Source: Oerskovia enterophila
GTDB taxonomy: Bacteria; Actinomycetota; Actinomycetes; Actinomycetales; Cellulomonadaceae
Assembly: GCF_001692445.1 (NCBI RefSeq)
Contig: NZ_MAQA01000033.1
Location: 1 to 55,511 of the forward strand
DNA: 55,511 nucleotides
Reading direction: 5' to 3'
A program made the position numbers and the translations under genes. The notes under the pieces were generated by a model that made no database searches, had not been told where the DNA came from, and saw nothing but the letters and a program-made list of their open reading frames with translations. Positions within the stretch are counted from its first letter, which is position 1. Every line of letters starts with the position of its first letter. Positions 1 to 55,511 of this stretch are shown piece after piece.

Positions 1-19
1 GGATGTGTATAAGGGACAG
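1..19. other. Residual Nextera transposase mosaic-end adapter
   Basis: The first 19 bases match the Tn5/Nextera mosaic end AGATGTGTATAAGAGACAG at 17 of 19 positions, with differences at bases 1 and 14. In-frame reading gives the MCIRDR string familiar from adapter-contaminated assemblies. It is most likely library adapter left at a contig end, not genomic sequence. Confidence 0.85.
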
Positions 20-76
20 GGTCGGGGCCCCGTGCGTGCCGGGGGCCTCGAGCAGGGTGGGTGGCGTGGTGGTCAC
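20..76 (-). CDS. 5' fragment of an unidentified gene, cut by the contig end
   Basis: A GTG start at 74-76 overlaps the stop of the upstream small membrane protein gene as GTGA. A strong AGGAGGT Shine-Dalgarno lies at 83-89, six bases before it. About 19 codons follow (MTTTPPTLLEAPGTHGAPT) before the adapter interrupts the frame. The start signal and the 4-bp overlap make this a credible translationally coupled gene, but too little remains to name it. Confidence 0.5.
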
Positions 77-366
77 GGGGTCACCTCCTGCACGGTCCCG
101 CGGCCCGACGACGTCGCGCCGGGTCCGGTGGTCGAGGTCACCGCGGTGGTCGGGGCCTCGGGAGCCGCGTCCGCACGGGAGGCCACGAGGTGGGTCCCGA
201 GCAGGGCCGTGCAGATGAACAGGTAGAGACCGATCGTGAAGGTGATCGACTGTCGTTCCAGGTTGGGCCGGGCGGGAGCGGGGTCGCCGCGTCCTGCGCG
301 CGGGTGCGGCACGCGACCGCTGAACGTGGTGGGGCGTGCGGTGCTGAGGTGGGTCGTCGTCGACAT
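73..366 (-). CDS. Small single-pass membrane protein, unknown function
   Basis: This 97-residue protein has a charged, Pro/Arg-rich N-terminus (about 1-38), one hydrophobic segment at about 41-58 and a Thr/Ala/Pro-rich C-terminal tail. No family is recognised. The ATG at 364-366 follows a GAAGGA Shine-Dalgarno (CGGGAAGGACCAGC then ATG). It lies about 155 bases downstream of a putative leader peptide on the same strand and overlaps the next gene by 4 bases. All three may share the promoter at 674-702. It probably sits in the cytoplasmic membrane as an accessory to the truncated downstream gene. Confidence 0.55.
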   Translation of the reverse strand: MSTTTHLSTARPTTFSGRVPHPRAGRGDPAPARPNLERQSITFTIGLYLFICTALLGTHLVASRADAAPEAPTTAVTSTTGPGATSSGRGTVQEVTP

Positions 367-520
367 GCTGGTCCTTCCCGGCGCCGTGCTCTCGACGGTG
401 CCGACCGGACGCCGGGCCCGACGGCGCGCCGGAGCGCGGGGTCGAGGAGCGGCGGGGGAAACGGTGCACGGAGCGCACTGGCGACCGCCCCGGAGGGCCC
501 GCCGGAAGGGCTGACGAAGG

Positions 521-586
521 TCAGCGGGCAGGACGAAGGGGTGCGAACGCGCAGTGCGGGGATCTATGACTGCTGCCGTCCTGCAT
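521..586 (-). CDS. Putative 21-residue leader peptide
   Basis: A very strong AAGGAGG Shine-Dalgarno (595-601) sits eight bases before an ATG that opens a 21-codon frame ending in TGA. The peptide starts MQDGSSHRSP and ends in HCAFAPLRPAR; it has two His and one Cys. It is the first possible gene after the promoter at 674-702 and lies about 155 bases ahead of a membrane protein gene, the usual position of an actinobacterial attenuation leader. I do not recognise the family. The perfect ribosome binding site is the main evidence, and codon statistics cannot be judged at this length. Confidence 0.45.
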   Translation of the reverse strand: MQDGSSHRSPHCAFAPLRPAR

Positions 587-673
587 CGCTCTCACCTCCT
601 TCTCATCTGCTTCTGGTTCCGTGCACGTACTGAGGTACCGAGCTTTCGGCAGTCAGGACGGAGGGACGAGGTC

Positions 674-702
674 ACCCTAGACCTCGTCTCAGGTGGCGGC
701 AA
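674..702 (-). promoter_or_regulatory. Predicted sigma-A promoter of the leader peptide/membrane protein unit
   Basis: On the minus strand TTGCCG (697-702) is followed after exactly 17 bases by TAGGGT (674-679). The predicted transcript start near 667 gives a leader of about 80 bases to the 586 start codon. The same -10 hexamer recurs at other good promoters in the window. Confidence 0.55.
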
Positions 703-827
703 GCCACCACAGGGGAAACCGTCGAGGATACGCACGGGTAACAGCACAGGATGCCTGGCTTTACGTCGGGTTGTTAACATTCCTGAGAGTCGTCCGGCCA
801 TCGTTGCCCCGGACGGGAGGGTCTGAC

Positions 828-3800
828 ATGCCAGCCAGCCAGCAAGACTTCCTGACCTCAGAGCAGGGACGCACGTCCCGCGCGGCCACCGAGCACCGGC
901 CGGAGCGGCTGTCCTCGCGCAGGGCGGAGATCGATCTCGCGTTGGCCGCCGTCGCGGACGGCCGCGGCGCCTTCGTGTGGTCGGGCGAGCCCGGCATGGG
1001 AGCGAGCACCACGCTCGAGCTCGTCCACGAGGCGCTCCACGAGGCGCCGGGTCCCCACCCGCCCCTCGTGCTGCGGGTCGCGCAGAGCGTCGGTCCGCAG
1101 CGTTCGGGGGGAGCGGTGCGGTCGATCGTCTCCCAGCTGGCCCAGGCGACGGGGCACGACGTCCCCGACCGCCTGGTGCGCCCGCTCGACGTCGCGGACC
1201 CCGAGTACGGGTATCTCCCGGAGGTCGGTGCCGTCGCGCTCGCCGAGTACCTCGAGGAAGCGGTCCCGGACCGGACCGTCGTGCTGCTCGCCGACGACCT
1301 CCACCTCGTCGACGAGATCAGCCGGGCGGTGATCGTGGGGCTCGTCGCCCAGCGGCGTGCCTCGCTCGTGCTGCTCGCGACGTCGGTCCCGGGCGGGTTC
1401 GAGCGCCCGCTGCCGTACCCCGTCGAGGTGCGTGAGCTCGCGCCGCTCGGGCCGGCCGAGGCCCTGCACCTCCTCCTCGTCGAGGAGCGGCTCTCCGTGG
1501 CCCCGCACGTCGCCGCGAGGCTGTCGCGACACCTCGCGGGGAACGCCGCCGCGATCTCGCAGACCGCTCGGACGCTCTCGGCCGAGCAGCTCGCGGGGAC
1601 CGCGATCCTGCCGGACCCGTTGCCGCCGGTCCCCGCGGTGCGCAGACTGCTCGGCGACCGGCTCGCCGAGCTCGCGCCCGAGGAGCTGCGGGCGCTGCTG
1701 GTCGCGGCCGTCGCGGTCGTCGAGCGCACCGACATCCTCCTCGCCGCCTCGGGCCTGAGCATCGAGGAGGTCCTGGACGGCCCCCTCTCGGGGCACCTGT
1801 CGCTGGTCTCGGGGAGGTTCGCGTTCACGGACCCCCGCGTCCGGTCGCTCGTGCACGGCGAGGCCCGGCTCGCGGACAAGACCGCCGCGCACCTGCGCCT
1901 GGCCACGGTCCACACCGCGGTCGACGAGCAGGACATCGCGACCTGGCACACGGCGCTCGCGACCCTCGCGGGGGACGCCGCGCTGGTCCCCGGCCTGGTG
2001 TCCCTCGCGCAGCGGCTGCTCGACCGGGGTGACGTCGTCTGGGCGCACGAGGTGGCGCGCGAGGCCGCCAGCCAGGCCACGGGGCACGAGCGCGGGGAGG
2101 CGTACGTCCTCGCGGGCACCGCGGCGCTCCAGTCCGGGCACGTGCACGACGCCGCGGACTGGCTGCGACGGGCCGCCCGCTGCGACGGGACCGTGAGCGC
2201 GGCCCGGATCCTCGGCCCGCTGGTCGTCGCGCTCACGCACGTCCAGGGGCAGGTGCCCGACGACGTGATCGCGCCCTACCTCGCACTCGCCGACACCGAC
2301 GACGCGTGCACGTGCTGCGTCGACCGGGACGGGAACCCGCGCGAGGCCGCAGGGAGCTGTGAGATCGGGGACGTCGTGCGGGGGCTGACGAGCGCCGCGA
2401 CGCTGCACGCCGAGCGTGGCGACGGCGTCGCGGCCGCCCAGGCGTTCGACGCGGCCAAGCGCCTGGCCCGGCGCTGCACGCAGGGCGTCGGGGGACTGGA
2501 CATCACCCGGGCCTGGCTCGCGAACTACGGGGTCGGGGAGCGCGGCGAGGGGCCGTGCGCTCCGGGCTCGGGCCTCACCGCCGAGCAGGAGGCCTACTCC
2601 CAGGTCAGCCGCGCCTTCTCGCTCGCCGACGAGGACGCGCTCGACGTCGCGGGCCAGGCGCTCGCGAGCGCGGTCGCGAACCTCGCCCCGGTGCACTCCG
2701 GGGGCCGATGGTTCGACACCCCGTCCGGGGCCGTGACTCCGTACGTCGAGGCGCACCTGCGTCTGGCTCAGGTCCTGGTCCACTTCTGGTCGGGGAACAT
2801 CACCAAGGCGCGCCGCGAGCTCGAGGAGGCGGCCTTCCGGCTCCCGGTCGGTCTGCCGTTCGCGGGGACCGGGGTCGCGGTCGCACGGCGCCTCGACATG
2901 GCTGTCCACGGGAGCGTCGGGACGCTCGCGACGGCGCTCGAGGAGACGTGCTCGTGCCCGACGTCGCGCCCCGTCCGGCTCGGCCTCCTGGTCGACCGGG
3001 CCATCGGGGCGTCGTTCGCGCGGCACCACACCCAGGCGGCGACCCTGCTCGAGCTCGCTGCGGAGACCGACCGACGCGACTGCGCGCACATGCTGCACCT
3101 GCCGGGCATGGACGACGTCGAGGCGTGGGTGCTCGCGGGACGGCCCGACGCGGCCGAGCGCGCCCTGGCCCGGCGCAGGGTCGAGGCCAAGGACCTCTCC
3201 CCGGCGAACCGGGTCGCGACGCTCGCCCGCGCGGAGATCGCCCTGGCGCGCTCGGAGGACGCGGTCGTGCTGCGCGACGCGGTCGCGTCGGCGGGTCGCG
3301 GGATCGCGTCACCGTTCGAGCACGGTCGCACCGAGCTGTGCCTGGGGCGCGCCCTCACCCGGTGGGGGGACCTGCCTGCCGCGCACGAGCACCTGCTCTC
3401 GGCGGTCGAGCTCCTCACGCAGTCGGGCGCCCGGGCGTGGGCGCGGCAGGCGCAGGAGGAGCTGGGCCGGGTCCTCGCGCTCCTCGACGACGGGCTCGCG
3501 ACGCCCGACGCCCGGGTCGCCGCGGCCCCGCCCGGCGGTCCCGGCGCCCCCGGGGGAGCCGGGACGGGGACGGGAGCGACGTCGTCGGGCCTGGGGAGGC
3601 CACGGCTCGCCGCACGCGAGAGCGACGTGTCCGACGACGCGCTCGACGAGCTGCGCGGGCGATGGTCCGACGAGCTGACCGAGCGGGAGCTCGACGTCGC
3701 GCTCCTCGTCGTGCAGGGCGGCTCCAACCGTGAGGCGGCGGACCAGCTCTATCTCTCCGTCCGGACGGTCGAGGTGCACCTGGGACGCGTCTTCCGCAAG

Positions 3801-3857
3801 CTCGGGGTGCGCTCACGGGTCGAGCTCGCGGTGCTCGCGCACCGCGTCGGACGCTGA
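828..3857 (+). CDS. Large LuxR-family regulator with N-terminal AAA-type ATPase domain
   Basis: This 1009-residue protein has the layout of large ATP-binding LuxR (LAL) regulators: an N-terminal P-loop NTPase, a long helical/TPR-like middle and a C-terminal LuxR helix-turn-helix in about the last 60 residues (LTERELDVALL, then SNREAADQLYLSVRTVEVH). The Walker A position reads GEPGMGAST (53-61), so the usual Lys is Ala; a Walker B-like VVLLADD follows. ATP hydrolysis is therefore doubtful. Cysteines cluster near residues 492-509, including CTCC. The ATG at 828 is preferred over upstream in-frame starts because GGGAGG lies at 815-820. It directly precedes, and may control, the chitinase genes. 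Confidence 0.85.
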   Translation: MPASQQDFLTSEQGRTSRAATEHRPERLSSRRAEIDLALAAVADGRGAFVWSGEPGMGASTTLELVHEALHEAPGPHPPLVLRVAQSVGPQRSGGAVRSIVSQLAQATGHDVPDRLVRPLDVADPEYGYLPEVGAVALAEYLEEAVPDRTVVLLADDLHLVDEISRAVIVGLVAQRRASLVLLATSVPGGFERPLPYPVEVRELAPLGPAEALHLLLVEERLSVAPHVAARLSRHLAGNAAAISQTARTLSAEQLAGTAILPDPLPPVPAVRRLLGDRLAELAPEELRALLVAAVAVVERTDILLAASGLSIEEVLDGPLSGHLSLVSGRFAFTDPRVRSLVHGEARLADKTAAHLRLATVHTAVDEQDIATWHTALATLAGDAALVPGLVSLAQRLLDRGDVVWAHEVAREAASQATGHERGEAYVLAGTAALQSGHVHDAADWLRRAARCDGTVSAARILGPLVVALTHVQGQVPDDVIAPYLALADTDDACTCCVDRDGNPREAAGSCEIGDVVRGLTSAATLHAERGDGVAAAQAFDAAKRLARRCTQGVGGLDITRAWLANYGVGERGEGPCAPGSGLTAEQEAYSQVSRAFSLADEDALDVAGQALASAVANLAPVHSGGRWFDTPSGAVTPYVEAHLRLAQVLVHFWSGNITKARRELEEAAFRLPVGLPFAGTGVAVARRLDMAVHGSVGTLATALEETCSCPTSRPVRLGLLVDRAIGASFARHHTQAATLLELAAETDRRDCAHMLHLPGMDDVEAWVLAGRPDAAERALARRRVEAKDLSPANRVATLARAEIALARSEDAVVLRDAVASAGRGIASPFEHGRTELCLGRALTRWGDLPAAHEHLLSAVELLTQSGARAWARQAQEELGRVLALLDDGLATPDARVAAAPPGGPGAPGGAGTGTGATSSGLGRPRLAARESDVSDDALDELRGRWSDELTERELDVALLVVQGGSNREAADQLYLSVRTVEVHLGRVFRKLGVRSRVELAVLAHRVGR

Positions 3858-3859
3858 GG

Positions 3860-3925
3860 GTACGTACGTCCGCGGGCAGTACGTACGGGGGAACACCTAC
3901 GCGACCTCGTGTATGTACGCGAGGT
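3860..3925 (+). promoter_or_regulatory. Cluster of palindromes between the LuxR gene and chitinase
   Basis: Two perfect GTACGTAC palindromes lie at 3860-3867 and 3879-3886, 19 bases centre to centre. An inverted repeat ACCTCG/CGAGGT (3904-3909 and 3920-3925) encloses TGTATGTACG. The block lies just upstream of the chitinase promoter and immediately after the LuxR stop codon, so it is a candidate operator region; part could instead be a weak terminator of the regulator gene. Confidence 0.35.
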
Positions 3926-3930
3926 GAACA

Positions 3931-3975
3931 ATGTGGGAAACGCTGATTCCCGAGGGCGTGCGCGCTCCCTAGGGT
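3931..3975 (+). promoter_or_regulatory. Predicted promoter of the first chitinase with upstream ATGTGGGA motif
   Basis: TTCCCG (3947-3952), a 17-base spacer and TAGGGT (3970-3975) form the core; transcription would start near 3982. ATGTGGGA begins at 3931, exactly 39 bases before the -10. The same octamer stands at exactly the same distance before the -10 of the lipoprotein gene at 9130. GGGAA/TTCCC also make a short inverted repeat over the -35. Confidence 0.5.
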
Positions 3976-4043
3976 CGGGGTGTTCCTGGGCAACGACGTC
4001 CGGGGTCACCGGGCACAGAGCCCCCACCCAGTGAGGCAGACAC

Positions 4044-5996
4044 ATGCGACTGAGATCCCCACGAGGCCGCGCGAGGAAGGTGGCCGCGGGACTGACCGCG
4101 ACGGCCATGCTCGCCGCGTCCCTGGTCGCCGGCACCGTCGCCGCGACCGCCGCCCCCCTCCCCGCAGCCACCACGACCGCCACCTCGGGCGACAGCGCGA
4201 TCAACGGCTACCGCAACGTCGCGTACTTCACCCAGTGGGGTGTGTACGGGCGTGACTTCAAGATGAAGGAGCTCCAGGACTCCGGCGCCGCCGCCGACCT
4301 GACGCACCTCAACTACGCGTTCGGCAACATCCACCACCAGACCCTCACGTGCTTCGAGGCCAACAAGGCCCAGGGGACCGGCCCCAACGGGTCCGACGGC
4401 GCGGGCGACGCGTGGGCCGACTACGGCATGGGCTACACCGCGGCCAACTCGGTCGCAGGCGTGGCCGACGCCTGGGACCAGCCGCTCGCCGGCTCGTTCA
4501 ACCAGATCAAGCAGCTCAAGGCCAAGAACCCGCAGCTCAAGGCCATGCTCTCGATCGGCGGCTGGACCTGGTCCAAGAACTTCTCCAAGGCCGCCGCGAC
4601 CGACGCGAGCCGCAAGAAGCTCGTGTCCTCGTGCATCGACCTGTACCTCAAGGGCAACCTGCCCGTCGTCGACGGTCGCGGCGGCCCCGGTGCGGCAGCA
4701 GGCGTGTTCGACGGCTTCGACATCGACTGGGAGTGGCCCGGCTCGCTCAACGGTGAGGTCGGCAACATCGTCGACGTCGCGGGCGACAAGGCGAACTTCA
4801 AGGCGCTCCTCAAGGAGTTCCGCACCCAGCTCGACGCCTACGGCGCCACGACGGGCAAGCACTACCAGCTCAGCGCGTTCCTCCCGGCCAACCCCGACGA
4901 CATCGCGTCCGGCGGGTGGAACGACCCGGAGAACTACCAGTACCTCGACTTCGGGAACATCCAGGGCTACGACCTGCACGGCGCCTGGAACAAGACCCTC
5001 ACGGGCCACCAGGGCAACCTGTACGACGACCCGACGGACACTCGCCCCGCGAACAAGCGGTACAGCGTCGACAAGGCCGTCAAGGCGTACCTCGACAACG
5101 GCGTGCCGGCCAAGCAGCTCACGGTGGGCCTCGCGATGTACGGGCGTGGCTGGAAGGGCGCGACGTCGTCGGCGCCCTGGGGCGTCGCGACCGACGCAGG
5201 GCCCGGCACGTGGGAGGCCGGCAACGAGGACTACGACAAGCTGAAGAACCTCGGTACGGGGTACTTCGACCCGGTGTCCGTGGCCTCCTGGCGCTACGAC
5301 GGCAACCAGTGGTGGAGCTTCGACGACCCGAGGTCCGTCGGTGTGAAGGGCGACTACATCGCCACCAAGAAGCTCGGCGGGGCCATGTGGTGGGACCTCA
5401 CGGGCAACCAGGACGGCTCGCTGCTCAAGGGGCTCGCGACGAAGTTCCGTGCAGCCCCGGCAGGACCGGTCACGGGCGGCTCGACCGGTGGTGACCCGAC
5501 GGGCACCGACCCGACGGGCACCGACCCGACGGGCACCGACCCGACGGGCACCGACCCGACGGGCACCGACCCGACGGGCACCGACCCGACCGGGACCGAC
5601 CCGACCGGCGGGACGGGGACGGCGTGCGCGCCGGCCTGGTCCGCGAGCAGCCCTTACAACGGAGGCGCGACGGTCTCTCACAGCGGCAAGAACTACAAGG
5701 CCAAGTGGTGGACCCTGAACGAGACCCCCGGCACGGCCGGAAGCCCCTGGGAGCTCGTCGCCGCATGCGGCACGACCGACCCGACGGGTGGCACGACCGG
5801 CGGGACGACAGGTAGCACCGGCGGCACGACGGGCACGGGGACGTGCACCGCCCCGGCCTGGTCCGCCTCCGCGACCTACTCCGGCGGCGCGACCGTCTCT
5901 CACGCGGGCCAGAAGTACACGGCCAAGTGGTGGACGCAGAACAACGTCCCCGGAGCCGAGCAGTACGGCCCGTGGCAGGCGCTCGGCGCCTGCTGA
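4044..5996 (+). CDS. Secreted GH18 chitinase with two C-terminal CBM5/12 modules
   Basis: The protein (650 aa) hydrolyses beta-1,4-GlcNAc linkages in chitin outside the cell. It has an Arg-rich n-region and hydrophobic core ending near residue 37 (signal peptide), then a GH18 barrel (about 55-470) with SIGGW at 170-174 and DGFDIDWEWP at 223-232; Glu230 is the predicted acid/base. An eight-fold DPTGT linker (about 484-523) leads to two chitin-binding CBM5/12 modules (about 529-573 and 604-650), each with the AKWWT signature. The ATG follows AGTGAGGCAG, a start region shared with the lipoprotein gene at 9130. A hairpin terminator ends the unit, so the second chitinase is probably transcribed separately. 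Confidence 0.95.
   Translation: MRLRSPRGRARKVAAGLTATAMLAASLVAGTVAATAAPLPAATTTATSGDSAINGYRNVAYFTQWGVYGRDFKMKELQDSGAAADLTHLNYAFGNIHHQTLTCFEANKAQGTGPNGSDGAGDAWADYGMGYTAANSVAGVADAWDQPLAGSFNQIKQLKAKNPQLKAMLSIGGWTWSKNFSKAAATDASRKKLVSSCIDLYLKGNLPVVDGRGGPGAAAGVFDGFDIDWEWPGSLNGEVGNIVDVAGDKANFKALLKEFRTQLDAYGATTGKHYQLSAFLPANPDDIASGGWNDPENYQYLDFGNIQGYDLHGAWNKTLTGHQGNLYDDPTDTRPANKRYSVDKAVKAYLDNGVPAKQLTVGLAMYGRGWKGATSSAPWGVATDAGPGTWEAGNEDYDKLKNLGTGYFDPVSVASWRYDGNQWWSFDDPRSVGVKGDYIATKKLGGAMWWDLTGNQDGSLLKGLATKFRAAPAGPVTGGSTGGDPTGTDPTGTDPTGTDPTGTDPTGTDPTGTDPTGTDPTGGTGTACAPAWSASSPYNGGATVSHSGKNYKAKWWTLNETPGTAGSPWELVAACGTTDPTGGTTGGTTGSTGGTTGTGTCTAPAWSASATYSGGATVSHAGQKYTAKWWTQNNVPGAEQYGPWQALGAC
5493..5612 (+). 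repeat. Eight tandem 15-bp repeats encoding the DPTGT linker
   Basis: The 15-bp unit GACCCGACGGGCACC is repeated eight times. The first six copies are nearly identical at DNA level and the last two have drifted. The near identity beyond what the protein needs suggests recent copy-number change by slippage. Confidence 0.9.
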
Positions 5997-6000
5997 AGCC

Positions 6001-6037
6001 GAGCCGGGGGCGGGCAACCCCGCCCCGCCCCCGGCTC
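6001..6037 (+). terminator. Hairpin terminator after the first chitinase
   Basis: A perfect 14-bp GC stem (6001-6014 with 6024-6037) and a 9-base loop lie four bases after the stop codon. There is no T-tract, as is common in actinobacteria. Between it and 6262 I see no gene, only the leader of the next chitinase. Confidence 0.65.
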
Positions 6038-6261
6038 ACCCTCTACCCCCGCCGAGGACCGACGCCGGACGAGGCTCCGTCATCGGTGGGCACCACGGAG
6101 CGGTCCCTCCGCTGCCGGGCCCGGGGACCGTCGCGCAAGGAGAGCTCCTCGCGCTCGACCGGCTCCGGGCTCGGCCCTCCGCCTCCCGCAGGGCGAAGCT
6201 CTGCGGCCCTCTGCGCTTCATGCACACCGTGTGTCGCGCTCCGCACAACGAAGGCAGATTC

Positions 6262-8892
6262 ATGCACGTGAAACTCACCGGGCACCGCGCTCGGGTCGGC
6301 GCGGCCCTCGCGACGACCGCAGCGTTGCTCGCGACGATGGTCGTCACGGCCACCGCCACGTCCTCGGTGGCAGCCACCGCCTGCGCGCCGGCGTGGTCCT
6401 CGACAGCCACCTACACCGGGTCCGCGACCGCGTCGTACGGCGGCGTGAACTACCGCGCGAAGTGGTGGACGCAGGGCAACGTCCCGGGCACCGAGACGAC
6501 GAGCCCCTGGGAGTCCCAGGGCGCGTGCGGCACGCCGGACCCGACCGGCACGCCGGACCCGACGGGCACCCCCGACCCGACCGGTACGCCGGACCCGACG
6601 GGCACCCCCGACCCGACCGGCACGCCGGACCCCACGGGGACGACCACACCCCCCGTGACCCCGGCGACGGGCCACGAGGCGTGCCGTCCCGACGGCATGT
6701 ACAAGACCCCTGGCGTCGACGTGCCCTACTGCGACGTCTACGACGCCGACGGCCGGGAGAAGCTCCCCAACGGGCTCGACCGCCGCGTGATCGGCTACTT
6801 CTCGAGCTGGCGCACGGGCACCAACGGGCAGCCGCGCTACCTCGCGAGCGACATCCCCTGGAACAAGCTCTCGCACATCAACTACGCGTTCGCCCACGTG
6901 GGTGCGGACAACAAGATCTCGGTCAACGCTCAGGCAGCAGGCAACCCGGCGACGGGCATGACATGGCCGGGCGTCGCCGGTGCGGAGATGGACCCGAGCC
7001 TGTCGTACCAGGGGCACTTCAACCTGCTCGCCAAGTACAAGAAGGCGAACCCGGGCGTCAAGGTGATCCCCGCCGTCGGCGGCTGGGCCGAGACGGGTGG
7101 CTACTTCGACGCCGACGGCAAGCGCGTCGCATCCGGTGGTTTTTACACCATGACCGAGTCCCAGGCGAAGATCGACACGTTCGCGGACTCGACGGTCGCG
7201 TTCATCCGTCAGTACGGGTTCGACGGCATCGACATCGACTACGAGTACCCCACGTCCAACAAGGGCGCCGGCAACCCGGACGACTTCGCGTTCTCGGACG
7301 CCAAGCGCGGCCAGCACTTCCAGGGCTACGTGAACCTGCTCAAGACGCTCCGCGAGAAGCTCGACAAGGCGGGGGCCGAGGACGGCGAGTACTACATGCT
7401 GACGACCGCGACGCCGTCGTCGGGATGGCTGCTGCGCGGCATGGAGGCCTACCAGGTCGTCCAGTACCTCGACTACGTCAACCTCATGTCCTACGACCTG
7501 CACGGTGCGTGGAACGAGCACGTCGGCGGCAACTCGCCGCTGTTCGACGACGGCAAGGACCCCGAGCTCACGGCCGCGGGCGTCTACACGGCGTACCAGG
7601 GCATGGGCTACCTCAACGGTGACTGGGCCGCGCACTACTTCCGCGGCGCGATGCCCGCGGGCCGGGTCAACCTCGGCGTCGGCTTCTACACCCGTGGCTT
7701 CCAGGGCGTCCAGGGCGGCGTCGACGGCATGGGTGGCAAGGCGGTCCCGCCGGCAGGGTTCTCGTGCCCGGCGGGCACCAACGGCAAGTGCGGCTACGGG
7801 GCCGAGGGCGTCGACAACCTCTGGTTCGACTCCGACCCCATGGGCAACGCGGTCCCGGCCGGCGTGAACCCGATCTGGCACGCGCTCAACCTCCAGAAGG
7901 GCATCGCGGGCGACTACGCGGCCTCCTACAAGGTCCCGACGGCGGTCACGGGCTCGTACGTGCACCACTTCGACCCGGTGACCAAGAACGAGTGGTGGTG
8001 GAACGCGAGCAAGAAGGTCTTCCTCTCGGGTGACACGACGCAGGCCATCGGCGCGAAGGCCGACTACGTCGCGGACACCGGCCTCGGCGGCATCATGATC
8101 TGGGAGCTCGCGGGCGACTACGGCTACAACTCGGCCAAGGGACAGTACGAGATCGGCCAGACCATGGTCGACCTCATGCACTCGAAGCTGAGCGCCACCA
8201 CCGCCTACGGGGCCACCAAGGCCAACGCCGACCGCGTCATGCCGAAGCAGGCGATCGACATGAGCATCGACTACACGCAGTTCGCGCTCGGGGACAGCAA
8301 CTACCCGATCAACCCGAAGGTCGTCTTCACCAACAGGTCGAAGACCGACATCCCGGCGGGGGCGACCATCTCGTTCCAGTACGGGACGACCGACACGGGC
8401 GAGATGAGCGACTGGTCCGGCATGAAGACCGCGACCGTCACGAAGGGGCACACGGGGCCGAACGTCGGCGGGCTCAAGGGCGACTTCCACACCGCGCAGT
8501 TCACGGTGCCCCTCGGCGGGATCCCCGCGGGCGGCAGCATCACGAACCAGCTGAAGTGGACCATGCCGATCGCGCAGTTCTCCAACGTGATCGTCACGAT
8601 CGGCGGCGTGTCGTACTCGACGACGTACGACTACCCGCGGGGCGTCACGGTCGTCGAGCCCACCGGCGGCACCACGGGTGGTTCGACCGGCGGCACCACC
8701 GGTGGTACGACGGGTGGCTCGACCGGCGGGACGGGGACGTGCCTCGCGCCCGCCTGGTCCGCGACCGAGACGTACACGGGCGGCAAGGTGGTCAGCCACT
8801 CCGGGCGCACGTGGACGGCGAAGTACTGGACCCAGGGCGAGGCTCCGGGCTCCCAGCAGTGGGGTGCCTGGTCCGACAGCGGCGCGTGCTGA
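6262..8892 (+). CDS. Secreted GH18 chitinase with CBM5/12 at both ends and a ChiC-type domain
   Basis: The 876-residue exported chitinase has a signal peptide (1 to about 38), an N-terminal CBM5/12 (39-90), a six-fold GTPDPT linker (91 to about 127), a large GH18 domain (about 174-650) with PAVGGW and DGIDIDYEYP at 321-330 (Glu328 the predicted acid/base), a chitinase C-type beta domain (about 665-790), a Gly/Thr linker and a C-terminal CBM5/12 (about 826-876). Start 6262 is chosen because GAAGG (6250-6254) is well spaced; another in-frame ATG at 6220 lacks this. The architecture differs from the first chitinase, so the pair probably acts synergistically on crystalline chitin. Confidence 0.95.
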   Translation: MHVKLTGHRARVGAALATTAALLATMVVTATATSSVAATACAPAWSSTATYTGSATASYGGVNYRAKWWTQGNVPGTETTSPWESQGACGTPDPTGTPDPTGTPDPTGTPDPTGTPDPTGTPDPTGTTTPPVTPATGHEACRPDGMYKTPGVDVPYCDVYDADGREKLPNGLDRRVIGYFSSWRTGTNGQPRYLASDIPWNKLSHINYAFAHVGADNKISVNAQAAGNPATGMTWPGVAGAEMDPSLSYQGHFNLLAKYKKANPGVKVIPAVGGWAETGGYFDADGKRVASGGFYTMTESQAKIDTFADSTVAFIRQYGFDGIDIDYEYPTSNKGAGNPDDFAFSDAKRGQHFQGYVNLLKTLREKLDKAGAEDGEYYMLTTATPSSGWLLRGMEAYQVVQYLDYVNLMSYDLHGAWNEHVGGNSPLFDDGKDPELTAAGVYTAYQGMGYLNGDWAAHYFRGAMPAGRVNLGVGFYTRGFQGVQGGVDGMGGKAVPPAGFSCPAGTNGKCGYGAEGVDNLWFDSDPMGNAVPAGVNPIWHALNLQKGIAGDYAASYKVPTAVTGSYVHHFDPVTKNEWWWNASKKVFLSGDTTQAIGAKADYVADTGLGGIMIWELAGDYGYNSAKGQYEIGQTMVDLMHSKLSATTAYGATKANADRVMPKQAIDMSIDYTQFALGDSNYPINPKVVFTNRSKTDIPAGATISFQYGTTDTGEMSDWSGMKTATVTKGHTGPNVGGLKGDFHTAQFTVPLGGIPAGGSITNQLKWTMPIAQFSNVIVTIGGVSYSTTYDYPRGVTVVEPTGGTTGGSTGGTTGGTTGGSTGGTGTCLAPAWSATETYTGGKVVSHSGRTWTAKYWTQGEAPGSQQWGAWSDSGAC

Positions 8893-8907
8893 CCCCCTGA
8901 GCACGTC

Positions 8908-8967
8908 GTCGACCCCGCGGCCGGTCGGGCAGGGACTCTGACCAGCCCGTCCGACCGCGGGGTCGAC
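8908..8967 (+). terminator. Strong hairpin terminator after the second chitinase
   Basis: Arms 8908-8930 and 8945-8967 pair over 23 positions with two imperfect positions and a 14-base loop. It starts 16 bases past the stop codon. Confidence 0.75.
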
Positions 8968-8970
8968 AAC

Positions 8971-8996
8971 CGGGGTACGGGTTTCCCCGTACCCCG
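8971..8996. repeat. Second adjacent hairpin, CGGGGTACGGG arms
   Basis: CGGGGTACGGG (8971-8981) and its exact complement CCCGTACCCCG (8986-8996) flank a 4-base loop, three bases after the previous hairpin and ten bases before the lipoprotein promoter motif. It may back up the terminator or serve as an operator. Confidence 0.5.
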
Positions 8997-9005
8997 CCGG
9001 CAAGG

Positions 9006-9050
9006 ATGTGGGATTCCCTCATCTCCGTCCCGGCCCGGCATCAGTAGCGT
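9006..9050 (+). promoter_or_regulatory. Predicted promoter of the lipoprotein gene with ATGTGGGA motif
   Basis: TAGCGT at 9045-9050 is the likely -10; no clear -35 is seen. ATGTGGGA begins at 9006, exactly 39 bases before the -10, the same geometry as at the first chitinase (3931 and 3970). This suggests an activator or shared element rather than an ordinary -35. Confidence 0.4.
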
Positions 9051-9062
9051 GAAATCGTCCGA

Positions 9063-9102
9063 GGCCCCGGCGCGACTCTCCCCAGTGGGTCGCGCCGGGG
9101 CC
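9063..9102 (+). promoter_or_regulatory. 14-bp perfect hairpin in the lipoprotein 5' leader
   Basis: GGCCCCGGCGCGAC (9063-9076) pairs exactly with 9089-9102 around a 12-base loop. It lies between the predicted transcript start (about 9057) and the GTG start at 9130. That position fits a leader structure for mRNA stability or attenuation rather than an upstream terminator. Confidence 0.5.
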
Positions 9103-9129
9103 GACCTACATGAGTGAGGCAGTACCCCC

Positions 9130-9840
9130 GTGCACAAGCTCCAGCCGATTCTTCTTCCGGCCGCACCCGAGGTCGCCGTCGCGGCGGCTGTCCAGCCCGC
9201 CCGACGACGTCGCACCGGCCGTGCGCGCCTCGTCCCGATCGCGGGGGTCGTCCTGGGGGTAGGGCTCCTCGCGTCGGCCTGCACCGGTGGCTCGTCCGAC
9301 AAGGCGACCGCGGACACGGACCCCTCGGGTTCTGGTCCTGCTGCCGCCGAGAACCACGACGAGCACGAGGGCCAGCACACGAACACCGTGGACGTGGGCC
9401 CGCTCGCGCTCTTCGCCGCCGACTACTGGTCGGTCGTGCAGCCCTCGGAGGGCTTGACCCAGGTGCGTGCTGGGGGCTGCCCCGAGGGTGAGGCGTGCCC
9501 GAGCTTCGACGTCCTCAGCGGCGACGCGGTCGGTGAGGTCGACACGACGCAGGCCTACGTCCCCGAGGGGGCGTTCTGCCCGGGCCCCGGCAAGCTCGAG
9601 GTGGGTGCGTCGAAGGAGACCAGCACGCTCGACGTCGAGATCGACGGCGCCAAGGGCACGCTGACGCGCTTCGACCTCAGCTGCGTCGACGCGGCCGGCG
9701 CCGAGCAGATGACGGTCGAGCAGCTGCAGTGGTTCATCCCGGAGTCGCCCAACGGCCCCACGCTGATCGCCGACCGGTGGGCCTTCGAGGGCCTCGAGTC
9801 GCGCCTCTACGCGGGCACCTGGGCGAGCGCGTCGGCCTAA
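9130..9840 (+). CDS. Secreted lipoprotein, unknown function
   Basis: The 236-residue protein has a type II signal: Arg-rich region (25-33), hydrophobic stretch and lipobox LASAC with Cys51 as the lipidated residue. About 20 extra residues precede the n-region. The mature part starts with a Ser/Thr/Asp-rich spacer and an acidic/His patch (ENHDEHEGQHTN), then a compact domain with four Cys (GGCPEGEAC, AFCPG, LSCVD) that could form two disulfides. No family is recognised. The GTG start follows AGTGAGGCAG, as at the first chitinase, and the promoters share ATGTGGGA, so co-regulation with chitin degradation is plausible. Confidence 0.75.
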   Translation: MHKLQPILLPAAPEVAVAAAVQPARRRRTGRARLVPIAGVVLGVGLLASACTGGSSDKATADTDPSGSGPAAAENHDEHEGQHTNTVDVGPLALFAADYWSVVQPSEGLTQVRAGGCPEGEACPSFDVLSGDAVGEVDTTQAYVPEGAFCPGPGKLEVGASKETSTLDVEIDGAKGTLTRFDLSCVDAAGAEQMTVEQLQWFIPESPNGPTLIADRWAFEGLESRLYAGTWASASA

Positions 9841-9870
9841 CCGAGGCCAGTCCTGGTCGTTGCACGCAAG

Positions 9871-9901
9871 AAGGCCCCCGGTGGTGATCACCGGGGGCCT
9901 T
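9871..9901. terminator. Bidirectional terminator
   Basis: AAGGCCCCCGGTG (9871-9883) and its exact complement (9889-9901) flank a 5-base loop; the T's needed for both directions are within the stem ends. It separates the lipoprotein gene and the convergent LAETG protein gene. Confidence 0.85.
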
Positions 9902-9919
9902 CGTGCTCTGCGGGGTTCG

Positions 9920-10636
9920 TCAGGCGTTGCCCTTGCGACCGCGACGGGCGACGAGCACGAGGCCGCCACCGACGAGCAGGAGGGCTGCGCCGATGCCGAC
10001 GAACTTGCCGACCGTGGCACCGGTCTCCGCCAGGCCACCCTGGGACTCCGAGACGTTGGCCACGGTCGTGACCTTCCCGTCGACGGTCGTCCCCGGGGGA
10101 GGCGTCGTCTTGCCCGGCGGGTTCGTGTTGCAGTTCGGGCTGGACGGCGGGTAGGCCACGGAGACCGTGGTCTCAGGGTTGACCTGGAACAGGACGTCGA
10201 CCGTGGGGCGGACCCAGCCGAAGCTGCCGCCCTCGACCCATTCGCCGTCCTCGAACACCCAGCCCGGCCATCCGGTGGGTTCGCCGGCGGAGTTCACGGT
10301 AGCCCCGGGCCACAGGACACGCCCGGAGAGGGGCAGCCCGGCCTGGACGACGTTCTCGCCCGTCGGGTTGAGCCACGTGATGGTGACGGTCTCGTTCGGC
10401 GTGCCCGTCACGTCGACGTCGTACACGAGATAAGGCACGTCGCCGTCGCACACGGGCTGGAGAACCGTGAGCTCGATCGTCGGGGGTGGCGTCGTCTCGA
10501 CGTAGTCGCCGGTGGTCGGGGTCGCGTCGGGGGTCTCGACGGAAGCGTTCGCCGCGGGGCCGACGAGAGCCGTCGCACCCACGAGCCCTGCGACGACGAG
10601 TCCTCGCGCCCAGAGTGTGGTCCTTGATGTGCTCAT
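9920..10636 (-). CDS. Sortase-anchored surface protein with LAETG signal
   Basis: The 238-residue protein has a signal peptide (1 to about 31), an extracellular beta-rich region with a Pro/Thr-rich stalk (PPGKTTPPPGTT) and a sorting signal at the C-terminus: LAETG (202-206), a hydrophobic helix and a RRGRK tail. LAxTG motifs are typical of class E sortases in high-GC Gram-positives, so it is predicted to be covalently anchored to the wall. Its ligand or function is not evident. The ATG has only a weak Shine-Dalgarno (GGTGA). No sortase gene is present in the window. An 18-bp palindrome lies about 80 bases upstream. Confidence 0.8.
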   Translation of the reverse strand: MSTSRTTLWARGLVVAGLVGATALVGPAANASVETPDATPTTGDYVETTPPPTIELTVLQPVCDGDVPYLVYDVDVTGTPNETVTITWLNPTGENVVQAGLPLSGRVLWPGATVNSAGEPTGWPGWVFEDGEWVEGGSFGWVRPTVDVLFQVNPETTVSVAYPPSSPNCNTNPPGKTTPPPGTTVDGKVTTVANVSESQGGLAETGATVGKFVGIGAALLLVGGGLVLVARRGRKGNA

Positions 10637-10715
10637 GGCGTCATCACCAGTCTTGTTCGTGGCGGTCGATGAAAGGGAAGGTCAAAGCTCTGGTGCACGT
10701 TGGTACCGGCAATGG

Positions 10716-10733
10716 ACCCTGACTTGTCAGGGT
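10716..10733. promoter_or_regulatory. 18-bp perfect palindrome upstream of the LAETG gene
   Basis: ACCCTGAC-TT-GTCAGGGT is a perfect 8-2-8 inverted repeat between the DUF4012 gene and the LAETG gene, both on the minus strand. It may be an operator for the LAETG gene or a short hairpin after DUF4012. No T-run follows. Confidence 0.4.
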
Positions 10734-10819
10734 ATCCACTATCGGGCGGCAGATGGACGGGTGTCCGGGTGAAAATCAATCCTCGCGGAATTGTTGCTTC
10801 GCCGTGACATCGCCGCCGG

Positions 10820-12658
10820 TCACCCGCAGACCGGCACCTCGATCGTGGCGAGACCTCCTTGGCGGATGGTCGGGGTCGACCAGAGGTCGATCTGTCGGGT
10901 GCCCGACGAGCTGCTCGTGCCACCTGTCCCGTCGCTCGTGACCGTGAACGTGACGCTCGTGCTCTGTCCCGGAGAGAGCTCGCGCGGCAGCGTCGCGACG
11001 GCGCGGCCGTGACTCTCCACGACCTTGCTGCCGGTCAGTGTCCCGTCGGCGACCGTGTTCACGATGCGCCCCCCGCGCGGTGGGTAGAGGAACAGATCGG
11101 TCCGGATGTTTCCCGGAGGTGTGCCGGAGATCCCCCCGCCGGTCACGTACCAGGGCAGGTCGGTCGCGGCGTCTGCCGGGGCGTCGGACGTGAGGTCCAC
11201 GCGGAAGGTGTCCGTACGTCCGGAAGCGGAGCACTCGCTGGCCACGTGCTGGACGGTCGAGTCGAGGTAGTAGTCCATCTTTCCTGCGGTCGCGTCGTTG
11301 AAGAAGATGCCGATGCTGTCCGCTGCACGATCGGACGACGAGATGTCACCGGAGATCACGGTGTCGCTGAGAAGGTCCTGTTCGTCCTCGTGGCTCGACC
11401 AGACGAGGACGCGGTGCTCGCTGGCCGCACGGCGGACCGCGTCGAGCAGGCTCCCGGCGTCCGTGCCGCCGGACAGGGCCGTCGAGAGGACCGACGACGC
11501 GACGGCCGCGAAGAACGCGTCCGTCTCGTCGCCGGGCTCGAGCTCTGCGTAGGCGTCCGAGAGGAGGGTCGAGACGGCGTTGCCCGCGTCGATGGTGGTC
11601 CCCGCGACGTCGACCGGACCGGTCGCCTCGAGCAGGTAGGACAGGGCGACGGGGTCGAGCGTGAGGATGCCGTCGACCGCCTGCCCCTGCGAGGCCTCCC
11701 ACATCGCTGCGGCCAGCGGCGCTGCTGTCGGGAAGTCGGGGGTGAAGACGGTGTCCTGGACGTAGACAGCCATGTTCGGGCCGAAGAGCTCCTCGTCGGC
11801 CGGAGCCAGCGGACGGATGCCCCCGGGGAACGGGCCCACGGCGCTGGTCGAGGCCTGCCCGCCGAGCGTGATGGTCCCGTTCTCGGTGCCGATCAGGGCG
11901 AACGCGCCCGGGATGCCGCCCGGCGAGCGGAGCTCGGCGCTGTTGAGGGCCATGACGAGGTAGGTCCGCGGCCCCTCGGCGCCGAGCATCGCGGGCAGGA
12001 GGGTCGTGGTGCGGTGCGCGGTCGTGACGAGACCGTCGAGCGTGCCGACCTTGTCCTGGAGGTCGACCACGGGCCCGGCGAGCTCGTCGTGCAGGTCGGC
12101 GACGTCGAGCGCGTCGACGCGGTCCACGACCGTGGACATGGTGCCCGCCGCGGACTCGATCCGCGGAGCGGCCGCGGTCAGCGGCGCGAGGTCGACCGTG
12201 CCGTCGTTCACCTGGACGCCGCCCTCGGACACCGTGGCCGCGGCGGCCGCGAGCGGCGGGAGCACGTCCTGGGTGATCTCGTCGAGCGCCCAGGCGGCGG
12301 TCGAGAAGGCGCGGACGTCCGCGCCGAAGAACGGTGCGCGCTCTGCGAGCCACCACAGCGGACCGTCCGTGCTGCTGCGGGCGTCCGCGGTGAGGGGCTG
12401 GACCTCGGCGAGGGCGGCCTCTGCTGCGGCACCGTCCCCCGAACGCAGTGCCTCCTCGACCGCCGGGACCTTCTCGATCGCCTCGGTGAGCGAGGAGCGA
12501 GCCGCGAGCGCGTCGCGCGCCAGGAGGCCGGCGCACACGAGGAACGCGACGAGCAGGAGGAACAGGGCGAGGATCACCCACCCGGCCGTGCGCCCCTTGC
12601 GCTTCGTCGGACGGTGGGTGGGCTGCGGCGTCGGGACGGCGGCGTCGGGGGCGCTCAT
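10820..12658 (-). CDS. DUF4012 family membrane-anchored protein
   Basis: The 612-residue protein has a short basic cytoplasmic N-terminus, one transmembrane helix (about 23-48) and a large extracellular part that matches DUF4012 proteins of actinobacteria: a helical region, then the conserved core around LVMALNSAELRSPGGIPGAF. The function of the family is unknown; members often lie near wall or exopolysaccharide genes. The ATG at 12656-12658 is chosen because the next residues lead directly into the TM helix; its ribosome binding site is weak (GGGGG). It is divergent from a sigma factor gene, with the 11-bp tandem array between them, so shared control is likely. Confidence 0.85.
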   Translation of the reverse strand: MSAPDAAVPTPQPTHRPTKRKGRTAGWVILALFLLLVAFLVCAGLLARDALAARSSLTEAIEKVPAVEEALRSGDGAAAEAALAEVQPLTADARSSTDGPLWWLAERAPFFGADVRAFSTAAWALDEITQDVLPPLAAAAATVSEGGVQVNDGTVDLAPLTAAAPRIESAAGTMSTVVDRVDALDVADLHDELAGPVVDLQDKVGTLDGLVTTAHRTTTLLPAMLGAEGPRTYLVMALNSAELRSPGGIPGAFALIGTENGTITLGGQASTSAVGPFPGGIRPLAPADEELFGPNMAVYVQDTVFTPDFPTAAPLAAAMWEASQGQAVDGILTLDPVALSYLLEATGPVDVAGTTIDAGNAVSTLLSDAYAELEPGDETDAFFAAVASSVLSTALSGGTDAGSLLDAVRRAASEHRVLVWSSHEDEQDLLSDTVISGDISSSDRAADSIGIFFNDATAGKMDYYLDSTVQHVASECSASGRTDTFRVDLTSDAPADAATDLPWYVTGGGISGTPPGNIRTDLFLYPPRGGRIVNTVADGTLTGSKVVESHGRAVATLPRELSPGQSTSVTFTVTSDGTGGTSSSSGTRQIDLWSTPTIRQGGLATIEVPVCG

Positions 12659-12680
12659 GCCCCCAGGGTAGAGGCATGAT

Positions 12681-12746
12681 CGTGGCAGGCACGTGGCAGG
12701 CACGTGGCAGGCACGTGGCAGGCACGTGGCAGGCACGTGGCAGGCG
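12681..12746. repeat. Six tandem 11-bp repeats (CGTGGCAGGCA) in a divergent promoter region
   Basis: Five exact copies of CGTGGCAGGCA and a sixth with one change run without gaps. Each junction creates the palindrome CACGTG, giving five CACGTG sites spaced 11 bases apart, so on one face of the helix. The array ends 23 bases from the DUF4012 start and 60 bases from the sigma start. It could be a regulator array or a neutral minisatellite. Confidence 0.9.
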
Positions 12747-12806
12747 CGGGACACGTGCCGGTCGTGGTGCAAGGAGTCGCTCCGCCGCGACACAGGGAGG
12801 GTGATG

Positions 12807-13430
12807 ATGCCGGCGATCCCACCTGGAGCCCCTGTGACGCCCCCGCCCCGCGACGACGCCTGGTTCGAGGCGCTGTTCACCGCGCACACGACGGCGGTGT
12901 ACCGATACTTCCGTCGCCGCCTGCCCGCCCAGGGAGGCGGGGCCGGACCGGACGCCGAGGACCTGACGGCCGAGGTCTTCGCGACCGCGTGGCGTCGCCG
13001 GGCCGACCTCCCCGAGGACGCCGAGCTCCCGTGGCTCTACCGCACGGCCGGGTTCGTCCTCGCGAACCACCGGCGCAAGATGCGCCCGGTCCTCGTGGCC
13101 GACGTCCCCGAGGAGCCCGACGACGTCGACCCGATGTCGCTCGCTCTCGGTGACGACCACGTCCGTCGGGTGCTCGGCGTGCTCTCGCCCCGTGACCGGC
13201 GCATCCTGCTCCTCAACGCCTGGGACGGCGTCTCCGGGGACGAGCTCGCCGAGGTCCTCGGGGTGAGTCGGGGCGGCGCCGACGCGGCGCTGTCGCGGGC
13301 CAGGTCGCGCCTGCGTGAGGCCTGGGCCGCGCAGGCCCGGGCAGGCGACACGGGCGAGGTGCCGGTCGCGCAGGTCCGCGCCCGGACGGCGATGCCGACG
13401 CTTCGCCCGGTGCAAGACCCGGAGCGCTGA
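12807..13430 (+). CDS. RNA polymerase sigma factor, ECF-like
   Basis: The 207-residue protein has sigma region 2 (about 15-90: FEALFTAHTTAVYRYFRRRL, DLTAEVFATAWRR) and region 4 (about 120-175: LSPRDRRILLLNAWDGVSGDELAEVLGVSRGGADAALSRAR), with no region 3, as in ECF sigma factors. AGGGAGG at 12794-12800 best fits the ATG at 12807; GTG 12801 and ATG 12804 are in-frame alternatives. The next gene, 56 bases on, encodes a one-TM protein that may be its anti-sigma factor. Which stress it senses cannot be told; the divergent DUF4012 gene may be a target. Confidence 0.85.
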   Translation: MPAIPPGAPVTPPPRDDAWFEALFTAHTTAVYRYFRRRLPAQGGGAGPDAEDLTAEVFATAWRRRADLPEDAELPWLYRTAGFVLANHRRKMRPVLVADVPEEPDDVDPMSLALGDDHVRRVLGVLSPRDRRILLLNAWDGVSGDELAEVLGVSRGGADAALSRARSRLREAWAAQARAGDTGEVPVAQVRARTAMPTLRPVQDPER

Positions 13431-13486
13431 CGACACAGACGGGGTAGAGGATCCGGGCCCCCGGATCGACGAGCTGGAGGCTCCCG

Positions 13487-14971
13487 ATGAGCACCGACGA
13501 CCGCACCCCTGGACCGACCCCCGAGCCCCGCGACGAGGCGTACGAGCGCGTGCGTGGCGCCGACCCGGCCGCGACGGCGACCCCTGACCTGGGGGCCATC
13601 GCGGCCAAGGACGAGACGGTCCGCGCGCACCTGTCCGGCACGTTCGGCGCCTCGGGTGCGAGCGAGGCCGCGGCCCGGGCGGGGGGCGCCGGGACGGACC
13701 TGCCGTCGTCGGGCAGCGGCGCGCTGCACGCGGGGGGCACGACGGCGGACGCCGACCTGCCCGACGAGCTGGCTGTGCACCGCGCGCGGCGGCGGCGCCG
13801 CTTCCCGCTCACGGCCGCTGCCGCGGTCGCCGGGGTGCTCGCCTTCGGTGTGGGCGGGTACGCCCTGGGGAGCGCGGGTTCGGGTACCTCGGACTCCACG
13901 GCCTCGACCGCGGACGCACCCATCACCCTGCAGGCGCCCGCGACCGAGCAGGGTGCGGCGTCGAGCATGGCGGCCGACAGCAAGATGAGCGGTCTCGGGT
14001 TCGGTGGGTTCGGTGGCCGCACGGTCTTCACCGCGTCGGGGCTCGGGACGGACGGCGGCTCGGCCCCCGCGTGGGCCCTCGACGCGGCCGGCGTGTTCTC
14101 GGCCGAGTCCGCGGCCAGGGTCGCCGCTGCGCTGGGTGTCACGGGCGAGCCGCGCCAGGAGTACGGGGCGTGGGTCGTCGGGGCGAACGACGGCACCGGG
14201 CCCGGGGTCACGCTCCAGCCCGACGGTCAGGCGAGCGTGTCGTTCAACGACCCGACCAAGGACCCCTGGGGCTGCGTGCTCGTGGACCCGGCCGTGGGGT
14301 CGGGCTCGCCGAGCACCGAGGAGATGCAGGTCGATCCCCAGGCCGGCTGCGGCCAGGCGGACCTGGGCAAGGCGCCCGCGGCCGACGCGGCGATCGGGGC
14401 CGCGAGGGACGTCCTCACCTCGCTCGGGGTCGACCCGGCGGGCTACGAGCTCACGACCGACTCGTTCGACGAGGAGGGCAGGGCCGTGTCGGTGACCGCG
14501 GCGCAGGTCGTCGAGGGGCAGCGCACGGGGCTCGCGTGGAACCTCACGTACTCGGGGGCCGGGCTCTCGTCCCTCTACGGGTCGCTCGCTCCCACGGTCT
14601 CGATCGGCGACTACACGGTCGTCAGCCCGACCGCGGCGGTCGAGCGCCTGGGCGACCCGCGGTTCGCGGGCTCCGGGATGATCGCGTACGCCCAGGGCGG
14701 GCAGATCGGCGTCATGAGGGAGGACTCGGCCGTGGCGCCCGTCGAGCCGGCCGAGCCGACGGTGCCCCCGACGGCCGGCGAGGGGGCTGCGATCTCCTGG
14801 CCCGTGAGCGACGTGACGATCACCGAGGCCCGCCTGGGCTGGGCCGTGCACTACCAGAACGACGGCGGCGCGGTGCTGGTCCCGTCGTACGAGCTGAGCG
14901 ACGCCGAGGGCAACGCGTGGTCGGTCGTCGCGGTGACGGACGACGAGCTGGACTTCGCGCCGGTGGGCTGA
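13487..14971 (+). CDS. Single-pass membrane protein downstream of the sigma factor, possible anti-sigma factor
   Basis: The 494-residue protein has a cytoplasmic N-terminal part of about 105 residues, an Arg-rich stretch (RRRRR), a TM helix (about 106-130) and a long Gly/Ser/Thr-rich outer part ending in an ordered domain (GWAVHYQNDGGAVLVPSYELSD). It follows the sigma gene closely with GGAGG ahead of its ATG. The topology and position suggest a cognate anti-sigma or sensor, but the cytoplasmic part lacks the HxxxCxxC zinc motif of ZAS anti-sigma factors, so that role is only inferred. A T-tailed terminator closes the unit. Confidence 0.75.
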   Translation: MSTDDRTPGPTPEPRDEAYERVRGADPAATATPDLGAIAAKDETVRAHLSGTFGASGASEAAARAGGAGTDLPSSGSGALHAGGTTADADLPDELAVHRARRRRRFPLTAAAAVAGVLAFGVGGYALGSAGSGTSDSTASTADAPITLQAPATEQGAASSMAADSKMSGLGFGGFGGRTVFTASGLGTDGGSAPAWALDAAGVFSAESAARVAAALGVTGEPRQEYGAWVVGANDGTGPGVTLQPDGQASVSFNDPTKDPWGCVLVDPAVGSGSPSTEEMQVDPQAGCGQADLGKAPAADAAIGAARDVLTSLGVDPAGYELTTDSFDEEGRAVSVTAAQVVEGQRTGLAWNLTYSGAGLSSLYGSLAPTVSIGDYTVVSPTAAVERLGDPRFAGSGMIAYAQGGQIGVMREDSAVAPVEPAEPTVPPTAGEGAAISWPVSDVTITEARLGWAVHYQNDGGAVLVPSYELSDAEGNAWSVVAVTDDELDFAPVG

Positions 14972-14974
14972 CCG

Positions 14975-15030
14975 CCGGGGGTGACGGCCCTGACCGCCGG
15001 GGGTGACGCACCCGGGTGCCGGGGGTGACG
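14975..15030 (+). repeat. Three CCGGGGGTGACG repeats at exact 22-bp intervals
   Basis: Copies start at 14975, 14997 and 15019. The first two are embedded in identical 18-bp blocks starting at the sigma partner's stop codon. Two helical turns separate the copies, which fits protein binding sites; the third copy overlaps the left arm of the terminator. Confidence 0.7.
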
Positions 15031-15060
15031 CGAGAGCGTTGCTCCCGGCACCTTTCTTTT
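15015..15060 (+). terminator. Intrinsic terminator with T-tract, end of the sigma operon
   Basis: GGTGCCGGG (15015-15023) pairs with CCCGGCACC (15044-15052), followed by TTTCTTTT. It is the only canonical T-tailed terminator I found in the window and isolates the ebo-type operon from the sigma unit. Confidence 0.8.
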
Positions 15061-15104
15061 GCCGCCATTTCCAAGACTCCACGGCAGAACCCACCGGCTT
15101 TTGA

Positions 15105-15133
15105 TTGACCATCGACAAAAGGGGGGTTAGGGT
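15105..15133 (+). promoter_or_regulatory. Promoter of the ebo-type operon
   Basis: TTGACC (15105-15110), 17 bases, TAGGGT (15128-15133): the best promoter in the window. It lies in an unusually A+T-rich patch (TTTTGATTGACC and CGACAAAAGG); TTTTG and CAAAA form the ends of a 22-bp frame over the -35. Transcription would start near 15140, leaving a leader of about 145 bases. Confidence 0.7.
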
Positions 15134-15244
15134 CAGGCCACGGCCTCGGCCCGGACAGCAGGAGCACGTCGCGCAGCAGCGAGAGTGCGCCCACCGCCGG
15201 GCTCGCAGGCCCGTCGGGGGCGACGAGGCCCTCGGCTCGCCACA

Positions 15245-15267
15245 TCGACCCCGGTCCCCGGGGTCGA
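15245..15267 (+). promoter_or_regulatory. Hairpin in the ebo operon leader next to the Shine-Dalgarno
   Basis: TCGACCCCGG (15245-15254) pairs exactly with 15258-15267 around a 3-base loop. It ends seven bases before the AGGAG (15275-15279) of the first gene, so it could affect translation initiation. Confidence 0.4.
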
Positions 15268-15284
15268 CGGGACCAGGAGCGACG

Positions 15285-16505
15285 ATGCACCTTTCAGCCC
15301 ACCAGTCGACGTGGAACCACGGCCGCACCGGCATCTGGTTCGTCGGGGCCCGCGGGTCGGTCGCCACGACCGCGACCCTCGGCCTGGCAGCGATCGCCTC
15401 GGGGCTCTCCGCCCCCACCGGCTGCGTCACCGCGCAGGCCCCGCTCGACGACGTCGCCCTGCCGGCCTTCGCGGACCTCGTGGTGGGTGGCCACGACATC
15501 AGCGACACGCCCCTCGGCAAGAAGGCCGAGCAGCTCGTCGAGGCCGGCATGATCCCCTACCGCCTCCTCGAGGCGGTGCGTCCCCAGCTCGACGCGGTCG
15601 ACGCGGACATCCGCCCCGGCTACGACGCGGCCCACCGCTCGGGCTCCCAGGCCGCTGCGGCCGAGGCGCTCGCAGCCGACATCGTCGACTTCCGCGAGCG
15701 CCACGGCCTGGCCCGCGTCGTGGTCGTCGACCTCGCCTCGACCGAGCCGCTCCCGGCCCCGGCCCCCGAGCTCGAGGACCTGGACCTGCTGCGCGCGGCC
15801 CTGGAGGACCCCGAGCGCGAGGTCCTGCCCGCGAGCTCGGTCAACGCGTACGCGGCGCTCCTCGCGGGAGCCCCCTACGCGGGCTTCACGCCCTCGGCGA
15901 GCATGAACCTGCCCGCGCTGCACGCGCTCGCGGCCGAGCGTGGCGTGCCGTTCGCGGGTCAGGACGGCAAGACCGGGCAGACGTGGCTGCGCTCGGTCCT
16001 GGCACCGGCCATCACGGCCCGCGGCCTGCGGGTCCTGTCCTGGGCAGGCTCGAACCTGCTGGGCGGTGGCGACGGCGCGACGCTCGCGGACCCGCACGCT
16101 GTCCAGAGCAAGCTCGTGTCGAAGAACCGGGGCCTGCAGGACCTGACGGGCAGCACGGTCACCCCGCTGCACATCGACAACGTCCCGGACCTCGGCGACA
16201 TCAAGGTCGCGTGGGACCACATCCACATCGAGGGCTTCCTGGGCTCGCGCCTGACGCTCCAGACGACGTGGAGCGCGTACGACTCGATGCTCGCGGCGCC
16301 CCTCGTCCTGGACCTGGCGCGTCTCCTGGCGCTCGCCGACGCTGCGGGCCTGTCCGGTCCCGTGCCGGAGATGGGCTTCTTCTTCAAGGACCCGTGGGGC
16401 TCGGACGTGCACTCGTTCGCCGAGCAGTCCCGCGTGCTGGGCGTGTGGGCGCACCGGACGAGCGCGCAGGCGGACGCAGTTCAGGCAGGGGTCGACGAGC
16501 CGTGA
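15285..16505 (+). CDS. Inositol-3-phosphate synthase family protein, first gene of the ebo-type operon
   Basis: The 406-residue protein has the NAD-binding GARGSVATTA near the N-terminus and the Ino1 active-site segments GQDGKTGQTW (225-234, Lys229), SKNRGLQD and FFKDPWGSDVHSF. Ino1 enzymes cyclise glucose 6-phosphate to inositol 3-phosphate with bound NAD+. Here the gene heads an operon with EboC, EboA, EboB, EboE and an EboF-like enzyme, so it probably makes a cyclitol phosphate precursor in place of EboD, the dehydroquinate-synthase-like cyclase of other ebo clusters. The ATG at 15285 follows AGGAG. Its stop overlaps the next start as GTGA. The exact product could be a different cyclitol. 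Confidence 0.85.
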   Translation: MHLSAHQSTWNHGRTGIWFVGARGSVATTATLGLAAIASGLSAPTGCVTAQAPLDDVALPAFADLVVGGHDISDTPLGKKAEQLVEAGMIPYRLLEAVRPQLDAVDADIRPGYDAAHRSGSQAAAAEALAADIVDFRERHGLARVVVVDLASTEPLPAPAPELEDLDLLRAALEDPEREVLPASSVNAYAALLAGAPYAGFTPSASMNLPALHALAAERGVPFAGQDGKTGQTWLRSVLAPAITARGLRVLSWAGSNLLGGGDGATLADPHAVQSKLVSKNRGLQDLTGSTVTPLHIDNVPDLGDIKVAWDHIHIEGFLGSRLTLQTTWSAYDSMLAAPLVLDLARLLALADAAGLSGPVPEMGFFFKDPWGSDVHSFAEQSRVLGVWAHRTSAQADAVQAGVDEP

Positions 16506-17548
16506 CGCTGCGCGACTACCTCGACCTGGTCCGTGCTCCTGCGGTCCTGTCCGTGGTGGGGGACACCCTGGCCGGGGCGGCCGCGGGTGGGCGGCTGGGC
16601 TCGGCACGCACGGTGCGTGCCGGGGACGTGCGGGCGTGGCGGCTCGCGCTGCTGCCGCTGTCCTCGGCCTGCCTGTACGCGGGCGGCATGGCGCTCAACG
16701 ACTACGCGGACCGCGAGCTCGACGCGGTCGAGCGCCCCGAGCGCCCGCTGCCCTCGGGGCGCGTCTCGCCGGCCCAGGCGCTCGGCGTCGCGACGGGCCT
16801 CACGGCCGCGGGCCTGACGCTCGCGGCGGCCGGGGGAGGACGACGGTCGTTCGTCCTCGCGCTCCCGCTGGCGGCGAGCGTGTGGACGTACGACCTGGTG
16901 GCGAAGAACCACGCGTCCGGTCCGGTCGTCATGGCTGCCTGCCGCGGCCTCGACGTCCTCATGGGGGCGGGCGCCGGGAGGGTCCGCGCCGCGCTCCCGG
17001 CCGCGGCCGCGCTCACGGTGCACACCGCGGGCGTGACGGTCCTCTCGCGCGGCGAGGTCCACGGCACGACGCCGCCCGTCGCGGCCGCCGTGGCCGCGGG
17101 GACGGTCGGGGTCGCGGGCGCCGTGGCGGTCGGCGCGCTGCGGTCGCTGCGCTCCGGCCCGACGGCGGACCTCGCCTCGGCCGCAGCCCTCGCCCCGGTG
17201 GGTGGCTCGGCACGCCCGACGGCGGAGCCCGCCCTCGGGCGGTCCGGTGCGGGGCGGCGCGCACGCGCCGTCGTCCCGGCGCTCGCCGCGCTCGCGTCGG
17301 CCGGGGTCTACGCGGCCTCGTGCCTGCCGCAGCAGGCGCAGGCGGTCGGCGCGCCCGACGCCGCGAACGCGTTCGCGGCGACCAAGGCGGGCATCCGCTC
17401 GATGGTGCCGCTCCAGGCGGCGCTCGCCGCGCGGGGCGGGAGCCTGGGCTCGGTCGCGGTCCTCGCCGCGGTCGAGGTCGTGGGTCGCGCGCTGCGCGCC
17501 AGGAGCCGGCGCAGCACGAGCCCGAACCCGGGGCTGAGCGAGTCATGA
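16502..17548 (+). CDS. eboC: EboC-like UbiA-family prenyltransferase
   Basis: The 348-residue integral membrane protein has several hydrophobic helices and the Asp-rich UbiA motif NDYADRELDAVERPERPLPSG split at 66-86; a second motif YDLVAKN lies further on. UbiA enzymes attach a prenyl chain to an acceptor at the membrane. EboC is the UbiA member of ebo clusters and no acceptor is known. The GTG start overlaps the ino1 stop as GTGA and its own stop overlaps the next gene as ATGA, so the three are translationally coupled. Inference: it prenylates the cyclitol made by the upstream gene. An Ala-rich segment around residues 215-265 is less conserved in appearance. Confidence 0.85.
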   Translation: MTLRDYLDLVRAPAVLSVVGDTLAGAAAGGRLGSARTVRAGDVRAWRLALLPLSSACLYAGGMALNDYADRELDAVERPERPLPSGRVSPAQALGVATGLTAAGLTLAAAGGGRRSFVLALPLAASVWTYDLVAKNHASGPVVMAACRGLDVLMGAGAGRVRAALPAAAALTVHTAGVTVLSRGEVHGTTPPVAAAVAAGTVGVAGAVAVGALRSLRSGPTADLASAAALAPVGGSARPTAEPALGRSGAGRRARAVVPALAALASAGVYAASCLPQQAQAVGAPDAANAFAATKAGIRSMVPLQAALAARGGSLGSVAVLAAVEVVGRALRARSRRSTSPNPGLSES

Positions 17549-18501
17549 GCCCCTCGACCAGCCCCTCGACCAGCCGCTCCACCAGCCCCGGCGCACCACC
17601 GTTCACCCTCGGGTACGGCACCAACGGCTTCACCGACCACCCGCTCGACGTCACGCTCGACGTGCTCGCGCACGAGGGCTACGGTGCCGTGGCGCTGACG
17701 CTCGGGCACCCGCACCTGGACCCGTTCGCGGACGACGCAGACGTGCAGGTCGCGCGGCTGCGCGAGCGTCTCGACGACCTGGGCATGCGCGTGGTCGTCG
17801 AGACGGGCACGCGCTTCCTGCTCGACCCGTTCCGCAAGCACCACCCGACGTTCCTCGATCCCGACGAGGACCTCGCGGACGTCCGGGTCCGCTTCCTGTG
17901 CCGTGCGGTCGAGGTCGCGGCGGGCCTGCGCGCCGAGTGCGTGTCGTTCTTCTCGGGGGTCCTGCCCGCAGGAACGACGGCGGAGGCAGGCTGGGAGCGC
18001 CTGCTCGCCCGGGTGCCGCGCGTCGTGGCCCACGCCCGCGAGCACGGGGTCCGGATCGCGCTCGAGCCCGAGCCCGGGATGCTCGTCGAGACCGTGGGGG
18101 ACGCCCTGCGGCTGCGCGAGGACGTCGGGTCGCCCGCCGAGCTGGGCGTCACGGTGGACCTGGGGCACTGCGTGGTCGTCGAGCCCGACGGCGTGCGCGG
18201 CGCGCTGCTCGCCGCGGCGCCGCACCTGCTCAACGTGCAGGTCGACGACATGCGGCACACCGCGCACGAGCACCTGCCGTTCGGGGACGGAGAGCTCGAC
18301 CTGTCGCTCGCCCTCGGCACGCTCGGCGAGATCGGCTACACGGGCGTCGCAGCCGTCGAGCTGCCCCGCCACTCGTACGACGCCCCCGGGCTCGCGCACC
18401 GCAGCATGACCGCGATGACCGAGGCCTGGGCCGCGTGGAGCGCGACCGACCAGACCTCTCCGACGACCACCGCATCCGCACCCCAGGAGGCACTCCGATG
18501 A
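17545..18501 (+). CDS. Sugar phosphate isomerase/epimerase family TIM-barrel protein
   Basis: The 318-residue protein belongs to the AP-endonuclease-2/xylose-isomerase-like TIM barrels. After a Ser/Thr/Pro-rich N-terminal tail (about 1-22) it shows GYGTNGFTDH, the metal-ligand strands IALEPEPGMLVE and VTVDLGHCVV, then NVQVDDMRHTAHEHLPFGDGELDL and AAVELPRHSYDAPG. Such proteins isomerise or epimerise sugars or cyclitols (for example ketoses or inosose) using a divalent metal. It is distinct from EboE, also present, so the operon has two members of this fold. It overlaps both neighbours by 4 bases (ATGA). Acting on a product of the upstream Ino1 is an inference from position. Confidence 0.8.
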   Translation: MSPSTSPSTSRSTSPGAPPFTLGYGTNGFTDHPLDVTLDVLAHEGYGAVALTLGHPHLDPFADDADVQVARLRERLDDLGMRVVVETGTRFLLDPFRKHHPTFLDPDEDLADVRVRFLCRAVEVAAGLRAECVSFFSGVLPAGTTAEAGWERLLARVPRVVAHAREHGVRIALEPEPGMLVETVGDALRLREDVGSPAELGVTVDLGHCVVVEPDGVRGALLAAAPHLLNVQVDDMRHTAHEHLPFGDGELDLSLALGTLGEIGYTGVAAVELPRHSYDAPGLAHRSMTAMTEAWAAWSATDQTSPTTTASAPQEALR

Positions 18502-19292
18502 CCACCCCCGACCTGACCGCCGCACCGGGCGCCACAGCGACGGCGGGCCCGCCCGCAGCCGGTCACCCCGACGCCCTCGTGGGCCTGCTCACCGACGAGC
18601 AGGCCGCCTGGCTGGCCACGGCCTGCGGCGAGATCGCCGCGGACCCGGGCTCCGCCGTCGGGCACCTGGCACGGGCCGGGCGGGCCGTGGGACGCACGTC
18701 CCTCGACCCCGACCTGGACCCCGCCGGGGTCCTGCACGGGACGCTCGACGACGCCGCGCGCGCCCGCCTGGTCGTGGCGCTCGCGGACGCCCTGCCCGCC
18801 GACGGCGAGTCGCTCGCGGCACGCCTGACCGAGACCTACCAGCGCGGGGACACACCCGAGCGGCGCGGCGTGCTGCGCGGGCTCGACGCCCTCACGCTGG
18901 CCGGGCAGCCCGACGGCGCCCTGGCGCCCGCCGTGGTCTGCGCCGGGACGGCGCTCGCGGCCGACGCCCTGCGCGCCAACGACCAGAGCCTCGTGGCCGC
19001 CGCGGTCGGGCCGTTCGCGGCCGCGCACCTCGACGACCACGCCTGGCGCCACGCGGTCCTCAAGCTCGTCTTCATGGGCGTGAGCCTCGACGCGGTCGCC
19101 GCGCTCGACGAGCGCGCGGACGACGAGCTCGCGCGCATGGCCCGCGACTTCGCAGCCGAGCGTCGGGCCGCGGGGCGCGTCGTGCCCGACGACGTCGCCC
19201 GCATCGCACCCGAGGCGCCCGACAGGACCGGCGCCCCCACCCTGCCCACCGTGCCCACGACTTCTCACGCGAACCACAGCAAGGACGCCTGA
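18498..19292 (+). CDS. eboA: EboA domain-containing protein
   Basis: The 264-residue soluble, Ala-rich helical protein carries the EboA signature: TPERRGVLRGLDAL in the first half, a central DALRANDQSLVAAAVGPFAA and DDHAWRHAVLKLVFMGVSL from residue 179. EboA is the defining protein of ebo clusters; its biochemical role is unknown. In cyanobacteria ebo genes are needed to move a scytonemin precursor to the periplasm. The ATG has a good AGGAGG (18485-18490) and overlaps the preceding stop as ATGA; its own stop overlaps the next start as TGATG. The Ala/Thr/Pro-rich ends look disordered. Confidence 0.85.
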   Translation: MTTPDLTAAPGATATAGPPAAGHPDALVGLLTDEQAAWLATACGEIAADPGSAVGHLARAGRAVGRTSLDPDLDPAGVLHGTLDDAARARLVVALADALPADGESLAARLTETYQRGDTPERRGVLRGLDALTLAGQPDGALAPAVVCAGTALAADALRANDQSLVAAAVGPFAAAHLDDHAWRHAVLKLVFMGVSLDAVAALDERADDELARMARDFAAERRAAGRVVPDDVARIAPEAPDRTGAPTLPTVPTTSHANHSKDA

Positions 19293-20170
19293 TGCGCATC
19301 TTCGACCCCCACATCCACATGACCTCGCGCACGACCGACGACTACGAGGTCATGTACGCCGCGGGCGTGCGCGCCGTCGTCGAGCCCGCGTTCTGGCTCG
19401 GCCAGCCCCGCACGACCGTCGGGTCGTTCGTCGACTACTTCGACGCGCTGCTCGGCTGGGAGCGGTTCCGGGCCACGCAGTTCGGGATCCGCCACCACGC
19501 GACGATCGCCCTCAACCCCAAGGAGGCGAACGACCCGCGCTGCACCGAGGTGCTCGACGAGATCCCGCGCTACCTCGACAAGGACGGCGTGGTCGCGGTC
19601 GGCGAGGTCGGCTACGACTCCATGACCCCCGCCGAGGACGAGGCGTTCACGCGTCAGCTCGCCATGGCGATCGACGCGGCCCTCCCCGTCATGGTCCATA
19701 CCCCGCACCGCGACAAGCTCGTCGGGACCCACCGCACGCTCGACGTGGTGCGCGAGTCGGGGATCGCCCCCGGGATGGTCGTGGTCGACCACCTCAACGA
19801 GACCAACGTCGCGCTCGTCAAGGACGCCGGGGCATGGATGGGCTTCTCGGTCTACCCCGACACCAAGATGGACGAGCACCGCATGGTCTCGATCCTGCTC
19901 GAGCACGGCACCGATCGGGTCCTGGTGAACTCGGCCGCCGACTGGGGGCGCTCCGACCCCCTCAAGACGCTCAAGACCGGGCGCGCCATGCTCGCGGCCG
20001 GGTTCACCGACGACGAGGTCGACAAGGTCCTGTGGCGCAACCCCGTCGAGTTCTACGGCCAGTCCGGCAACCTGCTGCTCGACCCCGTGCCCGGGTTCGT
20101 CGAGGGCGAGGCGCCCGCGGCGAGCGCGAGCTTCGAGGGCAGCTCGGTGCTGCGCGGGGCACGGGTCTGA
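19292..20170 (+). CDS. eboB: TatD family metal-dependent hydrolase, EboB
   Basis: The 292-residue protein is an amidohydrolase-fold enzyme of TatD type. All expected metal ligands can be seen: HxH in DPHIHM (His7, His9), Glu105 in GEVGYD, His136 in VHTPH, His167 in DHLNE and Asp217 in SAADWG. EboB is the TatD member of ebo clusters; its substrate is unknown. It starts inside the stop of eboA (TGATG) with AAGGA ahead and its own stop overlaps eboE the same way. It could remove a protecting or carrier group from the ebo metabolite, but that is speculation. Confidence 0.85.
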   Translation: MRIFDPHIHMTSRTTDDYEVMYAAGVRAVVEPAFWLGQPRTTVGSFVDYFDALLGWERFRATQFGIRHHATIALNPKEANDPRCTEVLDEIPRYLDKDGVVAVGEVGYDSMTPAEDEAFTRQLAMAIDAALPVMVHTPHRDKLVGTHRTLDVVRESGIAPGMVVVDHLNETNVALVKDAGAWMGFSVYPDTKMDEHRMVSILLEHGTDRVLVNSAADWGRSDPLKTLKTGRAMLAAGFTDDEVDKVLWRNPVEFYGQSGNLLLDPVPGFVEGEAPAASASFEGSSVLRGARV

Positions 20171-21450
20171 TGCTGCTGTCCTACTGCACCAACGTCCACC
20201 CCGCCGAGGACCTCGACGGGGTGGTCGAGCAGCTCGCCCGGTACGCCGGGCCCGTGCGCGAGGCCGCAGGGCTCGACGTGCTCGGGGTCGGGCTGTGGCT
20301 GCCCGCCTCGCTCGCGCACCGGCTCTCGGCCTCGCCGCGCGCGGCCGACGACATGGCCCGGCTGCGGGCCGCGCTCGACGAGCACGGGCTGCAGGTGCAC
20401 ACGCTCAACGCGTTCCCCTACGGCGGGTTCCACGACGACGTCGTCAAGCTCGCGGTCTACTCGCCCACGTGGGCCGACGCCGAGCGGCTCGCCTACACGC
20501 TCGAGTGCGCCGAGGTCCTCGCGGCCCTCCTGCCCGACGGCGTGGACGGGTCCATCTCGACGCTCCCGCTCGCGTGGCGCGAGCCGGGCGGGGAGCCCTG
20601 GTCGCCCGCGCAGGACGCGATCGCGACCCGGGCGTTCGAGGAGCTCTCGGACGGGCTGCGCGACCTCGCGGCCCGCACGGGCAAGGTCGTGCGCGTCGCG
20701 GTCGAGCCCGAGCCCGGCTGCGTGCTCGACACGGTCGAGGACGTCGTGACCTGGCTCGAGGCACGTACCGGCGGGGCGGGCGAGGCCGAGGCGGAGCGCC
20801 CGGGGCGTGTCGGGGGCATCGACCCCGCGTTCGTCGGGGTCTGCCTCGACACGTGCCACCTCGCGGTCTCGTTCGCCGACCCGGCCGCGGCCGTCGCGCG
20901 GATCACGGGGGCCGGGCTGCGCGTGGTCAAGGTGCAGGCCTCGGCCGCGCTCCACGTGGCCGAGCCGTCGGCACCCGAGGCGCGTGCCGCCGTCGGGCAG
21001 TTCGTCGAGAAGCGCTACATCCACCAGGTGCGCGAGCTCGCCCCGAGCGGCGACGTCCTGCCCGTCGACGACCTGCCCGACGCGCTGGGCGACGGTGACG
21101 CGCTGCCCGGGCTGCCGGGGGACGGCCCCTGGCGCGTGCACTTCCACGTGCCCCTGCACCACGAGCCCGCCGCACCCCTGACCGCGACGACCGACGTGCT
21201 GCGCGAGGCCGTCGAGGCCGTGCGCGCAGCGCCCCACGGCGACGAGGCGCACCTCGACGTCGAGACCTACACGTGGGCCGTGCTGCCGCCCGACTCGCCG
21301 GCGTTCGGTTCTGCCGGGTCGGTCGAGCCGCTCGTGGGCGGTATCGCCGCCGAGCTGCGCTGGGCCACCGACCATCTGCTCACCCCCGGTGCTGCCCCCG
21401 GCCCCGTGGAGACCGTGACCATCCCCGCACCCTCAGGAGTCCCCGCATGA
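20170..21450 (+). CDS. eboE: Metabolite traffic protein EboE, TIM-barrel family
   Basis: The 426-residue protein begins MLLSYCTNVHPAEDLDGV, as EboE proteins do, and continues as a sugar-isomerase-like TIM barrel: LGVGLWLPASLAHRL, VHTLNAFPYGGFHDDVVK, VAVEPEPGCVLDT, VGVCLDTCHLAV, HFHVPLHHEP and a C-terminal HLDVETYTW. Potential metal ligands are the Glu, Asp, His and Glu in these strands. EboE is annotated as a metabolite traffic protein on the basis of the ebo cluster, not of an assayed reaction. It overlaps EboB (TGATG) and the next gene (ATGA). An insertion rich in Gly/Glu near residues 199-214 is atypical. Confidence 0.85.
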   Translation: MLLSYCTNVHPAEDLDGVVEQLARYAGPVREAAGLDVLGVGLWLPASLAHRLSASPRAADDMARLRAALDEHGLQVHTLNAFPYGGFHDDVVKLAVYSPTWADAERLAYTLECAEVLAALLPDGVDGSISTLPLAWREPGGEPWSPAQDAIATRAFEELSDGLRDLAARTGKVVRVAVEPEPGCVLDTVEDVVTWLEARTGGAGEAEAERPGRVGGIDPAFVGVCLDTCHLAVSFADPAAAVARITGAGLRVVKVQASAALHVAEPSAPEARAAVGQFVEKRYIHQVRELAPSGDVLPVDDLPDALGDGDALPGLPGDGPWRVHFHVPLHHEPAAPLTATTDVLREAVEAVRAAPHGDEAHLDVETYTWAVLPPDSPAFGSAGSVEPLVGGIAAELRWATDHLLTPGAAPGPVETVTIPAPSGVPA

Positions 21451-22853
21451 AGCCCGTGCTGCTGCTCGACGTCGTCGGGCTCACCGAGAAGGCCCTCGCC
21501 CACATGCCCCGCCTGCGCCAGATGGCCGCGGGCGGCTGGCAGACCCAGCTCGCGACCGTGCTGCCCGCGGTCACGTGCAGCGTGCAGGCGACCATGATGA
21601 CGGGCCTCGCGCCCGCCCAGCACGGGGCCGTGGGCAACGGCTGGTACTTCCGCGAGCTCGGCGAGGTGTTCCTGTGGCGCCAGCACAACAAGCTCGTCGA
21701 GGGCGAGAAGATCTGGGAGGCCGCGCGCCGCTCGAACCCCGACCACCGGACCGCGAACGTCTGCTGGTGGTACGCCATGGGCGCCACGACCGACGTGACC
21801 GTGACCCCTCGGCCGATCTACCACGCCGACGGGCGCAAGTCGCCCGACGCGTACATCCGCCCGCCCGCGCTGCACGACGAGCTCACGGGCCGCTTCGGCG
21901 AGTTCCCCCTGTTCACCTACTGGGGCCCGACCGCCGCGATCGCGTCCTCGGCCTGGATCGTCGACGCGACCCGCCACGTCCTGCGCACGCACTCGCCCGA
22001 GCTGACCATGGCCTACGTGCCGCACCTCGACTACGACCTGCAGCGGTTCGGCCCCGACTCTCCCGAGGCCGACGCCGCGGCCGCCGAGCTCGACACGGTC
22101 CTAGCCCCGCTGCTCGACGACGCGGCCAACAACGGGATCGCGGTCGTCGTGGTCTCCGAGTACGGCATCGCCGAGGCGAACCGGCCCGTGCACCTCAACC
22201 GCATCCTGCGCCGCGAGGGCCTGCTCGAGGTCTACGTCCAGGACGGCAAGGAGCAGCTCGACCCGTGGACATCCAAGGCGTTCGCGGTCGCCGACCACCA
22301 GGTCGCGCACGTCTACGTCGACGACCCCTCGCGCCTCGCGCGCGTCGCCGACCTGCTGCGGGCCGTGCCCGGCGTCGACGAGGTCCTCGACCGCGAGGCG
22401 CAGGCCCGCTACGGGCTCGACCATGCGCGCTCGGGCGATCTCGTGGTCGTCGCCGAGCCGGGCGCCTGGTTCACCTACTACTTCTGGCTCGACGACGCCC
22501 GCGCGCCCGAGTACGCACGCGGCGTCGACATCCACCGCAAGCCGGGCTACGACCCGGCCGAGCTGTTCTTCGACCCCGCCGACCCCCTGGCCAAGGCCAA
22601 GGCGGGGCTCAACCTCGTCAAGAAGAAGGTCGGGCTGCGCTACGCCATGAGCACCGTGCCGCTCGACGCGTCCTACGTGCGTGGCACGCACGGTCGGCTG
22701 CCCGACTCGGCGGCCGACACCCCGCTCATCCTGTGCTCGGAGGCCGAGATCCCGGCGTCGGTCGCGGCGCTGGTCGAGCGCGGGGGACAGGTGCCCGCCG
22801 CGGCGATCAAGGGGCTCGTGCTCGAGATGCAGAACCTGGGCGTCAAGGTGTAG
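21447..22853 (+). CDS. EboF-like nucleotide pyrophosphatase/phosphodiesterase (alkaline phosphatase superfamily)
   Basis: The 468-residue protein has the alkaline phosphatase/NPP fold: metal ligand Asp8 (LLDVVG), predicted Thr43 nucleophile in LPAVTCSVQATMMTG, HLDYD at 193-197 and DHQVAH near 281-286. The usual SDHG segment reads SEYG (237-240), so the Asp-His metal pair is replaced. It is the last gene, coupled by ATGA with AGGAG at 21435-21439. In ebo clusters the EboF member is a phosphatase-like protein; here it could release phosphate or nucleotide from the final product. No signal peptide is seen, so it should be cytoplasmic. Confidence 0.75.
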   Translation: MKPVLLLDVVGLTEKALAHMPRLRQMAAGGWQTQLATVLPAVTCSVQATMMTGLAPAQHGAVGNGWYFRELGEVFLWRQHNKLVEGEKIWEAARRSNPDHRTANVCWWYAMGATTDVTVTPRPIYHADGRKSPDAYIRPPALHDELTGRFGEFPLFTYWGPTAAIASSAWIVDATRHVLRTHSPELTMAYVPHLDYDLQRFGPDSPEADAAAAELDTVLAPLLDDAANNGIAVVVVSEYGIAEANRPVHLNRILRREGLLEVYVQDGKEQLDPWTSKAFAVADHQVAHVYVDDPSRLARVADLLRAVPGVDEVLDREAQARYGLDHARSGDLVVVAEPGAWFTYYFWLDDARAPEYARGVDIHRKPGYDPAELFFDPADPLAKAKAGLNLVKKKVGLRYAMSTVPLDASYVRGTHGRLPDSAADTPLILCSEAEIPASVAALVERGGQVPAAAIKGLVLEMQNLGVKV

Positions 22854-22885
22854 GGGCCCGTCGCCCCCTGGTGGGCACAGAGCTG

Positions 22886-22923
22886 TCAGGACGAGCGTGA
22901 ACATGGGGCCACGCTCGTCCTGA
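22886..22923. terminator. Hairpin after the ebo-type operon
   Basis: TCAGGACGAGCGTG (22886-22899) pairs exactly with 22910-22923 around a 10-base loop, 32 bases past the last stop. It is the first of three stacked hairpins between this operon and the convergent protease gene. Confidence 0.6.
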
Positions 22924-22959
22924 ACGGTCCCTCGGTGTCTTCTGGACCCGGGGACGCCA

Positions 22960-22989
22960 GAAGGGCGCGACCCGTGGGTCGCGCCCTTC
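22960..22989. terminator. Second hairpin in the convergent intergenic region
   Basis: GAAGGGCGCGACCC (22960-22973) pairs with 22976-22989; the two-base gap means the top pair opens in practice. The AAGGG/CCCTT ends give modest A/T tails in both directions. Confidence 0.7.
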
Positions 22990-23011
22990 GTCATGCACGC
23001 TGCTCCGGGGA

Positions 23012-23049
23012 TCAGGGTCGGCGTGACCGCGAGGTCACGCCGACCCTGA
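23012..23049. terminator. Third hairpin, 17-bp stem with GCGA loop, for the protease gene
   Basis: A perfect 17-bp stem (23012-23028 with 23033-23049) is capped by GCGA, a stable GNRA-type loop. It lies 24 bases beyond the protease stop on the minus strand and most likely ends that transcript. Confidence 0.75.
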
Positions 23050-23073
23050 GCACTCTCTGGAGCGGTCGAGGCC

Positions 23074-26000
23074 TCAGCCGCAGCTGATCGCCTCGTACCC
23101 GGCCTCGAACGGCGTCGTGACCTTGACGCCGTCGATGACCGCAGTGCCCGTGACCGTCGCCGCGCCGGCGCCGATCGAGACCTCGCGCGAGTTGAACGAC
23201 TGCGACGCGGACTTGCCCGGCGCGACGTTCTTGAACGTCTTGGTCCCGAACGGCGTCTCGACCACGACGTCGGCCTTGACGTCACCGTCGTTGACCGCGC
23301 GCACCGAGACCTGCGCCTTGCCCGACACGCAGCGCGACTGCGCCGTGACCGAGAGCTCGACCGACGCGTCCAGGGTGGAGACCCCGACCGTCTGCCAGCG
23401 CTTGGCCGCCGTGGCGTTGTGCAGGTGCAGCAGGAGCAGCTCGCCCGTGCCCGCCTCGGTGGCCGCGGCCGACCGGTTGACCGTGACCGGTGCGTCGTCG
23501 GCGCCCACGAACAGGAGCTGTCCGCCGCCGCTGAACCAGTACGCGGGGTCGTACGGGTCGCCCGTGAACGGTCCGACCCGGTCGATCGACTGGTCGGGCT
23601 GCGTCCCGTAGTACGAGTACGTCGCGACCGTGAACGACGGCACGGTGCCCGGCTCGATGCCGAGCTCGCCGATCGCGATCGGCACCACGAGCACGTTGCT
23701 GTCGAAGACCGACGTGTCGACGTTCGCCCAGACCGAGTTGACCGGCTCGAGCAGCACGCCCTCGCCCGCCCCGTACTCCTCGCCGTCCGGACCGGTCCAG
23801 TCCTTGAGCGTGTACGTGGTCGCCAGGGTCAGGTCCGACTCGTTGTACTTGCGGACCACGGTCTCGAACTCGGCCGAGCCGTCACCGTCCACGTCGGTCT
23901 CGACCGACGGGAACATGACCCCACCGAGCGAGGCCCAGTCACCGTCCATGGCCACGCCGATGCCGATCCGCCCCGCGCCCGGGTCGTCGCCCGCGGCCGC
24001 GTACTGCGGCGCGCTCGACGTGAAGCCGACAGCGCGGATGTCACCCGACGCGACCGCCGAGGCCGAGGAGCCTTCGGCCGCGTCGGCCTCGAGCCGCGGG
24101 CTCGTCGCCTTGAGCTCGAACGGCGCCACGAGCGACGTCCAGCCGCCCGAGGCCACGCCGCGTCCGTCGAGGTCGAGCTCGGCCGACGTGTCCTGGTTCA
24201 GGAACGTGACGTCCTTGCCCGTCAGGTCGCTCACGAGCTTCGGCGCTGCCTGGACCGGGACGCGCAGCTCGCTGCCCGACTCCGGCGTCAGGACCAGGCG
24301 ACCGGTGAGCATGCCGACGAAGTCGCGCGGCACCCCCGAGGTGGTCGCGGCCGACGTCGGGTCGAGCTGCTTCGCGAGCGTCGCCGGGTCGGCCGTCAGG
24401 GTCAGCGTGACCGTCCGGGTCTGCCCCGCGGGGATCGTGAGGTTCGCGGGCGAGACCGTGACGGTCGCGCCCCCTGCGGAGCTCGACGTCGTGAACGCCG
24501 CCGCGTACTTCACGGTCTGCGAACCCGTGTTCTGCACGTCGACCGTGCGGCGCTCCTTGACGGTCTTGTCCGCCACGGGCACGAGCCCGTACGACACCGA
24601 GACGAGCTCCTTGTCCTGCGCCGAGAAGGCGAGGGTCGAGTTCTTCACCGCGTCGACCGCGTCCACGCGCCCCGACCCCACGCGCTCGGGGCCGTACGCC
24701 GTGCCCGTGCCGCCCTGACCCGTCCACACGTCGTGCGAGGCCGTGTTCATGACGGCCGTCTTGACCTGCTGCGCGCTCCAGCCCGGGTGGGCCTCCTTGA
24801 CGAGCGCCGCGATGCCCGCCACGTGCGGGGTGGCCATCGACGTGCCCGACTTGATGCCGGGCTGCGTGAGACGACCCGAGGCCACGGACGAGATCCCCGT
24901 GCCCGGTGCGGCGACGTCGGGCTTCACGACGCCCAGCGAGCCGTGCACCCCGCGCGAGGACCCCGCGTTGAGCGTGTCCCCGATCGCGGGGATCTCGACG
25001 AACGACGAGTTCGCGAGCGACGGGCCCAGTGTCAGGACGACGCCGCCCGCCTCGATCGCCGGACGCAGCGCGTCGTGGCTCGGGCCCGTGAGCTGCGCGC
25101 CCGGGATGCCCGCGTTGCCCGCGATCCCGGCCGCGAAGACCTCGAGCTCGGAGGACAGCAGGACGCCGACCGCGCCCGCGGCCTGCGCGTTGTTGAAGCG
25201 CGCCGCGCTCCCGCACGCCCGCGTGGCGTCGTCGTCGTCCCAGTAGAGGAACGCGATCTTGCCCGCCGTGGCGGTGGCCTGCGCCGGTGTCAGGGGCGTG
25301 CACCCGCTGACCGTGGCGCCCAGGAACGCGACCTCCGCGGTCACGTCGGCGGCGCCCGCGTAGCTCTGCGAGTTCTGCGCGGGATAGGAGCCCGCGACGC
25401 CCGCCGGGGCCGTGACCTCGACGCCGTCGAACGTCTGGGTGTTGCCCACCGAGTTCGCGACCGTGAGCGAGGTGCGCGCGTTGCCGGGCGAGCCCCCGAC
25501 GTCGGTCACGTCGCCCGCGTTGCCCGACGCGACGACCGCGAGCGTGCCCAGGCGCGAGAGCTGGTCGATGAACAGGTTCTCCGGGTCGTCGGCCGGGCTG
25601 TTGTCCGAGCCGAGCGACAGGTTCACGATGTCGAGCCGGTCGGACAGGTCGCCGTCACCGTCGGGGTCGGCCGCGAACTCGAGCGCGTCGACCACGACGT
25701 TCGTCGAGCCGCCGAGGTCACCGAAGACCTTGAGCGCGTACAGGCCCGACTCGGGGGCCGAGCCCGGCCCGACCGTCCAGTCGGAGATGTCGGTGAGGGT
25801 CGTGTAGTCGCCGTCGAACGTCGTCCCGTCAGCCAGGACGCCGTAGCCGCCCGTCGTGCCCGCGACGTGCGAGCCGTGACCCGAGCCGATCGTGTCGAGC
25901 GAGTCGATGGGGTTCTCGTCCGGGGTGGGGATCAGCGACGTGCCCGGCACGGTGCCCGACGCGTCGTAGTCGTACCCCGCGAAGTCGTACCCGCCGAGGT

Positions 26001-26700
26001 ACTTGGCGTCGTCGAACGTCCCCGCGGGGACGGGACCCTGGCCCTTGACGCCGTACGCCTCGTCGTAGGCGGCCTGCGTGCCCGGGCCGCCGAAGCCCGC
26101 GTGCGTGTAGTCGATGCCCGTGTCGATGATGCCGATCCGGACGCCCTGCCCCGTGTAGCCCGTGCTCTGCCACGCCTCGAGGGCCCGCGTGAACGCGTCG
26201 GTGCCCTTGTTGGAGGGCGTCTTGGGGACGATGCGGTAGACCGTGACGACCTTGTCGTCACCTGCCAGGGCCCGGACCTGCTCGGCGTCACCCGTCACGA
26301 CGACACCGGGGACGAGCTTGCTCGTGACCGACACCTGCTGGGGCGCGCCCGCGGCACGGGCGCTGCGGGCGTTCGTCTGCGCGGGGACGACGCTGTCCGC
26401 GAGCTGCTCGACGACTGCCTGGTTGTCCTCGACCTGCGCGGCGCTCGCGCCCTGCTCCGACAGGTCGACCCCCGAGGGGGTGTCGAGCTGGACGAACGCG
26501 GTCACGGTCCCGGAGGACTCGGCGAGCGACGGGGCGACCTTGCCCTGGTCGAGCGCGAGCGACTCCGAGGACTGCGAGGTGAGGGTAGGGCCGGACGGGC
26601 CGGCCGGGTCGGACGGTGCGGACGCGGCGGGCAGCGCTGATGCCGCGACCACCGCCAGTCCAGAGACTGCAGCTAACAACGAACGGTGCTTCATCGACAC
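23074..26700 (-). CDS. Secreted subtilisin-like S8 serine protease with PA domain
   Basis: The 1208-residue exported protease has a signal peptide (about 1-28), an I9-like propeptide (about 65-158), and an S8 catalytic domain with the triad Asp193 (IIDTGID), His275 (GHGSHVAG) and Ser621 (SGTSMATPH). A PA domain is inserted between His and Ser (about 425-560). After the catalytic domain come Fn3-like and other beta domains, ending in DGVKVTTPFEAGYEAISCG. Its likely role is nutrient scavenging from protein. The GTG at 26700 and the ATG at 26694 are both possible starts; GGGGAA lies upstream. Three hairpins separate it from the convergent ebo-type operon. Confidence 0.9.
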   Translation of the reverse strand: MSMKHRSLLAAVSGLAVVAASALPAASAPSDPAGPSGPTLTSQSSESLALDQGKVAPSLAESSGTVTAFVQLDTPSGVDLSEQGASAAQVEDNQAVVEQLADSVVPAQTNARSARAAGAPQQVSVTSKLVPGVVVTGDAEQVRALAGDDKVVTVYRIVPKTPSNKGTDAFTRALEAWQSTGYTGQGVRIGIIDTGIDYTHAGFGGPGTQAAYDEAYGVKGQGPVPAGTFDDAKYLGGYDFAGYDYDASGTVPGTSLIPTPDENPIDSLDTIGSGHGSHVAGTTGGYGVLADGTTFDGDYTTLTDISDWTVGPGSAPESGLYALKVFGDLGGSTNVVVDALEFAADPDGDGDLSDRLDIVNLSLGSDNSPADDPENLFIDQLSRLGTLAVVASGNAGDVTDVGGSPGNARTSLTVANSVGNTQTFDGVEVTAPAGVAGSYPAQNSQSYAGAADVTAEVAFLGATVSGCTPLTPAQATATAGKIAFLYWDDDDATRACGSAARFNNAQAAGAVGVLLSSELEVFAAGIAGNAGIPGAQLTGPSHDALRPAIEAGGVVLTLGPSLANSSFVEIPAIGDTLNAGSSRGVHGSLGVVKPDVAAPGTGISSVASGRLTQPGIKSGTSMATPHVAGIAALVKEAHPGWSAQQVKTAVMNTASHDVWTGQGGTGTAYGPERVGSGRVDAVDAVKNSTLAFSAQDKELVSVSYGLVPVADKTVKERRTVDVQNTGSQTVKYAAAFTTSSSAGGATVTVSPANLTIPAGQTRTVTLTLTADPATLAKQLDPTSAATTSGVPRDFVGMLTGRLVLTPESGSELRVPVQAAPKLVSDLTGKDVTFLNQDTSAELDLDGRGVASGGWTSLVAPFELKATSPRLEADAAEGSSASAVASGDIRAVGFTSSAPQYAAAGDDPGAGRIGIGVAMDGDWASLGGVMFPSVETDVDGDGSAEFETVVRKYNESDLTLATTYTLKDWTGPDGEEYGAGEGVLLEPVNSVWANVDTSVFDSNVLVVPIAIGELGIEPGTVPSFTVATYSYYGTQPDQSIDRVGPFTGDPYDPAYWFSGGGQLLFVGADDAPVTVNRSAAATEAGTGELLLLHLHNATAAKRWQTVGVSTLDASVELSVTAQSRCVSGKAQVSVRAVNDGDVKADVVVETPFGTKTFKNVAPGKSASQSFNSREVSIGAGAATVTGTAVIDGVKVTTPFEAGYEAISCG

Positions 26701-27015
26701 TCATTTCCCCGGTACGGACCGGTGGCGTTGAAGGTGCTTGGTGTTTCCCCCGTTGCGGTCGCCGACGGCTGTGTGCAGACGACCGTGCCTGCACGCTATA
26801 GGGGAAGCCGTGCGACCGCGCGTCACGCGGGCCCGGGGCAACAGATCCGGGGGCTGTGGGTGAACACAGGGGACAAACGGGACACGACTCCGACCTACCC
26901 CTAGGATCGGTGCGGGGGCGTGGGACGAGGTTGTCCCGCTGTCGGTCCTCACCCACGTGTCGGTCCTTCGCGAGGTCGCGAAAGGCTCCCGGCCCACGCT
27001 GTGAAGGAGCACCAC
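26701..27015. other. Divergent intergenic region between protease and crystallin-like gene
   Basis: These 315 bases hold the leaders of two divergent secreted-protein genes. On the plus strand TAGGAT (26902-26907) may be the -10 of the rightward gene, with a poor -35 (GGGACA, 17 bases upstream). On the minus strand TATAGC near 26797-26802 may serve the protease. No gene is seen. Confidence 0.4.
26967..26982. promoter_or_regulatory. 16-bp palindrome TTCGCGA-GG-TCGCGAA in the leader
   Basis: A perfect 7-2-7 inverted repeat ends 33 bases before the ATG at 27016 and 22 bases before AAGGAG. The tight two-base centre suits a dimeric repressor better than an RNA hairpin. Confidence 0.45.
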
Positions 27016-27696
27016 ATGTCACGACGCATCACGCGCTTGGCCGCCGTCTCGGCGGTCGTCCTGGTCCTCGGGGGGATCGGTGGGGCACCGGCCCTCGCGA
27101 GCGGTCCCGACCTGACGTCGCAGGGATTCCCCACCGACGACCAGGTCTGCACGGTCATCGCGCAGCCGACCCCGGCCGGGCAGGACATCGCCCTGACCCC
27201 CGCGCCCACGACCGCGTGCTTCGACACGCTCGGCGAGGCGCTCGAGTCGGTCTCGGGGGAGCCCGTGACGGACCTGCGCGTCCTCGCGGGGGACATCACG
27301 GCCCTGCGGGGCTACGCGAACGAGCAGGCGGCCAAGGCGGCGGCCGCGCCCCAGGCGGCGAGAGCGGGCACGGTCACGACCGCCGCCGCCAGCTCCATGA
27401 TGCTGGGCATCGCGTACAAGAACACCAACCAGACCGGTGGCGCCAAGGTCTTCTACGGCAGCAGCGGCTACGGGTGCATGACGGGCAACACCTACGGGTT
27501 CCCCAAGATGTCGGCCTACCTGATGAACAACAACATCAGCTCCATGGCGACGTACGCCCGGTGCTGGTCGACGCTCTACGACGGCGAGAACTACTCGGGC
27601 ACCACGACCAACTGCGTCCCGCTGTGCACGAGCCTCGGGTCCATGAACGACCGCACCTCGTCGATCGTCTTCCGCCCGGAGGGCAACATCGGCTGA
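27016..27696 (+). CDS. Secreted beta/gamma-crystallin-like or I36-type inhibitor-like protein
   Basis: The 226-residue protein has a signal peptide (about 1-29), a linker-like helical region (about 30-120) and a C-terminal small Cys-containing domain with the Greek-key features LYDGENYSG and GSMNDRTSSIVF. These occur in beta/gamma-crystallins and in peptidase inhibitor family I36 of Streptomyces. AAGGAG at 27004-27009 supports the start. It is divergent from the S8 protease gene, so an inhibitor of secreted proteases is an attractive but untested role. The Cys residues (GYGCM, YARCWS, TNCVPLC) could form disulfides. Confidence 0.65.
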   Translation: MSRRITRLAAVSAVVLVLGGIGGAPALASGPDLTSQGFPTDDQVCTVIAQPTPAGQDIALTPAPTTACFDTLGEALESVSGEPVTDLRVLAGDITALRGYANEQAAKAAAAPQAARAGTVTTAAASSMMLGIAYKNTNQTGGAKVFYGSSGYGCMTGNTYGFPKMSAYLMNNNISSMATYARCWSTLYDGENYSGTTTNCVPLCTSLGSMNDRTSSIVFRPEGNIG

Positions 27697-27703
27697 CCGG
27701 GAC

Positions 27704-29344
27704 TCACGCCTGACCGCCGGGCACGTCGCTCGAGTAGCGGCGTGCCCGGCCGTGTCCCAGGCGGGCCGGCGTCGTGACCGTCACGACGACGTCGCGCCCG
27801 ATCCACCGTCGCAGGGCATGCGCAGCCGAGCCCGCTGCGGGTCCTCCCGACCCGGACGTGCCGCCCGGACCGTGGCCCGACGGCGCCCCGCCCGCGGGTG
27901 CGTCCGGCACCACGGTCAGGTCGATCGTCCCGTCGGCGCGCTGGTGGAGCTGCCAGGCCGCGATCCCGGCCGCCTGGAGGACCTGGGTCGCGTCGACCGA
28001 ACCGAGCCAGCGCCCGTCGGCGTGCAGGTAGCGCACGGGCGAGCGCCCCTCGAGGTCGTGCAGCTCGACCCGCCCACCGGGCCCGTGGGGACGGACGAGC
28101 CGTGCGCGGTCTCCCGTGCGGTAGCGCAGGAGCGGCAGGTAGGGGTTCTCGTCCGTGGTGACCACGACCTCGCCCGGCGACCCGTCGGGGACGGGCGTGC
28201 CGTCGTCGGACAGGATCTCGACCCAGACACGACGCGGCACGACGACGAACGGGCCGTCGTCCGCGCGCGAGGCCACCGCGCCCGTCTCGCGCAGGCCGTA
28301 CAGGTCGATCACCGGGACGCCCCACGCGGCCCGCAGGCGGGCCCGCGCGGGCGGGGTGAGGTGAGCGGCCCCGCTCACGACCGCGACCGGGTGCAGCCCG
28401 AGCCCTTCGCGCGCGTCGAGGTCGGCCAGCGCCAGCAGCGGGAGGGGTGAGCTGCTGAGGACCTGCGGGTCGGTCCCGCGCAGGAACGTCGAGCGGTCGG
28501 CCGGGTCCCGCCACGCGCCGGGGTCGAGGTTCACGCGCGCCATGAGCGGCACGGCGACGTCGCTCGCGGCCCGACCAGAGGCCGCGTCGAAGCCCGTCAT
28601 GGCCGACGCGTACGTGAACGCGGCCCGCTGGTCGACGAGGTTCACGAGACCCAGCCGGTCCTCGCGCGGTTCCCAGGCTGCGCCGGCGCCCCGGACGAGG
28701 AGGTGGAGGAGCGCGAGGTCGGCCGCGACCGCGACGGGGTGCAGCGGGACGACCACGGCCGCCCCGGTGCTGCCCGAGCTCGTGCCCTCGAGGACGCGCG
28801 ACAGGTCGACGTCGACGGGCACGAACGACGCGAGGTCGGCCCGCAGGTCGTCACGGGTCACGGGGGGCAGGTCGGTGAGCGGGGAACGAGCGAGGCTCCG
28901 GCGCTGGTCCCGGGCACGCCGGTAGCGCGGGACGACCGTGTGCGCGCGCTCGACGAGGTCCGTGACCCACGCGGGGACGTCGCGCCCGGCCGCTGGGTGG
29001 GGGGTGCCGGTGCGGAGCGCTGTGCCTGGGCCGGCGTCGTCGCGGCCGTCGTCCCTGGTCCCGGCATCTCTGCCGCTGTCGGCCCCGGCGAACCGGCGCG
29101 CGGTCGCGGCGAGCACGGGCAGGTCGTCGGCCGTGAGCCGGTCGCCCGTCGCGTGCACCCAGACCGGTGCCGCCGGGTGGTGACGCAGCGCGTCGAGGCG
29201 AGCGGCGCCGTCGGGCGTGAGCGTGGGCCAGCGCTCGGCGTCGTCGAGGGCGACGTTGCCGAACGGTGCGTACTCGCCGAGCAGCGCGTCCGGGACACCG
29301 CTGGGAAGGTCGGGGGACCGGGGTGCGTCAGGGGCGGGGGTCAC
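27704..29344 (-). CDS. PaaK/CapK-like AMP-dependent synthetase
   Basis: The 546-residue protein has adenylation-domain motifs: the P-loop-like GTSSGSTGAAVVVP, DLYGLRETGAVA (A5-like) and LLRYRTGDRARLV (A7-like), in the order of phenylacetate-CoA ligase/CapK proteins. Such enzymes activate a carboxylate as an acyl-adenylate; the acceptor may be CoA or another nucleophile. The first 100 residues are unlike PaaK and Asp/Ala-rich. The substrate is unknown. The GTG start has GAGGAG at 29349-29354. It follows the MoxR-vWA unit on the same strand after 147 bases, so co-transcription is possible but not certain. Confidence 0.75.
   Translation of the reverse strand: MTPAPDAPRSPDLPSGVPDALLGEYAPFGNVALDDAERWPTLTPDGAARLDALRHHPAAPVWVHATGDRLTADDLPVLAATARRFAGADSGRDAGTRDDGRDDAGPGTALRTGTPHPAAGRDVPAWVTDLVERAHTVVPRYRRARDQRRSLARSPLTDLPPVTRDDLRADLASFVPVDVDLSRVLEGTSSGSTGAAVVVPLHPVAVAADLALLHLLVRGAGAAWEPREDRLGLVNLVDQRAAFTYASAMTGFDAASGRAASDVAVPLMARVNLDPGAWRDPADRSTFLRGTDPQVLSSSPLPLLALADLDAREGLGLHPVAVVSGAAHLTPPARARLRAAWGVPVIDLYGLRETGAVASRADDGPFVVVPRRVWVEILSDDGTPVPDGSPGEVVVTTDENPYLPLLRYRTGDRARLVRPHGPGGRVELHDLEGRSPVRYLHADGRWLGSVDATQVLQAAGIAAWQLHQRADGTIDLTVVPDAPAGGAPSGHGPGGTSGSGGPAAGSAAHALRRWIGRDVVVTVTTPARLGHGRARRYSSDVPGGQA
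27716..27750. terminator. Hairpin at the convergent end of the crystallin-like and PaaK-like genes
   Basis: GCCGGGCACGTCGCT (27716-27730) pairs with 27736-27750 with one G-T position and a 5-base loop. It lies 20 bases after the rightward stop and inside the last codons of the PaaK-like gene, and could end rightward transcripts. Confidence 0.55.
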
Positions 29345-29491
29345 GGGACTCCTCGACGGGTGAGGGACAGGTCGTCGTCGGTCGTCGCACTGTACGTGAA
29401 CGGTCGGGCTGCTGGGGTGGCGGGGCTCGATGGGCTCGCGCTCTGCGACGCGCTCACGAGCGCGGCTCGCCCCCCTGGCCCGCGCGACGCC

Positions 29492-30160
29492 TCAGTAGTT
29501 CGCGTACTGCGCGGCGGCCTCGGCCGCGCGCTTGGCCGCGAGGGCCTTGGCGAGCTCCTCCGAGCGCCGGACCTCCTCGGCCATCTCCCGGTCGACGCGA
29601 CGCTGCTCGACCGTGCTGACCGCGGACCACCGATCCTCGGCGACCGCGTCGCTCTCGCCCGCGGGGCGCAGCCGTGCCGCGCGCAGGAAGGCGCGCGCGG
29701 CCTCCTCGCGCCCCTCGGGGGACGAGACCCAGGTCTGCGGGTCGCGCACGGGCGCGAGATCGTGCGCGAGGGCGTCGACCACGGCGAGGAGCCAGGCTGC
29801 GGGGCCGTCGGGCGCGGCCTCCCGCAGGTGGGGCAGGCGCGTGAGCTCGGGAGCGCGCACGAGCCAGACCGCGATCCCGGCCCCGGCGCGCGAGGCCGCG
29901 GGCGCCCCCGCCCCGCACGTGCGGTCGAGCGCGGTGCGGGCGTGCGCGTCGAGCTGCCACCAGCCGGGCACGCTCAGGGCCAGGAGGTCGACGGCGTCGC
30001 CCACCAGGGCGGGCACGTGCACCCCGGGGTCGAGCACGTCGGGCGGCGTGAGCGTCAGGCGCTGCACGAGGACCGCGAGGGCGGGGCCCTCGACCGTGGG
30101 CCGGGAGGATCGGGGTCCGACGGAGCCGACGGGCCCGGCAGAGGTGGTGTCAGCGGGCAC
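29492..30160 (-). CDS. Hypothetical protein with C-terminal coiled coil, MoxR-vWA unit
   Basis: The 222-residue protein has an Ala/Leu-rich helical body and a charged C-terminal helix (about 170-218, EEVRRSEELAKALAAKRAAEAAAQ) likely to form a coiled coil. The family is not recognised. The GTG start with GGGAG seven bases upstream lies 11 bases inside the end of the vWA gene, so the two are translationally coupled. It probably forms part of the complex made by the upstream MoxR and vWA proteins. Confidence 0.65.
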   Translation of the reverse strand: MPADTTSAGPVGSVGPRSSRPTVEGPALAVLVQRLTLTPPDVLDPGVHVPALVGDAVDLLALSVPGWWQLDAHARTALDRTCGAGAPAASRAGAGIAVWLVRAPELTRLPHLREAAPDGPAAWLLAVVDALAHDLAPVRDPQTWVSSPEGREEAARAFLRAARLRPAGESDAVAEDRWSAVSTVEQRRVDREMAEEVRRSEELAKALAAKRAAEAAAQYANY

Positions 30161-32090
30161 GGTCCGCTCCCTTCGTGGTCCACAGCGTGCGGGAGAAGTC
30201 GCGCGAGAAGCGCACGAGGTCTTCGGTCGAGCTCACCGCGAACGTCCGGTAGCCGGGCGCCCAGCCGGCGACGCGTCGGGCGAGCTCGTCGCTGCCCTGC
30301 AGGACCAGGCTGCCGCCGCCCCCTGCGGCCCGGACGGCGCGCGCCGCGAGCGTGTCGTCGGGCGCGGCTCGCGGTGCGGAAGGGTCGAGCGGCCAACCGC
30401 CCAGGTGGTCGAGGAACATCGAGCTGATCCCGTCGTCGGAGATGACCGACACGTGCGCGGGTCGGGTGCGCACGGGCGGGGCGCCCGTGACGGGGTCGCC
30501 CAGGTGGGTGCGTTCGAGCAGGGGGACCGGGAACGAGGTGCCGCCGCCGAAGTGCGCGACGATCGCCGCGAGGATCGCGTCGGCGTCGCGCGTGAAGCCG
30601 TCGGTCCCCGCGATCTGCCCGGGTCCGCTCCACGTCGTGGCCTGGACGCGTGCCCCGGCGCGCAGCGCCGACAGGGCCAGGACCGCCCCGGCCAGGGCGA
30701 TGGGCGCGAGCCGCTGCTTGGGGTCGGGCATGGACCCCGACGAGTCGAGGTAGAGGTCCAGGTCGTACGGGCGCGGTGCGGGGTCGTGCCCGTCCTGCTG
30801 CTCGTGCACGCGGCGCACGGTCGTGACCCCCGGGACGATCACGGGCGAGCGCAGCACGGTCGCGGCCCAGTCGACGTCGGCCAGGTCCTCGCCCAGGTCC
30901 CACTGCTCGTGCCCGCCGAGCAGCTCCTCGTCGACCGGGGAGTCCGTCCGGACGGGGAAGGGGACGAGGAAGCGCATGGCGTGCTCGCGGTACCAGCGTG
31001 CGGCGGACTGCGCGCTCGACGTCGTGAGGCCGAGCAGCCGCAGGACCGCGTCGTAGTGCGCGGGCGAGATGGCCTGGCCCAGGGCGTCGGCGGCCCCGGT
31101 CGTGTCGCTCGCCGCGACCGGGAGGGGACGCTCCTCGTCCGGGCCCGACGGCGTCGCGCCCGTCACGCGCGGATCGACCGCGGGGTGCAGCACGGGTCGT
31201 CCGGGCGTGGGGTCGGTCGCGAGGCCCGCGGGCACGGCTCCCGCGGGCTCCGACTGCGAGCACAGGATGCCGTGCTGCCCGCCGGAGAGGGCTGCGCCGC
31301 TCCCGCCGTCCGCCGCGGGACCTGCTCCGTCGGCCGAGCCCCCCGGCGCGGCGCCCGGCTCGTCGGACGGCGGGGCCACGAGCAGCGGGCGGATCAGGGC
31401 GGCGAACCCGCCCGCACCCCCCACGGGGTCGTTGGCGTAGGCCCGCACGAGGCGCGCGCACAGGCTCGCCTCGCGCTCGGGCACCGGGTGGTCGGGATGG
31501 GTCAGCGTCCCGCGGGGCAGGCCCCAGAGGATCTCGTCGGTCCGCATGACCATCTGCGCGAGCGGTGCCCGCCCTGCGCCGAGGGCCGCGAAGATCGCCG
31601 CCATGTCGAGGCCCGCGCGCCGCTGCAGGCGGTCGTTGACCAGCAGGTCGGACCAGAGGTTCGCCATGGCCCCCGCGAGCGGGTCCAGGTCGACCAGCCC
31701 GTCCCGGACCCGCGAGAGGATCCGGGCGCTCGTCGTCAGGTCGCCGGGGGACAGCAGGTGGTGCCCGATCTCGTGCGCGAGCACCGCGACCGCGTGGTCC
31801 TCGAGCCCGCGCTCGGCGATGTCGTCGAGGTCGATGTGCACCTCGACGTCCACGGTCGAGAACCACGCGAACGACCCGACGTCCTGGGGCCGGTCGTCGC
31901 CGTGGTGCAGCACGGGCGCGTGCAGGCGGGTCTGCGTGCCCCAGGCGGCCAGGGCCTCGGGCCAGGCCGCGAGCCACCGGTCGCGGAGCCTCGTGCGCGA
32001 CGGTGCGTGCCGCCTGCCGGCGCCGGGCACCGGGGCGAGCGACGCGGAGCCGCCCGCCGCCGTCGGGCCCGGCGTGGGCGTACCCGTCAT
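30150..32090 (-). CDS. vWA-domain protein with HEIGHH metallopeptidase-like motif
   Basis: The 646-residue protein has an N-terminal region with HEIGHH at 106-111 (zinc metallopeptidase pattern), a low-complexity Gly/Ala/Pro stretch (about 240-330) and a C-terminal von Willebrand A domain with MIDAS DSSGS at 449-453. vWA proteins work as metal-dependent adaptors for MoxR AAA+ ATPases, and a MoxR gene starts this unit. The upstream gene overlaps it as ATGA. No signal peptide is present, so it is cytoplasmic. Whether the HEIGHH site is catalytic is not known. Confidence 0.8.
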   Translation of the reverse strand: MTGTPTPGPTAAGGSASLAPVPGAGRRHAPSRTRLRDRWLAAWPEALAAWGTQTRLHAPVLHHGDDRPQDVGSFAWFSTVDVEVHIDLDDIAERGLEDHAVAVLAHEIGHHLLSPGDLTTSARILSRVRDGLVDLDPLAGAMANLWSDLLVNDRLQRRAGLDMAAIFAALGAGRAPLAQMVMRTDEILWGLPRGTLTHPDHPVPEREASLCARLVRAYANDPVGGAGGFAALIRPLLVAPPSDEPGAAPGGSADGAGPAADGGSGAALSGGQHGILCSQSEPAGAVPAGLATDPTPGRPVLHPAVDPRVTGATPSGPDEERPLPVAASDTTGAADALGQAISPAHYDAVLRLLGLTTSSAQSAARWYREHAMRFLVPFPVRTDSPVDEELLGGHEQWDLGEDLADVDWAATVLRSPVIVPGVTTVRRVHEQQDGHDPAPRPYDLDLYLDSSGSMPDPKQRLAPIALAGAVLALSALRAGARVQATTWSGPGQIAGTDGFTRDADAILAAIVAHFGGGTSFPVPLLERTHLGDPVTGAPPVRTRPAHVSVISDDGISSMFLDHLGGWPLDPSAPRAAPDDTLAARAVRAAGGGGSLVLQGSDELARRVAGWAPGYRTFAVSSTEDLVRFSRDFSRTLWTTKGADRAR

Positions 32091-33193
32091 CGGGGCGCCC
32101 GTACCAGGTCGAGCGAGTACGAGTGCTCGCGGCTGACGAGCGTCAGGTGGGTCGAGGGCGTGAGCGTCGAGGCCTGCCCGGTCACGTCGTCGAGCCAGGG
32201 GACGCCGGCGGGCGGGGTGCGGTCGGTCGCGCCCGGGGCAGGCCGTTCCTCGGCCCCCGGGGCGGCGCGCAGCGCGGCCCACCCGTGGACGTCGCACACG
32301 AGCGTCCAGTCCTCGGCCTGGGGCCGGGCCGTGCGGACGGCCCACAGCAGGCCGGGCTCACCGGGCAGCGGCCCGACGACGAGCGGCAGCGTGAGCCACG
32401 GACCGCCGAACCCGCGGAAGCCCCCGAACCGGCTGACCGCGGGGGCCGCGCCGTGCGAAGCGGCCGCGGCCTGCCCGGGCCACCACCACGGGTCGTTCGC
32501 GTGCCGCTCGAGGACCGCGCCGACGTCGGTCCCCGGGGCCAGGTCGAGCGCCGCCGCGGCGACGGGCGAGGGGAGCGACGCCGCGGCGCGCAGCGCGGCC
32601 TGCCGGTAGCGGACGAGGCCGCTGCGCCACGCTGCGACCAGGACGACGTCGCGGACGGTGGCGGCAGGCGAGCCGGGCGCTGCGAGCCCCTCGGACGCCG
32701 GCCCGCCGCGGGCCGCGAGCGTCGCGGCTCCTGCGACCTCGGCCGCAGCGGACACACGCCGTCCCCAGCCGGTCGCGTCCCCGCGCGCCGCGACCGGGCG
32801 CGCCGCGTCCGTGAGCGCGGCCACCGTGACGGCCGGGGCAGTGCGCAGCCACGGCAGGACCTGGGGCGCGAGCGCGAGGACCGCCCACCGCTCGGCCGAG
32901 TCGGGGCGCCACCGGCGAGCCGCCACGCACCGCGTCGCCGTGGACACGAGCGCGTCCACGACGCCCGCGAGCTCGCCGGCGTCGAGCGCAGGCGCGAGCC
33001 CGTCGACGACCGGGCGCAGCTCGCGCACGGCCGCGGCCACGTCGTCGCGGTCCGCACCGAGCGCGACCGCGCGCGCGAGCACCGCGTTGAGGTGGTCGCG
33101 CTCGCGCACCAGGTGCTCCGCGAACGGCGAGCGCGTCGGGGAGTCCTCGCCGGGCCCGGGGCCGCTGCCGTCGTCGGGGTGGCGAGCGTTCAC
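32087..33193 (-). CDS. Uncharacterised protein of the MoxR-vWA unit
   Basis: The 368-residue, Ala-rich, mostly helical protein is not recognised. Its second half contains the aromatic stretch NDPWWWPGQ and FGGFRGFGGPW, then a beta-rich end (THLTLVSREHSYSLDLVRAPR). It starts with GTG overlapping the MoxR stop (GTGA) with GGAG ahead, and its stop overlaps the vWA start (ATGA). Fixed position between ATPase and vWA partner suggests a subunit or substrate of that machine. Confidence 0.7.
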   Translation of the reverse strand: MNARHPDDGSGPGPGEDSPTRSPFAEHLVRERDHLNAVLARAVALGADRDDVAAAVRELRPVVDGLAPALDAGELAGVVDALVSTATRCVAARRWRPDSAERWAVLALAPQVLPWLRTAPAVTVAALTDAARPVAARGDATGWGRRVSAAAEVAGAATLAARGGPASEGLAAPGSPAATVRDVVLVAAWRSGLVRYRQAALRAAASLPSPVAAAALDLAPGTDVGAVLERHANDPWWWPGQAAAASHGAAPAVSRFGGFRGFGGPWLTLPLVVGPLPGEPGLLWAVRTARPQAEDWTLVCDVHGWAALRAAPGAEERPAPGATDRTPPAGVPWLDDVTGQASTLTPSTHLTLVSREHSYSLDLVRAPR

Positions 33194-34812
33194 TGACCGC
33201 TCCAGCGCAGCCACGCGAGGTAGTTCGTGTAGCGCTGGTGCGCGTACTTCAGGACCAGGGCGTCCTCGTAGACGTTCCCGTGCAGCTTGACCGCGTCCTG
33301 CCACAGGGACAGCAGCCCCTCGATCTGCGCGGTGCGCCGCAGGACCTCGGCCTCGCCCAGCCCCTCGAGGCCCGCCTCGACCGCCGAGAGGATCTCGGCC
33401 ACGGGGTCGTCCTGGTCGAGCCCCGCGGCGTCGTACTGCTGGCAGGCCGTGTCGAACAGGTCCCGGATCCACGAGACGCGGTCGGCGCGCAGGGGCTCGC
33501 GCTCCTCGTCGTCGAAGGGTGCGGACTGCAGGTCGGGGACCAGCTTGTCGTGCAGCACGAAGGGGAGCACCGCGCGCAGGTCCGCGAGGTCCACCTCGGC
33601 GTTGCCGCGGAAGAACGCCATGGCCTTGGCGTACGAGATGAGCGACTGCAGGGCCCGCACCGAGAGCCCGTTGAGGGTCTGCGCGCCGATGTCGCCCAGC
33701 CGGTCGCGGCCCGTGTCGGCCGCGGCCAGGAGGTGCGGGTCGATCCCCGCGAGCTTCGCGGTGTCCTTGGTGCGGTACTCGAACTGCCACGCGGCCCGCT
33801 CCAGCACCTCGAGCTGGCTCGCGAAGAACTCCAGCCGTCGCCGCACCGGGACCGGGATGCGCACCGCGAGCACGTCGCGGTGCAGGCGGTCGTGCTCGTC
33901 GGCGTCGAACACGATCTCGGGGGGCACGTTCTCCTCGGGACGCACCCCGCGCTCGGCGCGCGCGACCAGGTCGCCCAGGAAGCGGTTGTTGAACGGCAGC
34001 GCGTGCACGACGACGTCGATCCGGTCCCGCAGCGCGTCGACGACCTGGTAGGTCCCACCGCCCGCGTCGTCGTTCGCCGTGAGGTACCAGGCGGCGGCAC
34101 CCGTCTCGTAGACCTGGTCGTAGACCTCGACGTAGCCGTCGGCCAGGACCGTCAGGAGCGCCGACTGCGTGCGCGTCGGGATGCGGTTGTACTCGTCGAC
34201 GATCTTGACGCGCATGCCCAGCCACGCGCGCCACGCGACGTCGACGTCGGCGAGCGAGTCTGCCTGCACCAGGTCCTTGGGCAGGGGCGTGCCGAACAGG
34301 TCCGAGACCGTGAGCTGCGGGTGCCCGTGCTGCATCGCGCGCCGCACGTCCCGGACCGGGTAGCCCGCGAGGACGCCCATGAGGACGGCGCTCGCGGTCT
34401 TGCCGCGCCCCGGGCCGCCGACCATGAGGCAACGGCCCCGCACCGCGAACGTCAGCAGAGGGAGCAGCACGAAGCTCGAGTACGACTGGTCGCTCGGCAG
34501 GTTCAGGCGTGCCCGGGAGTCCCCGAGGCGGAACGAGACGTCCGGGGCCGTGGGGCCGGCCGAGAACTCGACGTCGTAGTGCGGGCTGATGATCGCGTGG
34601 TTGACGACCCAGAAGTACGCCTGGCGCAGCTTCTCGTCGAGCGGCGCGAACGTCGTCGAGCCGTGACTCGTCCCGGCTGTGCCCGGGACGCCGGACACGG
34701 GCGTGCGGAACAGGTCCGCGACGTCCAGGTCGAACGGGTTCGTGGCCGCCGGCCCGGGGCGCGTGGGAGCGGAGGAGACGTGGTCGAGGTCCTGCTGCTC
34801 GGCGGGGGTCAC
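33190..34812 (-). CDS. MoxR-type AAA+ ATPase
   Basis: The 540-residue ATPase has Walker A GGPGRGKT (132-139), Walker B VKIVDEYNR (202-210), sensor-like YLTANDD and a helical lid and C-terminal region. MoxR proteins remodel or activate partners together with vWA proteins. The start is GTG at 34810-34812 with no Shine-Dalgarno; CAGAAT (34819-34824 on the minus strand) lies six bases upstream, so the mRNA may be leaderless. It is first in the four-gene overlapping unit that runs to 29492. The target of the machine is unknown. Confidence 0.85.
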   Translation of the reverse strand: MTPAEQQDLDHVSSAPTRPGPAATNPFDLDVADLFRTPVSGVPGTAGTSHGSTTFAPLDEKLRQAYFWVVNHAIISPHYDVEFSAGPTAPDVSFRLGDSRARLNLPSDQSYSSFVLLPLLTFAVRGRCLMVGGPGRGKTASAVLMGVLAGYPVRDVRRAMQHGHPQLTVSDLFGTPLPKDLVQADSLADVDVAWRAWLGMRVKIVDEYNRIPTRTQSALLTVLADGYVEVYDQVYETGAAAWYLTANDDAGGGTYQVVDALRDRIDVVVHALPFNNRFLGDLVARAERGVRPEENVPPEIVFDADEHDRLHRDVLAVRIPVPVRRRLEFFASQLEVLERAAWQFEYRTKDTAKLAGIDPHLLAAADTGRDRLGDIGAQTLNGLSVRALQSLISYAKAMAFFRGNAEVDLADLRAVLPFVLHDKLVPDLQSAPFDDEEREPLRADRVSWIRDLFDTACQQYDAAGLDQDDPVAEILSAVEAGLEGLGEAEVLRRTAQIEGLLSLWQDAVKLHGNVYEDALVLKYAHQRYTNYLAWLRWSGQ

Positions 34813-34854
34813 GGAGCGATTCTGCCAGGAGAGTGCGTGGGTCTTCGCCGTGAC

Positions 34855-34914
34855 GTAGAGGGTTCTCGTCGAGAAAGAGGTCTGGGGACCTCTACCTCGA
34901 CGGAAACCCTCTAC
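34855..34914 (-). terminator. Long nested hairpin after the P-type ATPase gene
   Basis: Arms 34855-34873 and 34896-34914 pair at 17 of 19 positions, and an inner AGAGGT/ACCTCT pair extends the stem. It begins ten bases after the P-type ATPase stop. A GTCGAGGTAGA-like element appears three times from the gene end into the hairpin. Confidence 0.65.
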
Positions 34915-34923
34915 CTCGTCGAT

Positions 34924-37746
34924 CTACCTCGACCGTGCGGCGGAGGTCCGCCTCCTCCCGAACGCCTTGGCGGCCTCGACGAGGAGGAACACCACGACCG
35001 AGAGCCCGAGCGTGATGCCCCACTCGCGCAGCCCGATCGGCGCCGAGCCGAACCACGAGTGCATGAAGGGCGCGTAGACGAACACGGCCTGCAGCGCGAC
35101 GAGCGCGCCCGCCGAGTACCAGACCGCCCGGTTGCCCCGCAGGACCGCGAACGTGATGGACGACCGGTCCAGGAAGCGGCAGTTGAACAGGTAGGCGAGC
35201 TGGCCGAGCGCGAGCATCGTCACGGCCGTGGTCTGGGCCTCGGGGACGCTCATGCCCTGGTCGCGCTCGACGAAGTACACGGCCATGGTCGCGCCGCCGA
35301 TGAGGACCGAGACGAGCAGGACCCGTCGCAGGTAGGCCGCGGTGAGGATCGAGGCCTTGGCGTCGCGCGGCGCGCGCGACATGATGTCGGGCTCGGCGCG
35401 CTCGTTGGCCAGCGCGAGAGACAGCGTGACGGCCGTGACCATGTTGATCCACAGGACCTGCACGGGCTGGAGCGGCAGTGCCCACCCGAGCAGCACCGCG
35501 ACGAGGATCACGAGCGACTGCGCGCCGTTGGTCGGCAGCAGGAACAGGACCGACTTGCGCAGGTTGTCGTAGATCCGTCGCCCCTCCTCGACGGCCCGCT
35601 CGATCGTCGCGAAGTTGTCGTCGGCCAGGACCACCTCGGCGGCCTCCTTGGTCGCCTCGGTGCCCTTGATCCCCATCGCGACGCCGACGTCGGCCTGGGT
35701 CAGCGCGGGGGCGTCGTTGACGCCGTCGCCCGTCATGGCCACGACCTGCCCGCGTGACTGGAGCGCCGAGACGATGCGGATCTTGTGCTCGGGGCTCGTG
35801 CGCGCGTAGACGTCGACGTCCTCGACCACCGCGCGGAGCTCCTCGGTGCTCATGGCCTCGAGCTCGGCACCCGTCAGGACCTGGGGCGCAGGTGCTCCGG
35901 CCCCCGCGCCGGTCGGTGGCACGATCCCCATCTCGCGGGCGATCGCGAGGGCCGTGCCCGAGTGGTCGCCCGTGATCATCTTGACCGTGATCCCGGCGTC
36001 CTGGCACTGGGCGATGGCCTCGATCGCCTCAGGGCGGGGCGGGTCGACGATGCCGACCAGTCCGACCAGCTCGAGGCCCGCGTCGACGTCCTCGGGGGAG
36101 AGCGTCGTCCGACCAGGGGCCGCACCGGCGCGCGCGGCGGCCAGGACCCGCAGACCCTGGGCGCCGATCGCGTCGATCTGCTCGTACCAGAGGTCGCGGT
36201 CGAGCGGCTCGGGCCGCCCGTCCGCACCGGTCTGGGTCGCGCACCGGTCGAGCACCCGGTCCGGGGCACCCTTCACGAGGACGTGGAGACCGCCGTCGGG
36301 GTCCTGGGTCAGCGTGGCCATGTACTTGTTCTCGGACTCGAACGGGACGAGCGCGACGCGCCGCCACCCGGTCGGGTCGAACCCGGCCTTGAGGCCCAGG
36401 GTCCGCAACGCTCCCTCGGTCGGCTCGCCCACGAGCCGCCAGCCCGGCGCGTCGCCCTCGCCGGCGTCGTCCTGTCCACCCGGCCCGTCGGCCCCCTCGG
36501 GGCCCCGGTCCTCTCCCTCCACGGTGGACCGGACGATCCGGGCGTCGTTGCACAGCGTCATGACCTCGGCCAGGCGCCGCACGTCGGCGTGCTCGGCCAG
36601 CAGCGCGGGGGAGCCGTCGAGGTCGACCTCGCCGTCGGGCGCGTAGCCGATCCCCGTCACGGCGTACTCGTGCGCCGCGGTCCGCACGGTGCGGGCCGTC
36701 ATCTCGTTCTTGGTCAGCGTCCCGGTCTTGTCCGAGCAGATCGTGGTCACCGAGCCGAGCGTCTCGACGGCCGGGAGGCGGCGCGTGATCGCCCGTCGTC
36801 GGGCCATCTGCTGCACGCCCAGAGCGAGCGTGATCGTCACGAGGGCCGGCAGGCCCTCGGGCACGGCCGCGACCGCGAAACCGATCGCCGCCGAGATCAG
36901 CTCGGGGGTGTCGAACCCGTGGACCACGCGCCCGATGACCACCATGACCACGGCCATCACGAGGATCAGGACCGCGAGCTTCTTGCCGAACGCGTCGAGC
37001 GTCCGCGACAGGGGGGTCTCGAGCGAGTCCACCTCGGAGATCAGGGTCTGGATGCGGCCGATCTCGGTCGTCTCGCCCGTCTCGACGACCACGCCCGTGC
37101 CCGTCCCCGCCGAGACGAGGGTGCCCGAGAACAGCATGCTCGACCGGTCGCCCACCCCGGACCCGGCGGGGACGGGGTCGCTCGACTTGGACGCAGGGAC
37201 CGACTCGCCCGTGAGCGCCGACTCGTCGACCCGGAGGTTGACCCCCTCCAGCAGCCGCAGGTCGGCCGGGACGCGGTCGCCCGACCGGACCCGCACGACG
37301 TCGCCCGGGACCAGGTCGTCGGCGTCGATCTGCGTCCAGGCGCCGTCGCGCCGGACCTGCGCGTGGACCGAGAGCATGCTGCGGATGCCGTCGAGCGCCT
37401 TCTCGGCCCGGCCCTCCTGGACCAGCCCGATCGCGGCGTTGATGACCGCGACCGCGAGGATCACCGTGAAGTCGATCCAGTCGCCCACGATCGCCTTGAG
37501 CACGGCCGACACGAGCAGGATGTAGATGAGGACGTCGTCGAACTGCGAGAGCACCCGGCGCCACCAGGGCGTGCGCGCGGGCGGGGCCAGCCGGTTGGGG
37601 CCCACCTCGGCGAGCCGCGTCCGGGCCTGGTCGGCCGTGAGCCCCTCGTCGCTCGACCCGACCTCGGCCAGCACCGCCCGTGGCGGGAGCGCCCAGGGCG
37701 TCGGCTCGGCGGTCGCGGTCGCGGTGGGGGAGTCCGAGGCGCTCAT
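34924..37746 (-). CDS. Cation-translocating P-type ATPase (P2-like)
   Basis: The 940-residue protein has the full P-type layout: N-terminal cation ATPase domain, actuator with LTGESVP, phosphorylation motif DKTGTLTKNE with Asp339, nucleotide-binding domain with KGAPDRVL, hinge TGDGVNDAPAL and ten predicted TM helices. M4 has PEGL as in Ca2+ pumps. In M5/M6 the segments LPTNGAQSLV and WINMVTAVTLSLALANE lack the Glu and Asp of the SERCA calcium sites, so the ion is uncertain. The ATG at 37746 is chosen over an in-frame ATG at 37779 because residues after it match family N-termini in length; its Shine-Dalgarno is weak. It is divergent from the YbjQ gene. Confidence 0.9.
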   Translation of the reverse strand: MSASDSPTATATAEPTPWALPPRAVLAEVGSSDEGLTADQARTRLAEVGPNRLAPPARTPWWRRVLSQFDDVLIYILLVSAVLKAIVGDWIDFTVILAVAVINAAIGLVQEGRAEKALDGIRSMLSVHAQVRRDGAWTQIDADDLVPGDVVRVRSGDRVPADLRLLEGVNLRVDESALTGESVPASKSSDPVPAGSGVGDRSSMLFSGTLVSAGTGTGVVVETGETTEIGRIQTLISEVDSLETPLSRTLDAFGKKLAVLILVMAVVMVVIGRVVHGFDTPELISAAIGFAVAAVPEGLPALVTITLALGVQQMARRRAITRRLPAVETLGSVTTICSDKTGTLTKNEMTARTVRTAAHEYAVTGIGYAPDGEVDLDGSPALLAEHADVRRLAEVMTLCNDARIVRSTVEGEDRGPEGADGPGGQDDAGEGDAPGWRLVGEPTEGALRTLGLKAGFDPTGWRRVALVPFESENKYMATLTQDPDGGLHVLVKGAPDRVLDRCATQTGADGRPEPLDRDLWYEQIDAIGAQGLRVLAAARAGAAPGRTTLSPEDVDAGLELVGLVGIVDPPRPEAIEAIAQCQDAGITVKMITGDHSGTALAIAREMGIVPPTGAGAGAPAPQVLTGAELEAMSTEELRAVVEDVDVYARTSPEHKIRIVSALQSRGQVVAMTGDGVNDAPALTQADVGVAMGIKGTEATKEAAEVVLADDNFATIERAVEEGRRIYDNLRKSVLFLLPTNGAQSLVILVAVLLGWALPLQPVQVLWINMVTAVTLSLALANERAEPDIMSRAPRDAKASILTAAYLRRVLLVSVLIGGATMAVYFVERDQGMSVPEAQTTAVTMLALGQLAYLFNCRFLDRSSITFAVLRGNRAVWYSAGALVALQAVFVYAPFMHSWFGSAPIGLREWGITLGLSVVVFLLVEAAKAFGRRRTSAARSR

Positions 37747-37905
37747 GCGTCCATTCAAACCCCGCGGGCCCGCGACCACGCGGCGAGCCGCCGGGGTGGG
37801 ACGAAGCGTTCCACGGCCCCTCGGCCCCGCCGGGCGCGGCGCCCGGGGACCTCCTACGGTGAGGGAGACGTCGCGCAGGTCGCGCGACCGTGAGGAGGAC
37901 GTACC

Positions 37906-38223
37906 GTGCTGGTCTCCACCATGAACGATGTCCCGGGCCGGACCGTGCAGCAGGTCATCGGCGAGGTGACCGGGCTGACCGTCCGGTCGCGCAACGTCGG
38001 CGCGCAGATCGGGGCGGGGTTCAAGTCGATCGTCGGCGGCGAGCTCAAGGGCTTGACCAAGCAGCTCCAGCAGTCACGCGACGAGGCCGTGGCCCGCATG
38101 GTCGAGGAGGCCACGGCGCAGGGCGCCAACGCGATCCTCGCGATGCGCTACGACAGCGACGAGGTCGGCAACGGCTATCAGGAGATCGTGGCGTACGGGA
38201 CGGCCGTGGTGCTCGCGCCCTGA
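37906..38223 (+). CDS. YbjQ/UPF0145 family protein
   Basis: The 105-residue protein starts MLVSTMNDVPGRTVQQVIG and contains GLTVRSRNVGAQIGAGFKSIVGGE and GANAILAMRYDS, characteristic of the YbjQ heavy-metal-binding-like family, which forms pentamers of unknown function. GAGGAGG at 37892-37898 precedes the GTG start. TACGGT at 37855-37860 may be the -10. A short 6-bp hairpin (38234-38248) separates it from the convergent NadR gene. Confidence 0.85.
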   Translation: MLVSTMNDVPGRTVQQVIGEVTGLTVRSRNVGAQIGAGFKSIVGGELKGLTKQLQQSRDEAVARMVEEATAQGANAILAMRYDSDEVGNGYQEIVAYGTAVVLAP

Positions 38224-38233
38224 CGGCGGGGGT

Positions 38234-38248
38234 GCGCCCGAGGGGCGC
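38234..38248. terminator. Short hairpin between convergent YbjQ and NadR genes
   Basis: GCGCCC (38234-38239) and GGGCGC (38243-38248) form a 6-bp stem with a 3-base loop. It is short and T-less, so only a weak candidate. Confidence 0.3.
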
Positions 38249-38260
38249 TCGCGGCCCGGC

Positions 38261-39307
38261 TCAGTAGGCGTCGGTCCCGGCCTGCGTCATGGGCGCGGCC
38301 ACGGCGCGGGGCGTGGCGAGCAGCGGCCCGACGGCGTCGATCGCGCGGGCGAGCCTGCTCGCCCGGTCTCCGCGCACCTCGAGCCACGGCACGTCCTGCC
38401 CGGCCAGGACCTCCCGGAAGCGGTCCTGCATCGCGTGGCGGATGTGCTCGCCGTCGCGCAGCCCGTCCTGGACGAACGGGATCTCGTCGCCCGTGAGGAG
38501 GTAGAGGTCGGGACGGCGGGTCGCGGCGAGCGCCTCCACGCTCGCCGACCGTGAGCCGACGTAGCGCTCGTGCCACAGGGTCGTCGCGAGCACGTCGGTG
38601 TCGCACACGACCAGGGGGACCGGGGTCAGGGCCGCGGCCTCGTCCTCGCGCCGGGCCTGCTCCCGGGCGACGAGGTCGAACTCGGCGGTGTGCCACGGCG
38701 CCTCGAGCCCGCCCGGCCGGACCTCCGACCACTCGCGGCCGAACTCGAGCACGGGTTCCAGGCGGTAGTGCTCGGCGAGCTCGGTGGCCAGGGTCGTCGA
38801 ACCGGTCGACTCGGCACCGAGCACCACGACGCGGCGCGCGAACCACGCTCGGACCGAGGCGGGCAGCGCCCACCAGTGCGCCCCGGGGTCGGCGCGGACC
38901 GCGGTCCCGGACACCGAGACCACCGCGCGGCCCGGGTCGACCTGGACCCACTCGGCGTCGAACCGGCGAGCCAGCTCGACGCCGTACCGGTCCGACGTGA
39001 ACACGGCGTCCACGGGGGCGTCGGCGGGGTCGAGGAGCGACTCCATGACCTTGACGTGCTCGGCCCACGCGTCGGGGCTCGCGTAGTCGACCGGGGCGTC
39101 GTCGAGCCCCGTGACGACGTGCGCGCCCGGCACCTCGGCCCGCAGCCACCCGGCGCGGACCTTGCCCGGGATCGACTCCTGCGAGGCCGTGAGCACCTGG
39201 ACGGTCACGCGCTCGCACCGCGACAACGCCGTGCGCACGAGGTTCACGTGGCCCGCGTGCACGGGGTAGAACTTGCCGATCACGAGGCCGTGCGCGAACC
39301 GGGTCAT
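38261..39307 (-). CDS. nadR: NadR-like NMN adenylyltransferase/ribosylnicotinamide kinase
   Basis: The 348-residue protein joins a nucleotidyltransferase domain (GKFYPVHAGH at 11-20, SVSGTAVR at 131-138) to a P-loop kinase-like domain (from about 160). It would phosphorylate nicotinamide riboside and adenylate NMN to NAD in the cytoplasm. The kinase Walker A reads GAESTGSTT (164-172), with Ser in place of Lys. It lacks the N-terminal helix-turn-helix of enterobacterial NadR. It overlaps the PnuC stop as ATGA, so uptake and phosphorylation are coupled in one transcript. Confidence 0.85.
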   Translation of the reverse strand: MTRFAHGLVIGKFYPVHAGHVNLVRTALSRCERVTVQVLTASQESIPGKVRAGWLRAEVPGAHVVTGLDDAPVDYASPDAWAEHVKVMESLLDPADAPVDAVFTSDRYGVELARRFDAEWVQVDPGRAVVSVSGTAVRADPGAHWWALPASVRAWFARRVVVLGAESTGSTTLATELAEHYRLEPVLEFGREWSEVRPGGLEAPWHTAEFDLVAREQARREDEAAALTPVPLVVCDTDVLATTLWHERYVGSRSASVEALAATRRPDLYLLTGDEIPFVQDGLRDGEHIRHAMQDRFREVLAGQDVPWLEVRGDRASRLARAIDAVGPLLATPRAVAAPMTQAGTDAY

Positions 39308-39939
39308 CGGGCGTCCTGCCGGGCCGCGGGCGCGGCGCCGTCGGGCTCCGTGGGCGTGCCCGCGCCCGTGCCCGTGTGCGTGCCGGCGCGCAGCTCGGCC
39401 GACCAGTCGCGCAGCCCCAGCGCGCACAGGCCGATGAAGCCCACGTAGAGGACGGCCGTCAGCCACAGCCCCTGGCTCGCGTAGAGGCCGACGAGCATCA
39501 CGTCGGTCACGATCCACACCCACCAGCTCCCCACCCACTTGCGCCCCAGCATGAGCTGGGCGACCAGGCTCGTCGAGGTCGTCAGGGCGTCCCAGAACGG
39601 CACGGTCGAGTCGGTCCACGTCGACAGGACCCAGACCAGCAGCGCGGTCGCCGCGGCGGCGCCCACCGCAGCGGCGGGCCAGACCCACGCGGGGGTCCGT
39701 CGCACGGTCAGCGCACGGTGCGCCTCGCCGCCGCGCACCCACCAGTACCAGCCGAGCGCGCCCAGCACGAGGTACACGACCTGGAGCCCCGCGCCGGCGT
39801 AGAGCCCCGTCGAGGCGAACAGGACCACGTACACCGCGTTGTTCGCGAGACCGATCGGGAAGGTCCACACGTTCTGCCGGACGGCCAGCCAGACGCACAG
39901 GGCGCCCGTCACGAAGCCGATGATCTCCTCGATGCTCAC
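39304..39939 (-). CDS. pnuC: PnuC-family nicotinamide riboside transporter
   Basis: The 211-residue protein has about seven TM helices and the PnuC signatures WTFPIGLANNAVYVVLF, YQ-like GLQVVYLVLGALGWYWW and TSTSLVAQLMLGRKWVGSWWVWI. PnuC channels facilitate uptake of nicotinamide riboside, trapped by the kinase encoded next. The GTG start has no Shine-Dalgarno; a TAGGGT -10 lies six bases upstream, so the mRNA is probably leaderless. The C-terminal tail is Thr/Pro/Ala-rich and likely disordered. Confidence 0.9.
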   Translation of the reverse strand: MSIEEIIGFVTGALCVWLAVRQNVWTFPIGLANNAVYVVLFASTGLYAGAGLQVVYLVLGALGWYWWVRGGEAHRALTVRRTPAWVWPAAAVGAAAATALLVWVLSTWTDSTVPFWDALTTSTSLVAQLMLGRKWVGSWWVWIVTDVMLVGLYASQGLWLTAVLYVGFIGLCALGLRDWSAELRAGTHTGTGAGTPTEPDGAAPAARQDAR

Positions 39940-39945
39940 CGGGAC

Positions 39946-39951
39946 ACCCTA
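39946..39951 (-). promoter_or_regulatory. -10 element for leaderless pnuC-nadR mRNA
   Basis: TAGGGT on the minus strand ends six bases before the GTG start codon (39937-39939), placing the transcript start at the start codon itself. No good -35 is visible. Confidence 0.5.
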
Positions 39952-40067
39952 GGGGCACCCGGGGGGCGGGGCGGGCGACGGACCCTTCTGCGAGCGGCCC
40001 GCCTCCGGGGTTACCGTCGGTACGCACGGTCCTGCACCCCTGATCCCCCGCTCGAAGGAGCCACATC

Positions 40068-40508
40068 ATGGCAGTCCGCACCGCACGCACCGCATGGAAC
40101 GGCACCCTCCAGGAGGGCACCGGACAGGTCGAGCTCACGAGCTCCGGCGTCGGGACGTTCGACGTCAGCTTCCCGCGCCGCACGGCCGACGCGGCCGAGG
40201 GAGTCACGAGCCCCGAGGAGCTCATCGCGGCCGCGCACACCTCGTGCTACGCGATGCAGCTCTCCGGCGTGATCGGCGCCGCGGGCGGCACGCCCCTCGC
40301 GCTCGACGTGTCGGCCGACGTCACGCTGACCCCGGACCCTGCGGGCGGCCTGCGGATCTCCGCGATCGCCCTCACGGTCCGTGGCGAGGTCGACGGCCTC
40401 GACGAGGCCGGCTTCCTCGAGGCGGCGGAGACGGCCAAGGCCACGTGCCCGGTCTCCAAGGCGCTCACGGGCACGACGATCACGCTCGACGCGACCTACG
40501 AGTCCTGA
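40068..40508 (+). CDS. OsmC family peroxidase
   Basis: The 146-residue protein has the OsmC subfamily layout with the two redox cysteines at Cys60 (HTSCYAM) and Cys127 (ATCPVSKAL). These enzymes reduce organic hydroperoxides, usually with a lipoyl or thiol cofactor. GAAGGAG precedes the ATG. TACCGT near 40012-40017 may be its -10; the divergent pnuC promoter is about 60 bases away. A GAGTCCTGACCCGGA block is duplicated across its stop codon (first copy 40500-40514). Confidence 0.9.
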   Translation: MAVRTARTAWNGTLQEGTGQVELTSSGVGTFDVSFPRRTADAAEGVTSPEELIAAAHTSCYAMQLSGVIGAAGGTPLALDVSADVTLTPDPAGGLRISAIALTVRGEVDGLDEAGFLEAAETAKATCPVSKALTGTTITLDATYES

Positions 40509-40546
40509 CCCGGAACCTCCGAGTCCTGACCCGGACCCCGCGGGCC

Positions 40547-40598
40547 GCCGGGCGCGAGGAGGGCGGCTCGACCGAGCAGCCCGCACCACGCGCCCGGC
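40547..40598. terminator. Possible branched hairpin between OsmC and the convergent SDR gene
   Basis: GCCGGGCGCG (40547-40556) is exactly complementary to 40589-40598; the 32-base loop itself can fold (GGCTCG with CGAGC). It lies in the 115-base convergent gap. Confidence 0.4.
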
Positions 40599-40623
40599 GT
40601 GCCGCGGCTCGCGGCCGCCGACC

Positions 40624-41664
40624 CTAGTGCGGCAGCAGCGGCGGGCTCTGGGTCCCGGCACCCTCGACAAGCCCGTCGACGACCTCGGTGACGGTCGACC
40701 GGGCGTCGTGCGACGGTGCCCAGCGCAGCAGCCGGCGCGCCCGCGACGCGTCGAGGACCGGTACCGCGAGCGCGACGTCGAACCAGCCCGGGTCGAGCGG
40801 GACGGCTCGTGCCGCCCAGGCCAGGGCGACCAGGCGGCGCAACGACGTGGGCGAGACCTCACGGAGCCGTCCCTGCGAGACGATCGCGGCGACGTCGGGC
40901 CCTGAGAGGACCTCCGGAGCGGCGACGTTGAACGTGCCCGCGTGGCGCCCCACGAGGATCGCGCGGTAGGCCTCCGCGAGGTCGTCCGCGTGGACCACCT
41001 GGAGCCGCATCCCGCGCGGCCACACGAGCGTCGGCAGGAAGCCCTTGCGACGCAGCGGCAGGGGCAGGAGCCGCCCGAAGAACAACCGGGACACCTCGCT
41101 CGCGGCGTCGCGCTGGAACGTGAACGGTGCGCGCACGCGCGTCACCACGACGCCCGGGTGAGCGGCCGAGAACCGGTCGAGGAGCTCTTCGACCTCGACC
41201 TTCTGGGCGCTGCTGACCGACCCCGCGATGCCCGCGGTGGGCCAGTACTCGTCACGCGGGACGTCGTCGAACGCGGGCGAGCACGCGCTCGCGCACGACG
41301 CGACGACCAGGTGCCCCACCCCCGCGCGCGCCGCGGCCGCGGCGACCCGTCGAGTGCCCTCGACGTTGACGCGGGCCAGCTCGTCCCGGTCGTGCGCGGG
41401 ATCGATCGCCCACGCGAGGTGCACGACGGCGTCCGCGCCCACGAACGCCCCCTCGAGCCGCGAGGTGACGACGTCCTCCGGGTCCCTCAGGTCGCACCGC
41501 ACCCACTCGGCGGTGTCGAACGGCGGGACGACCGTGCTCGAGCCGTCCGCGCGCGGCACCCGGCTCGCGACCCCCACGACCGAGGTCACGACCGGTTCGA
41601 CCGCGAGCCGGCGCAGCAGGGCCGACCCGACGTTGCCGCTCGCACCGACGATCACGACGCGCAT
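40624..41664 (-). CDS. NAD-dependent epimerase/dehydratase (extended SDR) family protein
   Basis: The 346-residue protein has the N-terminal Rossmann motif GASGNVG (7-13), VVHLAWAIDP and a C-terminal half typical of extended SDRs. At the catalytic YxxxK position it reads SSAQK, so Tyr is Ser while Lys is kept; activity may be altered or lost. A GAGGAG lies shortly before the ATG. Substrate unknown; nucleoside-sugar or steroid-like substrates are common for relatives. It is convergent with OsmC and divergent from the ABC-like/YhgE pair. Confidence 0.8.
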   Translation of the reverse strand: MRVVIVGASGNVGSALLRRLAVEPVVTSVVGVASRVPRADGSSTVVPPFDTAEWVRCDLRDPEDVVTSRLEGAFVGADAVVHLAWAIDPAHDRDELARVNVEGTRRVAAAAARAGVGHLVVASCASACSPAFDDVPRDEYWPTAGIAGSVSSAQKVEVEELLDRFSAAHPGVVVTRVRAPFTFQRDAASEVSRLFFGRLLPLPLRRKGFLPTLVWPRGMRLQVVHADDLAEAYRAILVGRHAGTFNVAAPEVLSGPDVAAIVSQGRLREVSPTSLRRLVALAWAARAVPLDPGWFDVALAVPVLDASRARRLLRWAPSHDARSTVTEVVDGLVEGAGTQSPPLLPH

Positions 41665-41844
41665 GAAGTCTCCTCTCGTCGCCCGTTTTCCCAGGCTACC
41701 GACGATGGGCCGCCTCGGCCGGGGGACGTGCGACCTTCACCCGGACGGCAGGGGACAAGGTGCGCTCCCCGGCGGTCCAACGGAAGATCGACGGGAGGCT
41801 GCCGCGGCGTATCCCGGTGGGCCTCGCCACGAGAGGACCCGAAG

Positions 41845-42753
41845 GTGCAGATCACGTTGGACGCCGTCCAGGTCGAGGGCCGGCGCGCGCCGATGCTCGA
41901 GGCCACCACCCTCAGCGTCTCGTCGGGCGAGTGCGTGCTCCTCGCGGGCGAGCCCGGGCACGGGCACACCGCGCTCGCGCTCGTCGCGACCGGGCGCCTC
42001 GCGCCGTACACGGGGACGGTCACGCTCGTGGAGGACGACGGCTCGACCACCACGTCCACGGCCGAGCTGCGTCGTGTCACGGCCGTGGTCGACGTGCCGG
42101 GCATCTCCGAGCCCGACGAGGCGCTCACGGTCGGCGACGTCGTCGCCGAGGAGCTCTCGCTCGCAGGCCGGCGGTCGCTGCCCGGCGACGCCACGCGGTG
42201 GCTCGCCGACCACGACCTGCTCGACCGTCGGGGCGAGCGCATCGACGCGCTGCACGGCGCGGTGCGGACCGCGCTCCTGTCCTCGCTCGCGTCCGAGCGC
42301 AGGGACGTCCGGTTCGTCGTGCTGACGCTCCCCGACCGGCACAGCGGCGAGCCGTCGGGCTGGTGGTCGGTCGCGGAGTCCCTCGCCTCGCTCGGGTACG
42401 GGGTCCTGGTCGAGTGCACGCGGTCCTCGGCCCGTGACCTCGGGGCGGAGCTGCCCCCCGCTCGCGGTGCGGACGCCCTGCGGGCCGCGCCCGTCGAGGC
42501 GTTGCGGACCCGGCCCGAGCCCGCGGTGCTCGCACCGGTGGGCGGTGGTCCCGAGGAGGAGGGCGTCGAGGAGACCGACCCGACCCGGCTCTTCGACCGC
42601 GAAGCCCCCGGCCGGCACCAGGCCACCGGCGATGCCCCTGGCGGTGCCGAGCCGCCGGCGCCCGCCGGCGCAGCGGACCCTGTCGTGCCCGTCGTGCCCG
42701 TCGTGCCCGTCGAGCCCGACGCTCCCGCCCCCGGGAAGGAGACCGACCGATGA
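41845..42753 (+). CDS. Degenerate ABC-type ATPase-like protein paired with YhgE
   Basis: The 302-residue protein resembles ABC ATPases at its N-terminus (MLEATTLSVSSGECVLLAGE, then a GRLAPYTGTVTL segment), but Walker A is GEPGHGHT (35-42) with His for Lys. No LSGGQ signature and no clear Walker B are seen. The last 60 residues are Pro/Val/Ala-rich and disordered, with VPVVPVVPV. GAGAGGA at 41831-41837 supports the GTG start. It overlaps the YhgE gene by ATGA. It is probably a non-hydrolysing partner of the membrane protein. Confidence 0.7.
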   Translation: MQITLDAVQVEGRRAPMLEATTLSVSSGECVLLAGEPGHGHTALALVATGRLAPYTGTVTLVEDDGSTTTSTAELRRVTAVVDVPGISEPDEALTVGDVVAEELSLAGRRSLPGDATRWLADHDLLDRRGERIDALHGAVRTALLSSLASERRDVRFVVLTLPDRHSGEPSGWWSVAESLASLGYGVLVECTRSSARDLGAELPPARGADALRAAPVEALRTRPEPAVLAPVGGGPEEEGVEETDPTRLFDREAPGRHQATGDAPGGAEPPAPAGAADPVVPVVPVVPVEPDAPAPGKETDR

Positions 42754-44855
42754 CCGCCATCCGCCTGGGCATCTCGGAGCTGCGGCGCATCAGCGCGGGC
42801 ACGCTGCCGAAGCTCGCGATCCTCGCCATGATCGTCATCCCGACGCTCTACTCGGGCCTCTACCTGTTCGCCAATGAGAACCCGTACGACAAGCTCCAGG
42901 AGATCCCCGCGGCCCTCGTGGTCCAGGACCGCGGCGCGACGGTCGAGGACGCGGCCGACGGCACGTCGACCCAGACCAACTTCGGTGACGAGGTGGCCGA
43001 GCAGCTGCTCAGCGGCGACGGCGGGTTCGGCTGGGTCGAGACGAGCCAGGCCGACGCCGAGGTGGGCGTGCGCTCCGGGCGCTTCGACGCGGCGCTCATC
43101 ATCGGGCCGACGTTCTCCGAGGACCTCGCGTCCTCGGGCAAGTTCGAGCCGCAGCAGGCGAGCCTGATCCTCATCACCAACGACGCCAACAACTATCTGG
43201 CCGCGACCATCGCCGACACGATCGTCGGCAAGGTCCGCGACTCGATCGCCGAGCAGGTCGGCACCGAGGCCGCGGACACGTTCCTCAAGGGCTTCGCGTC
43301 GATCCACACCAACCTCGCGAGCGGGGTCGACGGCGCCCAGAAGCTGGTCGACGGCGCCACGCAGCTCTCGGACGGGACCGTCCAGCTCGTCGACGGCACG
43401 GCCCGGCTCGCCTCGGGGGCAGGGGAGGCCGCGAGCGGTGCGTCGCAGCTCGCGACGGGGGCCGACGAGCTCGCGACCGCGAGCGGAAGGCTCTCCTCGG
43501 GCGCGGCCACGCTGTCCGACGGGCTCGACACGCTGCGCAGCAAGACCGCGAGCCTTCCGTCCCAGACGCAGGAGCTGGCCGACGGTGCGCAGCAGGTCGC
43601 GGACGGCAACGCCCAGGTCGCGGGCTACGGGCAGGAGGCGGCCGCGGCGGCGAGGGACGTCGTCGGGCAGCTGGGGAACGCCCAGACGGACGTCGCGGCC
43701 GTGCTCGCCGAGCTCGTCGCCTCGGGCGAGCTCACCCAGGAGCAGGCGGACCGGATCCTGCCCGTGGTGACCCAGGTGATCGACGACGTCACGCCGCGCG
43801 TGGAGGCCGCCGCGACCCAGGTCGAGGGCGCGTCGCAGAAGCTCGACGAGCTCAGCTCGGGCTCGGCGCAGGTCGCGGCGGGGGCAGCGACCCTCGCGGG
43901 CGCGACCCCCGCGCTCACGCAGGGCATCGCGACCGCAGCGTCGGGAGGCGACCAGCTCGCCTCGGGCGCGGCGCAGCTCGACGCGGGCGCGGACACGCTC
44001 GCGAGCGGGGCGGGCACGCTCGCCTCGGGCACGGCCCAGGTGTCCGACGGCGCCACGGAGCTGGCGTCCTCGAGCGTGACCCTGCGCGACGGGACGGGCG
44101 AGCTGCTGTCCGGCATGACCGAGCTGCGGGACGGGCTCGTGGCAGGGCTGGGCAAGATCCCCGACGTCGACGAGCAGACGCAGGAGGACACCGCGAAGAC
44201 GATCGGCAACCCCGTCGAGGTCAAGAAGGACACGATCGCCAACGCCGGGACGTACGGGGCAGGGCTCGCCCCCTTCTTCATGTCGCTCGCGGCGTGGATC
44301 GGGGCCTACGTGCTCTTCCTGCTCGTGCGTCCGCTGTCGACCAGGTCGCTCGCGGCCGGACGGCCCGCGTGGCAGACCGCGCTCGGCGGGTGGATCCCCC
44401 CGGCCGTGATCGGGATCGCGCAGGTCGCGCTCATGTTCACGGTCGTGAAGTTCGCGCTCGACATCGACCCCGTCTACGCCGTGGGGACCGCGGTGCTGCT
44501 GGTGCTCGCGTCCGCGACGTTCGTCGCGATCCTCCAGGCGCTCAACGTCTACCTGGGGGCCGTGGGGCAGTTCCTGGGGCTCGTGCTCATGCTGGTCCAG
44601 CTCGTCACGGCCGGCGGGACGTTCCCGTGGCAGACGATCCCCGAACCGCTGCGCTCGCTGCACCGGTTCCTGCCCATGTCCTACACGGTCGAGGGGCTGC
44701 GGCAGCTTCTCTACGGCGGGGACCTCGCGACGGTCGCGCGCGACGTCGGGGTCCTGCTCGTCGTGCTCGCGGTCGCGCTGCTCGCGACGACCTATGCGGC
44801 GTACAAGCAACGGGTCTGGAGCCCGTCGAGGCTGCAGCCCGAGCTCGTGCTCTAG
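42750..44855 (+). CDS. YhgE/Pip domain membrane protein
   Basis: The 701-residue protein has one N-terminal TM helix (about 22-43), an extracellular domain, a very long helical region of tandem 7-11 residue repeats (about 195-470: LVDGATQLSDGTVQLVDGTARLASG and so on) and a C-terminal ABC-2-like block of about five TM helices (about 505-690). This is the YhgE/Pip (phage infection protein-like) architecture; relatives take part in export or envelope assembly, with unclear substrates. Coupled by ATGA to the ABC-like gene upstream. A 23-bp hairpin follows. Confidence 0.9.
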   Translation: MTAIRLGISELRRISAGTLPKLAILAMIVIPTLYSGLYLFANENPYDKLQEIPAALVVQDRGATVEDAADGTSTQTNFGDEVAEQLLSGDGGFGWVETSQADAEVGVRSGRFDAALIIGPTFSEDLASSGKFEPQQASLILITNDANNYLAATIADTIVGKVRDSIAEQVGTEAADTFLKGFASIHTNLASGVDGAQKLVDGATQLSDGTVQLVDGTARLASGAGEAASGASQLATGADELATASGRLSSGAATLSDGLDTLRSKTASLPSQTQELADGAQQVADGNAQVAGYGQEAAAAARDVVGQLGNAQTDVAAVLAELVASGELTQEQADRILPVVTQVIDDVTPRVEAAATQVEGASQKLDELSSGSAQVAAGAATLAGATPALTQGIATAASGGDQLASGAAQLDAGADTLASGAGTLASGTAQVSDGATELASSSVTLRDGTGELLSGMTELRDGLVAGLGKIPDVDEQTQEDTAKTIGNPVEVKKDTIANAGTYGAGLAPFFMSLAAWIGAYVLFLLVRPLSTRSLAAGRPAWQTALGGWIPPAVIGIAQVALMFTVVKFALDIDPVYAVGTAVLLVLASATFVAILQALNVYLGAVGQFLGLVLMLVQLVTAGGTFPWQTIPEPLRSLHRFLPMSYTVEGLRQLLYGGDLATVARDVGVLLVVLAVALLATTYAAYKQRVWSPSRLQPELVL

Positions 44856-44878
44856 CGATCGGTCCCGGTCCGCGGGGC

Positions 44879-44935
44879 CGAGATGCGGCGGACGGGGGTC
44901 GGACCGCCGGGACGACCCCCGTCGGCCGCATCTCG
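44879..44935 (+). terminator. Strong hairpin terminator after the YhgE gene
   Basis: A 23-bp stem (44879-44901 with 44913-44935) has one mismatch and an 11-base loop and lies 23 bases past the stop codon. Confidence 0.8.
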
Positions 44936-45072
44936 CGGCGGACGGGAACCCGCGTGCCGCCATCGGCTCGGGGCGCAGTGCCGCGCAGTGCCGGGCACAG
45001 TGCCGTGACGACGGTCCCGGGATAGGTTCGGACCCACACCCTGTCCCCCCGAGAACCAGGAGTCGACCCACG

Positions 45073-45543
45073 ATGAAGCTCGCCGAGGCCCTCGCGCAGC
45101 GCGCCGACCTCCAGCGCCGGCTCGCCCAGGTGGCGAGCCGTGCGGTCGCCAACGCACGGCACCAGGAGGGGGACCGGCCTGCCGAGGACCCCGTGGCGCT
45201 GCTGGCCGAGCACGAGCGGCTCGCGGCACAGCTCGAGTCGCTCATCGCCTGGATCAACGCGGCCAACCTCGCGACCGAGGTCGAGCCGGGTCTGACCATG
45301 ACCGCGGCGCTCGCCCGCCGGGACGTGCTGCGCCTGCGGCACCGTCTGCGGACCGACCTCGCCGACGCGGCGTCGGCCTCCCAGGACCGGTTCACGCGCA
45401 CCGAGCTGCGGTACGTGTCGGGCGTCGACGTGCCCGCCACCCGGGCGCAGGCCGACGACCTGGCGCGCACGCTGCGCGAGCTGGACACGCGCATCCAGCA
45501 GGTCAACTGGACCGCGGACGTCGAGGGCGACGCCGGGGACTGA
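45073..45543 (+). CDS. DIP1984 family protein (septicolysin-like)
   Basis: The 156-residue helical protein starts MKLAEALAQRADLQRRLAQ and contains the family stretches LESLIAWINAANL and LARRDVLRLRHRLR, and ends with a helix LDTRIQQVNWTADV. DIP1984 proteins are named after a structure from Corynebacterium; function unknown. AGGAG at 45058-45062 precedes the ATG by ten bases. A likely promoter, GTGCCG (45000-45005), 17 bases, TAGGTT (45023-45028), lies upstream. Confidence 0.85.
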   Translation: MKLAEALAQRADLQRRLAQVASRAVANARHQEGDRPAEDPVALLAEHERLAAQLESLIAWINAANLATEVEPGLTMTAALARRDVLRLRHRLRTDLADAASASQDRFTRTELRYVSGVDVPATRAQADDLARTLRELDTRIQQVNWTADVEGDAGD

Positions 45544-45566
45544 GACCGTCGTCGTGAAGCCCGTCG

Positions 45567-45589
45567 CGTCCGGTCAGGACGGCCGGACG
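45567..45589. terminator. Short hairpin between convergent DIP1984 and XRE-cupin genes
   Basis: CGTCCGG (45567-45573) pairs with CCGGACG (45583-45589) around a 9-base loop in the 56-base gap. Weak, T-less. Confidence 0.35.
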
Positions 45590-45599
45590 GTGCGGCGGA

Positions 45600-46202
45600 T
45601 CACGGTGCCTCGTCGGCGCCTTCCCGCGGGGTGGACGCTCGGATGTGCATGCGTTCGCCATGCTTGCCGAAGAGGCTGAGGACCTCGACGTCCCCCTGAC
45701 CTGCGGAGCCGAACCAGTGGGGGTTCTCGGTGTCGAACTCGGCGACCTCTCCGGGCCCCAGGGTCAGGTCGAGGTCGCCGAGGACCAGTCGCAGGCGGCC
45801 GTGCAGCACGTACAGCCACTCGTGGCCTGCGTGGCTGCGCGGCGTGGGGTCCTTCTGGTCGGCGGGAATGGTCATCTTGTAGGCCTGGGGGCCTTCGTGG
45901 TGCCTGGAGAGGCGGACGTAGAGCCGGCCGCCGGTCTGCTGCTGCCGCTGGGGCATGCGCGGGTCGACGACGCGAGGTGGAGCCACCAGGTCGTCGAGCG
46001 GGGTCGCCAGCGCGACGGAGATCGGGAGGAGGAGCTCCAGGCTCGGCTTGCGCCGTCCGCTCTCCAGCCTGGACAGGGTGCTCTTGGAGATACCGGTGCG
46101 CTCACCGAGCTCCGCCAGGGTCAGGGCACGCTTCCGCCTGGCGCGCCGTAGGCGTGCGGGCACCTGGTCGAGGGTCGATGCGACCGCCGGGTTCGAGTCC
46201 AT
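45600..46202 (-). CDS. XRE-family regulator with C-terminal cupin domain
   Basis: The 200-residue protein has an N-terminal HTH (about 15-71: LTLAELGERTGISKSTLSRLESGRRKPSLELL) and a cupin (about 105-175: HEWLYVLHGRLRLVLGDLDLTLGPGEVAEFD). Such regulators sense small molecules in the cupin and usually repress neighbouring genes; here the divergent GNAT gene is the natural target. TAGGGT ends six bases before the ATG and there is no Shine-Dalgarno, so its mRNA is predicted to be leaderless. Confidence 0.9.
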   Translation of the reverse strand: MDSNPAVASTLDQVPARLRRARRKRALTLAELGERTGISKSTLSRLESGRRKPSLELLLPISVALATPLDDLVAPPRVVDPRMPQRQQQTGGRLYVRLSRHHEGPQAYKMTIPADQKDPTPRSHAGHEWLYVLHGRLRLVLGDLDLTLGPGEVAEFDTENPHWFGSAGQGDVEVLSLFGKHGERMHIRASTPREGADEAP

Positions 46203-46208
46203 GCCGCC

Positions 46209-46238
46209 ACCCTAGGAAGACGGTTCCTGTTCTGGCAA
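46209..46238 (-). promoter_or_regulatory. Promoter for leaderless XRE-cupin mRNA
   Basis: TTGCCA (46233-46238), 18 bases, TAGGGT (46209-46214) on the minus strand; the -10 ends six bases from the ATG, so transcription should begin at the start codon. Confidence 0.65.
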
Positions 46239-46448
46239 AAGTCAGTTGCTCTTCAAGATCGAGCGGGTCATCGTAGGAGCCCTGCCGACCTCGCTCGTCG
46301 CCCACCACGCCATCGGCACCGGCACCGCCGGTCTTCTCTGCGCCCACCCGGGCCGGCGAGCACGCTCGACGTTCCTGCCCGCCCTCGCCGCAGCGCATCC
46401 GACCATCGCGCCCAGAACCCCCACCCGACTACTCATGGAAGGGCCGTC

Positions 46449-47210
46449 ATGAGCCACTTTCCCGACAGCATCGTCACCACCTGGCGCAAGCCGTTCCTCG
46501 GCGACACCATCCACAGGGACAGCAGCGTGAGCCTCGTCGTCAATCCTCGGCTGGACGAGGACAGGTCTGTCACCGTCCTGCGCACGGCGGCCGACTCGCA
46601 CACGGCGATCGCCGTGCTGCCCGACGTCGTCGAGAGGCTCGAGTCCACCGGCCTCTTCCGGTCTGGGCCGATCACCGAGGCGCGTGTCCGTGAAGCGCTC
46701 GTGGCGGGGGGAATCACCCTGCACGGCGCGGACAACCTCTACTACCTCCCAGCAGCCCTTCGCGCAGACGTGACCTCCGAGAGGGACCGCGAAGGCGTGC
46801 GCCGCCTCTCGCCCGCCGACACCGAGGCGTTCGGGGAGTTCGAGTCTCGGGCGACCGAGCAGGACCTGGACGACGCACAGGTGGGGATCGACGACTGGGC
46901 CGCTCTCGGGGCGTTCGGTCCTGACGGGCGCCTGTCGAGTGCGGGAAGCATGTACCCGTGGGGCGAGGGAGCCGTGTTCGCGGACATCGGGGTCCTCACC
47001 CTCGCTGAGGCGCGTGGGCAGGGGCAGGGGCGCGCCGTGGTCCGCGCGATGATGCGTCACGCCCTGAGTCGCGGCCTCGAACCCCAGTACCGGTGCCAGC
47101 TCGACAACGTCGCGTCCGTCGCCCTCGCGGCCGCGAGCGGCCTCGCGCTGTTCGGGACCTGGGAGGTCCCCACCCCTGAGGACGACCCGGCAGAGGACGA
47201 CAGCAGGTGA
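46449..47210 (+). CDS. GNAT family N-acetyltransferase (253 aa)
   Basis: The 253-residue protein has an N-terminal part without clear motifs and a C-terminal GNAT fold with the acetyl-CoA loop LTLAEARGQGQGRAVVRAMM and YRCQLDNVASVALAAASGLALFG. GGAAGGG lies close before the ATG. The acceptor is unknown. It is divergent from the XRE-cupin regulator and followed by two more GNAT genes. The leader region 46215-46448 holds no convincing gene. Confidence 0.85.
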   Translation: MSHFPDSIVTTWRKPFLGDTIHRDSSVSLVVNPRLDEDRSVTVLRTAADSHTAIAVLPDVVERLESTGLFRSGPITEARVREALVAGGITLHGADNLYYLPAALRADVTSERDREGVRRLSPADTEAFGEFESRATEQDLDDAQVGIDDWAALGAFGPDGRLSSAGSMYPWGEGAVFADIGVLTLAEARGQGQGRAVVRAMMRHALSRGLEPQYRCQLDNVASVALAAASGLALFGTWEVPTPEDDPAEDDSR

Positions 47211-47308
47211 AGCCGTCGCGGGGACCTCTCGTGGCGAAGGGCCCGTGCCGGCACTCTCGACGAGTATCGGATGGACCGAGCTGGGACGGTCGTGCCACGA
47301 TCGATCTC

Positions 47309-47812
47309 ATGGCTGCGAGTACCGAAGAACTCACTGTTCGCCCCGTCGACGGGCCGTCAGAGTACCCGGCGCTCGTCGAGATCTGGCGCAGTGCGGTGCG
47401 GGCCACGCACGACTTTCTCGACGACGCCGACTTCGAACGTATCGAGGCCGCCCTCTCTCCCGTCTACTTTCCCGCGGTGACCCTCGTCGTCGCCGAGCGC
47501 GAGGGAAGGTCGATCGGGTTCGCCGGTGTCTCCGAGGGCATTCTCGAGATGCTCTTCGTGATGAACGAGACGCGGGGCGAGGGCGTGGGGTCGGCGCTGC
47601 TCGCTGAGGCGATAGCCCACCACGGCGTGACCAGGGTCGACGCGAACGAGCAGAACGTTGGTGCACGCGACTTCTACCTCGCCCGTGGATTCCGTGTGGT
47701 CGCGCGGAGCCCGCTCGACGGTGACGGTCGCCCGTACCCGATCCTCCACCTGCAGATCCAGGAGCCCGTCAGTCCCACGGTCGACGGGCACACTCGGCGT
47801 CATGAACACTGA
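47309..47812 (+). CDS. YjaB-like GNAT acetyltransferase
   Basis: The 167-residue GNAT protein reads like E. coli YjaB: AVRATHDFLDDADF, LEMLFVMNETRGEGVGSALL, VDANEQNVGARDFYLARGF and GRPYPILHL. The start at 47309 is chosen because the preceding in-frame residues are unlike the family; no Shine-Dalgarno is present and CACGAT (47296-47301) seven bases upstream could be the -10 of a leaderless message. The acceptor is unknown. Confidence 0.85.
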   Translation: MAASTEELTVRPVDGPSEYPALVEIWRSAVRATHDFLDDADFERIEAALSPVYFPAVTLVVAEREGRSIGFAGVSEGILEMLFVMNETRGEGVGSALLAEAIAHHGVTRVDANEQNVGARDFYLARGFRVVARSPLDGDGRPYPILHLQIQEPVSPTVDGHTRRHEH

Positions 47813-47822
47813 AAGGCCCTGC

Positions 47823-48401
47823 ATGAATCACTCGATCCGCACCGCCACCTCCCATGATCTTCCCGCCGCGGCGCGCACGCTGTCGGTCGCTTTTGCCGAC
47901 TACCCGTGGACTCGATGGACCATTCCTGACGACGATTACGCGCACCGGCTCGAAGAGCTCCAGTCTCTGTATCTTTCTCATGCGATCGAGCACGGGCTGG
48001 TGCTGGTCGACGCCCACGGACGAGGAGCTGTCGCCGTCCTGCCCTCGAGTGCGCCGCCTCTCGCCGACGACCTGCAACGGCAGGTGCGCGAGCTGCACGG
48101 AGACCGTCTGGAAGCCCTGCTCGCAGCCGACCTCCCCGCACATCCGATGCCGTCGTGGGAGCTTGCCACGCTCGGAGTGCGCCCCGAGGCGCGCGGTGCA
48201 GGCCTTGGCTCGGCCCTCGTCGACGCGGTCGTCGCGGAGGTGGGCCGTCTCGACCCGGGCTGCACCATCGCGCTCGAGACGTCCGACGACCGGAACGTGC
48301 GACTGTACGAGGGACGTGGATTCTTCGTGACAGCGCACACGTCCACGGCAGACGGCCCGGCCGTGCACTCGATGCAGCGAACCCTGCCGGCCACGAGCTG
48401 A
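47823..48401 (+). CDS. GNAT family N-acetyltransferase (192 aa)
   Basis: The 192-residue protein has LATLGVRPEARGAGLGSALVDAVV (acetyl-CoA loop, shown as two parts LGVRPEARGAGLGSAL and VDAVV) and ALETSDDRNVRLYEGRGF near the C-terminus. GAAAGG (47811-47816) fits the ATG at 47823; the ATG at 47802 is an alternative that would add seven residues. It starts 11 bases after the preceding GNAT gene, so the two are probably co-transcribed. Confidence 0.85.
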   Translation: MNHSIRTATSHDLPAAARTLSVAFADYPWTRWTIPDDDYAHRLEELQSLYLSHAIEHGLVLVDAHGRGAVAVLPSSAPPLADDLQRQVRELHGDRLEALLAADLPAHPMPSWELATLGVRPEARGAGLGSALVDAVVAEVGRLDPGCTIALETSDDRNVRLYEGRGFFVTAHTSTADGPAVHSMQRTLPATS

Positions 48402-48431
48402 CGGCACAGACGAAGAGAGGGCAGCACCCAG

Positions 48432-48899
48432 ATGGTCACGTCGACGGAGCGGAGCTCTCGGATGCCGCGGGTCAACATCAGCAAGGAGCACCCTGACGTC
48501 TATCGGCACGTCGCTGAGCTCAGCAAGGCAGCAGGAGCGGCCGCGGCAGGAGCCGGACTCGACCCACGGCTCGTCGAGCTGATCCGGCTGCGCGTGTCCC
48601 AGCTCAACGGATGTGCCTTCTGCTGCCGTCTGCACACGCGCGACGCGCTGCGTGCCGGCGAGAGCGCGGACAGGCTCGCAGTGCTGCCTGCCTGGTGGGA
48701 GACGCAGTACTTCACGGAGATCGAGAAGTCGGCCCTCGGACTGGCGGAGGAAGTGACACGGCTCTCCGTCCCTGCGCGCGACGACTGGGACGACGGGTCG
48801 CTGACCGCCGAGCAGGTGTCGGCGGTCAGCTGGCTCGCCGTGGTGATGAGCGCCTGGAACCGTGTCGCGATCCGCAGCGGCTACCGGGTCGCGCCCTAG
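48432..48899 (+). CDS. Carboxymuconolactone decarboxylase/AhpD-like protein
   Basis: The 155-residue protein has the AhpD-type redox motif CAFC (61-64) with Cys65 and His68 (CRLHTRDA), and flanking LVELIRLRVSQLNGCAF and WLAVVMSAWNRVAIRSGY of the carboxymuconolactone decarboxylase fold. Such proteins reduce peroxides or thiols. AGAGGG lies about 11 bases before the ATG at 48432; an in-frame ATG at 48462 with GGAG is also possible. It follows the three GNAT genes on the same strand by 30 bases, so it may share their transcript. Confidence 0.85.
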   Translation: MVTSTERSSRMPRVNISKEHPDVYRHVAELSKAAGAAAAGAGLDPRLVELIRLRVSQLNGCAFCCRLHTRDALRAGESADRLAVLPAWWETQYFTEIEKSALGLAEEVTRLSVPARDDWDDGSLTAEQVSAVSWLAVVMSAWNRVAIRSGYRVAP

Positions 48900-49409
48900 C
48901 CGACGGCTCGTGGCGCCCCCGTGCTGAACAGCGGATGCGGAGGTCGTGGCCTCCCCGCCCGCGGCGCACCCTGCGGCGACCCGCAGTACCGTTGCCACCG
49001 GAGCGGACGGAAGTCGGTAGCCACGAGCGGGAGCGAGCACGACCCGGCCCGGGCAGGGCACCTCCAGGAGCCGGCGGGCAGGCTTGCACAGGGTCTCCCT
49101 GGCACATCGCAGCCCAGCACGGCGCACACGTGCACCGCGCACCCGGCACAGCGCACCACCGAGTGCTGACCCGCACGTGGCGAGGGTGGGTCCGGGGACC
49201 TTCCGTCCGCTCCGCACGCTCGACGCCGCAGCGCACCGCGCCACCCGGAGCTCCAGCGCCCCGCGCCACCCCCGAACCCCCGCGCCACCCCCGAACCCAC
49301 GCTCCGCCGTCGGGCACCGCGCCCGGCCTCGTCCCACGCCGGACCCGGATCCGGGACACTCCCCGGACGGGCGTCACCCCCTCCCGGGAGTGGTGGGAGA
49401 ATCGCCGAC
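48900..49409. other. 510-bp intergenic region without recognised gene
   Basis: This stretch is very C+G-rich with C-rich runs and short repeats. No frame gives a convincing protein or Shine-Dalgarno. The leader of the next gene at 49410 may start from GAGAAT (49397-49402), seven bases from its GTG, with GGGAG (49395-49399) as a possible Shine-Dalgarno instead. Confidence 0.5.
49261..49298. repeat. Two exact 19-bp tandem repeats
   Basis: CCGCGCCACCCCCGAACCC occurs twice without gap in the non-coding region upstream of the oxidase gene, and a partial GCGCCACCC copy precedes it. No function is evident. Confidence 0.7.
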
Positions 49410-52400
49410 GTGACTGCTGAACTCGACGCCGCAGGAGCCCCCGTCCCGCCAGAGCGCACCACGGAGGCAGACGCCCAGCACGCCGCGAAGGCGGCCGCCG
49501 CCGAGGCGTCCGCACGGTCCGCGGCCCGCAGCGAGGCAGAGCGCGCAGCGGACGCGGCCCGCGAGGCCGTCGCGACCGCGGTGCGGACCACGACGCGCGG
49601 CATCGTCGACACCTCGACGCGGCGCCGGGCCGAGTACTCGACCGACGCCTCGAACTACCGCGTCGTCCCGGAGATGGTGGTCTTCCCGATCTCGACCGAC
49701 GACGTCGTCGCGACCCTCGACGTGACGCGCGAGCTGGGCGTCCCGCTCACGGCGCGCGGCGCGGGCACGTCGGTCGCGGGCAACTCGATCGGCCCGGGCG
49801 TCGTGATCGACTTCTCGCGGCACGTCAACCGCGTCCTGTCGCTCGACCCGGAGGCACGAACGGCCCGCATCGAGCCGGGCGTGGTCATGTCGACGCTCCA
49901 GAAGGCCGCGGCCCCGCACGGCCTGCGGTTCGGGCCCGACCCCTCGACGCAGAACCGTGCGACGCTCGGCGGCATGATCGGCAACAACGCGTGCGGCCCG
50001 CACGCGGTCGCGTACGGGCGCACCGCGGACAACGTGGTCGAGCTCGACGTGGTCGACGGCACGGGCCGGCGCTTCACCGCGGGTAAGGGCGACCCGACGT
50101 TCGCCGCCGTCCCGGGCCTCGCGAAGATCGTCAAGGACAACCTGGCGCTCATCCGCACCGAGTTCGGGCGGTTCGGCCGCCAGGTCTCCGGCTACTCGGT
50201 CGAGCACCTGCTGCCGGAGAACGGCTCCGACCTCGCCAAGATGCTCGTGGGCACCGAGGGCACGCTCGTGACGATCCTCGAGGCCACGGTCGCCCTGGTC
50301 CCGATGCCGAGCGCGCCCACGCTCGTCGTCCTCGCCTACGAGGACATGCCCACCGCGGCCGACGACGTCCCCGCCCTCCTCTCGCTGGGCCCGCTCGCGG
50401 TCGAGGGCCTCGACGCCCGCCTCGTCGACGTGGTGCGCCGCGCCAAGGGCGCGGACTCGGTCCCCGAGCTGCCGCCGGGCGGCGGCTGGATGATGGTCGA
50501 GGTCGGGGGCGCGACTCCCGAGGAGGCGTACGCGAACGCCGAGGCGATCGTCGCGGCGTCCGCGTCGACGTCCACGCGCATCCTGCCCGCGGGCCCCGAC
50601 GCCACGGCCATGTGGCAGATCCGGGCCGACGGCGCCGGGCTGGCCGGGCGCACCCCCGCGGGCGAGCAGGCGTGGCCGGGGTGGGAGGACTCCGCGGTCC
50701 CTCCGGAGAAGCTGGGCGCCTACCTGCGCGACCTCGACGAGCTCATGGCGCGCTACGGCGTCGACGGCCTGCCGTACGGGCACTTCGGCGACGGGTGCGT
50801 GCACCTGCGCATCGACATCCCGCTCGAGACCTCGGGATCGGTCCTGCGCACCTTCATGACCGAGGCCGCGCAGCTCGTGGCCAAGTACGGCGGCTCGCTG
50901 TCGGGCGAGCACGGCGACGGCCGCGCGCGCTCGGAGCTGCTGCCCGTCATGTACTCACCCGAGGCCATCTCGCTGTTCGAGCAGATCAAGGCGCTGTTCG
51001 ACCCGCAGGACGTGCTCAACCCGGGCGTGATCGTGCGGCCCAGCGCCGTGGACGCCGACCTGCGCCGGCCCAGGGCGCTGCCGGTGCTGCCGACCAAGGG
51101 CGGCTTCTCGTTCAGCCACGACCACGGCGACATGACCCAGGCCGTCCACCGCTGCGTCGGCGTCGGCAAGTGCCGCGCGGACTCCTCGGCGTCGGGCGGG
51201 TTCATGTGCCCCTCGTACCAGGCGACCAAGGACGAGAAGGACGTCACGCGCGGCCGCGCCCGCGTGCTCCAGGACGCGATCAACGGCACGCTCGTGGGCG
51301 GCCTCACGTCGCCCGAGGTCCGTGACTCGCTCGACCTGTGCCTGTCCTGCAAGGCCTGCTCGGCCGACTGCCCCGCGGGTGTCGACATGGCCCAGTACAA
51401 GGCCGAGGTGCTGCACCGGACCTACCAGGGCAAGCTGCGCCCCATGAACCACTACGCCCTGGGCTGGCTCCCGCGCTGGGCCCGTCTCGCGGGCATGATG
51501 CCGCGGCTCATCAACGCGGTGCTCGGCATCCGTCCCGTCGCGAAGCTCGTGCTCACGCTCGGCGGCATGGACTCGCGCCGCGAGGTCCCCCGCTTCGCCG
51601 AGGTCCCCTTCCGCACCTGGTGGAAGCGCGGAGGCGCGACGAACGGGGTGCCGGGGCTCGCCGTCGGGCAGACGCCCGGGCGGCCCAGGACCAGCAAGCG
51701 GCCGCAGGTCGTGCTGTGGACCGACTCGTTCAGCGACGCGCTCGCACCCTCGGTGCCGCAGTCCGCGGTCACGGTGCTCGACGCCGCGGGCTACGACGTG
51801 ATCGTGCCCGACCAGCAGGCCTGCTGCGGCCTGACCTGGATCAGCACCGGCCAGCTCGACGGGGCCCGCAAGCGCCTCGAGAACCTGCTCCAGGTCCTGG
51901 GGCCGTTCGCGGTCAACGGGATCCCGATCGTCGGGCTCGAGCCGTCGTGCACCGCGGTGCTGCGCTCGGACCTGCTCGACCTCTTCCCCGACGACCCGCG
52001 CGCGAAGGCCGTCGCGGGAGCGACCCACACGGTCGCCGAGCTGCTCACGCGCCCCGAGACGCGGCCCGCACCCGAGACCGGGTGGAAGGTCCCCGACCTG
52101 TCCGACGTCACGGCCGTCGTCCAGCCGCACTGCCACCAGCACTCCGTCATGGGCTTCCAGGCCGACGAGAAGCTGCTCCGCGGCGCGGGCGCCACGATCG
52201 ACACGCTCGCCGGGTGCTGCGGGCTCGCCGGGAACTTCGGCATGGAGAAGGGGCACTACGACGTGTCGGTGCAGGTCGCCGAGAACGCGCTCCTGCCCGC
52301 GCTGCGGGCCGCCGGGCCGAACGACATCTTCCTGGCCGACGGGTTCTCGTGCCGCACCCAGGCCGACCAGCTCGGGGGAGTGCAGGGCAAGGCGCTCGTC

Positions 52401-52424
52401 GAGCTGCTCGCCGAGCGGCTCTAG
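49410..52424 (+). CDS. GlcD-GlcF fusion: FAD-binding and Fe-S oxidoreductase
   Basis: The 1004-residue protein has an Ala-rich N-terminal helix (about 20-60), an FAD-binding PCMH domain (ARGAGTSVAGNSIGPGVVIDFS), an oxidase C-terminal domain (about 320-550), then a GlcF-like part with ferredoxin cysteines in CVGVGKCRADSS and CLSCKACSADCP and two CCG motifs (QACCGLTW, AGCCGLAGNFG). It is the single-chain D-2-hydroxyacid dehydrogenase type used for D-lactate or glycolate, feeding electrons to the respiratory chain at the membrane. Starts with GTG. The substrate cannot be told from sequence alone. Confidence 0.9.
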   Translation: MTAELDAAGAPVPPERTTEADAQHAAKAAAAEASARSAARSEAERAADAAREAVATAVRTTTRGIVDTSTRRRAEYSTDASNYRVVPEMVVFPISTDDVVATLDVTRELGVPLTARGAGTSVAGNSIGPGVVIDFSRHVNRVLSLDPEARTARIEPGVVMSTLQKAAAPHGLRFGPDPSTQNRATLGGMIGNNACGPHAVAYGRTADNVVELDVVDGTGRRFTAGKGDPTFAAVPGLAKIVKDNLALIRTEFGRFGRQVSGYSVEHLLPENGSDLAKMLVGTEGTLVTILEATVALVPMPSAPTLVVLAYEDMPTAADDVPALLSLGPLAVEGLDARLVDVVRRAKGADSVPELPPGGGWMMVEVGGATPEEAYANAEAIVAASASTSTRILPAGPDATAMWQIRADGAGLAGRTPAGEQAWPGWEDSAVPPEKLGAYLRDLDELMARYGVDGLPYGHFGDGCVHLRIDIPLETSGSVLRTFMTEAAQLVAKYGGSLSGEHGDGRARSELLPVMYSPEAISLFEQIKALFDPQDVLNPGVIVRPSAVDADLRRPRALPVLPTKGGFSFSHDHGDMTQAVHRCVGVGKCRADSSASGGFMCPSYQATKDEKDVTRGRARVLQDAINGTLVGGLTSPEVRDSLDLCLSCKACSADCPAGVDMAQYKAEVLHRTYQGKLRPMNHYALGWLPRWARLAGMMPRLINAVLGIRPVAKLVLTLGGMDSRREVPRFAEVPFRTWWKRGGATNGVPGLAVGQTPGRPRTSKRPQVVLWTDSFSDALAPSVPQSAVTVLDAAGYDVIVPDQQACCGLTWISTGQLDGARKRLENLLQVLGPFAVNGIPIVGLEPSCTAVLRSDLLDLFPDDPRAKAVAGATHTVAELLTRPETRPAPETGWKVPDLSDVTAVVQPHCHQHSVMGFQADEKLLRGAGATIDTLAGCCGLAGNFGMEKGHYDVSVQVAENALLPALRAAGPNDIFLADGFSCRTQADQLGGVQGKALVELLAERL

Positions 52425-52448
52425 ACCCGTCGCGGGGTGTGCGCGGGT

Positions 52449-52467
52449 CGCCCCTCGGGAGGGGGCG
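52449..52467. terminator. Hairpin between convergent oxidase and DUF6301-like genes
   Basis: CGCCCC (52449-52454) pairs with GGGGCG (52462-52467) and can extend over CCTC/GAGG in another register. It lies 24 bases past the oxidase stop. Confidence 0.4.
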
Positions 52468-52520
52468 GCCTCGGCGGAGCAGCTCTCAGGTGGACGTCGG
52501 ACCGGTCCGGGGGCAGGGGC

Positions 52521-53513
52521 TCAGCCCTCGGACCTGAGGTCGAGCGCGACGCCCTGGGGCGTCCGGAACATCGCGCTCAGGCTGCTGGGGGCGCAGCGGA
52601 AGGAGATCTGCGCGCCGGAGGCAAGGTCCCAGGTCGCGGAAACGGTGCCGTCGAGCTCGTGCATCGCCGGCCTTCCCCAGCCCGCTTCGCCGGCGCGCAC
52701 CATGCGCGTGAAGCCGTCGCCGAGGAAGGCCGTGGACTCCGGGGTGACCTGGCGGATCACGTCGGAGGTCCGCAGGCTCAGGTAGTTCAGGTCCTGGTGG
52801 GCCCCGATCGTCGAGACGTCCGGGACGGTGAAGCCGGAGACGGTGTTCATCAGGTACGGGGTGCCGTCCTCGACCTCGATCGTCCAACCGAAGCGTTCGA
52901 CGGCCAGACGCTGCACCTCGTCCCGCGACAGCGGCCAGGGGCGAGCCGCCCAGTACTCCATGAGGTCGCGTACCTCGGAGGGGGACATCGCCTTCCAGGT
53001 CCTGAGGGCGGGCGCGACGGACACCCCAGGAGTCCGGGGTCGGTTCGCGTCGAGCCCCAGGGTGGGGAGCTCCAGCGCACGGACGCCGCGATCCATGCGC
53101 TGGAGGCGCTCGGCGGACCACGTCCGACCTGCCGGCATCTGCTCCGGCTCACGCCACGCGCGATAGCCGAGGTCGTCCGGGCTCCCGATGCCGTACGCGT
53201 CCCGCAAGGCGTTCACGCACCGCAGGGCGAGCGCTCGATACTCGGCGGTGAGCGCTGGGAGCGCGGTCGACGCCGTCCAGTTCGGCTGTGCGATCCCCGG
53301 AGCCGTCCAACCAGCGGCGCTCAGCACGGACTCGTCCGCATCGGCGACGACGTCCGTCGCCGGAGCCTCCGCGTCGATCCTGCCAGGACCCCCTGCGAGC
53401 TGCACGTACCGCACAGGGGTCGACCTGGAGGCGACGATCAGGAAGACCCGATCGGACACGCTCCGGAACGTCGCCGCGAGCCGTTCGCCGAGCTCCGTCC
53501 AGTCCGACGTCAT
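52521..53513 (-). CDS. TY-Chap/DUF6301-like protein, possible immunity or chaperone-type protein
   Basis: The 330-residue protein starts WTELGERLAATFRSVSDRVFLIVA with RYVQLAGG and IDAEAP, resembling the TY-Chap (CesT/YbjN-like) fold of actinobacteria, followed by a linker and a second part (WPLSRDEVQRLAVERFGW, then beta strands) resembling DUF6301. The assignments rest on pattern memory and need an HMM check. Such proteins often accompany type VII or polymorphic toxin systems, but no toxin is in the window. The start codon is preceded by a 22-bp palindrome two bases away, with no clear Shine-Dalgarno. Confidence 0.55.
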   Translation of the reverse strand: MTSDWTELGERLAATFRSVSDRVFLIVASRSTPVRYVQLAGGPGRIDAEAPATDVVADADESVLSAAGWTAPGIAQPNWTASTALPALTAEYRALALRCVNALRDAYGIGSPDDLGYRAWREPEQMPAGRTWSAERLQRMDRGVRALELPTLGLDANRPRTPGVSVAPALRTWKAMSPSEVRDLMEYWAARPWPLSRDEVQRLAVERFGWTIEVEDGTPYLMNTVSGFTVPDVSTIGAHQDLNYLSLRTSDVIRQVTPESTAFLGDGFTRMVRAGEAGWGRPAMHELDGTVSATWDLASGAQISFRCAPSSLSAMFRTPQGVALDLRSEG

Positions 53514-53515
53514 CG

Positions 53516-53537
53516 GTCACCGGCCTCGGCCGGTGAC
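53516..53537. promoter_or_regulatory. 22-bp perfect palindrome directly ahead of the DUF6301-like start
   Basis: GTCACCGGCC-TC-GGCCGGTGAC is a perfect 10-2-10 inverted repeat that ends two bases before the start codon and 38 bases after the permease stop. It could hide the start in a hairpin, act as an operator, or end permease transcripts. Confidence 0.6.
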
Positions 53538-53574
53538 ATCGTCCGCCAGAGCGCAGGAGATCCGTAGGACGCCC

Positions 53575-55101
53575 TCATCCACCCATCACATCACGTGAGG
53601 TGTGAGATCCCGGCGCATGACCGGAGCTCTGATCCACCGGCGCCTCGACCTGCCAGGTGAAGGGCGCGAAGTCGAGCGTCTCGTCGCGCCACGACGGCCT
53701 GCGGGCGCTGTACGCCCAGAACGGCAGCGCCACGAACACCACGCTGAGACCGACGAGCAGCCCCACGTACGTCGTCGCGCTGCCGACCTCGATCTGGGCG
53801 GGAGGCACGAAGCTCACGACGAGCGCGAGCGTGGCCGCGAGCAGCCCGCACCCGCCGATGACCCACACCCCCACGATCCCGCCCGGCACGTGGTACCGGC
53901 GCGGTCGGTCGGGCTGCGAGTACCGCAGCGCGATCACGGCCGCGAACATCAGGACGTACGCGACGAGGTACAGGATCACGGTGAGCTGGCTCAGGAGCTG
54001 GTACGCGGCCTGGACCGACGGCAGGATCACGAACATCACGGACAGTGCCGTGACGATCGCCGCCTGCACGAGCAGGATGCGCGACGGCATGCCCGCGCGG
54101 TTGGTCCGGTGGAACCAGCGGGGCAGGTAGCCCGCGCGGGCCACCGAGAGCAGGCCCGTCGCGGGGCCTGCGACCCAGGTCACGACGCCCGCGAGGACGC
54201 CCACGGCCAGCATCGCGGCCAGGACGGGCCCGGCCCAGCCGATGCCCGCCCAGTCGAGCAGCGTGTCGTACGCGGTCAGCAGGCTCTGCGTGAGGTTGAT
54301 CTGCCCCTTGGGCACGACCACGGCGATCGCGAGGGTGCCCAGGACGAGGACGACGACGGCACCGAGCGCGGCCACGAGGATCGCGATCGGGTAGTTGCGG
54401 ATCGGGTTCTTGATCGACCGCACGTGCACCGCGTTCATCTCCATGCCCGCGTAGAACAGGAAGATGCCCGCGGCGAGCACGATGTTCGAGAACTTCGACA
54501 GGTCCGGCACGAACGCGCCCCACGAGAGCTCGACCTGCGAGGTGTTGCCGCCCGCGAGATAGGCGGCCGCGAGGCCCACCAGGAGCGCGGCGGGCACGAG
54601 CGTCCCCACGATCCCGCCCCACTTCGCGACCTGCGAGAACGACTTGACGCCGCGCAGCGCGATGAGGGTCGCGAGCCAGAACACGCCGAGGACGACCACG
54701 AGCACGAACAGCTTGTTGCTCGAGATCTGTTGGGCGGCCTCGGCGTCGGACCCCGTGTAGGCGAGCGTGACCGCGGCGAACGTGAGGATGGTCGGGAACC
54801 AGATGCAGCCCTCGATGAAGACCATGAGGATCGCGAGGAACCCCCAGCGGCTCCCGAACGCCTCGCCGACCCAGCGGAACATGCCGCCTTCCTCGGGCCA
54901 GCCGGTCGCCAGCTCTGCGGCCACGAGGCCCACGGGCGCCAGGAAGAAGAGCGCCGCGAACAGGTAGTAGAACGTCGAGGCGAGGCCGTACTCGGCCTCG
55001 GCGGGCAGCCCGCGCAGGCTCACGACCGCGACGATGTTCATGACGGCGAGCCCGGCGACCGTGATGGTCCCCGCGCCGGGTCTCGTGCGTTCTTGGCTCA
55101 C
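53575..55101 (-). CDS. APC-family amino acid permease (GadC/YjeM-like)
   Basis: The 508-residue membrane protein has about 12 TM helices and the APC segments VMNIVAVVSLRGLPAEAEYG, FFLAPVGLVAAELATGWPEEGGMFRWV and FLFYAGMEMNAVHVRSIKNP, closest in look to glutamate/GABA antiporters and YjeM. The GTG at 55101 is chosen because AGGAAGG lies about eight bases upstream; an in-frame ATG at 55170 would add 23 residues of basic sequence unlike the family. The C-terminal tail is His/Ser/Pro-rich. Substrate unknown. Confidence 0.85.
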   Translation of the reverse strand: MSQERTRPGAGTITVAGLAVMNIVAVVSLRGLPAEAEYGLASTFYYLFAALFFLAPVGLVAAELATGWPEEGGMFRWVGEAFGSRWGFLAILMVFIEGCIWFPTILTFAAVTLAYTGSDAEAAQQISSNKLFVLVVVLGVFWLATLIALRGVKSFSQVAKWGGIVGTLVPAALLVGLAAAYLAGGNTSQVELSWGAFVPDLSKFSNIVLAAGIFLFYAGMEMNAVHVRSIKNPIRNYPIAILVAALGAVVVLVLGTLAIAVVVPKGQINLTQSLLTAYDTLLDWAGIGWAGPVLAAMLAVGVLAGVVTWVAGPATGLLSVARAGYLPRWFHRTNRAGMPSRILLVQAAIVTALSVMFVILPSVQAAYQLLSQLTVILYLVAYVLMFAAVIALRYSQPDRPRRYHVPGGIVGVWVIGGCGLLAATLALVVSFVPPAQIEVGSATTYVGLLVGLSVVFVALPFWAYSARRPSWRDETLDFAPFTWQVEAPVDQSSGHAPGSHTSRDVMGG

Positions 55102-55289
55102 TGGCTGGGCCTTCCTGCGACGGGCTGGTGCGGGGTCGGGGCCGACGGTGCGACTCACGCATCCTGGCACCGGAGGGGCGGTGGCGCGCGGGGAGGAGCG
55201 GCGAGGGGGTCGTGGGACCGGCCGTGCTCGGTGCGGGCGGGCGCAGCGAGCGTCCCGCGGCGCGGGCGCGGGCTGGCAGCATGGTCGGC

Positions 55290-55511
55290 ATGGAGTTCCA
55301 GGACGTCGTCCGCCGTCGCCGCATGGTCCGTCGTTTCACGGGGGAGCCGGTCGCGCCGCGGGCTGTGGAGCGCATGCTGCGCAACGCGGTCCGCGCACCG
55401 AACGCGGGCTTCACCCAGGGCTGGGCGTTCGTCGTCCTCGACCGGCCCGACGACGTCGCGCGCTTCTGGTCCGCGACCTCACCCGTGGCGGCGGGAGAGC
55501 CGGGCGGGGGC
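55290..55511 (+). CDS. Nitroreductase family protein, 5' part
   Basis: The frame from the ATG at 55290 encodes MEFQDVVRRRRMVRRFTG then VAPRAVERMLRNAVRAPNAGFTQGWAFVVLD, the N-terminal FMN-binding region of nitroreductases, and runs off the window after 74 codons. An ATG at 55281 is in frame too. No Shine-Dalgarno is clear. It is divergent from the permease gene. Confidence 0.8.
   Translation, partial: MEFQDVVRRRRMVRRFTGEPVAPRAVERMLRNAVRAPNAGFTQGWAFVVLDRPDDVARFWSATSPVAAGEPGGG

Follow-up and report, generated by a model that had tools for sequence, protein, structure and literature searches.

An ebo operon of Oerskovia enterophila with a predicted inositol-3-phosphate synthase in place of EboD

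Gene content of the operon

The window analyzed here is the whole 55,511-nt stretch of contig NZ_MAQA01000033.1 of Oerskovia enterophila (GCF_001692445.1), and the coordinates of the operon are positions on this contig. On the plus strand, positions 15285 to 22853 hold seven coupled genes, arranged head to tail with overlaps of 1 or 4 bases between neighbors, which bears out the original prediction of a seven-gene ebo operon that includes Ino1. The genes and the flanking features are as follows.

15014..15053, plus strand: terminator-like hairpin 5' of the operon (1 observed, 0.3 expected in shuffles)
15285..16505, plus strand: ino1 (ebo type), archaeal/eukaryotic-kind myo-inositol-3-phosphate synthase, 406 aa, ATG start (PF07994/PF01658; best PDB match 1u1i)
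16502..17548, plus strand: eboC, UbiA-family prenyltransferase (SCO3242 family), 348 aa, GTG start, NDxxDxxxD motif (NF045897)
17545..18501, plus strand: TIM-barrel 3-epimerase-like protein (TIM protein), 318 aa, ATG start, accompanies Ino1-type ebo (PF01261, structure model)
18498..19292, plus strand: eboA, all-helical protein, 264 aa, ATG start (NF035938, structure model)
19292..20170, plus strand: eboB, TatD-like metal-dependent hydrolase, 292 aa, ATG start (PF01026)
20170..21450, plus strand: eboE, TIM-barrel protein, 426 aa, ATG start (NF035939)
21447..22853, plus strand: eboF, type I phosphodiesterase/nucleotide pyrophosphatase family, 468 aa, ATG start (PF01663)
22886..23049, no strand: three perfect inverted repeats (arms of 14, 14, and 17 bp) at the operon end, between eboF and a convergent peptidase gene

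The span first proposed, 15105 to 22853, holds for the gene set and for the end, but the Ino1 start had to be moved from TTG 15105 to ATG 15285, because AGGAG lies directly upstream of the latter; the family-profile match begins at 15294. A sigma-70 promoter scan at the operon found no promoter. The arrangement is not due to chance, since the same gene order is seen again in Actinomycetota, where 54 of the 61 mapped loci contain Ino1.

EboA (NF035938, 143 bits; cut-off, 50) and EboE (NF035939, 415 bits; cut-off, 250) are recognized by their NCBIfam models; a Foldseek comparison of the EboA model gave helical repeats, with a best E value of 0.39. EboC scores 305.8 bits with NF045897, the sister model for the SCO3242 family (cut-off, 260), and 146.6 bits with the EboC model NF035940, below its cut-off of 250; the gene shares its operon with the other ebo genes, and the NDxxDxxxD motif is present in 143 of 148 EboC sequences. 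A literature search on SCO3242/SCO3243 yielded transcriptome papers. None of the NCBIfam ebo models matched EboB or EboF, which belong to PF01026 and PF01663 (E value of 1.4e-61), respectively. They were assigned by homology, because profiles made from actinobacterial genes find EboB of all nine EboD-type loci (247 to 447 bits) and EboF in eight of these nine (571 to 658 bits). The operon EboB shares 37 to 72% identity with its counterparts at 13 other loci, and 50 alignment columns are invariant.

The ebo ABCDEF type, which is known from eustigmatophyte plastids, Bacteroidota, and Cyanobacteria (PMC5133447, PMC6282210), likewise has EboA, EboB, EboE, and EboF homologues in one operon, and probably shares EboC. 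The O. enterophila operon differs in lacking EboD, in having Ino1 and the TIM protein, and in its order, Ino1-C-TIM-A-B-E-F.

The operon Ino1 and a second Ino1 in the genome

Both Ino1 domains score above their cut-offs in the operon protein (PF07994, 172.9 bits, E value of 1.6e-50; PF01658, 99.2 bits, E value of 1.9e-28). Its best match in the PDB is the myo-inositol-1-phosphate synthase of Archaeoglobus fulgidus (1u1i, 365 bits), a near full-length match that shares the Asn and Lys residues; the operon protein differs in being encoded in an ebo operon and in forming a tree branch of its own. N257, K276, K280, K307, and K368 are invariant in all 122 ebo-type Ino1 sequences aligned (of 124; two were omitted as too short), and the positions altered in A. 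fulgidus entries 3qw2, 3qvw, and 3qvx correspond in the alignment to N257, K280, and K368. The Ino1-related five-membered-cyclitol-phosphate synthase 6k96, which we take to be Ari2, an enzyme of secondary metabolism, matches far more weakly than A. fulgidus Ino1 (84 bits). With active-site residues intact, the operon Ino1 is predicted to be a dedicated inositol-3-phosphate synthase that cyclizes glucose 6-phosphate in an NAD-dependent manner.

The mycothiol-type actinobacterial Ino1 (TIGR03450) belongs to the same superfamily and has the same expected reaction, but the operon protein scores only 20 bits with this model, against a cut-off of 638. A canonical copy (TIGR03450, 702 bits) is present away from the operon, at C18:30686-31747, so that the second ino1 that was to be looked for does exist and the operon Ino1 is not the general inositol synthase of this genome. 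Among the genomes of the phylum sample that belong to the same order and class, PF07994 matches above the cut-off occur in precisely the 12 EboA-positive genomes and always at the ebo locus. In the Ino1 tree, the ebo-type proteins of Actinomycetota form a single branch (46 rows; SH-aLRT, 99) separate from 12 housekeeping Ino1 proteins of the phylum; both kinds are present in three genomes (G051, G075, and G097).

Two types of ebo operon

We compared 158 ebo loci, which are mostly actinobacterial and not independent: Ino1 is present in 124, EboD in 9, both in none, and neither in 25, of which 11 lie at a contig end. The sample covers 80 named loci (the best 80 of 590 confirmed), 17 plasmid loci picked for variety from 51 records matched by EboB and 48 matched by EboE, and EboA-positive genomes (63, with G452, G492, and G562 omitted); the pairs L072/L232 and L110/L175, each from one genome, are counted in the 158. 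An initial search with an actinobacterial AroB seed returned no EboD and was repeated with a profile built from eight EboD sequences, i.e., from eight of the nine EboD-type loci counted. This profile has no match in the window or in loci L054 to L113. The PF01761 domain is not encountered in the operon either; elsewhere in the O. enterophila genome its sole strong match is AroB-like and lies on a different contig, and a further match falls below the cut-off. Neither was accepted as an eboD. Among the loci read, none has eboD beside eboA with ino1 adjacent. A single EboD-type ebo was encountered in the phylum sample, in an actinomycete (G381) with the order EboD-EboB-EboE-EboC-EboF and without Ino1, the TIM protein, and EboA.

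Fourteen loci without Ino1 lie away from a contig end, and in 11 of the 13 genomes searched an ebo-type Ino1 is encoded elsewhere (at least 516 bits). The Ino1-less Streptomyces loci were thus rejected as counter-examples. The genome searches of G454 and G782, which both have ebo, revealed no ebo-type Ino1.

Our analysis shows two forms of ebo, one with Ino1 and one with EboD as its ring-making enzyme, and these enzymes are unrelated to each other; the O. enterophila operon is probably a complete ebo operon of the second type, the one with Ino1. An alternative is that Ino1 only supplies ordinary inositol and rides along, while the substrate of EboC and the remaining proteins is a different compound. 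Actinobacteria use inositol for mycothiol and phosphatidylinositol, which would fit such a role, as would the two ebo genomes devoid of ebo-type Ino1. However, a pure supply gene is not expected to exclude EboD, O. enterophila has its canonical Ino1 separately, and PF07994 proteins above the cut-off are confined to ebo loci in the order and class genomes of the phylum sample. We therefore regard mere inositol supply as very unlikely.

The TIM protein (PF01261, E value of 1e-35) belongs to the Ino1 type: it is present in 122 of the 124 Ino1 loci versus none of the nine EboD loci. It is fused to EboA in 28 of the 141 loci holding both, and these fusions led us to reject a chance insert. TIM-EboA fusions in actinobacteria are already on record (PMC5133447). 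The closest matches to its structure model (pLDDT, 93) are D-tagatose 3-epimerase (E value of 2.4e-16) and the L-ribulose-5-phosphate 3-epimerase UlaE, which have the same fold at about 20% identity. Invariant Glu, Asp, and His residues are found in the TIM protein and may be of the kind that forms the metal site of the D-tagatose 3-epimerase family. The proposal of an extra isomerase that tailors the ring is thus supported in its first part, and the protein may also tailor the ring.

Distribution and exchange of the two types

The ebo cluster occurs in bacteria and algal plastids (PMC5133447), and our findings extend this widely conserved system to haloarchaea. Ino1-type ebo was found on three haloarchaeal plasmids and on one Gemmatimonadota plasmid; the Ino1 type is a general one, and to regard it as an actinobacterial feature is too narrow. 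In the haloarchaeal loci, EboA and EboE are not recognizable, and one of the four has no Ino1 within the stretch read. Two similar haloarchaeal Ino1 genes are located apart from ebo genes.

The types have switched repeatedly. The EboB tree requires three changes between the Ino1 and EboD states, and a single Ino1 clade is rejected (p-AU = 2.6e-7). Two switches suffice in the EboC tree, where a single Ino1 clade is not rejected (p-AU = 0.44), and in the EboF tree (p-AU = 0.029 for the single clade). Of the claim that Ino1 has replaced EboD, the shared position and the mutual exclusion in the loci read stand, but the trees indicate repeated switches and give no direction.

Possible product of the operon

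That the same slot is filled by either of two unrelated cyclitol synthases suggests a cyclitol-based product, and this swap of ring-forming enzymes is comparative evidence for a cyclitol core. The product of Ino1 keeps its phosphate. EboD-type cyclases lose theirs (PMC5133447), and the first products of the two types therefore differ, a point against the scheme outlined next.

For the reactions and the product of Ino1-type ebo, prenylation included, we infer the following. In the type already described, a cyclitol is presumably made by EboD, a sugar-phosphate cyclase of the dehydroquinate-synthase superfamily. In the second type, Ino1, which has an unrelated fold, would make one from glucose 6-phosphate, and the TIM protein would modify the ring or an oxidized form of it. 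The EboABCEF core would then work as in the EboD type: EboC, as a UbiA-type membrane prenyltransferase, would attach a prenyl chain to the cyclitol (phosphate), EboF would remove a phosphate or open either a diphosphate or a phosphodiester, further hydrolysis or isomerization may fall to EboB and EboE, and EboA may hold the proteins together. The resulting cyclitol lipid would be anchored in the membrane and serve at its outer face. Taken as a whole, we find this scheme somewhat more probable than improbable. The enzyme swap suggests a product built around a ring derived from sugar and makes that product testable; for actinobacteria it singles out ordinary inositol 3-phosphate, obtainable for EboC assays, as the compound from which synthesis would start.

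Among solved structures, the UbiA proteins closest to EboC are digeranylgeranylglyceryl phosphate synthase (6m31, a weak match of 24 bits) and chlorophyll synthase; the former attaches a prenyl group to a hydroxyl on a phosphorylated polyol. A point against the scheme comes from PMC9235831, which reports that EboC-like enzymes from marine bacteria prefer farnesylation and models an aromatic acceptor, 8-HQA. A literature search on prenyl-inositols yielded nothing relevant. In favor of the scheme, 19 of 147 loci have a polyprenyl-synthetase-like gene, whose NCBIfam matches are all below their cut-offs, no more than 7 kb from ebo; for this count the duplicates L072/L232 and L110/L175 were removed and the nine EboD loci excluded.

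The idea of a lipid carrier was published for the Nostoc ebo genes, where the scytonemin monomer is cytoplasmic in ebo mutants and periplasmic in a scyE mutant, which favors transport (PMC6282210). Since the O. enterophila operon shares the core genes EboABEF and probably EboC, it too could move a small molecule across the membrane on a lipid-linked cyclitol carrier, with another cargo in actinobacteria. On the other hand, at the majority of the 61 mapped loci the seven genes are too closely spaced for a transporter gene to fit between them, genes that resemble ABC sugar transporters by eye are near some loci only (clusters of 23 and 19 of the 147), and a lipid-conjugated monomer was not found in Nostoc (PMC6282210). 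We consider such transport possible but rather unlikely.

Association with sugar-oxidizing beta-propeller proteins

EboA-positive genomes are enriched in glucose/sorbosone-dehydrogenase propellers (GSDH; PF07995, counted up to five matches per genome). In the order sample, at least two matches are present in 45 of 46 EboA-positive versus 29 of 346 EboA-negative genomes (Fisher, 4e-38), and at least three in 36 of 46 versus 3 of 346. These 392 genomes were taken to be the earlier order sample less four, with G780 among the four because the GSDH in its ebo stretch would otherwise have been listed. In a permutation within eight families, none of 200,000 rounds reached the observed sum (38 EboA-positive and 143 EboA-negative genomes); families f77 and f90 (eight EboA-positive genomes, no EboA-negative genome with a match listed), the listed match-less genomes G139, G307, and G408 of the eight families, and 130 unlisted match-less genomes of unassigned family were omitted. 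A literature search linking GSDH with ebo found none. PqqC was detected in none of five ebo genomes searched, and the control likewise gave no match.

This association raises the possibility that ebo supplies no cargo carrier but a prenylated cyclitol that acts as cofactor or electron carrier, its clients being beta-propeller oxidoreductases outside the cytoplasm, such as actinobacterial GSDH/ThuA proteins and cyanobacterial ScyE. In Nostoc, every ebo mutant accumulates one compound, the scytonemin monomer, and the authors name a cofactor as one possible view (PMC6282210), but the monomer locations given above speak against it. A GSDH propeller is encoded in 64 of 161 ebo stretches but not in the other 97, which include those of O. 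enterophila, the nine EboD-type loci, the four haloarchaeal loci, Gemmatirosa, and G381; moreover, association is not function, and PF07995 is the sole family so tested. We consider the cofactor role possible but rather unlikely. Slightly more doubtful is the wider proposal that the cyclitol synthases interchange because a prenylated cyclitol serves such oxidoreductases, cyanobacterial ScyE and the GSDH/ThuA/3-keto-disaccharide-hydrolase proteins of actinobacteria, at the outer face of the membrane. If true, ebo would make a new lipid cofactor or redox carrier for extracellular oxidation in bacteria and perhaps haloarchaea. The link with sugar-oxidizing propellers offers a physiological handle independent of scytonemin. 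Consistent with a cofactor, the O. enterophila genome has six GSDH genes, five of them within large multidomain proteins, four of which carry ThuA, and in Streptomyces sp. NBC_00019 a ScyD/ScyE-family gene lies 5' of ino1.

An ebo operon with Ino1 in the place of EboD

Seven successive genes, neighbors overlapping by 1 or 4 bases, make up the ebo unit of the window. Pfam and NCBIfam assign them to Ino1 (inositol-3-phosphate synthase), EboC (a UbiA-family prenyltransferase, SCO3242 family), a TIM-barrel epimerase-like protein (PF01261; here, TIM), EboA, EboB (TatD-like), EboE, and EboF (a PF01663 phosphodiesterase). In the original prediction, ino1 starts at 15105, a TTG chosen mechanically; the ATG at 15285 is better, with AGGAG before it and a profile match from 15294.

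15014-15053: terminator-like hairpin, 5' of the ebo unit
15285-22853, forward strand: the seven ebo genes
22886-23049: three perfect inverted repeats, 3' of the ebo unit, then a convergent subtilase gene

Just 5' of the operon (12693-14971) are two genes, one encoding a sigma-70 family factor and the other lacking a Pfam match.

The accessible parts of PMC5133447 and PMC6282210 take sedoheptulose 7-phosphate to be converted to a cyclitol by EboD and regard EboC as prenylating some substrate; the latter paper further proposes that scytonemin is exported by means of a cyclitol-headed lipid carrier. If the ebo product is built around a cyclitol whose precise structure is free to vary, a swap of EboD for Ino1 would be expected. 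We infer all ebo reactions. With the best 80 of 590 loci included, EboC keeps its NDxxDxxxD motif in 143 of 148 cases, and 19 of 147 loci have a polyprenyl-synthetase-like gene close by.

Because no report of an Ino1-type ebo cluster was found in open-access papers (searched for ebo, inositol-3-phosphate synthase with EboA/UbiA, and inositol with ebo cluster), we regard it as an unreported form of the already known system. In its accessible part, PMC9235831 gives a general description of EboD and counts Saccharomonospora as carrying ebo; both Saccharomonospora loci collected here (L172 and L191) are of the Ino1 type.

The ebo-linked Ino1 and TIM proteins

Judged by sequence, the ebo-linked Ino1 is of the archaeal/eukaryotic kind. 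The window's Ino1 scores 20 bits with the mycothiol-type model TIGR03450 (cut-off, 638), whereas a gene on another contig of the same genome (C18:30686-31747) scores 702; thus, the canonical inositol synthase is encoded elsewhere, and the search for a second ino1 proposed with the original prediction was successful. A profile of 27 ebo-linked Ino1 sequences gives 365 bits with Archaeoglobus fulgidus Ino1 (1u1i), which is far nearer than the five-membered-cyclitol-phosphate synthase 6k96 (84 bits) or 1gr0 (74 bits), which we take to be the Mycobacterium tuberculosis enzyme. In alignments, 3qvw, 3qvx, and 3qw2 differ from 1u1i by single-residue changes (Lys, Lys, and Asn to Ala, respectively) that align with K280, K368, and N257 of ebo-linked Ino1; N257, K276, K280, K307, and K368 are invariant in 122/122 ebo-linked sequences. 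In a tree made by a quick method, with 12 of 30 housekeeping sequences fetched and A. fulgidus on a long branch, 46 ebo-type Ino1 from Actinomycetota group as a single branch (SH-aLRT, 99), separate from the 12 housekeeping sequences of this phylum.

Among 158 loci (best 80 of 590 included), TIM is present in 122 of the 124 with Ino1 versus none of the nine with EboD. In 28 of the 141 loci holding both genes, TIM and EboA are fused, an arrangement already mentioned, with data not shown, in the accessible part of PMC5133447. The TIM model (pLDDT, 93) best matches D-tagatose 3-epimerase and UlaE, and E174, D205, H208, H241, H243, and E272 are invariant (25/25). Enzymes of this family bind their metal through one Asp, one His, and two Glu residues. 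Thus, Ino1 together with this 3-epimerase-like protein occupies the place of EboD.

Distribution of the two types

EboA-domain proteins occur in 18/396 genomes of the phylum sample and 47/396 of the order sample. Neighborhoods were read in 60 of the 63 EboA-containing genomes (61 loci, counting the window). The order Ino1-EboC-TIM-EboA-EboB-EboE-EboF is repeated with few exceptions; Ino1 is present in 54 of these loci around EboA and EboD in none. This anchor is biased against EboD clusters without EboA, and EboE as anchor found one such in the phylum sample: its 19 genomes comprise the 18 with EboA and G381, which has EboD-EboB-EboE-EboC-EboF. Ino1, TIM, and EboA are absent from that cluster, and the genome is outside the 89 with a PF07994 match in the phylum sample. 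Within the same order and class of that sample, Ino1 over the PF07994 cut-off is found in exactly the 12 genomes with EboA, always at the ebo locus.

These 61 loci were supplemented with 17 plasmid loci picked by hand for variety and with 80 named loci from a genome collection searched with EboB; because only the best 80 of 590 were kept, the latter lean to close relatives. Ino1 was scored against EboD, as had been suggested, in these 158 mostly actinobacterial, non-independent loci: 124 have Ino1, nine have EboD, none has both, and 25 (11 at a contig end) have neither. Of the genomes of the other 14, 13 were searched; 11 encode an ebo-type Ino1 elsewhere, and none was found in G454 and G782. 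Because the distant Ino1 mostly adjoins EboC, TIM, or EboA, genomes of this kind appear to contain two ebo clusters. In L097 (G616, same genus as the window), Ino1 appears split into two fragments (167 and 432 bits), perhaps by frameshift or assembly error; L070 (G279), with fragmented EboC and EboE and without a match to Ino1 or TIM, is apparently decayed or badly assembled.

The nine EboD loci (two from Deinococcus and one each from Ketogulonicigenium, Azospirillum, Mycetohabitans, Salipiger, Roseivivax, Aureibacter, and Gloeothece) all carry a gene annotated as 3-dehydroquinate synthase; eight of these sequences built the EboD profile. Two genes recur near the Mycetohabitans, Aureibacter, and Gloeothece clusters (L123, L126, and L127), possibly as parts of a common pathway: one annotated as ferritin-like, whose product in L123 is weakly similar to VioB, and one for a hypothetical protein of about 590 to 675 amino acids.

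Exchange between Ino1 and EboD

More than one Ino1/EboD exchange is likely from the phylogenies, which are unrooted and therefore do not fix its direction. The EboB tree (37 rows) shows three state changes and rejects a single Ino1 clade (p-AU, 2.6e-7); Azospirillum and Mycetohabitans adjoin actinobacterial EboB (support, 85/81), and Deinococcus adjoins Gemmatirosa (100/100). EboF and EboC each show two changes, a single Ino1 clade being rejected for EboF (p-AU, 0.029) and not for EboC (p-AU, 0.44).

Gemmatirosa (Gemmatimonadota) has EboE, EboB, EboF, EboC, Ino1, and TIM. On plasmids of Halobaculum, Natronococcus, and Halocatena, Ino1 is found together with EboB, EboF, a UbiA protein, and two TIM proteins; Haladaptatus has the same set except for Ino1, which is absent from the stretch read. 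EboA and EboE were not recognized in the haloarchaeal loci. Two Halomarina Ino1 close to the haloarchaeal ebo Ino1 are not linked to ebo; the neighbors of one are glycosyltransferase genes, the other is in an unannotated record, and no EboB match lies near either. Because these relatives lie outside ebo, haloarchaeal recruitment of Ino1 may have been separate. On Methylobacterium and Roseomonas plasmids (L263, L264, and L266), a non-ebo Ino1 branch is clustered with a TIM protein (256 to 264 bits with the ebo TIM profile), and the Roseomonas cluster adds genes annotated as YcaO, PIG-L deacetylase, glycosyltransferase, and Gfo/Idh; this is another, putative, Ino1-TIM pathway.

Association with glucose/sorbosone dehydrogenases

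The representative of the commonest neighbor family of actinobacterial ebo (62/147 loci, best 80 of 590 included) is a large protein that combines glucose/sorbosone dehydrogenase (GSDH; PF07995), PKD, CBM6, ThuA, and 3-keto-disaccharide-hydrolase domains and, by eye, looks secreted. A propeller profile found GSDH in 64/161 ebo stretches (best 80 of 590 loci included) and none in the window. The window's genome has six GSDH, five in large multidomain proteins, four of which have ThuA; three of the large proteins lie on contig C35 (19000-52000; L297 and L298), where these giant ThuA-GSDH-PKD-CBM6 proteins form an island with a Gfo/Idh/MocA oxidoreductase gene.

In the order sample, at least two PF07995 matches occur in 45/46 genomes with EboA versus 29/346 without, and at least three in 36/46 versus 3/346 (counted up to five per genome; PF07995 was the sole family so compared). 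Permutation within eight families never reached the observed sum (0/200000). Part of the association may reflect general sugar metabolism. This association and the GSDH genes near ebo suggest that ebo serves extracytoplasmic beta-propeller oxidoreductases. GSDH and ScyE are presumably both beta-propellers, and ScyE, likened to GSDH without a claim of homology, may be another oxidoreductase so served. PMC6282210, in its accessible part, proposes that ScyE dimerizes the scytonemin monomer; it also describes Nostoc ebo mutants that retain the monomer inside the cell, which argues against such a service.

A ScyD/ScyE-family gene lies directly 5' of ino1 on a Streptomyces plasmid (L128:4079-5278), and a quinoprotein dehydrogenase (PF01011) follows eboB in Salipiger (L124:10418-12565). 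In Natronococcus (L122, from 16645), an annotated PQQ-dependent sugar dehydrogenase begins at the stretch edge.
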